Source of the DNA: Jaminaea rosea
Taxonomy: Eukaryota; Basidiomycota; Exobasidiomycetes; Microstromatales
DNA length: 64,000 nucleotides
NCBI RefSeq assembly: GCF_003144245.1
Contig: NW_020289979.1
Coordinates: forward strand, 496,001-560,000
Direction: 5' to 3'
Position 1 is the first letter of the stretch. Each line of letters starts with the position of its first letter. The position numbers were made by a program, and so were the translations under genes. Below are positions 1 through 64,000 of the stretch, one piece after another. A model generated the notes under the pieces. That model did not search any database and was not told the origin of the DNA. It worked only from the letters and a program-made list of their open reading frames with translations.

Positions 1-166
1 AATTGGATGGTCAAGGCAGATTTGCCCACTCCACCACCACCGACGACGACGCTGTTGTATGTGGCGCATGGCAGAGAGGGACTGTCAGCATTCTGGACTG
101 GATGACCACTCCGATCGGTCCTCGATGAACGCACAGTTTGTATTCACGCAGAAATTGTGCGTTCAT
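1..166 (-). CDS. Ras-family small GTPase, N-terminal part, cut by window edge
   Basis: Membrane-anchored GTP switch of the Ras subfamily. A 32-base first exon (166-135) starts at the ATG at 166 and encodes MNAQFLREYK plus two bases of a Leu codon. The intron is 134-52 (donor gtgcgt, branch-like tgctgac, acceptor cag). Exon 2 starts at 51 and continues past the left edge. The spliced product reads FLREYKLVVVGGGGVGKSA, followed by LTIQ. This is the fungal Ras start with the P-loop GGGGVGKS and the FLREYKLVVVG lead-in typical of Ras1/Ras2 rather than Rho or Rab. Only about 27 residues are visible, so switch regions and the CaaX tail are outside the window. Whether it is the Ras1 or Ras2 orthologue cannot be decided. 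Confidence 0.88.
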
Positions 167-1456
167 GACTGTGGTTCTGTTTGATTAGAGGAGAGGGAGA
201 GGAGGGAGAAGGGGCGTGGGGATATGGCGGGATGGCTGTTGAAAGAGAGGTGACGGCCGCTGGGGTATGATTGGGTCGATCCGATTCCAAGTCTGGGCGT
301 GACAGCGGTGATGATCGCAGCTTGAAGGTGAGGAGGGATCTATGAGAGCCTTGTAGTAGTCTCTATGGTAGTAATCTCTGCGCTGTTGGCGGACTAGGTT
401 GTAGTCGCGCAATACTGATGAGGAGGATGTTGAAAGAGAATGTGGGGGAAAGAGAGGGGGCAGTCCAAGTCGAAGTCGACGACACCCGGGATGCGATCGG
501 AGGGCGGCGAATTAGAGCGCAGCTCGAGGCGAGGGAAGCTATGGATTCTTGCAGCGCGGTAGCGGTGAAAGAGCAATGAGAGGTATCGCAGGGCGTGAGG
601 TGGTAGGGTTAGAGAGAAGGTTGATCGAGTTCGAGACTGTTGGTAAAGACTGCGATCGGGTGGTAGTGAGAAGAAAGAGGAGCTTCGCACTTTTGGCGTG
701 ATTCAATCGAAGGTGTGATAGAGATTTCGATGGCTCCATGGCGCCCAGCAGCAGGAGCAGCAGCAGGAGCAGCAGAAGCAGCGGCGGCGGAGGCGGCTGG
801 CGGCCTGGCGATCTGGTCGGCTGGGCTGTGTGCCTCGACAACATAGGGAGGATGCAAAGCAAGCAAGCAGACGCGGCAGGCAAACAAGGCAGGAGTAAAA
901 GTGGGGACTCCTCGCGAGTAACAAACGGACAAACAGGGTGCAAGATGGAGCATAATGCTAGCGAAGGAGGGAGGGCAAGTGAGCTCCTCTCTTTCGGCCT
1001 CCTCGCCGCGAACGCCGAATGACAAGGATGGGTCCCGTGTTTGCGGCAAAGAGGCAAGGGAGGCAGCTGTGCAGCATTGGCGTCCACGAGGGAAAGAATC
1101 ATGGGCGAAGGGCAGCACCCCAAAGCACACAACGTCGATGGTCTGTGACGATGGCGGGCAAGAGTCTTGATGGGCAGCTCTCCCAGTGATGTCGCCAAAA
1201 TGCAGATGCAATGAGCTCTATCATCGATCATCCACCTCCGCACGATGACTGAGCAGACGTGAGACGGCATCATCGTCCATCGGTGGCTTGATCCCGTTGC
1301 CCCGGACCAAGGTCCGTGCGAGGAAGCGGCGAGAGAGGAATCTCAATCTGCTGAGTCTTTGGATCTCACCGAACTGCGCTTCTCATCGTCTCGACTCGTC
1401 ACTGCCCCTTTGGCTGATCTTCGTCACTTCGTTTGCCTCATAGGACTTGCGCTCAG
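167..1456. other. Intergenic region between divergent Ras and GYP7 genes
   Basis: No convincing gene. Open frames here have no recognisable family and owe much of their length to a CAG/GGC-rich tract at about 746-803. The region should hold the promoters and leaders of both flanking genes. Confidence 0.6.
746..803. repeat. CAG/GGC-rich low-complexity tract
   Basis: Imperfect cagcag/gag repeats run into ggcggcgga units, in the noncoding region upstream of the Ras gene. They create spurious poly-Ser and poly-Leu frames. Confidence 0.7.
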
Positions 1457-4400
1457 ATGGAGAGCAGCAAGGCTTCTGGCAGCGTGCGCATTCTCTATGC
1501 CAAGTCCCGCGTCGCCGTCCATCCTACTCCATATGCGGCTCACAATCAAGTCGGCTTCTTGACACTCCTCCAACGCGCACCGGGTGGTAACGGCGGAAGC
1601 ATAGCAAATGAGGCGTCATCATCGCTGCCGACGCTGGCTCAAAGGAACCAACAGGACATCTTGCTGGCATGGATACCAGAGGTGATGGCCAAGCAGCGTG
1701 GGGATGTGGCGAAGCTTATCGAAGTGGAGCTCCGAGAGGCAGAGGGGCTGCGCAGCAATGACGACAAGGGCAGCGATGGTGAGGGAAGCGCCTCGTGATG
1801 AAGATTCTCGGAACATGCTGACTCGAACAGCATCCGTGTCCAGACTCGATACTCATTGATTCGGTACCAACAGCATCAAACTCAACTGCGCCTCCCGGCG
1901 GCGAGTCCTCAATGACGCTTCCGCCCTTCTGTCAATCCCTAGGGTCCATTTACTCCATCTGCATCACTCCACCGACGGTATCAAACTGGAATAGCTCCCT
2001 CATAGTCAATCTCGTAGGTGGTGAGACGCTCCCGACTCTTTACTTTCACGACGACGAAAGCCGCAAGACGGCGCTTGGCATACATCGAGCCAGCAGCACT
2101 GCTCTGTCCTCCTCACCGTCTTCAAGCTTGAGCAATGTGATTGAGAATCAAGCAGCAGGATCTCCTTCAGCTGCACAGCTCTCTACTTCTCCTCCAGCAG
2201 CGACCGCAGCGCCAGGCCCCGCCCCCGCCCCCGCCCCCTCGTCGAGCATCTGGGGAGGTGATGAGCTCGTTCAGCACCTCCGCAAGTACGCTGTAGTACA
2301 TCGCTCAGTGCACGATCAGCGGACCTTTCTGCTCAATCCTCAAGCAGCCGACTTGGAGGCTCACAGTACTCCTGTATGGGCAGATGACGCCATCGACGAG
2401 CCACCCGCTGCTGCCTCCTCGTCCTCAGCATTCGACGCCGTCTTCCCGGACGATCCCTTTTCCCCCACCTATCCAACGCGCTTCGGTGGTACCGGTCGCC
2501 GATTTGGCGATGGTGGAGGAAGCAGCCATGCCTCATCGCAGCCTGGACAGGGAGGCGAGTCCTTCTCCTCATGGGCAAAAGCGACCCGCATGTCCCTACT
2601 CAGCCAGTTTTCCCATGTCACCCGATCAGCGCGGGACGTCTCACGTCAAGTAATCGAGCAGCTCCCTGCCCACCATCAGCAAGCGGCACATCGCTTCGTC
2701 GGGCGTACTCCAGCGGCTGCCCCCACTTTTGCGCAGGCCGGGCCGCTTGGACCATTTGGAGCTGCTCCTCCCGCCTCCTCTTCGTCTTCGTCTTCATTGT
2801 CGTCGACGGCGGCTGCGGCAAACGCGGAAGATGTGGCAGAGAAGGCTGGTGTCGCAGAATACGACTCTGCGCGACTTTATCTGGCTAAATGGGCAAGGCT
2901 GGTTGCAGAGGAGGGAGAGCGTAATCGGAAGCGGACAGCGATGGAACAGGAACAGCAGCAGAAGAGCGTGCACGATGCTTTGGGCGCATGGGAAATGCTC
3001 GATCATCCAGATGCTGCGCGCTTCCGGCCAGTGAGGCGATACGACCCTATCACTGCAGCTGAGTGGGAGCAGTGGAGTCGCGGTGGGCCTCAGGGGCGCC
3101 CGACGGTCTCATGGCGACACGCAAAGCGAGAGGTCTACAAGCGTGGGCTGGCGCCTAGTGCACGACCGGACGCTTGGCCTGCACTGCTCAACGTCGTGCC
3201 GTGGGGAACGGATGATGAGGAGAGGGAAAAGACCTGGGAACGAAGGGAGGATGGATGGCGCAAATTGAGAGGCCTATGGATTGCGGGCGAGGAGGGTCAA
3301 GGGGAGCCGCCATCTGCCTCGTCGACAGACTCCTCGTTCGATACCAACACAGGTAGTGAAGAAGCTCACATGGTGGAAGAGATGGCTTGCAAGCTCTCCC
3401 GTCGGCCTGATGTACAAGAGCAGCAACATCGCATTCGTGTGGATGTGCTCCGGACAGATCGCAAGCTACCGCTGTTCAAAGGCAGTGCCGCAGGTGAGGA
3501 GAGAAGAGCGACGACCCCGACGATAGAAGCAGGGCAGGCTTCTCCCTACAACCCGCACTTCGCGCGACTAGAAGAAGTCCTCATGACCTACACGCTCTAC
3601 GACACTCTCTTCGTCGGGCAGTCCCGCCGCTGGTCACATAGTCAGCAGGCAACGCCCTCTGGTTCATCACCATCCAGCACGGCCTCGAGTGTCAAGAGCA
3701 CAGGAACAGCTTCCACTACCTCCGGCCCGCAGCCTTCAAAGGATGCATCTCGATCATCGACCCTAGATGACTGCCCACCCAGCTTAGACCTGGACCTTCC
3801 CTCCCTCTACCCGCCCCGCCAGCTAGCCCGCCTTGCACAAAGCAAGTTCATCTCCCAATCCGAGCTAGGAGGCTACGTACAAGGAATGTCGGACCTGTGC
3901 GCGACCGTCTACTCCGTGTTAGCTCCTCAGCACCCATCACATTCATGCGCGGCATTCTGGTGCTTCACTGCCCTAATGTCGCGGATCCGCTCCAACTTCT
4001 TGAGCAGTCAACAGGGCATCAAGAGCCAGCTGTTGGCACTGCAGGTTCTACTGCGACGGATGGACGGTGGATTGTACGGACACCTGGAGAGAACAGGTAG
4101 CCTCAACTTATTCTTCTGCTTCAGGTGGTTATTAGTTAGATTCAAGAGAGAGTTCGACCTCGAGGGGGTCGCTAGACTTTGGGAGGCGGGTTGGGCTTTG
4201 GAGCCTGGCGTGCATCAAGAGCACGGAGTACAGGACCACGATGATCAAGCAGGTGACCAGGGTCAAGTCCCATCAACAAGGCACCACCACCTCTTCATCT
4301 GCCTCGCCATCTTACTCGAGCACAGGGACGCTGTTGTGGGCCATCTACGGGCATTCGATGAGGTATTAGCCTTCTACCAGAGCTTGAGTGGATCGATCGA

Positions 4401-4560
4401 CGTGGAAGATACGCTGCTGAGGGCGGAGAGGTTGTTGAGGCGGGTGGGGGAGACTTTGGCGGAGCAGGGGCAGGAGGGAGAAGGAAGAGGAGAGGAAGGG
4501 AAGACAAAGGGGATGACGAGTGAGGAGGATTTGCACGAGCTGAGACGTCTGATTGAGTAG
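1457..4560 (+). CDS. GYP7: TBC-domain Rab GTPase-activating protein, Gyp7/TBC1D15 type
   Basis: Predicted GAP for the vacuolar Rab Ypt7/Rab7. Exons are 1457-1778 and 1874-4560. The 95-base intron has donor gtgagg and acceptor cag at 1871-1873; the acceptor at 1829-1830 would run into a stop. The product is 1002 aa. Residues about 1-200 form the PH-like Rab-binding region (KSRVAVHPTPY, then LGSIYSI and LYFHDDESRK). A serine-rich linker follows. The TBC domain starts near residue 519 (REVYKRGL). It has the arginine finger IRVDVLRTDR at about 627-636 and the glutamine finger GYVQGMSD at about 773-780, so both catalytic fingers are present. After LWEAGW (about 876) there is an extra stretch of roughly 25 residues before HLFICLAILLEHRD. 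This may be an insertion or an unrecognised in-frame intron. Confidence 0.9.
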
Positions 4561-5035
4561 AGTACAGAGCATGAATAATATCGCCCTGCCCTCGTACACG
4601 ATCGCCCCCTTTCCGGATGCTGTCTCTTTCGTCCTTCCTCCATTATTCTCCTTCACTGGTCCTCTCTTCCTAGGCCTCGACGTGACCCATATGCCGCCGC
4701 AGCCCGCTGGCTAGGAGCACCGATGATTCCCGACGCACTATTTGCCTTGCCAGCGATTCACCTCACAAGAGCGCGTAGGCGAGTGGCATTGGTGTGATCG
4801 CCAGTCTTGAGCTCGACGGCCGTAGCGCAATAGAGCGCGGGCCCGGTCTGTTGTTGTGAGGAACGTGTGACCACTTGGGCAGGGTCGAGATGATGTGATT
4901 CCGAGATCGAAGACTTCTTTGTTGAAGAATGAGCAGCTTGATGAATCCGTACGCCTTCTTGTATGCGATGAATGCCGGGCCTCCTCAAGAAGCTCCAGTG
5001 CGCTTTTGCAACCACGATGGTCGTGCTGTGCTCTC
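4561..5035. other. Intergenic region between convergent genes
   Basis: Lies between the 3' ends of GYP7 and the HSBP1-like gene. It contains only frames without recognisable similarity. I see no RNA gene or repeat. Confidence 0.6.
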
Positions 5036-5386
5036 CTACTTATCACCGGACGCCGTCCCACTCCCAGCAACGATCATTGCCTCTACCCCTGCCTCGAGCC
5101 TATCCAGCCTCTTACCCATCTCATCTAATCGCTCAGCAGCTGCTCTATCCATTCGATCGAAGCGGGTCTGGAGGTTGTCGAGGAGGGACTCGACCCATTC
5201 TGTCAGCTCGTGTGGAGAGGAGATTGAGGGCTCGCCCGCGTCGCCTGAAGAGGATGTGGGGGCGAGGGCGGCAGTGGGAGCGGCTGGTGATGACGAGGTA
5301 GGTGGAAGGGGAGCTGCGGCTGAGCTACTGGCGGCAGCGAGAGGCTGCAGAGTAGAGGAGTCGGCGGTGGTTGAGGGGGAGGACAT
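5036..5386 (-). CDS. HSBP1-like heat shock factor binding protein
   Basis: Single-exon frame of 116 aa. Residues 57-108 (SPHELTEWVESLLDNLQTRF and the following heptads, ending in MGKRLDRLEAGVEAMI) match the small trimeric coiled coil of HSBP1. In animals HSBP1 binds the HSF1 trimer and damps the heat-shock response; relatives also act in WASH-complex assembly. The N-terminal 56 residues are Ser/Ala/Pro-rich and absent from the animal protein, which is only about 76 aa. Heptad hydrophobics (L, V, L, F, M) are evident. The ATG at 5386 is preceded in frame by a TGA nine bases upstream, so it is the likely start unless a spliced leader adds residues. The family call rests on pattern alone. Confidence 0.75.
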   Translation of the reverse strand: MSSPSTTADSSTLQPLAAASSSAAAPLPPTSSSPAAPTAALAPTSSSGDAGEPSISSPHELTEWVESLLDNLQTRFDRMDRAAAERLDEMGKRLDRLEAGVEAMIVAGSGTASGDK

Positions 5387-6172
5387 GCTTGCTCACGTTG
5401 AGGCGTTGCGTGCGAGTGAGAAGGAGGATGTCGGGCGCTGTGTGGTTCGCTCGAGCTGCTTGGATAGTCGAGTGCTGCTGACTTCTTTGGCAGAAGACTT
5501 GGCAAATTGAAGTGGCGATGTGCTGGATAATTGGAGGTGATGGACAGGATCGAAGGAGATCAACACCAACGCCCGCTCGCTCGCACCCACGCGTCCACCT
5601 TTTCCCGACGACGGCTCCTCTTCGGCCGCTAGTCCGACCTTGCTCACTTACACTCTCGTCGACTTCATCAGGATCAAAGAGAAGCGTAGTCAAAATGATC
5701 TCGTAACATCTCCGTGCTATCGGATACTCAAGTAGCCCTTCTGACCAGCAGACATCATGCTGAGAAGCATCAGAGAGCGAGAGAAGATGGGCCGGCGATG
5801 CGCGAGGAGAAGCGAGCGGGTGGCGGTGAAGACATTCGGTAATCAGAAGCAGCTCTTTGGCACATCACCAGGGGCGTAGCATGGATGAAACGGGTCGTAG
5901 TCGATTGAGTGAGAGGGAGGTGTGAGCATGAGGGAGAAGAATCAGGAGGCAAGAGAACCACGACGCCGCTACCTTGAGGAGAGTTTCGTCCTCGCCTTCG
6001 AGGATCGACCTCGCCTCTTTGTTCCCAACCACCCCTCATCGCTGTTGACCATCTCATGATCTTCAGCTACTCCTGCTTCCACCATCCCCGCCACGTCCTG
6101 TATCGCAAACTGAGCCTCTGTACACCATTGACTTTGCGCACGCTCTTTCTGCTGTTGCTGCTGGCCGCGCTT
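5387..6172. other. Intergenic region with one unexplained splice-like open stretch
   Basis: Lies between the HSBP1-like gene and the 3' end of UBC4. On the minus strand, 5759-5652 is a 36-codon open stretch bounded by ctcag and gtaagt. It ends in FDPDEVDES and matches no family I know. It is not in phase with the HSBP1-like frame, so it may be leader sequence or a chance frame. Nothing else was recognised. Confidence 0.4.
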
Positions 6173-6786
<614 letters not shown>

Positions 6787-7918
6787 TGTCTGTGCGTAGG
6801 TGCGTCGTGACAGGTTGCAATCGTCAGTCAAAACTGCTCGTCGTTCAAAATGGGCGGCAATTTCCAACTCTCGAGACCATCTTGAGCCCCTCTGCAATCA
6901 TCCACTTCCGTTCGGCCAACCTGCCAGCGATGCGATGACGCTGAGACCAACGACCACATGTCTCACTGACATCTACGACGCTCTTTGCACAGGCCTGCCT
7001 TCTCAGGCGCCCCTCTGCCACCCGCTCAGTCCCCTGCACCCTTCATGACCCCCTCCCTCGGTGTAATCTTGCTCATCGTTTCCTCTCCCTACTCACGGAA
7101 TGCTACTTCAACTCGAATCGATGTATGGGCTCAGTGACGATGCTAGGTGTGGAAAGAGGACGAAGGACGATCTCTGCTTGCTGCACTGGTCTTCGTGGAG
7201 ACGACGCTAGTAACGGTCAGACGACGTGGTGGGTAGTCGAGTGTCGGTGTGGTTTGGTTGGCAAGAAGTTGGTTAGTGGAGAGCCGAGGACACAAGGGCG
7301 CCAACGCCGCCGCCCTGCTTCCCGAGTCGAGTCGGTGGCCAGGTCGAGCGAGCGGGCAGGCAGCGAGGGCGGGCGATGATCAAGCCCGACTCGACTCGAC
7401 TCGACTCAGACTTGAGACTCAACTCGACTTGACCCTGGCTTTGGCCCGCGCTGAGAGAAAGGCAGGGAAACGACGCTTCCACGAGGCAGAGAGGCAGGCA
7501 GGGCGGGATTGGGAAACAAGCAAGGAGCTAGGCAGCCAAGCATGGCGGAGGATCAATGATGACGGCGATCAACACCTGTGCCAGGGCACGAAGGAGTGCA
7601 GATCCACAGTATCAACCATGCTTGTACCCGCGCAACTGCGGCGTCTTTTTCAGAGGATGAAGAGCGAGAAGCTCACCAACGCCACCGTCACGTCAAGCAC
7701 ATCCGACGATGAGTCTGAAGAATGGCGTATTGAGTGCAGAAGAGAAAGAGTACAGATGTGCAAAAGACAACGCGAGTGACGAGAAAACGGGTTGGGAAGA
7801 CAGGGAGCGAGATATAGGAAGGGAAAGCGGCGTAGGATCCGCACGAGCCGGTACAAACGACTCGACGAGGTGATGGGCACTGGTAGGGGTATCAACTTGT
7901 GGCCAACCGCACCTTCCT
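6787..7918. other. Intergenic region upstream of UBC4
   Basis: Between the start of UBC4 and the 3' end of CDH1, both on the minus strand. It holds a short GACTC tandem at 7388-7407. Frames on either strand are short and unlike any family. It presumably carries the UBC4 promoter. Confidence 0.6.
7388..7407. repeat. Short GACTC tandem repeat
   Basis: Four perfect gactc units, with degenerate copies on to about 7430. Intergenic, upstream of UBC4. Confidence 0.75.
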
Positions 7919-9904
7919 TTACCGCAACTTGGCAAACGGGCTCAACACGCTACTCTGAGCCAGGCCTTCTTTCCGCTTACTCGCCGCGGGCGTGTTAAGA
8001 TCCCAGAATCTCAACGTCTCATCCCCTGCTCCTGTGACTATGGTCTCCCCATCGGGGCTCATCGCCAAGTAGAGGACACGCATCGTGTGGCCCGTCAAAG
8101 TGGCGATCTGTTGCATACCAGGGTAGCGCCAGACTTGAATCTGGTTCTGCACTTTGCCCGCCGAGTAGCCGTGCGTGGATACCACCTCGTTGGCCGTGCG
8201 TGACCACATGAGGTTGCAGACCTGCGAGCCCGTGTCCACCTCGGAGAGGAGAGAGCCGTTCGTTGTGTTCCAGTAGCGAATCTTCATGTCTGCCGTACCG
8301 CCACCCGAGGCGAGCAAGCCATGTTGGTGAGGAGACCACGCGATAGCCTTGACGGCAGCCGTGTGCTCGCTGAAGCGGTGCAGGGGCGTAGCGTTGAGAG
8401 AGTCCCAGACGAAGAGCTTGTTGTCATTCCCTCCGCTAGCAAGCTGATTCGTCTCCGTGTTCCACTTGAGACCGCATACTTCTTGCTTATGGCCGCGAAG
8501 CTCTCGAATATGCTGCTCAGGGACACGGACGTCGCGATGGTATATGAGGCGGTCGCGCGAGCCAGAGGTGAGGATGTGCTCATTCCATGCTAGGGACCCA
8601 ACGCGAGAGGTGTGACCGCGCATGGTGCGAAGTAGCTTGAGCTTCTCTGCGTCGTAGATCTGGACGAGTCCATTTGCTGTACCGACGGCGATGTGGTTGC
8701 CTCTGCCTGCCCAGCTGAGCGAGGTGACCTTGTCCTCCGCAGGCTCATAGTCGACGAGCTTCTGCACCATGGAGTCTTTCGCCGACCAGAGGTAGACGGA
8801 CTTGCCTAGCCCAACGCCAAGGGTGTTGTTGGAGGACCAGTCGACGAGATTGAGGTAGAAATCATCTGCGAGGTCTGGGGCGTCCAGGACCTTGAAGGGT
8901 ACCTTGCTCACCGTTCTCGCTGGCCGTCTGGGGCTGAGGAGCATGCGCTGCGACTCGAGCCTAACCGGACTCGTATCGTAGCCTCGATGTGTTGGTGAGT
9001 TGAGCGTCTCGCTGGAGCCGTTGACGCCCGCCTTCTTGCCAGCAAAGAGGCTTCCGCTCCCACCGCCGCTGCCGCTGCCGCCACTGCCGCTGCCTCTCCT
9101 TCTAGGCGTAGTATTCGAGCCCACTCTCATCGTATCGTCGCCTACTCCCCGCCTGCTGCCGCTGCTTCCTCCACTGCCTCCCAATGACCTCGAACGTGAA
9201 GATGAGGGCGAGCTGAATGCGAGCAAGTTGCGCTTAGTGGGTGTACTCGGGGCGGTATATGATGCTCGCGAGCTCGAGCTTGCTGCGCCTGCGCTGCTCG
9301 AGGGGGATGCGCTGTAATGTTGAGGTGACTGTGCTGCGGCCGTACCGAATATCTCTGTGCTCAGAAGCGTATTGAAAGTCTCGTTCGCCTCCTCCTTCGT
9401 CGCATCCATGTCTGGCGCCATCTTACGCTTGTGACGGCCCGGCGTGCTGGCCTCGGTCTCCATGAGCTGGAATGCCGCCACCTGTGCTTCTGAGCCTTCG
9501 CGCAATGGTACATAGCTGCGAGAGGGGTGAAAGGGTCAGCATACAGTGACATTACAGAGCTCGCCAGGATCGCCGACTCACCGGTCGGCTTGCACTTGCT
9601 TGTTGCGCTTGCTCGGTGTGCGGGGAGAGTCTAGCTGATGCCTACTGCTAGAGCTACCGTTGACGCCCGTGGCCCCACGTCGCGGTGATTCGTCATGGAG
9701 TGAAGAGGAAGAGCTCGAAGAAGGGCCGCCTCCGCTCAGCAGCTCAGCGAGAGACTCTGTTCTGGGTGCAGCCTGGCTACCATCAACATTGCGAGAGAAT
9801 CTCTTTGTGGGTGAGTGCCTGCCATTAGGAGAGCTTGCGCTGCCGCTTGGCTTGGCTGCGCCAGACTGATCCCTCAATCGTCTCCCAAACTCGCTTTGGT
9901 ACAT
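7919..9904 (-). CDS. CDH1: APC/C activator Cdh1/Fizzy-related (WD40)
   Basis: Substrate adaptor and activator of the anaphase-promoting complex in G1. Exons are 9904-9582 and 9515-7919; the 66-base intron has donor gtgagt and a gctgac branch. The product is 639 aa. The splice junction falls inside the C-box: DR at the end of exon 1 joins YVPLR to give DRYVPLRE at residues 107-114, matching DR(F/Y)IPxR. A long Ser/Gly-rich linker follows. From about residue 312 (KVLDAPDLADDFYLNLVDWS) come seven WD40-type blades with the Cdc20/Cdh1 signatures SGGNDNKLFVWD and HGYSAGKVQNQIQVW. The C-terminus is FAKLR rather than the usual Ile-Arg tail. The closest smut-fungus relative by name is Cru1; Cdc20 is less likely because of the C-box and blade wording. 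Confidence 0.92.
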
Positions 9905-10581
9905 CCTGAGCGTTGAGAGGGTGAAGCTTGTATGCACGTTGCAACACTATGAGAGGCGAAGACAAAGACGGGCCAGAAGGAGCTCTTGTTGCCCTGTGTG
10001 TGAGGAGGATGTCTGATATTGTGAATGTGCAGATGTTCTGATTTGTGCAGTTGATGACGCTTGGCTAGTCGTCGAGTAGAAAGGCGATGGAGAATCGATC
10101 TTTAGGTGGCGGGCTGGACTTTCGAAAAGGGGGGGGCGTAGCTGTTGGGATGAAGTCGGGGATAACGGGGCCTTCTTCGAAATGTAGGGATGACGGGATG
10201 AGGACAGAGAGGTCGAGTGGCCAGCCAGCCCACTCGCCTTCACTTTGCGTATCGAGATGGGGTTGGTGATGAGAGAAGGACGGATGGTTGAGGAGACAAA
10301 GGAGTAGAGGGCGGATGGAAACAGAGGCAGATGCGCCCGCCTGCGCTCCACCCGCCCGCCCAGACCAACGCCCGACACAACAGGCGGACAGGCGGGCGGC
10401 ATACAAACATGAGAACACGCAACGTGACGATGAGGGGAGGCCCAAGCTCTTGATGGTGGGGGGGAGGGGGGGGGCGGGACAGACGTGGTGCAATCGAACA
10501 TGATGATATAGGCTAGCATTACGAACAGTGGCTCGGAGAAGACGCGCTGAGGCTACTAAGATCGCGCCTCATGTCCCTCGC
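9905..10581. other. Intergenic region with G-rich runs
   Basis: Upstream of CDH1 and downstream of SDH3. It contains plus-strand guanine runs at 10129-10136 and 10458-10477. No gene recognised. Confidence 0.6.
10458..10477 (+). repeat. Guanine-run tract, G-quadruplex-prone
   Basis: Runs of seven, nine and three G separated by single bases, about 550 bases upstream of the CDH1 start codon. A second run of eight G lies at 10129-10136. Confidence 0.6.
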
Positions 10582-11528
10582 TCAGAGCATGCACAAACCC
10601 ACGGTGCCCAAAGCAGTGACTCCGAGAACAGCGTAACCCGACTGATAGCATCCCTTGACCGAGATGACTGTGCGTACGAGGAAGGCAGGGCAACACGTGG
10701 TCAGTTATCGATCTCGCTGTCTCCTCTAAAGCAGCGATGCTTACAGTAGCCCATGTCCCAGGCCAAGTGACGGATACCATTCCAGGTGTGGAAGTTGAAA
10801 GCAGCAGCAATGGGAGCCTTGAGGGAGAGCTTGAGCCAGAAGGGGAAGCTGGCGACGAGCGAAGTCAGGTAGCCAGACGAGACCAGCTCGCCGTATCCGG
10901 TGTGAAGGGCGCCAAAGTAGGCGATAGCGTATGCGTACATGCCTGCGAGCGCGAGTGTCGGCGACGGGTAAGAGGGTGAGCACTTGTCCTCGCATCTACA
11001 TGGCAAATCGACATAGCTGCGAAGCTCCGTCTGTTGGCATCGCTCCCAGCCATCGGAGAGCGTGTCCCATGGGCCCTGCAAGACTAGTCCGCCCGGAGAC
11101 CATGAAGTCTTGTCGCACCCTTCCCATGCTACCCTCCCAATCCTCATCCTCTTCTTTCTCCTCCTTTCCTCCTCTTTCGCACCTTCTTCCCCTGTCCCCG
11201 CACGCCATGCGCAGAAACCCTCACGCTGCTACTCACCAACGGAAAGCCCAGTCCCGGTGATACGGTTTGCAATCGACCCAAGCCAAGTAAGCTGCGGCTG
11301 GTAAATGGTGAAATGCGGCGAGCTGGGCCTAACGCTCCTCTGCTCGTTCAAGATCCTCAAGCTGTCATCCGGCGTAAGAGAAGTCGTAGCGGGCTTCGAG
11401 TTGGGCTTCGTCGCGGCACCACGAGCGACCATCCTCAGCGGTGTTGAGGATGATGACGAGGCGAGGGAGGAGCGGGCGAAGGACCTCGCCATGAGGCGGG
11501 CAGTGGGAGTGGCTCTGTAGAGCGACAT
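10582..11528 (-). CDS. SDH3: Succinate dehydrogenase cytochrome b subunit (SdhC/Sdh3)
   Basis: Membrane anchor of mitochondrial complex II, binding ubiquinone and haem b. Exons are 11528-11237, 10942-10745 and 10667-10582; introns are 294 and 77 bases. The product is 191 aa. Residues 1 to about 45 are an Arg/Ser-rich mitochondrial presequence ([20 protein letters not shown]). [20 protein letters not shown] begins at about residue 67, followed by NRITG: the family motif SxxHRxTG with Asn in place of His but Ser and Arg kept. Three hydrophobic helices follow. [12 protein letters not shown] holds the conserved histidines at about 149 and 156 and the Arg of the HxxxGxRHLxxD motif. Exon 3 adds the last helix ([18 protein letters not shown]). 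It is divergent from the OYE-like gene, with 317 bases between the starts. Confidence 0.93.
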
Positions 11529-11845
11529 GATGGGCGGTGTGGGAGGAGTGGTGGTGAGGAAGACGACCGGGGGGAGGAGTGGTGGTAGCGATGACCAATC
11601 CAGCCACTCGACGTCGTCGTCGCCGCTGCCTTCAGTCGCCCCTCATCCTCTGTGCCGGCTGGGCCGCTCGCCTCGACTGCTCATCCGCCGGCCACGCCCG
11701 AGTAAGAGCGCCACTCCCCACGTGGCAACCCCGCACTCACGCACGCTCACTGACGAGGCGGTCGCGTAAAGTTAGATGAGCGGGAAGCAACGAGCTTAGC
11801 TTTGGATCTTCTCGACCAAGCAAGAACAAGATATCAATCCTCAAC
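11529..11845. promoter_or_regulatory. Shared upstream region of SDH3 and OYE-like gene
   Basis: The 317 bases between two divergent start codons must contain both promoters. No specific binding site is called. Confidence 0.5.
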
Positions 11846-13297
11846 ATGGCCTCAAGCTCATCATCAGCCCAGCTACTGTCCACACCGGTCCCTCTGCCCT
11901 GCGGGCGTGTCGTACCCAATCGGCTCTGCAAAGCTCCCATGGTGGAAATGCAGGCTCCCCTTGGCGGCGGACCCTTGGGCGACAAGGAGTTGCGCATCTA
12001 CGAAGAGTGGGCAGAAGGAGGATGGGGCATGATCATTACAGGCAATATTGCTATCGACGAGACCCACCTTGGTACGCCCTGGGACGTCAACTTCAAGCAG
12101 TCCGTCCCGTCAGAGCACATGGAGCAGTTCAAGCGCTACGCTGCCGTGTGCAAGAGTGGGCGCGCTGCAGGAGGAGGAGCAAGTGCAGAGAAGCCATTGG
12201 CTATCGTTCAGCTGGTTCACGCCGGGCGCCAGTCCAGTAGAGGGTCAGGGCGCTACCCTTGGGTCCCCGCAATCGCCCCTTCTGCTGTCCCCATGGCAAC
12301 GGCCAAGGGTGCTCTGCCCTGGCCGATCAGCAGCGTCTTCGACTGGGCGCTCTGGGGTCCCTGTCGCGCTATGACGACCAGCGAAGTTCAGCAGCTCATC
12401 AAGCGCTTTGCGGACAGTGCAGTACTCTGCCATGATGCGGGCTTCGACGGTGTAGAGCTTCACGGTAGCCACGGATACATGCTTGCCGCCTTCCTTTCCC
12501 CGCGCACCAACCAGCGTACAGATCAGTATGGCGGCTCGGCCCGCAACCGATTCCGCATTGTGGAAGAGATCATCAAAGAGGTCCGCAGCCGTGTGCCCTC
12601 AAGCTTCGTGGTGGGTATCAAGCTCAACTCGGCAGACTACGTCCAAGGAGGCCTGACGGAGGAGGATGCGCTCCAGAACGTGCAGTGGCTGGCCGAAATG
12701 GGCGGCTGTGATTTCGTGGAGATCAGTGGAGGCAACTACGAGAACCCTTCATTCATGATGCACGACTTTGACGCCGAGGGGGAGACGCGCAAGTTGAGCC
12801 AGCAGGACAATGGCGGGGAGGCCGCCGTGAAGCCCAAAGAGGTGAAGGAGTCGACCAAGAAGAGGGAGGCATTCTTTGCCGGCTTTGCGAATCGGGCTGC
12901 TGGGATGCTGCCGAAGGGTCAAGAGGGAGGAAAGGCTCCTATGGCGCTCATGGTGACCGGAGGTTTGAGATCACGACGAGGGTGTGCGCAGGCGATTGAG
13001 CAGAGCTCCGTTTCACTCTGCGGCATGGCCCGCGCTTCTGCCTTGGACCCGAAGCTGCCCCTCAAGTTCTGCGATGCTTCCCTTTCGGACGAAAGGGCTG
13101 CCGTGCCAATCCCAAAGCTGGCGGAGAAGCCTCCCGCTCTCATGTCGCTCCTGCCGCTTAAGCTTGCCGGAGCGGGTTGGACGACGCTGTACCATGCCAT
13201 GCAGATGGCGAGGATGGTGAATGGGAAGGAGCCGGACGTGAAAGCGGGAAGTTGGGAGCTGCTTAAAGGGCTCTTTGGTCCGCAGTCGAGGACATAG
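11846..13297 (+). CDS. NADH:flavin oxidoreductase, Old Yellow Enzyme family
   Basis: FMN-dependent ene-reductase-like TIM barrel of 483 aa in one exon. RVVPNRLCKAPMVE near residue 25 is the usual start of the barrel, and HAGRQ near residue 125 is an FMN-contacting motif. GVELHGSHGYMLAAFLSP (about 199-216) carries the active-site His pair, and RTDQYGGSARNRFR is the family signature. GIKLNSADY and FVEISGGNYENP follow on later strands. The sequence looks closer to the bacterial 2,4-dienoyl-CoA reductase/XenA-like branch than to yeast OYE1. There is no mitochondrial or secretory signal, so it is probably cytosolic. The natural substrate is unknown. Confidence 0.9.
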   Translation: MASSSSSAQLLSTPVPLPCGRVVPNRLCKAPMVEMQAPLGGGPLGDKELRIYEEWAEGGWGMIITGNIAIDETHLGTPWDVNFKQSVPSEHMEQFKRYAAVCKSGRAAGGGASAEKPLAIVQLVHAGRQSSRGSGRYPWVPAIAPSAVPMATAKGALPWPISSVFDWALWGPCRAMTTSEVQQLIKRFADSAVLCHDAGFDGVELHGSHGYMLAAFLSPRTNQRTDQYGGSARNRFRIVEEIIKEVRSRVPSSFVVGIKLNSADYVQGGLTEEDALQNVQWLAEMGGCDFVEISGGNYENPSFMMHDFDAEGETRKLSQQDNGGEAAVKPKEVKESTKKREAFFAGFANRAAGMLPKGQEGGKAPMALMVTGGLRSRRGCAQAIEQSSVSLCGMARASALDPKLPLKFCDASLSDERAAVPIPKLAEKPPALMSLLPLKLAGAGWTTLYHAMQMARMVNGKEPDVKAGSWELLKGLFGPQSRT

Positions 13298-13430
13298 ATG
13301 CGTAAGCGCTTGGATAGACGAGGACACGAGTGAAGCAGAGTAGCGATAGAGCGACGTGACATTACACGAATATCAGACGAAACGAAAAGGGAAGCGACTC
13401 TATAATACATCTAGACCACCATCTCTACCA

Positions 13431-14477
13431 TCAATTACTGCTCTGGCTTGTCTGTGGCGTTCTGTGTGTCACACCTTGTTGCTGCTCCGCTGCTGACCCG
13501 CTAGACGACCCCTGCGCCTGATGCTGCGAGCCACTCCTCGCCCTATTGTGTCGCCACTCCCTTCCCCTCCCCTTCACCCTGTCAGCGATGGAATCCGGCG
13601 GCGCAGGTGTGGGATAGAAGGGAGCCCACCACCAGGTCATTGGCCAGCGTCGCCCACCAACGTTATTGACTATGAGGCCCCAGGCGACGAAGAGGAGGGA
13701 TATGAGCAGAACTTGCCCTGGAAGCTCCCATGCCACGCCAGTCTGGATTTTGGGGTTCGTCGTGGCCAATACTGAGATCGCAGCGCCTGGCGGGTGCGTG
13801 ATACCTACGACCTGCATGACCGCTTGCGCCGTCATTTGTGCTACGGCGGGAGCAGCCCAGTTGACTCCATCTATTCCCCCAATCGTGAATGTGCGCTGAT
13901 GATTCTCGAACCCTTTGGCAATGGCCGTAGCCACGATAGCGCTGACAGTGTTCCCAATGACGATGGAGGCGGGCTGAGAAGAGGGTAGATGAGGGAGGCA
14001 GAAGACGAGGACTGCCTCGGTGCCGTAGCTGGCGAGGACGATGGGCGTATTATGGTCGCGAAAGTAGGGCGTGCGGGCGATGAGGGCAATCCAGCATAGG
14101 ACGGCGAATGAGCCAATGGAAGAATGGACGACAAGTTTGAAACGCGTCCAGGCTGCCATGGCCGTCTGGGAGCGATACCAGGGTACTTTGCTGCTGTCAT
14201 CTTGGGAAGATGAGGATGACGAGAACCCGCCACCCTTTTCCTTTTCGTTGGCGCTCGCATTAGCACCGGCTGCATTTGGCGCTACTCGATCTGGAGTGCT
14301 CTTGGATGCGAAGTCGAGCCAGCTCAAGCTGGTCACGTAGTGGAAGCGAGCATCGAAGCGGCGATATCCTTCGTCACCTGGCTGAAGAGAATCGATGATG
14401 GTAGGTGTGCGGTGGCCAATCCAGTGGCTGATGGGATAAATGGCGTCAAGGAGGTCCAAGACCGTATGGGGCGCCAT
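13431..14477 (-). CDS. HPP-family integral membrane protein
   Basis: Single-exon protein of 348 aa. The first 110 residues are cytosolic in character. From about 115 on there are several hydrophobic segments (SIGSFAVLCWIALIA, PIVLASYGTEAVLVFCLP, IVIGNTVSAIVATAIAKG, VLLISLLFVAWGLIVNNVG). The eponymous motif is present as ITHPPGAAISVLA near residue 227. The C-terminus is a Ser/Gln-rich tail. Some plant and cyanobacterial HPP proteins transport nitrite; for fungal members the substrate is not established. It is head-to-head with urate oxidase, which makes a link to nitrogen metabolism possible but unproven. Confidence 0.9.
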   Translation of the reverse strand: MAPHTVLDLLDAIYPISHWIGHRTPTIIDSLQPGDEGYRRFDARFHYVTSLSWLDFASKSTPDRVAPNAAGANASANEKEKGGGFSSSSSSQDDSSKVPWYRSQTAMAAWTRFKLVVHSSIGSFAVLCWIALIARTPYFRDHNTPIVLASYGTEAVLVFCLPHLPSSQPASIVIGNTVSAIVATAIAKGFENHQRTFTIGGIDGVNWAAPAVAQMTAQAVMQVVGITHPPGAAISVLATTNPKIQTGVAWELPGQVLLISLLFVAWGLIVNNVGGRRWPMTWWWAPFYPTPAPPDSIADRVKGRGREWRHNRARSGSQHQAQGSSSGSAAEQQQGVTHRTPQTSQSSN

Positions 14478-14896
14478 GCTGACTGACTGGCCTGACTAGA
14501 TCAATCTGTCCAGATGAGATGCAAGACGCAACTGAGGTGGTAAAGGAAACAAGATATTGGCTTGTTCCACGCCGACTCGCTTGCTTCTTGGCCCTTTTTA
14601 CCGTAGATGCTCGCCCTGGACCCTTGGTCATCCGGCGGCTGCATTTCCCCCCGTCCTGTCGTTGCCGCGTTGCCGCGTTGCCGCGTCTCCTTCCCGCACG
14701 CACGCCTGTGCCTCTCTCCACGGGGCTGCGCCAAGCCAATCTCCGAAGAGCCGGCGGCGGAAAGAGAGGTTCAAGGTTGCATGCAGCGCCGCCTTATCTC
14801 CCAAGTGAGCCACAAGTTCTGCTCTTGGCGCCGAGTAAGTCATCGTTCCGTGTTCCTATCCTCCCACTACCCTCGTCCGCGCCTCTCACTCCAGTC
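14478..14896. promoter_or_regulatory. Shared upstream region of HPP gene and urate oxidase
   Basis: The 419 bases between divergent starts. They contain one GATA-factor-type hexamer (minus-strand AGATAA, 14794-14799). A possible 5'-UTR intron precedes the uricase ATG (gtaagt near 14836, acceptor ctccag just before it). Both readings are suggestions from sequence only. Confidence 0.4.
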
Positions 14897-15889
14897 ATGA
14901 CCTCCTCCGGCCCCACTAGAGATTCCTCGCCCTTTGCTCTCCAATCCTTTTCCTATGGCAAATCCCTCGTCCGCCTCCTACGGGTGGTTCGCCATACCCC
15001 GACTCACCACCATATCGTAGAGTACACTGTTGCGACGCTCCTCTCAGGCCCATCTCTTGCCAGCAGCTACACTGAAGGGGACAACTCCCTAGTCGTGGCT
15101 ACGGACTCGCAGAAGAATACGGTCCACTTCCTAGCAAAGACTCTACCGCCCGAAGAGGTCTTGTGCCCAGAAAAGTTTGCGCTGAGGATTGCGGCTCACT
15201 TCCCTACCAAGTACGCCCATATTGAGAAGTGCGAGGTTGAAGTTGTGTCGCATAAGTGGTCAAGAATCAAACTCGACGAAGCAGGAGCGAATGAGGAGGA
15301 GCACTCCTTTGTTCGCGATGGCGAGGAGAAGCGCACAGTGCAAGTCGTGGCCGAGCAGCAGGGCAGCGATAAGGCCATAGCGATCACTAAGCTTCAATCA
15401 GGCCTCAAGGACCTGCTCCTCCTCAAATCAGGAGGATCAGCATTCCATTCTTTCCTGCGAGACGAATTCACCACGCTGCGTGAGGTGAATGATCGCATCT
15501 TCTCGACCGCCGTGGACTGTCGGTACGACTACGCCCTGCCCGCCGCCTCCTCTGCGGGCATCGTCGACTCCCTGATCGCTTCTCACGATTTCGACGGCAT
15601 CGCATCTTCCATCCGTCAATCCACACTGCGCATCTTCTCACATACGGACACAGGAGCAGCAGCAGCTAGTGTTCAAGCCACTCTGCACTTGATGGCAACT
15701 ACGGCTCTGTCAGCCCCCGAGAACGCCGCCGTTGACAGTATCGAGTATGCTTTGCCGAACAAGCACTACGTACCTATTGACCTCAAGTGGGCAGGATTGG
15801 AGAATATGAAGGAAGACGAAGCAGAGGTGTTCCTGCCGCAGGCTGATCCCAGTGGGTTGATCAAAGCAAAGGTTGGGAGGAAGGCATGA
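14897..15889 (+). CDS. Urate oxidase (uricase)
   Basis: Cofactor-free oxidase converting urate to 5-hydroxyisourate in purine catabolism, normally in peroxisomes. One exon, 330 aa. Family motifs run in order: SYGKSLVRLL with the catalytic Lys at about 22; DNSLVVATDSQKNTV with the catalytic Thr at about 69; SFVRDGEEKRTVQV; SAFHSFLRDEFTTLREVNDR; SVQATLHLMA; and YALPNKHYVPIDL with the catalytic His near 290. The K-T-H triad is therefore complete. The frame is open upstream to an ATG at 14519, but alignment with known uricases puts the start at MTSSGP. The protein ends in KAKVGRKA. Many fungal uricases carry a few more residues ending in a PTS1 tripeptide such as SKL or AKL, and none is seen here. 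Confidence 0.95.
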   Translation: MTSSGPTRDSSPFALQSFSYGKSLVRLLRVVRHTPTHHHIVEYTVATLLSGPSLASSYTEGDNSLVVATDSQKNTVHFLAKTLPPEEVLCPEKFALRIAAHFPTKYAHIEKCEVEVVSHKWSRIKLDEAGANEEEHSFVRDGEEKRTVQVVAEQQGSDKAIAITKLQSGLKDLLLLKSGGSAFHSFLRDEFTTLREVNDRIFSTAVDCRYDYALPAASSAGIVDSLIASHDFDGIASSIRQSTLRIFSHTDTGAAAASVQATLHLMATTALSAPENAAVDSIEYALPNKHYVPIDLKWAGLENMKEDEAEVFLPQADPSGLIKAKVGRKA

Positions 15890-16112
15890 CGGCGAGGTAA
15901 TGTGGGAGGGCGCTCAAAGACAGGAGCGATGTGGGTCGTGAGAAACTGCGGGTAATTGTAGAAGATGACAGAGAGACTACTTTACAAGTACACAATCAGA
16001 CGAACCAAGATCCTCCTACTACTTCGCTCCGCCACCATCTCCTTTCGCTGCCCGGCTAGTCCCTTCCTCTTACGAAATTGGTCTCCCCCTCTACTGCACT
16101 TCTGACTTGACT

Positions 16113-19100
16113 TCACTCCTCCCCTCCCTGACTACTATGGCTCTGACTGCTCCTCGGCCTATGCTGTGGAGATGGGTGCTGCTGCATGGGCGGAAGCGGC
16201 GGTGGGGGAAGCCTGCGTCCATCACTTCCGCCGCCTGGGCCCACGGGCGACGAAGACGGACGTGAGCCATACGGATGGTAAGAGCTCCCCGCTGTCGATG
16301 GGGGCGCGACGTTGCGAGACGACGAGGACCAGGAATCTCCACGGTAGGGCGGCAAGGCCGAGCCACCAGGGGACGCTGAGCGACTGCCATTCGCTCCTGC
16401 AGCTGCACCTGGACTGAGACCTCCGGCGCCACCGCCAGGAGAGAATCGCGAGGGTAGCGGCGGAGGTGGGGCCAGGCTGCGATGCGATGAGCCGGGAGGC
16501 GCCAGTCGATCCCCATATGAAGGCGAATGACCATAGTCGCGGTAATTCGACGAGGGCGGCAGTGGTGGAGGCGGAGCGGGCGAGGCAGATGAGCCTGATA
16601 CCGTAGGATGACCTGCGGACCAGGACGAGTGGCGTGGCTGCTGTTGAGGATGAAGCCCGTGCGCAGACCCATACGATGGACGACTGCTCAATGATGAAGG
16701 GGGTGGCATGCTGCCTCTCCCGGCGTCATGGCTGCTGCGCTGCTCAACAGGGCTCCTCTCAGGCAATAGCGGCGAGAGCTGCTCGCGCACGCTGCTGCTA
16801 TTGTATACTGGTGGACGAGCAAAGCGAGCAGTGGATGAGTTGCCTGTCGCTGGGTACTCGCCTCCACCTGCGTAGCTGGTGCGTAGCCCACTGCCTGATC
16901 CTAGCCCATTGGGTGTTGAGAGGCGCGGCAGGCTAGGCAGCGACGAAGGAGGTAGAGGAGGAGCGTTGGTCGTCGATGATGCTGCACTTCCGCTCTCGCG
17001 TGCGCCAGGCAGGTAAGGGCGAGGCTCATACCCTGCGTGTGGCTGCTGAGGCGGCTGCGGCTGCGATTGATGGTAAGAGGGCCTCGACAAGTACGCATGA
17101 TGCGTCGCTGGGGAAGGACGAGCAGAGGAGCTGAACGCAAAACTCTCCGAGTCGGTCGATTCACCCTCCCTGTCTGACGAGGGGGCAGAAGAAGAGGACA
17201 TGGGCTGGCTGCCGTGCTCAGAGGGGAACCACTCGTGCATGGCTGGCTTCCTTGCCATGGGGGCGGGAGGGCGTTCTTGAGATGAGGACGAGGAGGCCGT
17301 GCTTGGCCGATCGTCGTTCAGCAGGGACATGATGCCCATCCCACCGGGTCGGCGAGGAGGGGGAGCCATCCCTCCCCCGAGCTCAGGTGAGGACTCTTTG
17401 CTGATGACAGGCGACGGTCCCGGCCGAGCGGAGGAAGCTCCGCTACCCGTCTGCTGGCTCTGCCCTCCTTCAACCCCGGTCCCAAGCCCAAGTCTCTCCC
17501 GCGCCCACTCCGTAGCCATTTGCTCCCTGACACTCAGCGGCTGCTCAGCCTGCTTCTCTCCGAAAGTCGCCGCCTCCACGAAGTCTGGCAGCTCGGCGTT
17601 TCGAGCAAAGAAGTTGCGAGCCTGGGCCGCAGACTTGGCATTGAGACGGGTCGCAACGAGCTTCCAGTCTTTGCCATGAATAGCGATGCCGCGCAGGAAC
17701 TCGCCGCGCTCTTGGACTGACCAGTAGGAAGAGGTGGCAGGGCGTTGCTTGCGTTGCGGCTGTTGAGCAGCGCCGTCTTCACCGACTGCCATGCCAGAGG
17801 GAGATGAGGCGGAGGGGTCGAGGTGCTTGCGCTTCTTACCGCCTGCGCCTTTTCCGCTGGCCGGTGGGATGGGCAGCATTCCCGATAGGGCCCCAAGAGC
17901 TTCCGCGGCTGCCAGGTCGCTGTCTGCTGACGCTTCCTCGGCGGGCGTGGCAGCGCCAGAGGGTGTGTCGATGGTCTGGCTGTCTATGAGCTCGCCCGCC
18001 GCAATGGCTGCTGCGGATGCCTTGGCCTTGCTTTGGCCTTTGACCCTCTTGCCACCTCGTCCGCTCTTGGGCTTGGCTGAGGGCTCGCCGACTTTCCTCG
18101 CCGCTGATCCACCAGGCGTCGTAGCCCCCGTCGCTGCCTGGCCTTCCTCTTCCTCGACCGGCGGTAGCAGCCCACCATCGCCCATCAATCTTGTCCTCTC
18201 ATCCATAGGACTCATCGGCGTATCACCTCCAGCAGCCTCATCGTCTCCTACCGCCTCGTCCCCCTTGGCCGATTTCAGATCCGCCATTAGAGCACTGCCG
18301 CGTCCCTTCTTAGGCTTCATCACCCTACTCTTGCGCTTCTGGTTCCTGTTCCTCGCCGCCGTGATCGCCTTGTAGTCATGGCCGGGCTGATGCTTCGTGA
18401 GGTAGTAGTAGTACACACACTGCGACGCCGTCTTGTTCGGCAAAGCAGTAGCAATCCTCCCGAACTGCTTGGGCCACAGGGCGTACTTGCGGGCAAAGAT
18501 GGCCTTCTCCTCTGCAGACCAGAAGTCAGGGTCGAACTCATCTAGGTAGTAGCTCACGGGGTTCGCAACAAAGTGATTGCGCTCGTCGACCTCGTACTTG
18601 AGTAGAGCGTCCCTGTCGGGATTGATGAGCTGGTCGGGGACCGTAGTGGCTGTGCGAGCTGCGCGGGCTTCTGGGTCTTGCATGTCGGCGGTTTCCAGGG
18701 AGGCAAGGATCTCGAGGAACTCAGCTTCGGAGCGGACGGCGTCCCCGAAGCCTAGGGCACCTGATTGGGTGCCGCGACGATTGGAACGACCGCCGATGCT
18801 CGGCGTCATCAGAGGCTGCGATTGAGAGGCGGACTGCTGGTGCTGGGGAGTGCCAGCATCGTCGCCTGACGCGAAGGTGCCGCCTGCTCCTTGTGGCGTA
18901 TTAGTGCCTGCAGCTGCCTTGCGAGCATTCTCGCGAGCCTCTGCCGCTCTATCGAGCCTCGCGCAATGAGCCTGCCAGTCGGTATTGAGAGCCTTGTATT
19001 GGCTTTTGAGGCGCTCCGTCTTGGCCGCGAGGCGCTGGTTGGAAGCCTTGATCCGCTCGGTGAGGATAGCGCGCATTCGCTGAGTCTTCTCCGTCTCCTC

Positions 19101-21701
19101 GTACACGTCAATGTCCACCTCGAGCTTAGGAGGCGGCGGGCCATGCACGGCAGATTCCATAAGCGAATTGGTCGTCTGCTCTGCCATTCGCTGATTGATC
19201 GCCATCAGCTTATCGATCGTCACGTCCGAGTCTGGCTGCTTGCCATTGGTGATCAAGCGCAGGATGGTCGCTCGCTTGGCTTCGGCCAGTTCCTCGTCGG
19301 TCTTCTGAGGTGGCTGCGGCGAAGAGTCGGCATCTTCGCCGCGCTCTCCATCATTCTCGCCCGACTCAGGCGTCTTCATGACAACGTCGCCTGCTATGTC
19401 TGCTTCGACCTCTGCCTCTGGCTTACCCTCGGCACTGGCGGCAGCGACGGCAACGGCCTCTTTGAGGACGGCGTCCAGCTCCTCTTGCCCTTCGTCAGCG
19501 GCCTTGGCAACCTGCGCGACTTCCGCTTGCTGCGCGAGGGGAACCGCCGCCTTCGTCTCTGCTTCCTCAGCACCTGCCATTTGAACATCGTCGCTCATCG
19601 ATCGTCCTGCTTCAGAGGTCGTAGCTAGTTCAGAGACAAGCTGGGTGCTAGGGCCTTCGATGGGCGTTTCGACGCGGGTCGCATCAGCAGCTGGCTCCGT
19701 CACGACTGCAAGAGCGGGGGCCGTTGCAGGCATCTCTTCACCTGCGATCGCAGGTGCTTGCATCTGCGCCTCAGCAGGCAACGTGGGAGCCGCAGACTCT
19801 GAGAATGGTGGGGCATTGCTCTCCTCGTCCGCAGCTGGCGTGATAAGAGGCTCTTTCGGATGAGGCGCAGCGCTCTCTATCTCCTGCTTAAGGCTAAGAG
19901 GATCCACAGGAGGAGGCTGTGGTGTTGGAAGGCTAGCTGCCTCTGGCATTTCTTGGTTGGCTAGCTCCTTGACCTCTGCAGCCACGTAGTCTTGGACTGC
20001 GCCGGTGTCCTCGGATGCAAGAGGCCGGGCGGCGCTTCCATCCTCTTTCGAAGCTGCACTGTCCTGCGTCTGTGGCTCAGCCCTGCGGTGATCCATGCTA
20101 TCCTGCGCCTCGCTTTCGATTGCCGTGGCAGGCTCGCCCGCCGATGCTGAGTCGCCCGCCGTCTGGCTCTCAGCCGCCTGCACAGTTTGTTGCGACTCAC
20201 GCCTTGCTTTGCCGCCCCATCCAGCATCTCTCGCTGGCGGCTCGAAACCGGGACCCCAATTCGGCCTCGCTGCACGTGCAGAACCCGGTGAGGCAGCTCT
20301 AACAGGTGGCAGAGGAGGTGGTGGCGGTGGTGAGGAGGGAGGGCCGAGGTTGCTGGTCGAGGAGCGGCTCCTTTCAAATGGCTGAGCAGTCTCGCTGCGA
20401 GAAAGCTCAGGACTTCGCCTCCAAGCGTCCGCGGCAGCGTCCGGGCGCTTGGACTGCTGCAGTGAGGGCGTCCTCGAGCGTACAAAGCCATCGTCCATTG
20501 TTCTTCTTTCGCTACCCCGCCTGTAAGCGCGATCATCGATACCCCTGGAAGCAGGATGCCAGGGATCACCGCCTCTGCTTTCTTCCATCTCGCTGCGCTC
20601 TCTCTCCCTCCCTCCATTCCGACGATTCCAGCGGGTAGGTGGACCAGCAGATGCAGGCCCGGATCCCCATAATCGACTTGGACGCTCCGTCCCTTCATCG
20701 CGGTAGCTGTGGGAAGAATGCAAGCTAGGTCGAGCGCCGATGGAGTTGGGTCCAGATAGGGGTGCGGTGGGTGAAGGCTGCCTCCTCTCCAAGCGTCGAT
20801 CCCTGTCAACGCGGCGGTCGGGTGACATAGACCTTCGCTCGCTCGGACGAGGCCAGCTTGGGCGGTCTTCTTGTACTGAGCGTTGCCTGAACGACGCGCT
20901 ATGTTGGCGGAAGGGGCTTGGTCCCTCTGGTCGATGATAACCATCTCGTTCCAAAGGAGGGCGGACATCGTCGTAGCGGCTAGGCGGCCACATTGATGGT
21001 CCAGAGCGCTCCCTCTGCCTGTCTCTGTCTCGCTCCCTCTCGGTGTGCAGCGGTGGATGCGGCGGGGCAAAAGAGTCGTTTCTCATGCCGGTTGCGGGGT
21101 TGCCCCAACGCCGTGATGTTGGCGTGGATGATGATGAGGACGAGGAGGCGTTCTGCTCGTTGTTGAAGCCGGCGGGTCGAGGCGATGAGCGCTCGCTGCG
21201 ACTGTGATGGCCGCTCGATGATCTTGCGTGTGGTTGCTGAGCGTCGTTCTGGTCAAGTTCACCTTCTTCCTCTGACTCAGCGTCGTCCTCCTTGATCATG
21301 CCCTCTTCATCGCTCGTCGAGCTCGCCTTGGAGGGCGAGGCAGCGGACCTCGACGGCGGCATTGCGGCGATCGATTGCGATACAGAGCCGGCGATAGCCT
21401 GCTGACGGGGAGGGGCTGGGGCGGATGCTAAGCTCGATGAAGAGCCTGGCTCGGCACCCGCTTCATCTCCTCTTGCGGCCGCTGACCCTGGGCCACCTCC
21501 GAGGCCGAGTCTTTCGGCGAGTGAAGGCATCGGTCGTGGTGGTTTGGCATCAGAGCGAGGCGGGTGCTGAGATGGATCTGCCGCTGATGTTGAAGATGAC
21601 ACGCCGTTGTTGGCGGCAGAGGTCTGATTCGGTGCTGGTCGTTGCGAACCGGATGCATCTCCTGCCGTCGTTGAATCCCTCGACGGATGGCCGAGCTCCA
21701 T
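16113..21701 (-). CDS. SNT1: Snt1/NCoR-type SANT-domain corepressor subunit
   Basis: Predicted nuclear scaffold of a Set3C-like histone deacetylase complex. Intronless, 1862 aa, mostly disordered. Residues 1-700 are Ser/Arg/Pro-rich, then acidic and Ala/Glu-rich to about 830. A helical segment at about 850-960 (TILRLITNGKQPDSD onward, with ETEKTQRMRAILTERIKASN) resembles the corepressor deacetylase-interaction region. SANT 1 lies at about 1059-1107 (FWSAEEKAIFARKYALWPKQ, then TASQCVYYYYLTKH) and is followed by a basic RNRNQKRKSRVMKPKKGRG. SANT 2 lies at about 1325-1370 (SYWSVQERGEFLRGIAIHGK, then AAQARNFFARN). The C-terminal 480 residues are Pro/Ser-rich. The SANT pair and spacing fit Snt1/NCoR/SMRT. 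Long antisense and alternate frames over this gene follow from its biased composition. Confidence 0.88.
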   Translation of the reverse strand: MELGHPSRDSTTAGDASGSQRPAPNQTSAANNGVSSSTSAADPSQHPPRSDAKPPRPMPSLAERLGLGGGPGSAAARGDEAGAEPGSSSSLASAPAPPRQQAIAGSVSQSIAAMPPSRSAASPSKASSTSDEEGMIKEDDAESEEEGELDQNDAQQPHARSSSGHHSRSERSSPRPAGFNNEQNASSSSSSSTPTSRRWGNPATGMRNDSFAPPHPPLHTERERDRDRQRERSGPSMWPPSRYDDVRPPLERDGYHRPEGPSPFRQHSASFRQRSVQEDRPSWPRPSERRSMSPDRRVDRDRRLERRQPSPTAPLSGPNSIGARPSLHSSHSYRDEGTERPSRLWGSGPASAGPPTRWNRRNGGRERERSEMEESRGGDPWHPASRGIDDRAYRRGSERRTMDDGFVRSRTPSLQQSKRPDAAADAWRRSPELSRSETAQPFERSRSSTSNLGPPSSPPPPPPLPPVRAASPGSARAARPNWGPGFEPPARDAGWGGKARRESQQTVQAAESQTAGDSASAGEPATAIESEAQDSMDHRRAEPQTQDSAASKEDGSAARPLASEDTGAVQDYVAAEVKELANQEMPEAASLPTPQPPPVDPLSLKQEIESAAPHPKEPLITPAADEESNAPPFSESAAPTLPAEAQMQAPAIAGEEMPATAPALAVVTEPAADATRVETPIEGPSTQLVSELATTSEAGRSMSDDVQMAGAEEAETKAAVPLAQQAEVAQVAKAADEGQEELDAVLKEAVAVAAASAEGKPEAEVEADIAGDVVMKTPESGENDGERGEDADSSPQPPQKTDEELAEAKRATILRLITNGKQPDSDVTIDKLMAINQRMAEQTTNSLMESAVHGPPPPKLEVDIDVYEETEKTQRMRAILTERIKASNQRLAAKTERLKSQYKALNTDWQAHCARLDRAAEARENARKAAAGTNTPQGAGGTFASGDDAGTPQHQQSASQSQPLMTPSIGGRSNRRGTQSGALGFGDAVRSEAEFLEILASLETADMQDPEARAARTATTVPDQLINPDRDALLKYEVDERNHFVANPVSYYLDEFDPDFWSAEEKAIFARKYALWPKQFGRIATALPNKTASQCVYYYYLTKHQPGHDYKAITAARNRNQKRKSRVMKPKKGRGSALMADLKSAKGDEAVGDDEAAGGDTPMSPMDERTRLMGDGGLLPPVEEEEGQAATGATTPGGSAARKVGEPSAKPKSGRGGKRVKGQSKAKASAAAIAAGELIDSQTIDTPSGAATPAEEASADSDLAAAEALGALSGMLPIPPASGKGAGGKKRKHLDPSASSPSGMAVGEDGAAQQPQRKQRPATSSYWSVQERGEFLRGIAIHGKDWKLVATRLNAKSAAQARNFFARNAELPDFVEAATFGEKQAEQPLSVREQMATEWARERLGLGTGVEGGQSQQTGSGASSARPGPSPVISKESSPELGGGMAPPPRRPGGMGIMSLLNDDRPSTASSSSSQERPPAPMARKPAMHEWFPSEHGSQPMSSSSAPSSDREGESTDSESFAFSSSARPSPATHHAYLSRPSYHQSQPQPPQQPHAGYEPRPYLPGARESGSAASSTTNAPPLPPSSLPSLPRLSTPNGLGSGSGLRTSYAGGGEYPATGNSSTARFARPPVYNSSSVREQLSPLLPERSPVEQRSSHDAGRGSMPPPSSLSSRPSYGSAHGLHPQQQPRHSSWSAGHPTVSGSSASPAPPPPLPPSSNYRDYGHSPSYGDRLAPPGSSHRSLAPPPPLPSRFSPGGGAGGLSPGAAAGANGSRSASPGGSALPPYRGDSWSSSSRNVAPPSTAGSSYHPYGSRPSSSPVGPGGGSDGRRLPPPPLPPMQQHPSPQHRPRSSQSHSSQGGEE

Positions 21702-22777
21702 GCCCCGGGCGTCGCAAGGAGCGGCGTGGCAGCAGGCGGATGGCGATCTCGCCTTGCTGAGCGTAGTGCTGCCGGGTATACGGCCTCAAATGAGGATAAT
21801 GGTGAGAAGGCTTCGGTAGGAAGCAGGCGAGAGAGGTACCCGATGGTAGCGGACTCGAGATCGATGCAGCCGCGAGTCACGTGACTGCTCGGCCACCCAT
21901 CGACGCCCCCCAATCGTACAGTCATGACTTCTGGAGGTTCGAGTGACATTCCTGGCTCCTTTAAGTACGTGACAAAGTGTATTCGTCTGTGTGCTCGATG
22001 CTCAACAGCTCGCGCTGGCCGCTGAGAGCTCTGATGCCCACCGTGAATGAGTTCGGGGACAGCACAAGACATTGGCCCAGCCTTAATAGGCAGCCGCCAT
22101 CTATCTTGCTGAGGACGTCAAATTTGATGCTGTCCCCCAACATTCTCAGCTGTCTATCCTTCAGCGAAAGCGATCACTGACGCTCATCCGTATTAAGTTG
22201 TGTCGATGACCTCGCGAGATCATGGCGTGGGATCGCCACGAGCTGAAGGTGTCCAGCGGCCCCGTCTCTTCTGCGCCCTCGTCTCGTTGATCTGCCTCGA
22301 TTGGAAACCTACGAAGGCTGCTCTGGAGCATGTGTGATCACTCAGACCTCGAGGGCGTCTTCTCGGCCGTGTGGAAAGCCAGCACAATATGCCGTCCAAT
22401 GTATGCGGGACGCCAAAAAGCGAGCGTACAGCCGACGGTCACTAGCTTGACACAGGCTTCAATCCCTTTGAGAGCGAGCAGGATGGGTGTGTGGGGTGCA
22501 TATGACCTTGGGTCATCTGGGTGGCCTGAGAAATGAAGACGGGCCGCGAGAAGGCTTCTCTGCAGTAGCTTGACCTGCCTATGGACAGTCTCTATGACGG
22601 TCAACTTCGTCTCGAGCCGCTGCCGCTGCCGCCGCCACGGTCCGCCAGGGAGGCCAGGTGCTGAGTGTGGAAGAGAGCAAAGGATCCGTCGAGGAGACTA
22701 AGGAGTGATGATGTTTGTGATCCAAGCTGTCGTCGTCATCCATGCCAGCAGATCATATCATCAGAAATCTGTCGATC
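21702..22777. other. Intergenic region between divergent SNT1 and DAPG-hydrolase-like genes
   Basis: About 1.1 kb. An 88-codon minus frame at 22338-22604 has some hydrophobic character but no family resemblance or splice support. No RNA gene or repeat seen. Confidence 0.55.
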
Positions 22778-23983
22778 ATGAAGGTGCTTCTCGTTACCAG
22801 CCTGTCTGCCATCGTGGCTTCGCTTTCAGTGCGTGCTGCGCCAACCAAGTAAGCACGCCTCCTGCTGCTCGTGTGACTCCTCAAGAGCCGTTGCTGATCC
22901 ATTCTGTTCTTCATGATCCGCCGCCTCAGTCCCCCAAAGGGTCAGCAGCCGGTCAGCTACTACTCTCTCGAATATCAAGATAACCTAGTCAACACCGCAA
23001 ACAAGATCAAAGGCTCCGGACTCGAGTCTCACTATGACCCTGAGCTTTACGTCTACCCGGAGATGATCGAGCCGGGACGTCTGTCAATCGATTGCGATAC
23101 TGAAGCCATGAAACGCGATCACTCCGACGTAGCCCAGCTCTACACGCCAATCTCGCAGCAGCTGCCCCATGAGAATGCATGGTGTGCCTACAAGACTGGG
23201 CAGGGATACGTCGCCTCGCGCACGCATTTTCCGGGCGTCACGGCTGAGATGATCCAGTGGTGGCTCTGGTGGCATAGCGCTTCGTCTGAGCGGTACTCTC
23301 TTTGGCATCGTGAGTGTCTGGTAGCCCGCAGCCTAGGACAGGGAGACTGACAAGCCTCCACCCTCAACCACTCCGTTTCCTCGGCAGCCTGGGCGCATGT
23401 AAGCGTATCTTCGAGCTACGCCAGCAAATTCAATGACTCGTCGCTCTCCAATTTCGACAAGCTTGTCGGCTCGGTCCACGACATCACTGAAATAATTGGA
23501 GATACGTCAATGGATATCTCCATTCACTGGAAGAATGGAAGCGTCTTTGGCCTGGACGAGAGCAAGTTCAAGGACGCGGGCATCGTGGCTTGGGGGTTTG
23601 GTGAGATCTATGTGCCAAAAGGAGGCCCATTGAAGGCGGTCGACATGATCCATCTATGGTATCAGGTAGAGGATGGGCTGGAGCAGAGGAGTCGCTACTT
23701 CCTGGCGAACAATGTGTGAGTGTACGGCAGCGACGACATGGGGCGGGTGGTGGGGAGTACAGGATGTTGCGCTGACGCCTCACCGTTACACAGCCACCTC
23801 GATATCCCCGTGTTGGGTGATCTCATTCCAGTCGATCAGCTCGGAGACCTCACAGGCTTCAAGAATCTCATTGTTGGCCGTCACCTTGCCCATGAGCAGT
23901 TCACTCACGACCAGCAGGAAATGACCCATCTCGCCTCGATCTTGCCGGGCGTGTACAAGGAGTTTGGGCCCAAAGCCAAGTAG
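22778..23983 (+). CDS. Secreted DAPG-hydrolase (PhlG)-like protein
   Basis: Exons are 22778-22848, 22930-23309, 23388-23715 and 23794-23983, giving 322 aa; introns are 78-81 bases with GTGAGT or GTAAGC donors. Residues 1 to about 22 (MKVLLVTSLSAIVASLSVRA) form a clear signal peptide ending in an Ala-x-Ala-like site. The body resembles the 2,4-diacetylphloroglucinol hydrolase family: EMIQWWLWWHSASSERYSLW joins HPWAHV exactly across the second intron, and SMDISIHWKNG, GFGEIYVPKGG and a C-terminal GRHLAHEQFTHDQQEMTHLA follow. Bacterial PhlG cleaves a C-C bond in DAPG and uses zinc; His and Glu residues in these motifs could play that part. Activity and substrate in this fungus are unknown. The gene stands alone, with no tailoring or transport gene nearby. 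Confidence 0.72.
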
Positions 23984-25122
23984 TTGAGCCTGCGTCTTTG
24001 CGGTCCCTATTCGTACCTACTGTCTGAGCTGAAATTGATCATGGAAGGTATACAATGAGAACGCTGTGATGTCGTTGATCGTGCTCTTCGTCGAGTCCCG
24101 AGTGAGTTAGCAGCCTCGACGAGCTCTCCACCGTGGCGACAAGGTCGAGAGCGCACCACGTGGCCGACCGTCTACCTCGGCCCGCGTCTGCCCTGGCTAG
24201 CTCGCTCGCCCGCCCCGTTTCGCGGAGAAGGATGATCAACAAAGGGCACAGCCTCACCCCATCGTGAACAATGGTCCAACCTGACGGCCGGTACTGACTC
24301 GAAGCGCTGCGACTGCCTCAAGTCATCCTGTTCTTCTCCAGGATGCGCAATACCATGCCTGTCCTTGCACCATTACCTTGGCGTCGACTCAGCATCGACT
24401 CGGCGACCAGACATCTACCTCCCACCGCTCCGAGCGGGGCGGGGGACCGAAGCTGGCCAATGAAACGCCGTGCGATCAGGTCGTAGATGCCAGGTGGCCT
24501 GATTCGAGGGTCAGACTTGGCTCATCTGTGTGTCAGTGGCGAGGCGGGCGACGTGGGCGAGGTCGAGGGGGAATGTGCGACACTTTGCTGCCGCTCGCTC
24601 GCCCCGCTCTCGGTGCTGGCAGATTGGAGTTAGTCGACGTCGACGAAACGAGGCGAGCACAAGTCGTTGCATTTGGGGGTCTCGACGAGTTCGACGAGCC
24701 ATCGAGATATCGTCCCCCCTGGTGCTCAGTTCACCTCTTCCCTTCACAACCACCACTACAACCCACCACAAACGTGAGTAACTGAGCATCATCACCTCAG
24801 CAACCATCGTCGAATCATCCACTGACCATCGAGCTCGCTACCACGTTCTCCCCACCATTCGCATCCCTGTCTCCGCATCCATCCGCTCCACGCCCCCGCG
24901 CCGCCGCAATCCGCACCGCGCCACTGATCTGCTGGCTACCATCGTCGCTTCCGTATCGCGACTCACCGGTGTTGCAACTCGACCCCACTCAACGCGATTA
25001 CACACAACGACAACGACGACGCGAAACATCGTACAACCACTCAACGTCTTACAACAACCTTCGATCACACTACTCCCTTTACTCTCATCTCGTTGACAAC
25101 GTGTCTGCTCGCTACCAGCAAG
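23984..25122. other. Intergenic region upstream of histone H3
   Basis: About 1.1 kb. No divergent histone H4 gene is present and no frame resembles a known family. The last 400 bases are C- and A-rich with few purine runs, as expected for a strong fungal promoter and leader. Confidence 0.6.
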
Positions 25123-25822
<700 letters not shown>

Positions 25823-26546
25823 GCGTGCCGCATGCCGCATGTCGCAAGGGTAGACGCTAGTCGTAGAGGCTATCACCCATCGCCGCGATCCCGACTCGAC
25901 CCCCATATCCACACGCACTGTCGGTGACTCCACGGCAGTTCGTCGTCCATCCAAGGCGATGCGCGGCGTGCTCGAGTCACGACGTCTCTTCTTGTCATTC
26001 CTGTCTCTTTGATACGATCCTGATTCCATTTCTGTACCGATAGCGATTGCGAGAAAACTCCGGCAGACTCGAATGTACGCGTACGAGGCCGCCGACACAG
26101 CTCCTCGCACCGTCGTATCCAGTGCGATCTGCGTTGGAGCCAGCTGGCCGGTACCATACTCTGCAATCACGATGTGGCTTTATCCAATCCTCTGCGCACC
26201 AAGCGTGACACCATGATGATCGTGGACGTGCGAGCCTTGAAGATCGCGCATCGGCGTCGCTGCACGACCATCTCATGATGCAAGACGGCGGCGACGCCTC
26301 GTAGCCCGAGCCCAAGCCTTAGCTTCTGGCCAGCGCTTGCTTGCAGGTTGACAGGCGGCGCTCTTGCCTCTTTGACCTGAGTCGCGCGGCACGACTCGCG
26401 GGTCGGCCAGCCACGCGAAGGAATTTTTCTGGCTCTGGCCGAGCGAAGATCCACATAGAAAAGTCAGGGTTGCGTCGATCCACATCTTGTCTTCCTTTCC
26501 TCCCTATCCACCCCAATAACCCTACAGCTTGACTTCATCTTCCATC
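25823..26546. other. Intergenic region between H3 and FPR3/4
   Basis: About 720 bases, no gene recognised. The final 80 bases before the FPR ATG are pyrimidine-rich, consistent with a promoter or leader. Confidence 0.6.
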
Positions 26547-28430
26547 ATGTCGCAAGCAGTCGGTCTCTTTGGTCTCAAGCTCAAGCCTGGAGAGGTGAGC
26601 ACGAGCAGGTACGATGAGCTGAGCCCAATGTAGCGTATCCTGACCATCATCTCCACCTACTCTCATCGCTTCAGGTGCACCGCGTCTCCATGGTCTTCAA
26701 CGAGTTCAAGATCACCAACGTCTCATTCGGTGAGAGCGTCACTGGCAACAAGCGCGCTGTCATCAAGGTCCACCACATCCCTCACTACGGCCACCCGGCA
26801 GTCGCCGACGAGGACGAGGAGGATGAGGAGGACGACGAAGATGACGAGGACGATGAGGAGGCACAGGACGCAAAGGACCTCGCCAGGGCTGAGAAGGCTT
26901 ACACTGAGCGCACATTTGTGCTCTGCACCCTTACGCCTGGCAAGATCGAGCAGGTAAGTGCATGCGAGGAGGGCATCACATCGTCATCTACAGCTCAGAC
27001 ACTGACCGACTCCATCCACCCTTGCCCCACACAGGCATCCGTCGACATCGCCTTCTCTGAGGATGAGGACATTGGATTCTCCGTTACCGGCGACAACGAG
27101 GTCGACCTCCTCGGGAACTACACCTCTCCCGTCGGCATCAACGAGCCCCCTTACTCTGACGAGGAGATGAGCGACGAGGAGGACGACTCGGACGACTACG
27201 ACAGCGATGGCATGCCCATCAACTACCCTGGCGAGTACGACGAGGACGACGAGGAGATCGACTCAGATGAGTACGACTCTGATGACTTCGACGCCGATGG
27301 TCTCGAGGCCATCCTCGCCGAGGAGGACTCTGGGCTTGAGGATGAAGACGAAGATGACGAGGACGAAGATGAGGACGACGACGACGAGGAGGAGTCGGAC
27401 GAGTCGCGCATTGAGGAGGTCGCCGACGTCCCCGTTGAGATGACCAAGTCAGCCAAGAAGCGCAAGGCTGCCGCCGAGGCCGAAGAGGACGAGGACGTCT
27501 CCATGACTGCCGCCGCCGTCACAGACGCCGAGCTCGAGGGCGCTGCCGCCGCCGAGGGCATTGACGTGTCCAAGCTCAGCAAGTCGCAGCGCAAGCGTCT
27601 CAACAAGAAGCTCAAGGCTGCCGGCGACGCTGGTGACGTCTCTGCGGTCTCTGCTGCTTCGGCCTCAAGCGCCAAGCCCGCTACTTCTACCAAGGAGTCG
27701 AAGAAGGCCACCATTGTGGAGAACGGCAAGGCCAAGACAGCTGCTAAGGAGACCACTGCTGAGAACGGCAAGACGGTGAGTACCAGTGGAAGACTCAGTC
27801 ACAGGACAGTGCAGTCGTCGTCGCCATCATATCGCCATTGCCGCTTCGCCGCGCGCAAAGAGGATGAAACAAATTCAACACAGACCTGATCCGAATGGCT
27901 CGCCCTCACGGGCAGAGCCTGCCTCTATCTCGAGGTTGTGGAACAACCAATTATTGCCTACTCGTTCTGATTTCAGCGCAGCGGCAGCAATGGCGATGGC
28001 GGCGACGGCAACGACGTGCGACATCAATTACCGATGAAATTGTCCGACTGACGTCTCTCGCGCCCCTCGTCATCATCTGTAGACATCCAGCAAGACGAAG
28101 CTCCCCAACGGTGTCGTCGTCGAGGTCAAGAAGACGGGCTCAGGCCCCGCAGCAAAGAAGGGCCAAAAGATCGGGATGCGTTACATTGGCAAGCTGGCCA
28201 AGAACGGCAAGGTCTTTGACCAGAACACCAAGGGCAAGCCCTTCACTTTCAAGCTCGGCCGTGGTGAGGTGATCAAGGCGTGGGACGAGGGAATTGTCGG
28301 CATGCAGGCTGGTGAGGAGCGCAGATTGACCTGCCCGCCTGCTACTGCGTATGGCAGCAGGGGTGCTCCGCCTGACATCCCGGGCAACAGCGTCCTCGTG
28401 TTCGATGTCAAGTGCATCACCATCGGGTGA
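26547..28430 (+). CDS. Nucleolar FKBP-type prolyl isomerase Fpr3/Fpr4
   Basis: Nucleolar peptidyl-prolyl cis-trans isomerase and histone chaperone. Exons are 26547-26594, 26675-26953, 27035-27775 and 28083-28430; introns are 80, 81 and 307 bases. The product is 471 aa. Residues 1 to about 130 form the nucleoplasmin-like domain ([11 protein letters not shown], then [20 protein letters not shown]), interrupted by an Asp/Glu run. Further acidic tracts fill about 160-245. A basic [15 protein letters not shown] and [20 protein letters not shown] segment follows. The C-terminal FKBP domain (about 385-471) has [40 protein letters not shown] and [20 protein letters not shown], with the FK506-pocket aromatic and Asp residues in place. 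Domain order matches yeast Fpr3/Fpr4; which one cannot be said. Confidence 0.95.
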
Positions 28431-29024
28431 GCGCAGGGCGACAGAATCGTAGCTCCCTCTTCCTTCCTTGAACCGCCTCCCTCGTGCGCCACAAAATGTT
28501 TGTCCCTCTATGTACACCATGTAATTCGTTGAACGCTTTCGTCTCGCACCACCACCACACTATCTTGAATACCAAATCCAAGCCATCATCTCTGCAGCAC
28601 ATCACGGGGATTGTCTGTCCTCTGATTCGAGTAGCCTGTCCACGTGGGAGTTGAGCTTGTCAGATACCGCGGACGGACAAGAGGGGCGCTCCGATGACCT
28701 CAGGCACAAGGGAATCGATGGACCGGCCGTGCGGCGTTTCCTCCGCTCCTCGCCGTTGTACTGCTACCTCATCAGCACCGTGCATCCCGACTTGCCCTTC
28801 ATCCTCCCTTCACATGGACCTTGCTCCTTCGTAAATGCTCTGCCTTTGCCCCTGGTGTTCCCACTTGCTTGCTCTCCTAGAATAGCAACTACCGTCAAGC
28901 TGCGCCGCGGAAGACAGGAGGTCAGGCAAAGGAGCGAATACGACATTCGACTTTGGTTCCTCGCACGCCTGCGAAACACCTCTTCCACAGAGAGACTGCA
29001 CGCTGGGCTGGCGTGGGCACAGTC
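28431..29024. other. Intergenic region upstream of the DUF4112 gene
   Basis: About 590 bases. Open frames here show no family resemblance. The region presumably holds the promoter of the next gene. Confidence 0.55.
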
Positions 29025-32000
29025 ATGGCCTTCCTCCTTCATCCGATCCAGTACGCCGTCCAACGCTGCGTAGACTCAATAGTGCAAACCCCAGAGCGCG
29101 GTGCAAGGATCTCGGGAAAGACGACGTTGCAAGACCTCGATGTGGCCGCCAATGCTCCCCCAACCAGGACGAGCAGGATACGCAACCCTTTTGCCTCGGC
29201 CTCCTCTGCAGATCCTCCTCCTCCTCCTCTCGAAGCGGAATCCCTCGCCTTCTCCCCGGACGTGGGCTTTCAACCAACTTACTTGCCCCCACCTCTTTGG
29301 AAGCGACCTCACACCTCCGTAGAGGCGCAAAGGCTGTACAATCATGCCCGCACCGTAGCTTGGTATGCGGATAGTCTACCGTTGCTGGAGACTTGGCGAT
29401 TCTTACCCTTCAATGTAGGGGTGGACTCAATCATTGGACTAGTGCCCGGGCTGGGAGATATAGCGGGTGCAATCATTGGGGTGTACTTGGTGGGCATCGT
29501 AGCACTCTTTGGGTTGCCAATCAGGTTGGTGGGCATCATGCTGCTCCTCGTGACGCTCGATACACTCGTAGGCGCAGTACCATTAGTGGGAGATGCTCTG
29601 GATGTTGCTTTTAAGGTGAGGCGAGGCTGCGTGGACCCCTTTACGCATTTGACCGCATCATGACTGATATCCTCTTCTTTCGTGAATCTGCTAGTCAAAC
29701 TTGTACATCCTCTACCTCCTCGAGCACCATCTGGTCGCTTCAGGGGGCAAATGTGGGGCAGGAACTTTCCAAGTAGTCATGCCGCCGTCAGGGGTATGGT
29801 TCAAGCAGACGAGGGGAGCAAGACGAGCGGGACCGCCCCCGGGGCTTAGGACCGCCGAAAGCATTGCAATGCAGCCGCAGCAGCCAGCGCTCGCAACGTC
29901 TCCTCGTGCTCCACCTGCGTCGTCCCCCGGCATAGCACCCCCACCAGACGTGCTAAACGCCTCGATCAGAGCAGGGGGGAGCAGCACAAGCGGTAGTAGC
30001 AGCGGCATCAACGCAGGTGGCGGAGGACCAGCAGGCAGTACTCAGACTGAACGCTCCATTCCTCGTCGGCCCATGGCTCCCTTTGAGGGGCAACATCTCC
30101 CTGCGATGCCTCTCTCATTACCTTCGGAATTCAGAGCAAGCGAGGAGATCCAAGAGCAGGCAGCGGCGCGTTCTGATTCAAATAGCAATGGGCACGGCAG
30201 TCGTAGAGATGCGGAGTCAGCGCCTCTGCTTGCAAGTGCACTTGCACATGGCAGCGCAGACAAGGATGCGCACCATAGTGACGACGAGTACGACGACGAT
30301 GAGGACGAAGAGTCGGACGGGCAGCAACCCCCACGCCTCGTCTTCCCGGACATGGTCACCTCACCTGGGCGACCTCGAGTGGCAAGCAGCAGTGGAGGTA
30401 CAATGATCAGCCGCAGCCGTAGTCGAAGCAAACTGCGTGATCAACGTCGACCTCGCGGCGTCTCATGGCATGCCGACATTCAGGGAGGGTACGCAGACGG
30501 ATCACTTGATGGCCATGACAGCGACGATGCTGCTACCACCACCGCTCTTGATGACAGCGATGTAGAATCGCATCGCCTCTCCCGGCAACCCTCGACACCC
30601 AGCATATCCGTCGCAGGTCGACGACGGCGGTACCTCCTCATCTACTCAGCCATATTTGCTATCGCATACGTCACCTCCCTCGACGCCAACACAGGCTACC
30701 TCTACCTCAACTTTGCCTGCTCAGAGTTTGGCGCCCTCGCTTCCTTCAGCACCGTAGCCATTTGCCAGCAGATGGTCTTCGCCATTGCGAAACCACCCAT
30801 TGCCAAGCTTTCCGACGTCTTCGGTCGTGCGGAGGCTTTCTTGTTCGCGCTGGCCATGTACTCGAGCGGGTACGCAGTTGTGGCTAGCGCGAATAGCTTG
30901 CAAGGCTTGATAGGTGGAATCGTGCTGCAGAGTGCGGGAAACACGGGAGTGCAGGTGTTGCAGAGTATCGTCATTGCAGACCTCACGACCGCGAAGTGGC
31001 GCGGCCTGGTCATCAGTCTGGTCAACCTACCGTATCTCATCAACTTTGCGGTCGCGGGACCTTTGGTGGACGCAGTGATGCAGAGTTACGGCTGGAGGGT
31101 CGGGTACGGAATGTGGAGCCTCGTGGTGCCCATGGCAGCCGCTCCGCTCGTCATTGTGCTCGCCGTTGGGCAGAAACAGGCTCGAGATGCAGGGCTGCTA
31201 GAGCAACGCCGGGTTTTCGGTCGCGGCTGTGGCGCCGCAGTCACCCACATCTCAAGGGAGATCGATGCACTAGGTCTCGCCCTCTTCACCCTAGCCTGGA
31301 CTCTCCTGCTTGGCCCGCTCACACTCGCCGGCCACGGAGCTTCCGCCTCGACGTCCCGCACAGCAGCCATTGCCTCGATGTGCATTGGCTGCCTACTCCT
31401 CATAGCCTTCACCTGGTGGGAACGCCGAGCTTCCAACCCTATCATGCCGCTGCGCTTCCTGGGGAATGGGGCCGTTGTCTGCATCTGTCTCATCGGAGTT
31501 CTGGACTTCGCCTCCTTCTACCTCAGCTGGACGTACCTCTCTGCCTTTGTGCAGATCGTCAAGGATTGGGGCCAGACGCAGACTGGCTATTTCGCCACCA
31601 CTCAAAACGTCACCTCCACCATCGTCGGGATCATCGTGGGGTCGCTGATGGCCTGTACAAGACGGTTCAAGCTCTTCCTCGTTGGCGGAGTGGTGGTGCG
31701 CTTCGTGGGTGTGGCGCTCATGATTCGCTACCGCAACAGCCACGACCCCACCGTGATGCTCGTGCTCTGCCAGCTCCTCCAAGGGATAGGAGGCGGAAGT
31801 GTAGCCATCACGATGCAGATCGCGGCCCAAGTCTGCGTCCGACACGCGGATGTGGCCATCGTGACCGCTCTCGAGCTTCTCACGACGGAGATAGGCGCAG
31901 CAATGGGCAGTGCGGCTGCTGGGCTCATCTTCTCGACACTGCTACCCGCGAAGTTGCGCGAGACCTTGGGGCCGGGCATACCAGAGGCTGAGCTTCGCGA

Positions 32001-32397
32001 GATCTACGGGAGCTTGAGCAAGGCGACCAGCTTCCCCATGGGATCGCCAGAGAGGAGCGCAATCGTTGAGGCGTGGACCGAGACGATGAAGCATCTGTGC
32101 GTGGTGGCGACGGTGATATTGGTGCCGACTCTTCCTCTCGCCTTGGCCGTACCAGACTTCGTACTACCGGATTCGCACAAGCGTGCGACTGCAGGCGAAG
32201 ACTCGCATCATCATCACCACCACCATCATCGCCACTCGTCACATCGCAGCTCGCTCAGCCATTTGCGCTCTGAGCGACAGCCGCTGCGCCGTAGTAGTAT
32301 CGTGTCTGCACCGCTGCCGAGCAGCAACGGCGGCAGTATCGGTCGAGGCGAAGGAAAGAAGGTCAAGGAGGCTGAGGTGGAAGCGTATCGTATTTGA
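29025..32397 (+). CDS. DUF4112 domain joined in frame to a siderophore-type MFS transporter
   Basis: Exon 1 (29025-29615, 197 codons) encodes a DUF4112 membrane domain: GVDSIIGLVPGLGDIAGAII, VYLVGIVALFGLPIRLVGIM and LDTLVGAVPLVGDALDVAFK. It splices (donor gtgagg, acceptor ctag, 79 bases) to SNLYILYLLEHHL, as expected for the family's end. That second exon then runs without a stop through a 300-residue Ser/Pro/Asp-rich stretch into a complete MFS transporter from about residue 510 (LDANTGYLYLNFACSEFGAL, AKPPIAKLSDVFGRAEAFLF) to residue 1040, ending at 32397. The MFS part matches fungal siderophore-iron transporters. Its tail has eight consecutive His near residue 1034. Either this is a 1097-aa fusion, or there are two genes with the transporter starting at an internal ATG (29779, 29872 or 30072) and an unseen end for DUF4112. 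Confidence 0.7.
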
Positions 32398-32651
32398 GCT
32401 GAGATATCGAGAGCGGCGAGCATAATTTGCATCTGTACACGACCGCAGCATCGTTGAGGAATACTACATCTGCTTGCACTGCCTCTCAAGAAGTCGAGAG
32501 TGAGCGTGAAGAGGCACTTGTGGTTGACGACACTCAAGTCAGGACAGCTGCGCGCTCGTGAAAATGGTATATCGATTGATCTACTAGTTCATTATAAGGG
32601 AAACAGGGCAGAGGAGCAGCCAAAGCACAGCAGTGTCGCTCACTCATCGCC

Positions 32652-35600
32652 TCATCGCCCCTCCCCTCCCACGACGACAGCAAGGCGGGGCATCTTCGGC
32701 AATGTCATCGCTTGACGACTGCCGGCGGGGCTCTTGCTCACTCCTGCACCGCTTCTTCTCTCCATCAACTTCTCGAAGCGCAAGCCAAGCTCAGCAGCGA
32801 CGGCCTTCTGCGCCTCGTACTGCCAGGCAGGCTGGTCAGCTTGGCGCTGCCATCCGACCGTAGCGCGAGGGCGCTGGCGAGCAGCAGACACTGCTGCGGT
32901 GGGGATCTCGCTCTTCTCGTCGCCGTCTCCCTCCGCCTTGACGTCAGCTGAAGAATTCGCGCCACCATCAGCGAGCTTGACCAGCCTAGGCGTGGCCGCG
33001 AAGTGCAGCAGGGCGCCATAGAGACTCCTCGCTTCGCTACGCACCGAGCGCAACTCCTCATCGCGGGGAGCGTCAGGGCGTGCTTTGCGTGGCAGACCAG
33101 CTCCTCCGGCCGCTTCCTGCTCATCGACCTTGCCTGTTTCGTCGTCTCGTGGTCGTACTCGCAGAGTTGGTAGCGGGGCAAGCGAGTCCAGCTGAGCCTG
33201 ATACCCCTTGGAGCGAAGCAGTGCATTCTCCTCGCGAAGGTAGCGCAGTGAGCAACGTGTGGCGTCCAATTGGTCGATAAGATGGTGCGTGTCCAAGTTG
33301 GCTGCGGGCTGGAGGCCGGCAAGGGCGCCGGACGTCGCCAAGGTGGACGAGGTCGGCGTTACGCCAGACCCTGCTTCAGCGGCCACTTGCCCTGCAGAAC
33401 CAGCTGCACCCGTCGCTGCGATGCTTGCGGCTGCTTTACTCTTCAGCTCCTCGTTCGCCTTCTCGAGCGCCTCAAGCTCAGCCTGCAAGCTCTCGTTCGC
33501 GTCCTGGTATGCCTTGGCCTCTCGTCTCGCCTCGCCAAGTCCCGCCTTCACCTCCTCAAGGGCGTCCCCTTCTCCTTTGCTCTTCGCCACCTGTCTATGC
33601 AACCTCTCCATCTTGATCTGACCCTCTGCCAGAGCAGCATCGCGCGCTTTGATCTGCTGGTAGAGATCACGCAGATCTTCGCCGAGCTTGGCCATCTGGG
33701 ACTCCATGGCCGGATCGTGCTTTGCGAGCAGATGGATCTGGTGGGAACGAGGGTGCCAAGGGTGCGGACCAGAGAGTTTGATTACGTGCGACTGGTCCAC
33801 CGCCGAGGCCATGAGCGCTTGTATTGTTGTCGTGAGGTGTGAGGTTGCCGAGAGGGCTTCGCGCCAGAGGTCTGAGGATGCGGGCGAAGAGGCAGCGTCG
33901 TCTACTGTGGTCGTGGGTGATGTGTACGGCGCTGAACCATCGTCGAGACGTAGCTCGCCTGTTGCTTGCCTGACGACTTCAGTGAAGCCTTGCAGAGTGA
34001 AGGGCGAAGAAGCATTTCGCACTTCATCGACGTACGCGGTCATGCCAGAGCTCAAGGTCGTCGCAAAGGCGACGAGTCTGGAGCTCAGCCTGCCAAGCAG
34101 AGGAAGCTCTCCTATGGCGTCCATGGATACGGCCTCGTCGTTGTCTGCAAGACTGGACAGCCTGCGCAAGAGCTTACGCGCCAGCACCTTCGCCGCACGG
34201 ACATCGTTGACGATCTGGTGCAGAGGGACGAAGTAGCGCTGCTCCATTGTCTCGCCCTGCAGTTGCCACTCGATGGCCCCCTCGGCGGCTTGGGCTTGCA
34301 GCACCGTGTGCCGGGCACTGGAGAGGGAAGCACAGAGCGTATCGAGGTCGAGGTCGAGCAGAGTTGCGCTTCCCACTTCCTTTGCAGCCAAGTCGCCTTC
34401 GCCCGAGGGTAACGACTGCGGCGGCGTTGCCGGCATGGTGCCATCCTGGAGCTGTTGCTGCTGCTGTTGAACGAGCTGCCCAATCTCCTCCTCCTGCGCC
34501 ATCATGAGTGCGAAGCTCATCTCTTCAAATTGCCTCACAAAGCGCTTGAACTCAGCACCGCAGTCGGCCTCCTTGAGTTCTTCCTTGCGCAACGCCTCCA
34601 CAAAGGCATCGACGCGCGGTTCAACGACGGCCTGCATCTCCTTGAACGTGCGCCCGCATCTAAGGAAGGTACCCGGAGGCGCGAGACGAAGCATCGCGAC
34701 CACGGAGGAGCAGACGGCGCTGAAGTGGGCGAGGGAGTGGCGAAGTTGACAGATGTTGACCAGATGCTCGGAGCGAGTGCTGCTGGTACCGCCCGTGGTA
34801 GTCGATGTCGACGCAGAAAGGTGCTGCTGCTGCTGATCTGCTCCACTGTCGTCCTGGGCGAGCGACCCGATTGCCTGGGAGATCTCGTGCGTATTCTCGA
34901 CGACAGACTTGATTAGTTCCGCCTTTGTCGACATGCGCTTGAAGAACAGTAGGCTTGCAACAGCGTCGCGATCGCCTTCCTGCGCGAATGCTTGTGGCAG
35001 GTACGGCTGCGTCATCTCCAACTGCGTGGAAGCCTGGTCGGCCCTCATCCTAGCTAGCTCGGCCTCAATAGTCCTCGCCTGTGACTTGAGCGCAGAGGAC
35101 TGCAGCTTGAGATTGAGGTTGAGCATCTCGCGACTCTGGCTGTTCAAATTGGCGTTCTGGCCCTCCTCGACCAGCCCATCCCTCTCGGCACGCAGGGCCT
35201 CGACGTCGCTCTGTAGGTTGAGAACGAGCTCCCTGAATTGGGCAAATGTGGCCTCGTACTCGTTCGCATTCGTCTCTAGAGCTTCCACACGGGCATCGCG
35301 CTCCCGCAGAGCCATGTCCTTCAGGTCGACCTCCTCTTGAAGCTGCTTCTCTGTCTCGACGTGTACCTCGTCCAGCTCCTCGTTCAGCTCCTTGAGTGAC
35401 TCGAGCTCTTCAATTGTTGCCGCCATCTCGTTCAGGCGCTCCCCAAGGAAGAGATTGCGCTCTGTCAGCTGCTCCAACATCTCTTCAGCTCCTAAGGCAT
35501 CGTCGAGTTGCACTTTCACGTCCTCAAGCTGCGCCTCACTGGCTTCCAGCTTGGCGGCAAGGGAGTCGCGCGAGTCTTGCAGGTCAGCAAGCGCAGAAAG

Positions 35601-37493
35601 CTCCTTCTCCAGGTCGGAGATCTTGCGCTTTTGATCGTGGTCCGACTCCGACGTGACGTCGCGCAGTCGAATGAGAGCCTCCTTGAGACGCTCATTTTGC
35701 TTCTCCATCTGCAGCCAGCCAACGGAGGATCGCTCCTCTTCATCGACAGGGCCGTGCTCGTAGGCTGCGTTCTCTTCGCGAAGCACCTCGACCTCGAGGG
35801 TGAGCTCCTCCTGAATCTGCTTGAGCGAATCCAACTCGGTGATGGCTGCTTCTGCCTTCTCTTCTGCCACTTCGCGGTCTAGCGCAGCCATTTCGAGCTG
35901 CTCAGTCAGGTCTTCGACGCGAGCCTCGAGGTCACTTTTCTCCATCGAGAGCTCCTTTTCCGTCGTCTGAATTGCCAGCAGCTGCGTGGAGAGGCTCTGC
36001 GCCTTCTCTGTAGCCGTATCCGCCGATCTCAGCTTCTCTGTCACCTCTTCCTTCCACTTTTCGAGCTCCTTGACGCGGGCGCGCTCTTCTTCTCTGCGCT
36101 TCTCGTTGAGGCGATTCCTGACACGGAGCTCCTCGACTTCGCGCTTCAGAGCTTGGGCCTCTACGTTCGACATACCCGGCGGACCTTGACTGATCGGCGG
36201 TGAGCGTACAACGTGTGCGGGGTTGAGAGCTTCCTCTTGCCCTCCTTCGAGTGACATGTTGACGAGATCATCGCCGTCCTCATCGCCCGCAAATGAGATC
36301 GGATCCGACGTCTCCTGAGATGGCCTGTCTCTTGCTGACGTCGTCTGCGGTTGCGTGTGCTGTTTCCTCGCGGCTTCTACGCGGGAGCGAGCAGCGTCGA
36401 GTCGTTGACGAGCGTCTGCACTCGGGCTGGTCACGTTTGGGTCAGACGACGAATCCTCTTGCTGGTCCTTGTGGCTGCCAGCAGTGCTGAGCCGTCTCGG
36501 TGTAGTAATGGTAGCGGCTGCAGGCGCGGCAGGCTTTGACGGTCCAGTGATAGCCGCACCAGGACGTGGTATGGTGCGCTTTGGCGTAGCAGCGGACGCT
36601 GACGGAGCAGCCATGCTAGGCCGCGCCTTGGCTACAGGCCGCAGCCCGGTACGAGCGGCTGTGCTCTGAGCATCTTCGGCCGTGGGACGAGCTGAGGTCA
36701 GTGCGCCTGTGATGCCGCTAGCTGGTCTGACACCTCGCGCTGTAGCCTTGCTGGGACTTGCTGTGCGTGAGAGAGCCGCTGCTGAGCTGGGTGGACGCGT
36801 CGATGCTGCTGACGAAGATGAGGCTGACACTCTACCTGACGTAGCGCTGACGCTGGTCCCGGCACGAGACATCCCTGGCCTTGCAGGCGTGGCCAATGAC
36901 GCAGGCTTGCTCGGAGATGCTGCTGAGATGCGGCCACTCGTAGACGGCGTAGCTGATGGTCTGCGAGAGGAAGCTGCGGAGCTCGTGGCCGATGTCGACG
37001 AGACTGCAGAGGTTCGCGAGGCTAGGCTAGGCCTTGGAACTGTTCGCGGCGCACCAGCTGACGGCTTGTCTGGACTTGTGGTGCGGCTGGCTGGAGCTCG
37101 AAGCCCTGCTCTCGGGACAGTCGTTTGAGAGAGGGAGGAAGATGACCTTGAAGTGGAAGCTGGAGGCGGCATCCTCATCGTCGTCGTTCGCGGCGTCTGC
37201 ATCATCGGCTCATCGTCCATGAGGATATCGTCGCCGCTGTTGTACTCCTCCTCCGGCTCGTCTTCTAACACCTCAATCTGACTGCTGCGTACGAAGATGC
37301 CCTGGCCTGGATCCGCATCAAAGTAGCGCTTGCCCTGAACGCTGCCATCGTTCTTGCCTCCCACGACGTCAGGATCGAGGACGACGCCGACCCACAGCCC
37401 AGGCGCAAAGGACGTTTGTCCGACAAAGAGGACAGTGCCCAGCCCTACCTTGACGACGACGACACGCGAGTGAAGTCGAATGGGCTGCGACAT
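32652..37493 (-). CDS. Dynactin large subunit p150Glued (CAP-Gly)
   Basis: Microtubule-binding and dynein-binding subunit of dynactin (Nip100/ro-3 orthologue). Intronless, 1613 aa. The CAP-Gly domain is at about 10-70, with GLGTVLFVGQTSFAPGLWVG and the tubulin-tail-binding GKNDGSVQGKRYF. A Ser/Thr/Pro/Ala-rich basic linker runs to about 420. Long coiled coils fill about 435-820 and again about 1250-1370. The dynactin domain lies at about 820-1120 (YLPQAFAQEGDRDAVASLLF, then LRLAPPGTFLRCGRTFKEMQ). The domain order separates it from CLIP-170, which has CAP-Gly and coiled coil but no dynactin domain. It is divergent from YPT1. Confidence 0.92.
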   Translation of the reverse strand: MSQPIRLHSRVVVVKVGLGTVLFVGQTSFAPGLWVGVVLDPDVVGGKNDGSVQGKRYFDADPGQGIFVRSSQIEVLEDEPEEEYNSGDDILMDDEPMMQTPRTTTMRMPPPASTSRSSSSLSQTTVPRAGLRAPASRTTSPDKPSAGAPRTVPRPSLASRTSAVSSTSATSSAASSRRPSATPSTSGRISAASPSKPASLATPARPGMSRAGTSVSATSGRVSASSSSAASTRPPSSAAALSRTASPSKATARGVRPASGITGALTSARPTAEDAQSTAARTGLRPVAKARPSMAAPSASAATPKRTIPRPGAAITGPSKPAAPAAATITTPRRLSTAGSHKDQQEDSSSDPNVTSPSADARQRLDAARSRVEAARKQHTQPQTTSARDRPSQETSDPISFAGDEDGDDLVNMSLEGGQEEALNPAHVVRSPPISQGPPGMSNVEAQALKREVEELRVRNRLNEKRREEERARVKELEKWKEEVTEKLRSADTATEKAQSLSTQLLAIQTTEKELSMEKSDLEARVEDLTEQLEMAALDREVAEEKAEAAITELDSLKQIQEELTLEVEVLREENAAYEHGPVDEEERSSVGWLQMEKQNERLKEALIRLRDVTSESDHDQKRKISDLEKELSALADLQDSRDSLAAKLEASEAQLEDVKVQLDDALGAEEMLEQLTERNLFLGERLNEMAATIEELESLKELNEELDEVHVETEKQLQEEVDLKDMALRERDARVEALETNANEYEATFAQFRELVLNLQSDVEALRAERDGLVEEGQNANLNSQSREMLNLNLKLQSSALKSQARTIEAELARMRADQASTQLEMTQPYLPQAFAQEGDRDAVASLLFFKRMSTKAELIKSVVENTHEISQAIGSLAQDDSGADQQQQHLSASTSTTTGGTSSTRSEHLVNICQLRHSLAHFSAVCSSVVAMLRLAPPGTFLRCGRTFKEMQAVVEPRVDAFVEALRKEELKEADCGAEFKRFVRQFEEMSFALMMAQEEEIGQLVQQQQQQLQDGTMPATPPQSLPSGEGDLAAKEVGSATLLDLDLDTLCASLSSARHTVLQAQAAEGAIEWQLQGETMEQRYFVPLHQIVNDVRAAKVLARKLLRRLSSLADNDEAVSMDAIGELPLLGRLSSRLVAFATTLSSGMTAYVDEVRNASSPFTLQGFTEVVRQATGELRLDDGSAPYTSPTTTVDDAASSPASSDLWREALSATSHLTTTIQALMASAVDQSHVIKLSGPHPWHPRSHQIHLLAKHDPAMESQMAKLGEDLRDLYQQIKARDAALAEGQIKMERLHRQVAKSKGEGDALEEVKAGLGEARREAKAYQDANESLQAELEALEKANEELKSKAAASIAATGAAGSAGQVAAEAGSGVTPTSSTLATSGALAGLQPAANLDTHHLIDQLDATRCSLRYLREENALLRSKGYQAQLDSLAPLPTLRVRPRDDETGKVDEQEAAGGAGLPRKARPDAPRDEELRSVRSEARSLYGALLHFAATPRLVKLADGGANSSADVKAEGDGDEKSEIPTAAVSAARQRPRATVGWQRQADQPAWQYEAQKAVAAELGLRFEKLMERRSGAGVSKSPAGSRQAMTLPKMPRLAVVVGGEGR

Positions 37494-38028
37494 GACGGCG
37501 AGGGAGCCGCGATCCGCGATTGTATGAGATGGGTTGGGTTGTGTCAGAAGTGTTGGTTGGAGAAGCGCAACCCGTCGATGCGTTCGCCCCGCTCAGGCCC
37601 ACCCACACACTCCCGCTTGATCTCGACTTGGCCGCCTCGTCTTTGTCGCTCGCTCGCTCGACTCAACTGCCCAGCGCCACTGGACCTGCTTGCTTGCTGC
37701 CCTTGCCGCCTCCGCCTCCGCCGCCGCCGCCGTTTGGCTGCTGCTGGCTCGGGCTCAGCCCGCGCTGCGACCACGTCAAGTCAACCTCACAGCTTGTCCA
37801 TCAATTCCTATCAACCAACCAATAGCCCGGTCTCGCCATCCTCTCAGACCAGAGACACAGCCAGTGACAGACATTGCAGCTTCAGCGCAACGCTTTAGCA
37901 TTCAAAACAGTCACGCCAAAGTCGCCATCGAGCGCGCAGCTGCAGACGACTAGCCTCATCTTAACGCCGCCTCCTCCACAGCTCCTCTACGACTCCTATC
38001 CTACTCCCTCGACGCCCTCTCGACCATC
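37494..38028. promoter_or_regulatory. Shared upstream region of dynactin p150 and YPT1
   Basis: 535 bases between divergent start codons. It includes a CCG-rich stretch near 37700-37735 and no recognisable gene. Confidence 0.5.
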
Positions 38029-38977
38029 ATGAACCCAGAGTACGATCTTCTCTTCAAGGTGAGGCGCTGTAAAGAAGGATTCGGGAGTAACGTCTAGTCC
38101 CGCTTTGCTCACCTATTCCCACTCACATTCGCCCTCGTGCACGCAGCTTCTCCTCATTGGAGACTCTGGCGTAGGCAAGTCATGTCTCCTCTTGCGTTTC
38201 GCCGATGATACCTATACAGAGTCGTACATTTCCAGTGAGTGGAGGGTGATAAAGCAGGTCATCGCATCTGGAGCGAGACGCTCATCTGTTTTCTGCCCCT
38301 CGTCACTCGCTCAGCAATTGGCGTCGACTTCAAGATCAGGACCATTGAGCTCGAAGGCAAGACGGTCAAGCTCCAGATCGTGAGCAGCCGCACCTTTCAA
38401 ATCCGCACGCATCTTGTCTAGGAAGACTGACCTCCTCCTCGTCGCCCCTTTCACGCCTTGCAGTGGGACACCGCCGGGCAAGAGCGATTCCGCACGATCA
38501 CCTCGTCGTACTACCGCGGTGCCCACGGAATCATTGTAGTCTACGACGTCACCGACCCGGACACCTTCTCCAACGTCAAGCAATGGCTCCAAGAGATCGA
38601 CCGATATGCCACTGAAGGGGTCAACAAGCTCCTTGTAGGCAACAAGTCGGACTTGACGGGCAAGAAGCAAGTCGAGTACAACACGGCAAAGGAGTTCGCA
38701 GACCAGCTCAACATCCCCTTCTTGGAGACGTCAGCTAAGAGCGCGACCAATGTCGAGCAGGCTTTCTTGACTATGGCGAAGCAGATCAAGGACCGGTAAG
38801 TGGGCGTGCAACCCTACAAAAGGAGGTAGCATCTATTGACGCGCACATGACCCCCCTCCCCTCTCTCTCGACAGCATGGGATCCTCGAACGTCAGCAATG
38901 CCGGACCGGGCAAGTCGACACTCAAGGTCGGCCAGGGCCAGAATGTGCAGGCCCAGAGCCAGGGAGGATGCTGCTAG
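38029..38977 (+). CDS. YPT1: Rab1-type GTPase Ypt1
   Basis: Rab GTPase for ER-to-Golgi transport and autophagy. Five exons: 38029-38058, 38147-38234, 38315-38379, 38464-38795 and 38875-38977; introns are 79-88 bases. The product is 205 aa. Key parts are [10 protein letters not shown]; the P-loop GDSGVGKS at 15-22; the effector loop [19 protein letters not shown] with Thr40; WDTAGQE at 62-68; [27 protein letters not shown]; and a C-terminal QSQGGCC with two geranylgeranylated cysteines. The effector region and length identify Rab1/Ypt1 rather than Sec4/Rab8. Confidence 0.96.
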
Positions 38978-39579
38978 ACGGTCGTTGGGTCGTGGCGTGA
39001 TTGACAGAGGGGTTGGAGTCTCGAAGTCGACAGCTGGCCTGCGAGCGGGAGACGGAGAGGTCATGGACACTGAGGGGCCGTATCGGGGTCGATAGATCAT
39101 TCATGAATGGATGCTGAGAAGCTGTCCAGATATCGGCAAGGTTGCTCTCGATGATCTCTCGGCAGGGAGCATTTGCCAGTCGACGTGGCCTGTCACAGCT
39201 GAAAGTGCTGCCCTCGTGGGCCTTCTACTCCCCTCACCTCCGTCCCTAGCACTCTCCTTGTACTTTCGCAAAGCCTTCTTTCCCACATCTAACCCTTTCG
39301 AGATTGCATACATTTGATGGTCTGCTCTATGCGAAGCCTGAGCTGCTCCCTATCGTATTATGGGCCTTCTCGACGTCGAGGTAGCCTGCGCGGCCAAGCT
39401 GCAACCTTGGCCGTCGGCAGAAGGCGGACCAACGGGGCGGGCTTGCGTTGCCTTGCCTGGCCAGGCCAGGCCACGAGCCGTCCTGTCTCGAAGTCGACTC
39501 GGAACCAGCAGCAACTTCGTCGTCCTCATTTCCATTTCCAATCCCACCTCCTCACCTCACCATCATATCAGCACAAACA
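38978..39579. other. Intergenic region between YPT1 and QCR10
   Basis: About 600 bases with no recognisable gene. The last 60 bases before the QCR10 ATG are CA/CT-rich, typical of a leader. Confidence 0.6.
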
Positions 39580-40356
39580 ATGATCCGCCCAATCGTCCCT
39601 ACTGCCCGAGCTCTCGTCCGCCCTCGTGTCGGCCAGGTCGGGCTCATGCGCTTTGCGTCCTCGAGCAGCCGCCCGCAACCCCAGTTCCAACCGCATGTTG
39701 GAAGCTTTTCGCAGGAGAATGTCATGAAGTGAGTTGGAGCGCGAAGATGCCAGCAAATCTCAATGGACGACCGCTCATGATATCCCTCTCTCCCTCTTCT
39801 GCCGTCCTCGCTCGTAATTAGGTGGGCCATGACTCTCGGTATCTGGGGTGCAGCTGCGGGAGGCGCCGTTGCTCTGTTCATGCAGAAGGTTCCCATCTTC
39901 CAGCGTGATGTCCTCGACAAGGTGCCCTTCGTTGGGGCTTTCTTCAAGGGTGAGTAGAAGGAAGAGAATTGAGAAAGGGGCCATGCTCTAGAGGTGGTGA
40001 AGGAAAGGACAGTCTGAAGGAAAAGGGGAGCCAAGGATGCCATTGGTTGGGTTGGGAGTGCTCGTGAGAGGTCGGTGGTATGAAGTGCAGCGTGAGACCC
40101 GTCTGCTGGCTAGGGCAGACGTCTGCAGCCACCATGCGTCGATCACAAGGTCTCCGCGCCCCTGGAAGCAGTCGAGCGAAAGCTAGGAGGGGAGCAAGTT
40201 GGGAGAAGGAGCATGACAAGAAGATCGCCATGATCTCCATTGCCATCGCCTACTGCCATCACCGCTCATCCCACTGCCTCAAGAGCACCTGTACTGACGG
40301 CTACCTTCTTCACATCCATCACAGACGAGACCCCTGACAGCGACAAGCCCTTCTAA
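39580..40356 (+). CDS. QCR10: Cytochrome bc1 complex subunit 10 (Qcr10)
   Basis: Small accessory subunit of respiratory complex III in the inner mitochondrial membrane. Exons are 39580-39728, 39822-39949 and 40325-40356; introns are 93 and 375 bases. The product is 102 aa. The N-terminal 35 residues (MIRPIVPTARALVRPRVGQV) look like a matrix-targeting presequence. A single helix, WAMTLGIWGAAAGGAVALFM, is followed by VPIFQRDVLDKVPFVGAFFK. Exon 3 adds DETPDSDKPF, matching the family ending (yeast: DHTPPEDKPN), which is the main support for the long second intron with its ctgac branch and cag acceptor. If that intron is not removed, the frame stops two codons after the donor. Confidence 0.8.
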
Positions 40357-40909
40357 TCTACTCGCTTTCGACGGAGGGAAAAAAAAGGGAGCAGCACTCT
40401 CAGCCGGATCGCGATGCCTTGAGGCCATGGAGAAGACTCTGTCTGCCTTGCGAGCATTCGCTCCTGCCCGGGCGGCGACCGTAGATACAGCTGTGAAGCA
40501 ATACATATGATCTTTGAGCAGTATTGAAGATCCCTGAAGCGCGATGAAGTGGGCGAGGAGCAGAAGCTGCAGCATTTGGGCGGCCGGGCTATCCCCTGCG
40601 GCAGCAACTTCACCAGTCGAAGCAATGCTTCATGTTCTGAGCCACTCCTGATCGCCGAGGATTGCGAAAGCGACTGGCTCGTAGCTTGAAACTGATCCAG
40701 TTTCCCCTATGCCTCGACGTCGGCGGGACGCCTTGCCTCAATTCGCCGTCGACGGGAGCGGAGAAGCAGTGGAGGATGAGTTGGACTCGTCTCGTCTCGT
40801 CTCTTCTCCTTCTGCCACTTTTACATCTGCACCATCTCCTGTCGCGGCTGCCATTCTTCCTTGTCCTCTCCACTCACTGAGAGATTTCGCTCGCTGTGAG
40901 CTAGCAGAG
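40357..40909. other. Intergenic region between QCR10 and TFIIF beta
   Basis: About 550 bases, no gene seen. The in-frame open stretch upstream of the TFIIF beta ATG lacks family similarity. Confidence 0.55.
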
Positions 40910-42478
40910 ATGTCGGATATGGCCTCATCAAGCAGCATGTCCCGCCTCGCCTCTGGCAGTGGCAGTGGCAGTGGCGGCCCATCCTCAGCCTCGCGCAGCA
41001 ACACACCCAACACGGCTGCCCCTTCATCTTCTGCCACCAATAAGGCTGCCCTCCAAGCGCTCGCCGAGGCCGAACGCGAGAGGTCACCAGAACCAGATGA
41101 GGACTTCCGCATGGACGAGCAGCCCACTGCTTGGCTGGTCAAGGTGCCACGCTTCTTGTACGAGGGGTGGAGTCAGATCACGCAGGATGATTTGAATTTG
41201 GGAAAGGTCCGAGTGTATGAGTGCGTAGCAGCCCGCGCCTAGCATACAGAGACTTCCCCTCAAGTGTACAGCGGCTAACATTGCCTTCGCCCGCAGCGCC
41301 GACCATCGCGGCAAGCAGCGTATCGAGCTCATCCTCCCTTCAGCGCCAGATGCTCCCATCCCTCTCCCCGAGTACGACCCAGCCCAAGCAGGACGAAACG
41401 TCAAGAGGATACCGCGGCAGTACGATGTCAAGTTGAGCAGTGATGCAAATGAGACGGTGAAGCGCAATCTCTTTGCTTTCAAGGAGATGGCCGAGGAGGA
41501 GGATGAAGATGCTGCAGAGGGTACTGAGGGGGAGATGGATGTTGAGGATGCGGACGATTCAGTCGGCGGAGGAGACGAAGATGATAGTGATGATGATCAG
41601 GCGATGGGTGGTAGGGGCAATGGGAAGCAGCAGGGCGGGAAACGACGACAGCCTCAGCAGTCGAGATATAGGAAGAAGAGACCAAAGAGTGAGTACAGGA
41701 GGGGAGCGGCGCTTAGCCGCAGCCACTCCCATGAAGTGGTGCTCACATTGCTGTCCCCATCTACTCGTGCCCAGTCACAACAGCCTTTGCGGGCAAGATC
41801 ACAAACGAAGCGGCCGTCAAACCGCTCCTAGCATCAATGGGCAGCGCCTCAGGTAGTGGCGTCGCCTCGACCTCTCGCTCCGCAAGCCCCTCCCTCGCCG
41901 CCCCCTCAGCATCCTCATCCACTGATTCAAAGACAGCCCTCGGTCTCAGCTCGGCCCATACAGACCGCAAAGCCTCGTTTACCCCGGAGTATCGAGACAT
42001 TCTCCGTCGTCGAAAGGAGGAGGCCACCCGACCGAAGAGGGCAGTCAAGATGCTGGACGAGAGCGAGTCGGGCGCAGCTAATATGCTCATGGCTGGTTTG
42101 GGGCAGGGTCACGTACGCGGCGTCAAGGGCCAGCCTGCATCTTTCATCGTGGGGCAGGGAGGCGCTGGAGCAGCAGGAGCCGCTGGTCGTGGCGGCAAGG
42201 CTGGCTCATCATCGGCTGCCTCGTCGTCTCGCGACAAGTTCGTCCGCCTGCCAAAGAACGAGCTCCTCGACCTCCTCTTCCACTGCTACGAGCGCTACAC
42301 TTATTGGACGCTCAAGGCTCTACGTGAAGAGACGCGCCAGCCCGAGGCGTACCTCAGAGACGTCTTGGCGAGCATTGCTGATCAGCACAAGCGCGGTCCG
42401 TATGTGGGGCAGTGGAGTCTGAAGGGCGAATATGTTGAGCAGCAGAGAAGACAACAGGCTGAGGGAGCTGCGCAGGCT

Positions 42479-42516
<38 letters not shown>

Positions 42517-42610
42517 GGGTGGACAAGCGATGGGTGAGCAGGGTGATGAGGGAGGTGGTGATGGAGATGATGCTGGCGAGGGTGATGAGGACATGGAGGA
42601 AGTCATATAG
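40910..42610 (+). CDS. TFG2: Transcription factor TFIIF beta subunit (RAP30/Tfg2)
   Basis: RNA polymerase II general factor subunit. Exons are 40910-41220, 41297-41688 and 41775-42610; introns are 76 and 86 bases. The product is 512 aa. After a Ser/Gly-rich leader, TAWLVKVPRFLYEGWSQI (about 65-82) begins the dimerisation barrel with TFIIF alpha, which continues across the first splice (KQRIELILP, then RNVKRIPRQYDVKLS). A strongly acidic tract lies near 195-225, and TTAFAGKITNEA opens the next conserved block. The C-terminal winged helix is at about 391-453: RLPKNELLDLLFHCYERYTY, then TLKALREETRQPEAYLRDVL. A poly-Gln run and an acidic tail close the protein. The length is about double that of human RAP30 because of low-complexity insertions. 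Confidence 0.93.
42479..42512 (+). repeat. CAG repeat encoding poly-glutamine
   Basis: A nearly perfect run of CAG codons in the C-terminal region of the TFIIF beta gene. It is likely to vary in length between strains. Confidence 0.85.
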
Positions 42611-43122
42611 AGTTCCAGCCTATAGCCTATCACATGAATCGCCTTGTGTTGAAGATGAGCATCGCAGTCAAAGTCAATCACCGACCTTGCCTTGAATCGA
42701 TCGACTTTTGTGATGCTCTCTCTGCTCTTCCTCTTTCTCCGCTTAGCCCGCCGTGTTGCTTTCGCTGTTGCTTTTCTTCTCACACGTCGCGGCTTCTTCT
42801 CGCCTCGAGTCGATGGATGCGTGCGGGGTTGGCCAGCTCGCGGACTGAACCGGGCCAAGCACCGGCCACGGCGACAACGACGACGACGACGAGGAGCGGG
42901 GAAAGGAGCGACTAGCCTACGTTGCTCTCTTGCTTCTCAATCAACACCCACACGAGAAGGCCACGCAGCCGCACTTAGCAAGTACGCACGCGAGCAGACG
43001 CGATCGATACCATCGGATCCCTCAGAACTTTCAGTCTCTGCAGCTCCTCCTCTGCTCTCATCTTCACCTCCACCCACGTCGGCCCCTCAATACCTCGAAT
43101 CGGGGGACTTCGCCGTCAATCT
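42611..43122. other. Intergenic region between TFIIF beta and PET117-like gene
   Basis: About 510 bases. Arg-rich frames here come from cga/gac repeats near 42870-42900. No gene recognised. Confidence 0.55.
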
Positions 43123-44178
43123 ATGTCCCGCAACGCAAAAGCCTTCCTAGTCGGCTCCACGCTCGTATCTGGCCTAACAGTTTGGGGTGTCCATTTCATG
43201 CAGATCAAGGAGAGAGAGGTGCGCCAAACCCTCGGCCGCCTACATGATCTCCTCGCCGTGCTGACATCCACCACCCTATCTCTTTCCCCTTCCATTCGCG
43301 CAGACAATGTACAAAGGAGTAGAACGTGACGAGGCTCGCCAGGCCGCCAAGAAAGCCCAGCGTCAACGCGAAGCCGATCTCCTCGCCAATCAAGAGCGTG
43401 AAGCCCAGTTTCAGCAGATGCAGCCTACTCGCAACTACTCACAGGCCTCCTCCACCATTGCTGCACACTCGGTCATCGAGGAGGGCAAGGGCTTCGTGGA
43501 CAATTTGGTGCACAAGGCTCAAAGTGGCGTCGGTGCAGCTGGAGGAGCTGTTGGGGGTAGGGAGGCAGAGGATCGCGCCTATATTACCGGGAGGTGGGCC
43601 ATGAATGGTTTGCAAGTGGGTGCTGTAGCTGCAACTCCGCTCTACTTGATCAACTCGCTGAGGAAGGGAACCTTCACTTTTAAGAGACTGGTACGAGCTA
43701 AGTGAGTGGGGTTCTTCCCTCTTTCGCCTTCTGAAGAAGACTGACGCTTACCGCCCACTCCCTTGACTTCCTTTGTTGCAGCTGGACCACGCCCCTCCTC
43801 TCATCCGTCGGTGGTGCCGTAGCCGGCGCAGGCTACTCTGCCACGCTTCCTGCGGCTCGCTCATCAAGCACCTCGGCGCAATACCGTCAGGACGCTGCAG
43901 CCGTGCGCCGAGATGACGTCTACCTGATCGGGGGTGTCCTGGGCGCCTTGCTCACACCAGCCATCCTGTTGCGCCCAGCGGGGCTGATCAATGGTGTGCT
44001 TGGTGGCGGCCTCGGCCTTGGTGGCGCCGGTGGAATGATCTGGGATGCGGCGCGTGGTGGAGTGAAGGATGTGGTCGGGAAGGATGCGGAGAAGGAGGTT
44101 GAGCAGGCTGCGGGGAGCGTGCTGGGCAAGGTCAAGGCACTGGGCAAGGAGGCCCAGGGTGCGGTGGAGGGCAAGTAG
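43123..44178 (+). CDS. Pet117-like cytochrome oxidase assembly factor fused to an unknown membrane domain
   Basis: Exons are 43123-43218, 43304-43701 and 43782-44178, giving 296 aa; introns are 85 and 80 bases. Residues 1-75 match Pet117: MSRNAKAFLVGSTLVSGLTV and GVHFMQIKERE, then across the splice TMYKGVERDEARQAAKKAQR. Pet117 is normally a 70-110-aa inner-membrane factor for haem a/COX assembly. Here exon 2 continues without a stop into a second region. About 135-280 has several hydrophobic segments (GLQVGAVAATPLYLINSL, TPLLSSVGGAVAGAGYSA, VYLIGGVLGALLTPAILL, GLINGVLGGGLGLGGAGG). Its glycine pattern is loosely like Tim17/Tim22 proteins, but I do not recognise it. The protein ends in a short amphipathic Lys/Ala helix. 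No splice signal separating the two parts was found. Confidence 0.75.
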
Positions 44179-44453
44179 AGGGAAGGATGATTCATAGAGA
44201 AATGTGGTAGCGACAGCGGCGGTAATGCGATCAGGGCAGTCAAAAGCAGACGGTTTACAGGATCAGACTCGTGCTCGTGCTAAGGGGAGAAGGAGCTCGG
44301 GTGATTAAGAAAGAGCGACAAGAGAGGCCCATGCTCAAGAGCACGGGCGCGAGCGGCCAACGGGCCACATCGCTACAATGAAGTGAAGGGAGCAAGAGAA
44401 CAGCAATCGAGTCGAGTCGGAAGCAAGCAGCATTACCTTTCGGCCTAGCACGC

Positions 44454-45982
44454 TTAGTACTCCTCGACGAGCTCATCGCCCTCACCAGCCGTGTCCATGC
44501 CGACCTCTTCGTAGTCCTTCTCAAGAGCAGCCAAGTCCTCCCTGGCCTCGGAGAACTCACCCTCCTCCATACCCTCACCGACGTACCAGTGAACGAAGGC
44601 ACGCTTCGAGTAGAGCAAGTCGAACTTGCGGTCCAGCCTCGACCAGGCGGCAGCGATAGCCGTCGTGTTGGCAAGCATGCAGAGCGAGCGCGAGACCTTG
44701 GCGAGGTCACCGCCGGGGACGAGAGCGGGGGGCTCGTTGCAGATACCGATCTTGAATCCGGTAGGGCACCAGTCGACGAATTGGATGGTGCGCTTTGTCT
44801 TGATTGCTGCGACGGCAGAGTTGACGTCCTTGGGGACGACGTCACCGCGGTAGAGCAAGCAGCATGCCATGAACTTGCCGTCACGGGGGTCACACTTGAC
44901 CATCTGGTTGCCCTTCTCGAAGGACGAGAAGGTCATCTCCGAGACGGAGTTCTGCTCGTGGAAGGCCTTCTCTGCCGAGATGATCGGTGCGTACGTGGCG
45001 AGCGGGAAGTGGATACGGGGGAAGGGGACCAAGTTGGTCTGGAACTCGTTGAGGTCGACGTTGAGCGAGCCGTCGAATCGGAGCGAGGCCGTGATGGACG
45101 AGACGACCTGGGCGATGAGGCGGTTCAAGTTGGAGTAGCCAGGGCTCTGGATGCCAAGGTTCTTCTTGCAGATGTCGTAGATGGCCTCGTTGTCGACCAT
45201 GAAGGAGCAGTCCGAGTTCTCGAGGGTCGTGTGCGTGGTGAGGACCGAGTTGTAAGGCTCAACGACGGACGAGCTCATCATAGGGGCAGGGTAGACGGAG
45301 AACTCGAGCTTGGCCTTCTTGCCGTAGTCCTGAGCGAGACGCTCAAGGAGCAAGGATCCGAAACCGGAACCTGTACCACCACCGAAGGAGTGGAAGACGA
45401 AGAAGCCCTGCAGGCCCGAGCAGGCGTCTGCGAGCTTGCGGACACGGTCGAGGGTCTGGTCGATGAGCTCCTTGCCGACCGTGTAATGACCACGGGCGTA
45501 GTTGTTGGCGGCGTCCTCCTTGCCGGTGACGAGCGTCTCGGGGTGGAAGAGCGAGCGGTACTGGCCGTTGCGGACCTCGTCGACGACGTTGGGCTCCAGG
45601 TCGACATAGATGGAGCGGGGCACGTACTTGCCGCTGCCAGTCTCGGAGAAGAAGGTGGAGAAGCCATCGTCATTCTCAGAAGGAGAGTTGGCAAGGACAC
45701 GTCCGTCCGGGGTGAGGCCGTGCTCGTTGAGGTAGAGCTCCCTATGAGCGGAGTGGGGAGGTGATGGTCAGTATCTGACGAGAAATAGGACGAGGAATGC
45801 AAAAGACATCAATCAGAAATATGACTCAACTCACCAGCAGCTCTGACCGATCTGGACACCGGCCTGACCGACGTGAAGGGAAAGGACCTGATTACGAAGG
45901 AAACGAAGGATTAGGGGCGTGAGTGGCTGGGAGAAGAGCACGCAGAGTATGTTTGACGTGGCTCTGCACCCACTTCTCTCAT
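44454..45982 (-). CDS. TUB1: Alpha-tubulin
   Basis: Microtubule subunit. Exons are 45982-45974 (only MRE), 45887-45835 and 45741-44454; introns are 86 and 93 bases. The product is 449 aa, the family length. Motifs: [18 protein letters not shown], the GTP-binding [36 protein letters not shown], the alpha-specific [33 protein letters not shown], and a C-terminal acidic tail ending in VEEY, with the terminal Tyr seen in many alpha-tubulins. The loop around position 40 ([19 protein letters not shown]) lacks the acetylatable Lys40. The strong codon bias makes a spurious 391-codon antisense frame. Confidence 0.98.
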
Positions 45983-46413
45983 TGCTGATTGATTAAGATG
46001 GGCGGGGTGGTGGAGTGGTTGTTGGTGTTGGTGTTGGGCGGGTATTCAAGTGCGCTCAGAAGCAACGTAGAGCGATGAGGGATGGTGAGGGGTGAAGAGA
46101 GCAAGAGCCAAGTCGAGACCGTCGCGACTTTGGCCGCCGTGTTGCTCTCTCGTTGCCTTTGGCTCCCTCGCTCTCTCAGTCTGGCTAGCTGGCGGGGCGA
46201 CTGGCCGAAGGGCACTGGACCACTCTTCACGCGCTTCTCGCTGTTGTCGCGCCGAGTCGAACAAGACGAGGTCACGACGGAACGGAGCAATGGCGTTGAC
46301 GTTTGGGTGGCCGGATAGGCGGGTCGGGACATCGGGAGGTCGAGTGCACCGCTTGCTGCTCCACACTCGTAAGGCTTCATCCCAATCTCCCACTCGCCTG
46401 GTACTGCGATACC
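45983..46413. other. Divergent upstream region of alpha-tubulin and verprolin
   Basis: 431 bases between two divergent starts. No gene; it presumably carries both promoters. Confidence 0.55.
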
Positions 46414-47903
46414 ATGAACTCAGCATTGCAAGATGCCATCAAGAACGGACAGAGGTTGAAAAGTGCATACATACATCAGTGGATTGATGGCCATTGAACA
46501 TTCACAGCTGACCCTGCTCTCTCCTACGCCGCGCTCGCACAGAGGCCACAACGAATGATCGCTCAGCACCAGCTGTAGCAGGCAACGCAGGAGGTGGTGG
46601 TGGAGGGGGAGGAGGGGGAGGAGGGGGAGCAGGAGGTATTGCAGCCGCCGCAGCTGCAGCACGTACTCTCGCATCTGCTCCTAAAGTGCCGGGAACCGGG
46701 GGAGGCAGCGGTGGGGGTGGAGCAGCAGGTTTAGGGGGCATCCTCGCAGGGGGAATACCAAAGCTCAAGCCAACTGGAGCTGCTCCTGCCGCTCCAAAGC
46801 CACCAGCAGCGTCAGCACGTGAGTCGACAGGCGCAGGCTTGGCACAGGCTGGTCTGAGATGGTATCATTGCTGACAGTCCCCTTCATCTGAACTCGCCTT
46901 TCCAGCCAAGCCGCCTGCTGCTCCAGGCCGACCGGTGCCTCCTCCCACACGACCTTCAGCACCTCCAGCTCCACCTCCGCCCTCAAGACCATCTGCAGCA
47001 GCACCGCCGCCCCCGCCTCCTCCAGGGAGACCAGCAGCTCCTTCGGCAGCCGCACCTCCTAGACCGCCTCCTCCTCCTCCGGGCAGGTCATCTCCTGCTG
47101 TTCCTCCACCACCGCCTCCCCCGGCTCGACCAGCAGCAGCATCCCCCGCCGCACCTGCGCCGCCGCCGCCACCTCCTCCAGGGCGACCAGCTGCAGCTGC
47201 TCCCCCTCCGCCAAGCAGACCTAGCGCAGCAGCTCCACCTCCCCCTCCTCCGCCGCCTGCTGCATCCTCATCGGCTCCTGCGCGTGGAGTTCCACCTCCT
47301 CCTTCACGCGCTCCAGCTCCTCCCAGTCGACCAGGTGCGGCACCTCCTGCCCCCCCTCCTCCCTCAACTCCGGCGCGTGGCGCAGTACCTCCCCCACCAG
47401 CGCGCGCCAGCCCGATCAGCTCAGCACCACCTCCACCACCCAGCCGGCCAGCCTCATCTGCACCGCCGCCACCACCACCCACTCGATCAGCAGCAGCCGC
47501 ACCAGCCGCACCGCCTCCACCCCCGCCCTCGCGAGCACCAGCTGCAGCTCCCCCCGCTCCTCCCCCGAGCCGAGCACCCGCGGCGGCTCCTCCTACCCCA
47601 CCACCGTCTCGAGCGCCAGCCGCACCGCCCCCATCCCGCAGCGCTGCTGCCGCAGCCCTGCCTGCGCTCAATGGTGCGGGAAGCAATGGAGCATCGCGCA
47701 GTGTCTCGTCCACATCGATCTCGGGCGGCGCAGCGGGCAAGACTGGAAGGATCCCCTCACCGCCGCCGACGTCTGGCAATTTGACCTTTTCGCCTTCCTC
47801 GGCCTTCCCGCCTCCACGAGCGTTTGCGGGAAGTGGAGCTTCGCGCGTCTATCCTGGTGGGAAGACAAGGGGCAGCACGTTCGATTGGAGTACGGTTGGA
47901 TGA
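46414..47903 (+). CDS. VRP1: Verprolin / WASP-interacting protein
   Basis: Actin-regulating partner of WASP at endocytic patches. Exons are 46414-46462, 46543-46818 and 46906-47903; introns are 80 and 87 bases. The product is 440 aa. The WH2 actin-binding motif is split by intron 1: NSALQDAIKNGQRLK joins KATTNDRSAP, the classic LKK...TNDRSAP of verprolins. A Gly/Ala-rich stretch and about 290 residues of Pro-rich sequence with many PPPPPP and SRP/GRP units (SH3 and profilin ligands) follow. The WASP-binding end is LTFSPSSAFPPPRAF, then SRVYPGGKTRGSTFDWSTVG. Unlike most family members, the WH2 motif sits at the very N-terminus with no preceding Pro-rich segment, so an upstream exon could be missing from this model. 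Confidence 0.88.
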
Positions 47904-47976
47904 GGATGATCACCGAGACGCTAAATGAGCGCGACGGAACGTGTATGCTGCGAAGTTGCAATGTCATCTATCGATT

Positions 47977-49041
47977 CTAAGAGCTTCGCCGTGTCTCCCC
48001 CTTGACCGTCATCTTGGCCTCCTCTACAACGCCGCCCGCTCCGCCCTGGCCTCTCATCCAATCCACTCCTCCCTTCAACTTCTCCAGTGTCACAAAGATC
48101 AAGATCGTATTCGGACTCAACCTCACCCACGCTGGAGTCCATCCCCTAAATAGGAAGCCCGGCCCTTCCTTGACCAGCGCAGTCTTGATCGTCTTTACGA
48201 TCCCCTCTGAATTACCGCCCTTGCCCGCAGCCATGACTCTGGCCTTGATGACGTCGGCAGGACTGCAGATCGTCGTCGCTACTGTGCCTGCGAGGAAGCT
48301 GGCAGAGAAGTGCAACCAAGTGCCTTCAGTGTAGTAGCCGCTGCCTAGCAAAGCAGATTTGAAGAGGTCGTACGTTGCCAGCTGACTCGCATTCATCAGT
48401 ACCGCTCTTGTGACGTTTGGCGCCAGACCGCGGAAGAGGGAACCCGGCCCTTCATGCGATACCATGCTGAACAAACCGGAGATGGCATTTCTGTAGCCAA
48501 AGCGCTCTTGAGGTGGCTTGAGCACGTCGGACGTCATACGGACGAGGAGGACATCCGCCCAATTGCCCGCTACACCGCCTACCGCACCCGCTGCGGAGGC
48601 GCACAGACCCATCTTCCAAGCTGGAAGCACCTTGGCCTTGCTTCCGTCTGGTAGCGTGGGCTGCGAAGCTAGTGCTTGAGCCTTGAGCGCATCATAGGCT
48701 CCGAAGCGAACGAGGGAGTAGCTCATCTGTCTGCATAGGGATGCGCTGAGACCCACATAGAGACCACGGGGCCCTTCGTCTTTCAAGGTGTGGGCGAGGA
48801 AGCGGAGCATGCCTTGCCGTGGGGCGGAAGATGAAGAGGAGTTGGTGTTCTGCATGCGCGTCTTGACCATGTCCAGGGGATGGGTGAAGCAGGCTGCTAT
48901 TGAGGCTGCGACGCCGCCGAGGTAGAAAGGGTAGGGTTGCGGTGCACGCGGAGGGGATGGGGTAGGTGCCATGGTGCGGGAGGGGATTGGGGACGCTGAG
49001 GATGCGGCGAGGCCTGAGGATGATGAAGGTGCTTGAGACAT
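47977..49041 (-). CDS. Mitochondrial carrier, dicarboxylate (Dic1)-like
   Basis: Inner-membrane solute carrier of 354 aa, intronless. Three repeats of the carrier fold carry signature motifs: FTHPLDMVKTRMQ (repeat 1), GNWADVLLVRM (repeat 2, degenerate) and CSPADVIKARVM (repeat 3). Each is followed by a glycine-rich turn (GLYVGLSASLCRQMSYSLVR, LFRGLAPNVTRAVLMNASQL, LFRGWTPAWVRLSPNTILIF). The residues RQMSYSLVRFGAYD and MNASQLATYD are those of the dicarboxylate/oxaloacetate branch (Dic1, malate/succinate-phosphate exchange). The first 40 residues are Ser/Pro-rich and outside the carrier fold. Substrate is by family analogy only. Confidence 0.88.
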   Translation of the reverse strand: MSQAPSSSSGLAASSASPIPSRTMAPTPSPPRAPQPYPFYLGGVAASIAACFTHPLDMVKTRMQNTNSSSSSAPRQGMLRFLAHTLKDEGPRGLYVGLSASLCRQMSYSLVRFGAYDALKAQALASQPTLPDGSKAKVLPAWKMGLCASAAGAVGGVAGNWADVLLVRMTSDVLKPPQERFGYRNAISGLFSMVSHEGPGSLFRGLAPNVTRAVLMNASQLATYDLFKSALLGSGYYTEGTWLHFSASFLAGTVATTICSPADVIKARVMAAGKGGNSEGIVKTIKTALVKEGPGFLFRGWTPAWVRLSPNTILIFVTLEKLKGGVDWMRGQGGAGGVVEEAKMTVKGETRRSS

Positions 49042-50170
49042 GCTGAACGAAGAGATTATTGTGGCCAGTGATTGGCTAGTCGTGTGCCTGGAGAGGATGC
49101 TGAGAGCCGTCTATTCCGTTTCGAGCCGTCTATCGCTGGAGGTCGCTGCCCGCAGTTGCGCTCTGCTATGCTTGGAGTCTCGGCCTTTACGATGCTCTTT
49201 GTGGTGTATTACTCAGGGATACATGACCAATTGATGCTATATCCACTCGAGGGCAGGGAGTTGATGAACCTTGAGAGCTCGTTGGTGAGCGAGCCGATAG
49301 CGACCCAGCGACCTTGATCCTCTCCGTCCGCTCTGTCCGTCCGACTTTTCCTCATCGACGACGGCAAAGCGGCAGCCCTTGTTCCGTTTTGCTCGAGCCA
49401 TGCCTGCGAGTGGAGTCAATTGGTGCTCCGCCCTTTGGCTCCAAAAAGCGACTCAGTTCCGTGCCGAGATCCAGGGTGAGCGAGAGTGACGACGTCGAGA
49501 CGACCGACTGCAGCGACGACGCTGGCTCGTGAGGGCAAGGTCGAGATAACGTGCATTGTGCTTTGCCCGTTGATCCCTATCGATCCTCTAATCTCCTCAT
49601 CGATCGACTTCACCAGACGCAGAGGATTGCGTGCTCAAGAACGTTGCCTTGCTTGCTCTGCTCCTCTCTTTCTTCTTCCCCTTCTTCAACATCTGCCTTC
49701 GATTTCACCTCTTCATCTTTCTTGCCCTGACCTCGCTTTCGCATTCATCCGCTTCTCCACAACAACACAAGACACCTCCTGATCGACGACGACGGCGGCG
49801 CCCGTCACATCATCCCGCACTTTAGACAGCGAAATCCCTTCTCGCGGGCTACTCACGCTCCACGTCACGCCTCACCGGCAGATTCAAGCGATTTTCCCCT
49901 CGGGCGGTGCCTGAGAAGGAGGCAGAGGAAGCTTCGCAAGTCGGCATCGCGAGAGCCATCGTCCTCCGCTCCTCACGCATTGCAAGGGCCGAAATCGCAT
50001 TGAGGAGGGAGGCAGCGCTCTTCTGCATATACACCACGACATCTTCCTCACCTCAGTACTGCCTGTCGGTTCAGCCTCATTGAACCGGCCCTCTACCGGC
50101 TGTGCCTCTTGGTGAACCAGCCCCGCAACGACCAACGTCAGGCACTAAGCCAAGCAAGCCCATCCAGAGG
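49042..50170. other. Intergenic region upstream of LAMTOR1-like gene
   Basis: About 1.1 kb between divergent starts. A pyrimidine-rich stretch at about 49650-49790 looks like promoter or leader of the plus-strand gene. No other gene recognised. Confidence 0.5.
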
Positions 50171-50940
50171 ATGGCGCATGAGCTCTTCTCGTACTGTCTA
50201 TGCTGTCTACCAGGGCGTAGAGCGCGAGGCAGAGGGGCGAATGGGAGTACGAGTGGAGGAGATGTGAGTTCTTGCGCTACTGAAATCTGACTCCCGACGC
50301 CCAAGAAGCAGCCACTGACGCGCTTTGTCCACTTCTCCTACTGCTACAGGCTTCAGAATCGACACCGTTACTCGGCGACCGCAGCGCAGCGAGTAGCAGC
50401 AGTAACGGCCTAGGCTCGTCCAGCGGCGGAAGAAAAGGTAGCGCCTCAGCTGGCGGCGTTGCGGGTACCTCGAGAGGCGCTGAGCCTTTCCCGAGCAAGA
50501 AAGGCGCATCACCAACACCAGGCTCGGCGACTGCACTCGTAGACTCGACAGCACCTGGAGCGACGCAGGCGTCAGCACTAACGGGGCCGCCGCAGCCTCC
50601 CCCGTACTCCGTCGAGGACTTGGCTGCTATTACGGCTTGGGCGAGATGTAACTTTGTAGACGTCGCCTCAGGTGGGAGGAGAAGCACTTCACGGCGAGGG
50701 ACGACCGCTAATGGAGCAAATCGACCGAGTACGGCCAAACCGGAAGCGGGCGGCATCGAAGAATCAGCCAATCCTAAAGCGCAGGGCATTCTCGAAGACC
50801 TGGCAAAAGCAGTCGCTACGTCCGGTGAAGCAGCAGCGTCAGCTCCGTCGACAGCTGGCTCCGATCCTGCTGCTGCTGCTGCTGCTGCCGCTGCACAGGA
50901 GCATGAGGCTAGTGGGCAAGGAGGCAACGTCGAGCCGTAA
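50171..50940 (+). CDS. Candidate LAMTOR1/Meh1-like Ragulator-EGO subunit
   Basis: Exons are 50171-50263 and 50350-50940, giving 227 aa; the 86-base intron has donor gtgagt. The N-terminus has a Cys cluster followed by basic residues (SYCLCCLPGRRARGRG), a plausible palmitoylation site. Exon 2 opens with ASESTPLLGD, like the ETTPLL element after the lipid anchor of LAMTOR1/p18. A helix, VEDLAAITAWARCNFVDVAS, resembles the SILAKTASNIIDVS block of that family. The rest is Ser/Ala/Gly-rich. LAMTOR1 and yeast Meh1/Ego1 tether Rag GTPases to the vacuole for TORC1 control. No Gly2 for myristoylation is present, so either the anchor differs or an upstream exon is missing. The call rests on short motifs. 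Confidence 0.5.
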
Positions 50941-51113
50941 GGAGGACCTCGCAGCAGTGACGGGAAGAGGAAAAGAATACGGCTCTCTCAGAGTACTCAA
51001 GCATGACGATGCGCGGCTCGTCGACCAGCATACCCATCAAACACAGTGCACCGCAGCGCCTCGTACTGCCCTCATGTCTATAGCTAGCTCAAATGAAAAC
51101 GTGCGCATTCATC

Positions 51114-52725
51114 CTAGGTTCCCTTCGCCCCCCATTGCGCCCGCATGGTCTTGTGTCTCTCCACCCACGGCCTTGCTCCCTCCCACCTCCATCCCCTTGA
51201 GTATATGTGCCACATCCTCTCCGACTGCTCACGGTACACTTTTGCCTCCTTGAGGTAATGTAGCGCAATCGTTCCTCCATCCTTGGGAAATGTGTCGTCA
51301 TCGTACCAAGAGCCCATCTTCACGCCGTAGTCAACCGTCACAATCGGCTCACGCAGCGACAGCAAGTATGCTCCCAGCCTCGCGTCCTCATTCCCACGAG
51401 TGTGCCACCAGGGAAGCGGCTGAGAGGTGTTGCCCAGCCATACGACGAGGGGCCAGCTGAGCGCGTAGCCGAGACCGCCGAAGTGAAATGGAAAGCTCTG
51501 AGTGCAACCCCAGGAGGTGCCGATGTACGCTGGTTGGGAGCATGAGAGGTTGGCAAAGGCTTGGAGTGGATTGGGCAAGACGGGAAAGGTGTCGTCGTCC
51601 ATCTTCATCACGAAGCGAGGTGGGCGCAGTGAGAAGGAGGCCTGCTTGGGAGCATTGCGACCGCGACTTTGGGCTATGAAGCGAAAGAAGTTGAACGTTT
51701 TGCCGCTATTCATTCCCTGCTCCTCATGAGGTAGAATGGTCAGGTCGCTGAAGTTGCGTTGCTCTTCAGCCAACTTGGTCATGAGCACAATATGCGTCTG
51801 TGCTCTTTGCTGTTCCCATCCTGTCCATGGCACGATGAGAAGCAGCAAGGACCGCCACAGGGCGACGCCGTTGCCTTGCCAGGTTGCAACCCTGGCGAGG
51901 GAGTGTGCAGCGGTGGAAGTGTGCCATCACTGAGCATGGCCACCGTGTGCGACCAGCCTCGCGGATAAGCCAAGATGAAGTTGACCTCTAGCACGCCCGG
52001 AGGGATGCCCATGTCACCGTGAGGGTGAGAGGGCATAGAGCTACGGTCATAACAATTAGCAGGAGGACTGGTCCCTCTGGCGACTTGCCCCTCCAGTCGA
52101 ACACGCACCTATCAGCGCCAAGCACTTCGTCGACGCTTTTGGTCCCTCTGTATCGCGGCAGCGTTCTCCTTCAAATGACGTTGCGGATCTCCTCCCTCTG
52201 CGGCGTGACCATCGAGAAGATGCCGATGTAGAGCAGAGGCGAAGATCCCCCTACCTCTCCAGAGAAGCTTGCTTGATTGTTACGGCGGAATGGATGGCTC
52301 TCACCGTCACATCGTGTACTGTTCCAAGGGCTTGGCCTGCCGACTAGCTGTCGGATCGTACTGGCGAGCCCCGGTCTTGGATTCCAGTCCACGTCTGGAT
52401 AGATTGTGATTTTCGGGAATCTCCAAGGAGGCAAGGTGTAAGGATCAGTCCACCAATGTGGGTCCTGCCGAGAAGAGATAGGACGCCCTGGGTACCACAT
52501 GATGTAGCTGCGACGCAGGAGGGGAAAGAAGGCGAGCAGCGCGAGGACGAGAATGCAACAAAGGAGGGGTGATCGACAGATATGCTGTACTAAGGTCAAG
52601 ACGTTGTGCCAGAGACGCCATACGGAAGCTTGCACTGCTTGCGAGGAGCGTAATGCACGAAGCTGCCACCGCGGGATCATTGCCGCATCTTCGTCGTCAC
52701 TGCCGTGAGAAGTTCGAGCGCGCAT
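51114..52725 (-). CDS. GT31-like type II membrane glycosyltransferase with one in-frame TGA
   Basis: Phase-consistent exons are 52725-52109, 52040-51931 and 51820-51114; introns are 68 and 110 bases, for 478 codons. A membrane anchor at about 48-66 (SPLLCCILVLALLAFFPLL) follows a short cytosolic tail, giving Golgi type II topology. The lumenal part has LLYIGIFSMVTPQREEIRNV, VLEVNFILAYPRGW, GMNSGKTFNFFRF, a DxD-type metal motif in RFVMKMDDDTFPVL, and WWHTRGNEDARLGAYLLSL. These are in the order of beta-1,3-galactosyltransferase-like GT31 enzymes of fungi. Codon 185 (52173-52171) is TGA, within REEIRNVI-stop-RRTLPRYRG. It could be a real nonsense mutation, a sequencing error, or unrecognised splicing. 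The second donor (gtgatg) is weak. Product linkage and acceptor are unknown. Confidence 0.6.
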
Positions 52726-53005
52726 ACTGATAGCGATGAGGAGAGTAGCGCAGCAGGATTGCACGCCTTTGCAGCTGAGCCCTTCATTGCAGTCTTATCA
52801 GGCACAAGGCTCGCCCGCAAAGGATCAAAACATCAATCATCACCAGCCGGCGGACCGCTCGGGCGCACCATTCGCCAGTCCGCAGCGCTTGGACCTCTCA
52901 AGTCGAAGAGCCTGAGCCAGTCCGAGCCTCCTCTTTCTGACTGACTAAAACGATGCATTATAGAAAGCTCATCTCTATCTCTTCATCGTCCGCAACGTCC
53001 ACTGC

Positions 53006-56000
53006 TCATCGTCTGACAAACAGATCCTTCCACCCTTCGACGTACCGCAGCTCATCGAGATGCTTGATTGTGGCATCGCCAATGACTTCCTCTGACTGCG
53101 TGCCCGTCGATGCTACCGCCGCTGCCGTCGCCGAGGTTGAGGCTGCGTCTACTGCCGTCGTGAGCCCGTTGCCGGCGCCATTGATCGAGCCATTGAACGT
53201 GGAGCCGGCGAAGCTGACCCTACGTGTCGTGAAGGGCGGGCGTGAGTATCATCCTGTTCATCTGATCTCCTTCTTGTGCCACTCACCTGTACACCAATCC
53301 ATCACTGCATCCTACGACGACGCTCTCGTCGTCCACCTCGATGCACATAGGGTTACGCTCTGACGTTGTTAGGTTCTCTTCGCCTGAAGCGCTTGCCCAA
53401 GCGCCACGAAGCTTGGCAGAGGGGGCTGCTCCGCCATCGGCGATAGCGGATGGCGAGGAGGCGTCGAAGGTGCTGACGTAGATGCTTCGCTCTTCAGGGG
53501 GGACCCGCGAGGCAAACCGGGTGGAGCAGATGACGCGACGCTGCAGACGACCAGGGTCCATGTGGTTAGCGCAGGAGATTGGATTTGGTCTTTGCTGAGG
53601 ATCACTCACCTTCTGCGGATGCACAGCTCCCGTCACGACCTCCGGAGTTTTAAGCACGCTCACGATCCTGGGCGGTACGGCCAGATTGGGAGCAAAGCGA
53701 CTCTTGGTCTCGACTTGGCCGTCGGTACGTGTTGCCTCGCCAATCGCATCAGCCGCGGTGCTACCGCTCCCGTTCCGCCTCGAGGGAGAGGGAAGGGAAG
53801 CAGCTGAAGAGGACGGCGTCATACTTGACAGGCTGGAAGACAGGCTCTTGCTCGACGACGAAGGAGTCAAGCCACTACCTGTACCAACGAGACTCTTGCG
53901 CTTGGTTGTACTTGAGGAGGGGGTTGATGGCGCAGTACCGCCAAGCGAAGCGCGCGAAGCTCGCAGGCGCGATGCAGATGGGCTAGCAGCCAGCGATGCG
54001 CTTGTTGTGGCCGTCGAGGTGGAGGCTGTGCTGGCGTTGGAAGTTGTCCGAGTCCTCCTCGTCGCACTGCTTGGCGTCCTGCTTGGCGTCGTCGTCGTGC
54101 TCACAGCCGACTCAGTGGAGTCGCGCCTTCCTCGCGCTGATGGCGTTTCGGAGCCTGTCGTCTCGATGTGCTCCGCCCACTCCAAATGAACCACGGTCGT
54201 CTTGCTTGCGACGGTTATCGAGTTCCGATGCGCCGCGAACCACGTCAGTATCCCGGCCTCGCCGCCTGCAGCCGTGAAATCCTTGAGCATGGCGCCCCAC
54301 TTCGTGTCCCCTCTACCCAGCTTCGCCAGATGATACTCTCCCACCATTCTCTTTCCCGCAATAGAGAAGCACCTAATGACCCCATCAATAGTCACCGCCA
54401 CCAACTTGTCGTCCCCCACGAGCGACACGCCTAGACTCACGTTGGCCTGCTGGCCAAAGCGCGCTACTCGTTCGCCAGTACTGTGGTCCCACACACAGAT
54501 GGCTTTGTCTTGTCCGACGGAGACGACGTGTCGCGAATCAATAGCGACATGCCGGATGCCCCGATTATGGCCCGTAAGGGTGTGTAGGTGGGCGCCTGTG
54601 GCCAGGTCGAAGAGGAGAATGCGACCCGTGTCGTAGAGGCCGGCAGCAAGGAGGCTGGGCGTTGAAGAGGCAGAGGAATCGACGAGGAAGTCGAGGCAAG
54701 CAATCTTGTCTGCTTTTATGACTCGACGACAAATAGGGGCCACGCTTGAGTCGGACAAGTCCCATACGCGCAGAGTTCCATCATGGCTGCCCGTCACGAG
54801 GGTATCCCGGCCGCGCAGCTTCATCGAGGTGACAAAGCCTGTGTGCCCCCTGCAGAACTGGACGCCCTGCCCGAGCCCACGCGACCAGTTGCGCTCGCGA
54901 ATGTAGAGCTTTTGCACGACGTCGCGCCATGACCGTGGGTCGGAGGGAGGAGAGAGGGCCTTTGCATCGGTCTCAGTCAGCGCGAGGGCGTGGGACCGCC
55001 ATATGTCTGGATGAGCAGTGAGGGACTGCCATCTCTTGCAGACCAGGGCGCTGCGGAGAAGCTGTACGTGAATTGAAGAAGCAGGTCAGCATGCAAGCTC
55101 GTGAGAGATATACCCTCTTTCTTCAACCCACGTCTTGTACCGCCAACCTCTCAAAGATGAGCACCGCCAGCCTCTCTGGCAGGTTGCTGATGATGTCCTT
55201 TGTCACCCCAATTTGGCCCTCGATGGTGCGTTTGATGCTCAGCAGGTCGCCAGACATCGCCGCATCCAACACGATGTTCAGCAGCCTAATACGCATCGGT
55301 CGCGAAAGTGAGCGGATCCTCTGCTTGATCGCCTCCTCGTCTAGCGCTTCGCCATTACCTAAGGCCATCAAGCTGTCATTGACGCCCTTCACTGCTTTCC
55401 CTTCCCCCTCATCATTGCCACCAACAGCACGCTCTACCTCGACCGGTTCATCCTCCTTGTAAAGCACAGATGAGCCCCAGCCCAGCCCTGCAGATGCCTT
55501 GATATTCTTAGCGCTGTCGTCCACGAAGAAGAATTTGCTCGCATCATTGACCCTCACAATCTGCGCCGCCGCTGCAAAGTACCCTTTGTCTGGCTTGCAG
55601 CAGAACAAGGGTCCAGCAGCATAGTCACAGTAGACTATGCCATCGAAGAGGTGCTCGAGGCCCAGAAGCTTGATGCAGCGGAGGGCATGCGTCTTGTATG
55701 CGTTGGTGAGGGCAAAGACGCGGCACTTTGACCGGTCCAGATCCTCGATGAGGGAGGTGAGGGCTGCTTCTGGTTTCAAGAGACCATCGAGCGGAAGGGA
55801 GCCGTCTACGCGTCGGTCGTAGTCTAGCGGGTCGATGCCGGAATGGTTCTTGAGCAGGCCCCGGATAGCAAGGCCGTGCTCGCTGTAGTATCGCTGGTGG
55901 AGAGCGCCGGCCTCGTCTGGGGGTAGACCGAGGCCGAGAAAGTAGGCATGGATGCGCTCGCCCATTAAGTCGGCGATTCGGGTGGATTTGTGGTAGAGGG

Positions 56001-56349
56001 TATTGTCTGCCGGCGAGCGGGAGGAGTGAGGGTCAGTCGCCCGCTCAAAGTGAGTCGAGTCCATGCAGCAACAATCACCTATGTCGAACCACACGATGCT
56101 GCGCTGGTCACCATCGCTTACAGCCTCAAGATCATCCTCGCTGACATTCAGCCCCACGTATCCTACGCCCGTCTGCTGTCTAATTCTCTCCACCCTCGAT
56201 GTCGTTGAGCGAGTTGTGCCATTGCTGCACGTTGCCTTCTCGCCGCTCTTCCTTGGCGTTGAAGCCGACACTCTGCCTCTGACAGGCGTCTTTGTCGACT
56301 GCGATGCTGAAGACCTCGCTGCGGAAGCAGCAGTTGGAGCAGGAGCCAT
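53006..56349 (-). CDS. HAD pyrimidine-nucleotidase (Sdt1-like), F-box and WD40 fusion protein
   Basis: Five exons: 56349-56079, 56006-55132, 55061-53610, 53540-53287 and 53219-53006; introns are 65-72 bases. The product is 1021 aa. Residues about 85-310 are a HAD hydrolase of the Sdt1/Phm8 type: motif I FDIDNTLYHKS (junction inside the Asp codon), motif II FALTNAYKTHA, motif III CKPDKGYF, motif IV FFVDDSAKN. A linker and then an F-box follow at about 365-405: IISNLPERLAVLIFERLAVQ joins DLLRSALVCKRWQSLTAHPD across a splice, with the DIW ending. WD40 repeats start at FCRGHTGFVTSMKLRGRDTL, interrupted by a 150-residue Ser/Thr-rich insert. Nucleotidase and F-box lie in the same exon 2, so this is not a splice artefact of two genes. 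The F-box-WD40 half resembles SCF adaptors such as Cdc4/Met30. Confidence 0.82.
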
Positions 56350-56736
56350 CTTCCAGGCCTCAACAGCCTGAATGACAGTAAAGAGAGGAGGCAAGGAAAG
56401 GAGGGCGAGGGTCAAGCAACACGCAGTCAGCAACGCAGCAACGTCAGTCCGATGTCTGACCCCACGCCCCGCCCTTCGGCGCTTTCGAATCGAGTCTCGC
56501 GTTGCGCACGGGGCGCACCATTTTCGCAACCTTGTTGTTGCCTCGCCTTTTTCTTCGCTTGCATCCTCATCACAAAAGGCGCAGCCGGGCCGCTCGTACC
56601 TGACGGGCCGTCGCCTTCCCTCACCCAGACGAGTCAGCGCGGGCAGCAGCAAAGAAATAGGCGGCGGTCTACATCTTCACTCTTCTCCCTACACGACCCA
56701 TAGCCTCGCAGCAAGCCCGCACCTAGCCAAGCAACA
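56350..56736. promoter_or_regulatory. Shared upstream region of nucleotidase-F-box gene and CWH43
   Basis: 387 bases between divergent start codons, with no recognisable gene. It must contain both promoters. Confidence 0.5.
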
Positions 56737-59700
56737 ATGCAACCTCGCTCTCGCCCTCCCCTCGTCACCATCTCAGCCGGCTACATATCCTATGCTCACA
56801 CCGTACTAGGATTCTCCGCCTTCTTTGGCGCTCTCATCCTGGGCCTATGCCTACACTATCACAAGATCGTCAAGAATCATGTAGCGGGATGGCCAGACGA
56901 ATGGTGGCCGAGCGTGAGCGCGACGATCGGCGACTGGCCGCAGGAGCGCTCCATTTTGCAGATCTTCATCGCCCTCATGTCCGGCCCGAGGATTTCCCTC
57001 GTCCTTCTATCGGCTCTGCTCGTCTCTCTGTCCAACCCTCAGTCGTTCAGAAGTAAGGCCTTGGCCTCGACAGGGATCCTGCGCACCCTATCATGCGGGG
57101 GATGGGTGTATTGCACATCGACCGACCTTCCCCTGATCCACGACGTGGCGATGATCCTCTACCTAGTGCTAACTCCCGTCTGGATGTTCATCTCTTGGGG
57201 GTCACTAGCACCGCAGCCGGAGAAGGAGGCGAGGGCGACCGCCCACGACTCGCCCGCCGCGAAGCTGTCCGAGCGTGCTCGCAAGACAAGGAGGAACACC
57301 GCTGCAGCTTTCTTTGCCTCTATTCCATTCATGTGCCTCTTCTACTATCGGCATAGAGTACTGGAGATCCCGGGAGCTTACACGACGTACTCGTTCTTTG
57401 AATGGAATCTGATCATCCAGGTGAGCAAGGAGGGGGATCAGCAGAAGCCAACCTCGTCTCACCGCCTATCTGTCCCGCTATACAGGACCTCCTCTTCGAC
57501 CTGTGGTCAGTGTACGACCTCTGCAGGCTGGAGATACATATCGTCGAAGCCACAGAACCGTCACCCCGAGCAACATTGGGAGGTAGCTGGTGGACTGGGG
57601 GGACTGCAGTAGCTGTGCGAGACAAGGCGTGGAGCACTTCGCCTGCATCAGCCGCTGTCGCTCAAAGGTACGAGAGGGTCTTGCCGTAGCTGGTGTCTTC
57701 ATATATCCGAATCACGCTCATCTCCTCATTCATCTGCGCGCCTGTAATCATCAATGGCTCACAGCGTCGCCTCAGATGCGAAAGAGGTCGACGAGATCCT
57801 CGACTCGGCAGACGATGAAGCCGACAAAGGGCATCTTACAGTGGAGCTGTCCCCACGACGTCAGGTGTTTGCCTTCCTCTCGGACATCTACGTTGACTTC
57901 CTCTGGTGGACAACGCTTACAGCTCTCCACCCAAGCAGTGAGTAGAATGCTGGTTCGCGAACCGAAGTGATGGGAGGCTGACGTCTGGTTCCTCCGTCAC
58001 AGTCTTCTTCTTCTCCGTCTACAACCTAGCGATAGGCGGGCATGAAATCCTCCTCATCACACAAGTCTTCGCCCTCGGCATTACGCTCATCCCTTCCCTC
58101 AGGTGTAAACTGCTCGAAGAGCCCTCCCTACTCGTGACACCGCGTTCCAAGCCAGCCCTCATCGGCCTCTGGGCCCTAAGCCTCTCCTCAATCGCAACGT
58201 GGTGGATCCCAGATCCACTCAGTCGCCTTGGCTTCACCGGACTGGCGGCGGGAGGCATCGCTGTCAGCCAGGCCCTCTCGTGGGGCGAAGCGTGGCAAAA
58301 GGGAGACAAGGAGGTGCACAGGAGAGTCGTGTCTTGGCTGGTGGGGCTGGCACTGAGCTCTACGGCCAAATACGCGAACCACAGCAACAATCCGCTTTGG
58401 CCTTTCATGCATTCAGGAAATGGGGGAAAGCAGCCGATTGGGCTTGCGTTGGCTGGTCTGAGCTTGATCGAGCTGCTGAAGAGACCGGCGAGCTCGACCA
58501 ACACTGGCACCGGCGGCCGAGCACGCGTCAAGGCGACGAAGGTGGATGAGTTGCAGGCAGCTCTTGGTATGGGTGGCCTCCTCTTCGCGCTGCACACCTT
58601 CCTAACCGACTCGGGCACTATGATCGCCTGGACTTGGACAGGCTTTCCCATCAAGGGGTGAGTGGGCAATGTGTGAGCTGAACTCGAGGACTCCTTCTGA
58701 CGTTCTACTCTGTCGCGTCTCGCAGACCCATGGCTATCCCACATGGCTGGCTGATCCTCGCCTCAACGTCGATTGGCATCGCCACAGCCGCAAGTCGCCC
58801 AGACTTCGGCCATCACCCTGCGGTCCTCTTCTTCCTCGCCCTCTGCAATATTGTTCTCATCCTCACACGCAACTGGGTCGCTTTCTTGGCTGCGATCGAC
58901 ACAGCTTTTCTCCTGCCCCTCGTGGCCTTCCCACTGGTACAAGGAGCGCTACGCCATCATCCGCTGCGGATCATGCTCTGGATCTGGCTCGTCGCCGATT
59001 TGATGACCTTCTTCCAGGTGCTGACGGTAGCCTACGCTTTTGTCCCCGGCGGAATGCCCTTCAGGGAGAAGACGTGGGCGATGCTCGCGGTGCAGCTCCT
59101 CTTCCTAGGGGTGGGATTGCGCCAGGCCCAGCGTAGTGACAGCAAGACTGCGGCTTCCATTTCACACCTCAGCCTACCGCGACCCATCATGCGCTGCCTC
59201 ATCGCCCTTTTGGCCGCGATCGTAGCGGTCGCAGTCGCCGTCTCCCGCATCAGGCTGGTCGACACCTCGACCATCATTCCTCATCATGCGCACGACGGCT
59301 CACGTGTCTTTACCGCAGGCATCCAGACGGTTCACTTCGGGCTCGATCAGCTCTTCCACGACTCATCCCGCCGAATGGCCGACCTCTACTCGGACCTCCA
59401 GCTGGATGTGCTCGGCCTCCTTGAGACGGACCTACATCGCAGCGTCTTTGGCAATCGCGACCTGACGCAATACCTTGCCCAGTCTCTTGGTATGTACGCG
59501 GACATCGGGCCTTCTCCATTGGGCCATACCTGGGGGTGCGTGCTGCTCAGCAAGTTTCCGATCGTCAATACGACGCATCACCTCCTTCCCAGTCCAGACG
59601 GAGAGCTCGCCCCTGCCATCCATGCAGTGCTGGATGCCTTTGGGGAGCACGTCAACGTTTGGGTCTCTCATAATGGGCAAGAGGAGACGCCCGTGGACCG

Positions 59701-60187
59701 CGAGCTTCAGACAAAGGCAATAGCCCGCGTAGCAAGCGCGACCTATCCCCAGCCCTTCGTCTTCCTTGGCTACCTCGTCACCAAGCCCCATGCAGAGCGA
59801 CCCAGTCCATATAAAATCCTCTTCGAAGATGGTCGGATCCATGACGTCGAGCCGCTCGACTCCATGCGCTGGTGCCAGTACATCGGCTTCAGGTCCCTGT
59901 CCCGTGTCGCCTACATCAGGGTGTCCCGATACACGCTCACTGACACCGAGCTGCAGCTGGCCAAGTTCCGTGTACCGGATATCACAGGCGGTGAAGCGCC
60001 CCTGGATCCAAGCAGAGACGATAAGCCTAGACTGGTGAACCACGATCATCCTATGGTCAGGCCGGAATGGTGGTTCCCCACGCACTACATCGATCGCTTT
60101 GCGAGCCCGAGCGAGAAGTTCTCTTACACACCGTGGGTCTATCCGCGCTACTACGCGCCCAATGAGGAAGAGGTGGTGGGCGTATAG
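56737..60187 (+). CDS. CWH43: CWH43, GPI-anchor lipid remodelling protein
   Basis: Membrane protein that installs ceramide on GPI anchors. Exons are 56737-57420, 57486-57667, 57765-57937, 58003-58657 and 58726-60187; introns are 65-97 bases. The product is 1051 aa. The N-terminal PGAP2/Frag1-like half has about six membrane segments (YAHTVLGFSAFFGALILGLC, ISLVLLSALLVSLS, VAMILYLVLTPVWMF). The middle carries more segments (IFFFSVYNLAIGGHEILLIT, VLFFLALCNIVLILTRNWVA). From about residue 760 comes the endonuclease/exonuclease/phosphatase-like domain: LLETDLHRSVFGNRDLTQYL, DIGPSPLGHTWGCVLLSKFP, and VSHNGQEETPVDRELQTKAI. Domain order is that of yeast Cwh43 and human CWH43. Confidence 0.93.
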
Positions 60188-60344
60188 GTATGAGTGCAAT
60201 GTAAGGACAGTGGTGGTCAACGACGAAGGACAGAAAGGAGGGAAGTTAAGAAGAGTGCGATGAATAATGGTATTGTACAAGGGAATGCTTAAAAGAAAGA
60301 GATCTGCTGACCCCACTGTGGGTTCCCCCTACGTGCTACGGGAT

Positions 60345-61835
60345 CTATAGCCTACTTTCTCGGCCTGCTCTCGCCGAAGTCTGTGGTGGCTGCTGCTGCT
60401 GCTGCTCGTCACCTCCCCTGTTCGACCCCCTCATCCGGCTCTCTCTCGTCGTCCACTCCCTTACCGCTCTGGCTAGTCCACGTACTTGCTCCTCAGTGTT
60501 GTCCGAGTGGACGCAGATGCGCACCCGATCCCGACCGAGGGGTACGGTCGGGTAGGTGATTGGCCGGACGAGGAAGCCTCGCGATTGCAGGAAGGCGGCA
60601 AGTGGGCGTGTTGAGGCGTGCTCGGTGAGAAGAGGCATGATGGGCGAGGGGAGCGGGACTGGCGGCGACGGCGCTGTTGATGTTAATGATGAGCCTGAAG
60701 GTGGATCACCCGCATCGCTGTCGTCGCTTCCTATTGCCGCAGCGTTGCAAACAGCTCGTAGCCACATTGGGTCGCCTCCCGCAGGCAATTTTGACGCTTG
60801 AGATGACTCAGCACGAGGTTGCAATGAAAGCAGCCCTTCCTCATCCTCTTGCAGCCCGTCGATTGCCCTCAACTCCTCCCTCAGCATGCCACAATTTACA
60901 TGTAGCCTGCTCCTCCTTGCTGGCCCCTCCTCCGACTCGAGCACATCCAGACTCGCGTGGATGAGGTGCACATTAGCGTGCGGCATGGCCGTAGAGAAGA
61001 TGAGGGGCCTCGCATAGTTGATCAGGTATTGCCTCGCCACGCTCGACCTGGTAAGGATGACTGCACCTGAGGAGCCAAATCCCTTGCCAAAGGTGCAGAC
61101 CCGCATGACTTCGGGGTCGCGGCAGACACCCAGCATCTGACAGATGCCTGCTCCTGTAGCCCCATGAACGCCTACGGAGTGCGCTTCATCCACGAGTGTC
61201 CAGAATCGCCCGCTGCCTGCGGGAAAGTGGCGCCGAGCAGCGGCTATGAGCTGCGGTAAGGGGGCGTAGTCTCCATCCATGGAGTACAGCGTCTCCACCG
61301 CCAGAAAGACGTTTGCCTTTGGACTCAGTCTACCGCTGCTCACAATGGCGTCCATCTGCCTCTCGAAGTCCCGCACATCGTTGTGCTTGAAAGCGACGCA
61401 GTGGGCGCGGGAGCGGCGCATCCCGTCGTGGACGCTTGCATGGACCAAGGAGTCGTAGAGGACGACATCGCCAGGCTGAGGGACAGTGGAGAAGAGGCTG
61501 ACATTTGCCTCCCATCCCGACGGGCAAAGCAAGGCATGCTCTGCATCAAAGAATCTGCAAAGCCTTGCCTCAAGGTGCTCCATTTCCCCTTGACCGTTAT
61601 TGCCATCGAGGAGGCGACTGCCAGTGCTTCCCCCCACTCGCCCGGCTGATGCTCGGCGCATGAAGGCGTCCTTGAGCGAAGACGATGTGGCGATGGAGAG
61701 GTAGTCGTTGCTGCTGAAGTCGGCGAGGTTCGAGGTGGACGAGATCGTCGAAGGTTGGAAGATGGAGAAACGACGTAGCATCGCTTTGGCCTCGCGATCT
61801 TTGAGGCGCGCGGCCATCGAGTCGAGGATGCCCAT
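60345..61835 (-). CDS. 8-amino-7-oxononanoate synthase-like PLP enzyme (alpha-oxoamine synthase)
   Basis: PLP-dependent condensation of an acyl-CoA or -ACP with an amino acid; for BioF-type enzymes, pimeloyl thioester plus alanine in biotin synthesis. From the ATG at 61835 the protein is 496 aa. Motifs: LADFSSNDYLSIATS, GGSTGSRLLDGNNGQ, HALLCPSGWEANVSLFSTVP, LYDSLVHASVHDGMRRSRA, LVDEAHSVGVHGATGAG, and the Schiff-base Lys in CTFGKGFGSSGAVIL at about 250. The family's C-terminal domain is interrupted by about 90 residues of Ser/Pro-rich sequence before RPITYPTVPLGRDRVRICVH. The frame stays open to 61952 without another ATG, and its residues (WLRNYSATRRFSSRAP) look like a mitochondrial presequence, so a small upstream exon may exist. 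Biotin role is by similarity; other oxoamine synthases are possible. Confidence 0.85.
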   Translation of the reverse strand: MGILDSMAARLKDREAKAMLRRFSIFQPSTISSTSNLADFSSNDYLSIATSSSLKDAFMRRASAGRVGGSTGSRLLDGNNGQGEMEHLEARLCRFFDAEHALLCPSGWEANVSLFSTVPQPGDVVLYDSLVHASVHDGMRRSRAHCVAFKHNDVRDFERQMDAIVSSGRLSPKANVFLAVETLYSMDGDYAPLPQLIAAARRHFPAGSGRFWTLVDEAHSVGVHGATGAGICQMLGVCRDPEVMRVCTFGKGFGSSGAVILTRSSVARQYLINYARPLIFSTAMPHANVHLIHASLDVLESEEGPARRSRLHVNCGMLREELRAIDGLQEDEEGLLSLQPRAESSQASKLPAGGDPMWLRAVCNAAAIGSDDSDAGDPPSGSSLTSTAPSPPVPLPSPIMPLLTEHASTRPLAAFLQSRGFLVRPITYPTVPLGRDRVRICVHSDNTEEQVRGLARAVREWTTRESRMRGSNRGGDEQQQQQPPQTSARAGRESRL

Positions 61836-63952
61836 CGCACTGACACTCGAAGATGGCTTTGTCGATGGATCAGGTGCCCTTGAACTAAATCTCCTCGTTG
61901 CCGAATAGTTGCGCAGCCATTGATCGATGGCCACCGGTAGGAAATAAGGCGGTCACCGGCTCGGTGCTGGGGTTCAGGGTCAAGATCTTCCTAAGGCCGG
62001 CAGCTTCCTTGACCTCAGCCCCACCGGCCAATCGCCCTCGCGTGGCTCAGTCCGTCATCAATCATGAACCCACCTTTGCTTCACCTCTCTTCAATCTAAG
62101 TGCGCCTGAGGCAGGGGGGGCGGGGCTAGACTGACAGTGTGGGGGACTACTTGCCTCGCCACATCATCGACTGACTTGTCAAAGACCAGACCAGACTGTC
62201 TGTACGAAACACGCGGCTAGCCATTTTACCGTCGCCCGATCTCAAGTCCTACACCAAAGGCTTGCGCAGCCGGTAAGGAACACCCGATTGCCTTCCGTAC
62301 CAGCATCCCCATCGAGCTCCATTCGCATTGCCCAGACTCGATGCAGTAGACTCATATCGTGGGCTTCGGTGCAATCAGGCTGAATCTAGGAAACGCACTG
62401 CTGCTGCCGTCTGCTCGGGAGAAAGTAGAAGGTCGGGGTATCTAGAGCTTATTCGCGGGGCTTTACTCTTGGCAGAGCGGTGAATGGTGATTGGGAGGAG
62501 GCAGTGTGGGGAAGCGCGGAATGATCTGCCACGGCAAGACTTCCAAAACAGCCAAGCATGAAGGAAGAAGATGTCACGAGGACGAAGATAGCTTTCTACA
62601 CAAGACGCTTGGGCGCACTCGCTACGTGGTGGCGAGGATAGGAGAAGACAGGGAGTGCTCCCTGGCGGGATGTAGACGGTACCACGGGCACGGGGAGGAA
62701 GGGATCTGATCGCTCCTGACCCGTTCTCGCAATCCAAGCGATGGGATGAGCGAATAAGTTGGCGCACATCCGTTATGCTCTCATCATATGAATCACGTCA
62801 ATGCAGTTGCTTGCGCGAGGCTATGCTGCGATCGCAAAAGGAGCATCATGATGATGATCGGCGCCCACCAGCAGCAGCCAAGGGTTCAGCAAGTCAAGGG
62901 TCAACGAGCGGCCATGGTCTTCCGGCGCGTGTCTGTGGCTGGCTGCTAGGCTGCTGCATGCCGCCTTGCCTGCCCACAGGCAGCTCTCGGCAGACCCGCC
63001 TAGCCCGCCAGACGCGGAGGGCTACGAGCCTAGCCTGGCCAAGGCCACTTGCCCGCCTTTTTCGGGAGCCGCCCAGAAAGAGAGGCTCGACCCTTACGAT
63101 GAAAGTGAAGGGACACGATCTCCGCCCTCACTCGCATTCTGTCACCAAGGCGGGCAACGGGCCCTTCTTTGGACATTCTCCCACGAGCGGAGCCTATCAA
63201 TATCCTGGTCTACAGTACGACGCTAGCGGCGTGGGCGATTGATTGACTCGCGGTCTGCCACGCTAATCAACGTGTCGTATTGCACTCAGCTTCGACGTCG
63301 ACTTGTGCTGTTCTTCCTTTGGCCAGGGAAAGAACCAAGCGCGCGAGATACCGGAGGCGAAGAGGCGAAGAACAAGACGACAGGCACGACAATGCCGAAA
63401 GCTCGGAGCAACGCAGCAGCAGTAAGAGCAGCCACTGACGTCCGTTCCCCTTTCCCTTTCCCTTTCCCTGGCCCTCGCCCGGGCTGCAGCTGCGAGGCCT
63501 CGCTGCTGCTTTCTGCTCCTGCATCATCTCAGTTCGCGTCTGGTCCGCCCGGCTGCTCTTACGAAGGAGGCTTGCTTTTCCGTCTTGTCTGCCTTCTCCG
63601 TCCGTCGAGTCGAGGATCTTTCTCGTCGGGGCATTTGACCGGCCGCCTGCCATGCAGCCTGGACCCGCTTGCCCACAGCCAACTGGGACCGTGGCCACGG
63701 TCACGGCTGCAACGCATTGATACCACGCAGAACACATCTCAGACTTCCTCCTTTTTCTCTTCATCCCCTAGTCCCTCGCCCCTCGTCCGATTTCCAGGCT
63801 TTCCCGCCTGCGGCTCTCCCTCTCCCTGTCTATCCTTACCTCTTCAGAGCCACTCCTCTTCCTCTTCAAGTCATCCCTCCGTCTTCGCATTTTCTTTCTT
63901 CCTGCCACCGACTCAGCACTGCCCTGTTGTCCCCGCACTATCTCTCGCAACA
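61836..63952. other. Long intergenic region
   Basis: About 2.1 kb, the longest gene-free stretch here. Frames on both strands (for example plus 62775-63242) have no recognisable family. It holds a TTTCCC repeat at about 63447-63470 and a pyrimidine-rich stretch at 63740-63950 just before the next ATG. No tRNA or mobile element recognised. Confidence 0.55.
63447..63470 (+). repeat. Short CCCTTT tandem repeat
   Basis: About four tandem ccctttc-type units in the long intergenic region. Confidence 0.7.
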
Positions 63953-64000
63953 ATGTCAGGCTGTGGCGAGCCCTACGCTACCGCCACTCTTTATTCGACG
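63953..64000 (+). CDS. Start of an unknown gene, cut by window edge
   Basis: An ATG in good context (caacaATG) begins a frame reading MSGCGEPYATATLYST to the window end. About 200 bases of pyrimidine-rich sequence lie directly upstream, as at other gene starts in this window. Sixteen residues are too few to name a family. Confidence 0.4.
   Translation, partial: MSGCGEPYATATLYST

Follow-up and report, generated by a model that had tools for sequence, protein, structure and literature searches.

A Jaminaea rosea gene model joining a nucleotidase-type HAD domain, an F-box, and WD40 repeats

Introduction

The yeast nucleotidases Sdt1 (280 amino acids [aa]) and Phm8 (321 aa) are both described as stand-alone enzymes (PMC13059787). 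The amount of these enzymes appears to matter to the cell: overexpressed active Ifn1, from Schizosaccharomyces pombe, is reported to be toxic, and active Sdt1 to be growth-inhibiting (PMC13059787). The half-life of Sdt1 is given as ~30 min in the wild type and ~43 min in cells lacking Pof1, which speeds its turnover, and ubiquitination of Sdt1 has been suggested (PMC13191266). Yeast Phm8 is reported to be degraded by the GID ligase via Gid11, a WD40/YVTN-like protein that is suggested to read an N-terminal threonine (PMC8189435).

F-box proteins can also carry enzymes themselves, and the first of them shown to have its own enzymatic activity was, according to PMC1712225, the F-box DNA helicase Fbh1. 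In receptors of the FBXW7/Cdc4 type, an F-box is followed by WD40 repeats. To our knowledge, Fbh1 has no WD40 propeller.

Here, we describe a predicted gene, within a 64,000-nt stretch of Jaminaea rosea DNA (the window), in which an Sdt1-like HAD domain precedes an F-box and WD40 repeats (Table 1). Its HAD part has the catalytic residues, TIGR01993 assignment, and fold of Sdt1/Ssm1 and Phm8 (Saccharomyces cerevisiae) and of Ifn1, but, unlike in those enzymes, some 700 further residues with an F-box and WD40 repeats come after it. The order of F-box and WD40 repeats is that of FBXW7/Cdc4-type receptors (17 of 49 F-box positions are identical to FBXW7), from which the protein differs in having an enzyme before the F-box and a degenerate propeller with a long insert. 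With Fbh1, it shares the pairing of an F-box with an enzyme, although the enzyme is a different one. The reported Gid11-Phm8 pair likewise places a nucleotidase of the same family under a WD40/YVTN-like ubiquitin-ligase receptor; there, however, the two are separate proteins, the ligase is GID rather than SCF, and the degron is an N-terminal threonine. Residue 2 of the fused protein is Ala and no N-terminal threonine is present; therefore, the protein does not reproduce the Gid11 route as such.

Results

Gene structure. The initial annotation had placed a five-exon, phase-consistent model of 1,021 codons at 53006 to 56349 and gave no strand. The coordinates are correct, the strand is minus (read from 56349 to 53006), and the spliced translation agrees with the model: the spliced length of 3,066 nt equals 1,021 codons plus a stop, phases agree across all five exons, and all four introns have GT...AG ends. 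Codon 91, which intron 1 splits, encodes the second Asp of HAD motif I, and removal of this intron restores the motif FDIDNTLY. Intron 2, if retained, would bring a stop two residues past aa 382. The evidence for intron 3 consists of its splice signals (GTGAGT...CAG), and a four-exon form of 1,044 residues (+23) is therefore possible. Introns 1 and 3 both have lengths divisible by three and contain no stop in frame, which may be chance. Retention of intron 1 would add 24 residues to the active-site loop and replace DID with DIG.

Table 1. Features of the fused gene (window coordinates; aa, residues of the spliced protein)
Feature	Position	Strand	Residues and remarks
Whole coding region	53006..56349	-	1,021 aa in five exons; spliced translation
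Exon 1	56079..56349	-	aa 1-90 plus base 1 of codon 91; N-terminus rich in Ser, Thr, and Ala, followed by HAD strand 1, which carries the nucleophile D89
Intron 1	56007..56078	-	72 nt; in frame, stop-free; splits codon 91
HAD 5'-nucleotidase domain	55450..56097	-	aa 85-276; span takes in intron 1
Exon 2	55132..56006	-	aa 91-382; HAD domain from codon 91 on, linker, helices preceding the F-box, F-box as far as aa 382
Linker and predicted helices	55192..55449	-	aa 277-362; joins HAD domain to F-box
F-box	54990..55191	-	aa 363-406; span takes in intron 2
Intron 2	55062..55131	-	70 nt; within F-box
Exon 3	53610..55061	-	aa 383-866; rest of F-box, the clear WD40 blades, and the low-complexity insert
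WD40 blades	54168..54863	-	aa 449 to ~630 by profiles, to ~680 by eye
Low-complexity insert	53658..54167	-	aa 681-850; Ser/Thr/Ala-rich, 56% S+T+A
Intron 3	53541..53609	-	69 nt; in frame, stop-free; called from splice signals
Exon 4	53287..53540	-	aa 867-951; late blades presumed here on weak evidence
Intron 4	53220..53286	-	67 nt
Exon 5	53006..53219	-	C-terminus; stop at 53006-53008

The nucleotidase domain. An Sdt1/Phm8-type HAD domain with four catalytic motifs had been proposed and is borne out by profile and sequence searches. Pfam places HAD (PF00702) at aa 86-264 with 59.2 bits (gathering cut-off, 26.4), and the NCBIfam equivalog for pyrimidine 5'-nucleotidase, TIGR01993, scores 149.2 bits, a narrow margin over its cut-off of 142.9. 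Against PDB sequences, the HAD part matches yeast Sdt1 (3onn, 9.9e-45; 43% identity over the aligned stretch) and a plant XMP phosphatase (7ef6, 1.5e-12). All four motifs (DxDxT, the motif II Thr, the motif III Lys, and the motif IV DD) are found, and the residues D89, D91, T93, T191, N192, K228, D253, and D254 are kept.

A prediction for aa 78-382 was made with AlphaFold from an input in which intron 1, being in frame, was left in place (adding 24 residues) and which was aligned with 30 bacterial relatives; its mean pLDDT is 79, with ten-residue blocks over aa 94-273 at 81 to 96, and the best PDB structure matches of the HAD model are again Sdt1 (3onn and 3opx). The C-terminal helix of Sdt1-type enzymes was not placed in this comparison, in which MAFFT put the bacterial tails on the F-box.

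These relatives came from prokaryotic genome contigs, where a single-sequence query had confirmed none of 33 pattern matches and an alignment query recovered at least 367 relatives among at least 597, of which 80 were kept. As all 80 kept loci are bacterial (the collection holds prokaryotes only), they are informative for the HAD domain only. Thirty of the 80, not counting the window sequence, were compared at the active site: D89, D91, T93, N192, K228, and D254 are identical in all 30 and T191 in 29, an invariance that is partly built in because the patterns used to pick relatives contain FD[IL]D[ND][TC]LY or the TN motif. The D253 column holds Asp in 12 relatives and Glu in 18. Among viral contigs, none of the 11, 7, and 285 pattern matches to the HAD and F-box/WD queries was confirmed.

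Two further positions bear on the kind of enzyme encoded. At D158, Sdt1 also has Asp and the bacterial relatives have His (29) or Asn (1); the HAD domain is therefore of the fungal type. By residue counting, D158 would be the equivalent of Ifn1 Asp80, which is predicted to contact ribose and is needed for activity (PMC13059787). In Ifn1, a single base-contacting residue is reported to switch nucleotide preference (PMC13059787); counted in the same way, this site (Arg50 in Ifn1, Asn in Sdt1) would correspond to His127, and the bacterial relatives have Gln (19) or Arg (11) there. Because His127 is neither the Asn of Sdt1 nor the Arg of Ifn1, the preferred nucleotide is not predictable, and the earlier naming of UMP/CMP was a guess.

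The F-box. That a canonical F-box is present, with its first half in the same exon as the HAD domain, had also been noted and holds on both counts: aa 363-406 score 44.6 bits with F-box-like PF12937 (cut-off, 24.3) and 32.7 bits with PF00646 (cut-off, 20.5), with residues 363-382 in exon 2 and 383-406 in exon 3. Searched alone against PDB sequences, the region is closest to FBXW7 (0.00018), SKP2, and Dia2. The FBXW7 structure, 2ovp, is by its title a Skp1 complex, and the F-boxes of SKP2 and Dia2 bind Skp1. A search for a D (dimerization) domain before the F-box, with Pfam at E values of up to 10, gave two F-box families only.

The WD40 propeller. The WD40 repeats of the initial annotation are recovered as well: PF00400 scores 39.7 bits (cut-off, 27), so that, as in the FBXW class, an F-box is followed by WD40 repeats above cut-off. 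Profile scores of the size seen for the three domains do not arise by chance. In a search of PDB sequences with the F-box/WD part, FBXW7 (2ovp, 1.1e-27) is the best natural match, behind two designed propellers. About four blades are clear, and the later ones are weak; the best Pfam match in the late-blade region reaches 12.9 bits (E = 0.056), and when the propeller pieces were joined without the insert (342-residue query), no best stretch extended beyond residue 196 among the matches listed (60 of 109). For aa 383-675, a structure model from the single sequence is of poor quality (pLDDT, 51), and its matches, led by Cdc4/Skp1 and Fbw7/Skp1, carry no weight as evidence here. Two phosphodegron-binding arginines of FBXW7 fall within the gapless FBXW7 alignment; by counting that is uncertain in register within the degenerate blades, one of these two is kept (R552) and the other is replaced by Gln (Q566).

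One gene or two. Whether the HAD domain and the F-box belong to one gene turns on the 86-codon linker between them. It has no in-frame stop, and several stops occur in the two remaining minus-strand frames; 86 open codons have a chance probability of P = 0.07. Openness of the linker alone proves little, because one reverse-strand frame (55022-55462, plus strand) is open across it too. Splice signals and codon usage add to this picture. Between 55557 and 54767, the only strong donor is at 55131, the donor of intron 2, which leaves the linker without a competing donor; scanning 55500-55150 for GTRNGY gave none in the linker either. A codon model was trained on other genes of the window, using 14 stretches that surround Pfam matches (3,423 codons in all). 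It scores aa 277-317 at +11.8 in frame, versus -35.7 and -43.7 in the other same-strand frames and +6.6 in the best reverse frame; for aa 318-362, the values are +8.0 in frame, -35.1 and -13.5 in the other same-strand frames, and +6.7 in the best reverse frame. The F-box segment scores weakly (+4.0; best reverse frame, +3.2), and neither the N-terminus (-7.6) nor the low-complexity insert (-21.2) reads as coding in this model. AlphaFold predicts helices between the HAD domain and the F-box, with block pLDDT values of 50 to 79.

Taken on the sequence, HAD domain, F-box, and WD40 repeats very probably form one fused gene, and the domain combination is a real and unusual one. Both halves are of known kinds, and it is their combination that would be new; in the open-licence PMC literature, we found no description of a HAD nucleotidase-F-box fusion among the matches listed. 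The same architecture may already be present in public fungal proteomes.

Discussion

Starting from the gene model, the domains, and the catalytic residues, which are read from the DNA, we infer single-protein expression, Skp1 binding, catalysis, autoubiquitination, and a coupling among them. If the whole fusion is expressed as a single protein, its F-box would bind Skp1, so that the protein would serve an SCF ubiquitin ligase as substrate receptor, and its N-terminal domain would be a working nucleoside-5'-monophosphate (perhaps NMN) phosphatase. The simplest consequence is that, through the fusion, the enzyme would be turned over as F-box proteins are. The receptor would be ubiquitinated by its own SCF whenever no substrate occupied the WD40 propeller, such that the amount of nucleotidase would fall with an idle ligase and rise with substrate bound, while the propeller would still recruit other targets. 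With its amount tied to ligase occupancy, the nucleotidase would thus be self-limiting. We tentatively favor this reading, an active enzyme docked on SCF, capped by SCF self-ubiquitination, with a propeller that recruits substrates, at a likelihood that falls somewhat short of even. The coupling is made plausible by yeast, given the degradation of Phm8 via Gid11, the fast turnover of Sdt1, and the harm done by excess Ifn1 or Sdt1. Against it stand the yeast route for Phm8, which is GID rather than SCF, the absence here of the threonine read by Gid11, the weak late blades, the reverse-strand frame and chance probability that temper the open linker, the low codon score of the F-box segment, and the fact that a passive fusion would look alike.

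Such a passive fusion, in which co-directional neighboring genes merged, the halves keep their old jobs, and only equal amounts are coupled, seems rather unlikely in its own right and is nearly as likely as a self-limiting nucleotidase. It agrees with the match of both halves to ordinary families and with a short, charged linker; attachment to an E3 receptor would nevertheless be expected to have an effect, because in yeast a ubiquitin ligase controls Phm8 and the turnover of Sdt1 is subject to regulation. The locus could instead yield several products, namely, a HAD-only form (HAD plus half an F-box, by retention of intron 2) and an F-box/WD40-only form from an internal start. The immediate stop upon intron 2 retention and the in-frame ATGs before the F-box (Met304, 328, or 341) would allow this, but the GT-AG ends of intron 2 speak against it, as does the F-box that is restored when this intron is spliced out, and neither intergenic space nor an in-frame stop separates the domains; we regard this scenario as distinctly improbable.

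The initial annotation had suggested that the protein could couple pyrimidine-nucleotide breakdown to ubiquitination or that its HAD domain could act as a ligand sensor. The basis of that interpretation, one phase-consistent gene with four HAD motifs, a canonical F-box, and WD40 blades, stands; the intact catalytic residues favor an active enzyme over a pure sensor. A HAD domain that binds nucleotide, catalyzes little of importance, and adjusts how substrates are delivered to SCF would fit its position immediately ahead of the F-box in the same polypeptide, as well as the presence of His127 at the putative base-contact site, unlike in Sdt1 and Ifn1. A pure sensor would, however, tend to lose some catalytic residues, and all those checked are kept, which makes it very unlikely. 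More improbable still is a mis-assembly joining two unrelated genes within exon 2: frame and codon usage are continuous across the junction, the HAD and F-box domains are each recognized over nearly their whole profiles, and a tandem-repeat scan gave no array near the junction.

If the self-limiting nucleotidase, or any version of the fusion that is expressed and conserved, is real, a nucleotide-breakdown enzyme would be physically tied to a ubiquitin ligase, and another kind of enzyme would join the F-box proteins with their own activity. The enzyme could thereby bring along the handle for its own degradation. Since turnover of these enzymes in yeast runs along separate routes and their excess is harmful, the fusion would offer a simple test case for the control of nucleotide salvage. 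In a bolder and unlikely version, the protein would be a fixed, lineage-wide enzyme-E3 chimera. The state of the nucleotidase (nucleotide bound, or the propeller occupied by a substrate) would then determine which protein SCF destroys, the enzyme itself or another one; if so, nucleotide salvage and proteolysis would be linked by a direct molecular switch.

Genomic surroundings

Upstream of the fused gene lies a divergent neighbor with Frag1 (open reading frame 56704-57609) and PGAP2IP domains (57942-58658 and 58682-60184), which we take to be a Cwh43-type gene. Searches of the 64-kb window for tRNA genes and Rfam families gave no match. A uricase domain (Pfam) at 14483-15886 on the plus strand marks a purine-breakdown gene ~37 kb from the fusion, probably by coincidence. 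At 7922-9535 on the minus strand, a CDC20/Fizzy WD40 domain scores 429.6 bits; this gene is presumably another ubiquitin-ligase WD40 adaptor. A very proline-rich open frame at 46875-47903 on the plus strand, where long frames overlap in several readings, gave no Pfam match at 0.001, and we take it to resemble a verprolin/WIP-type actin regulator. At 44457-45767 on the minus strand, a single open frame contains the two domains of a tubulin gene.
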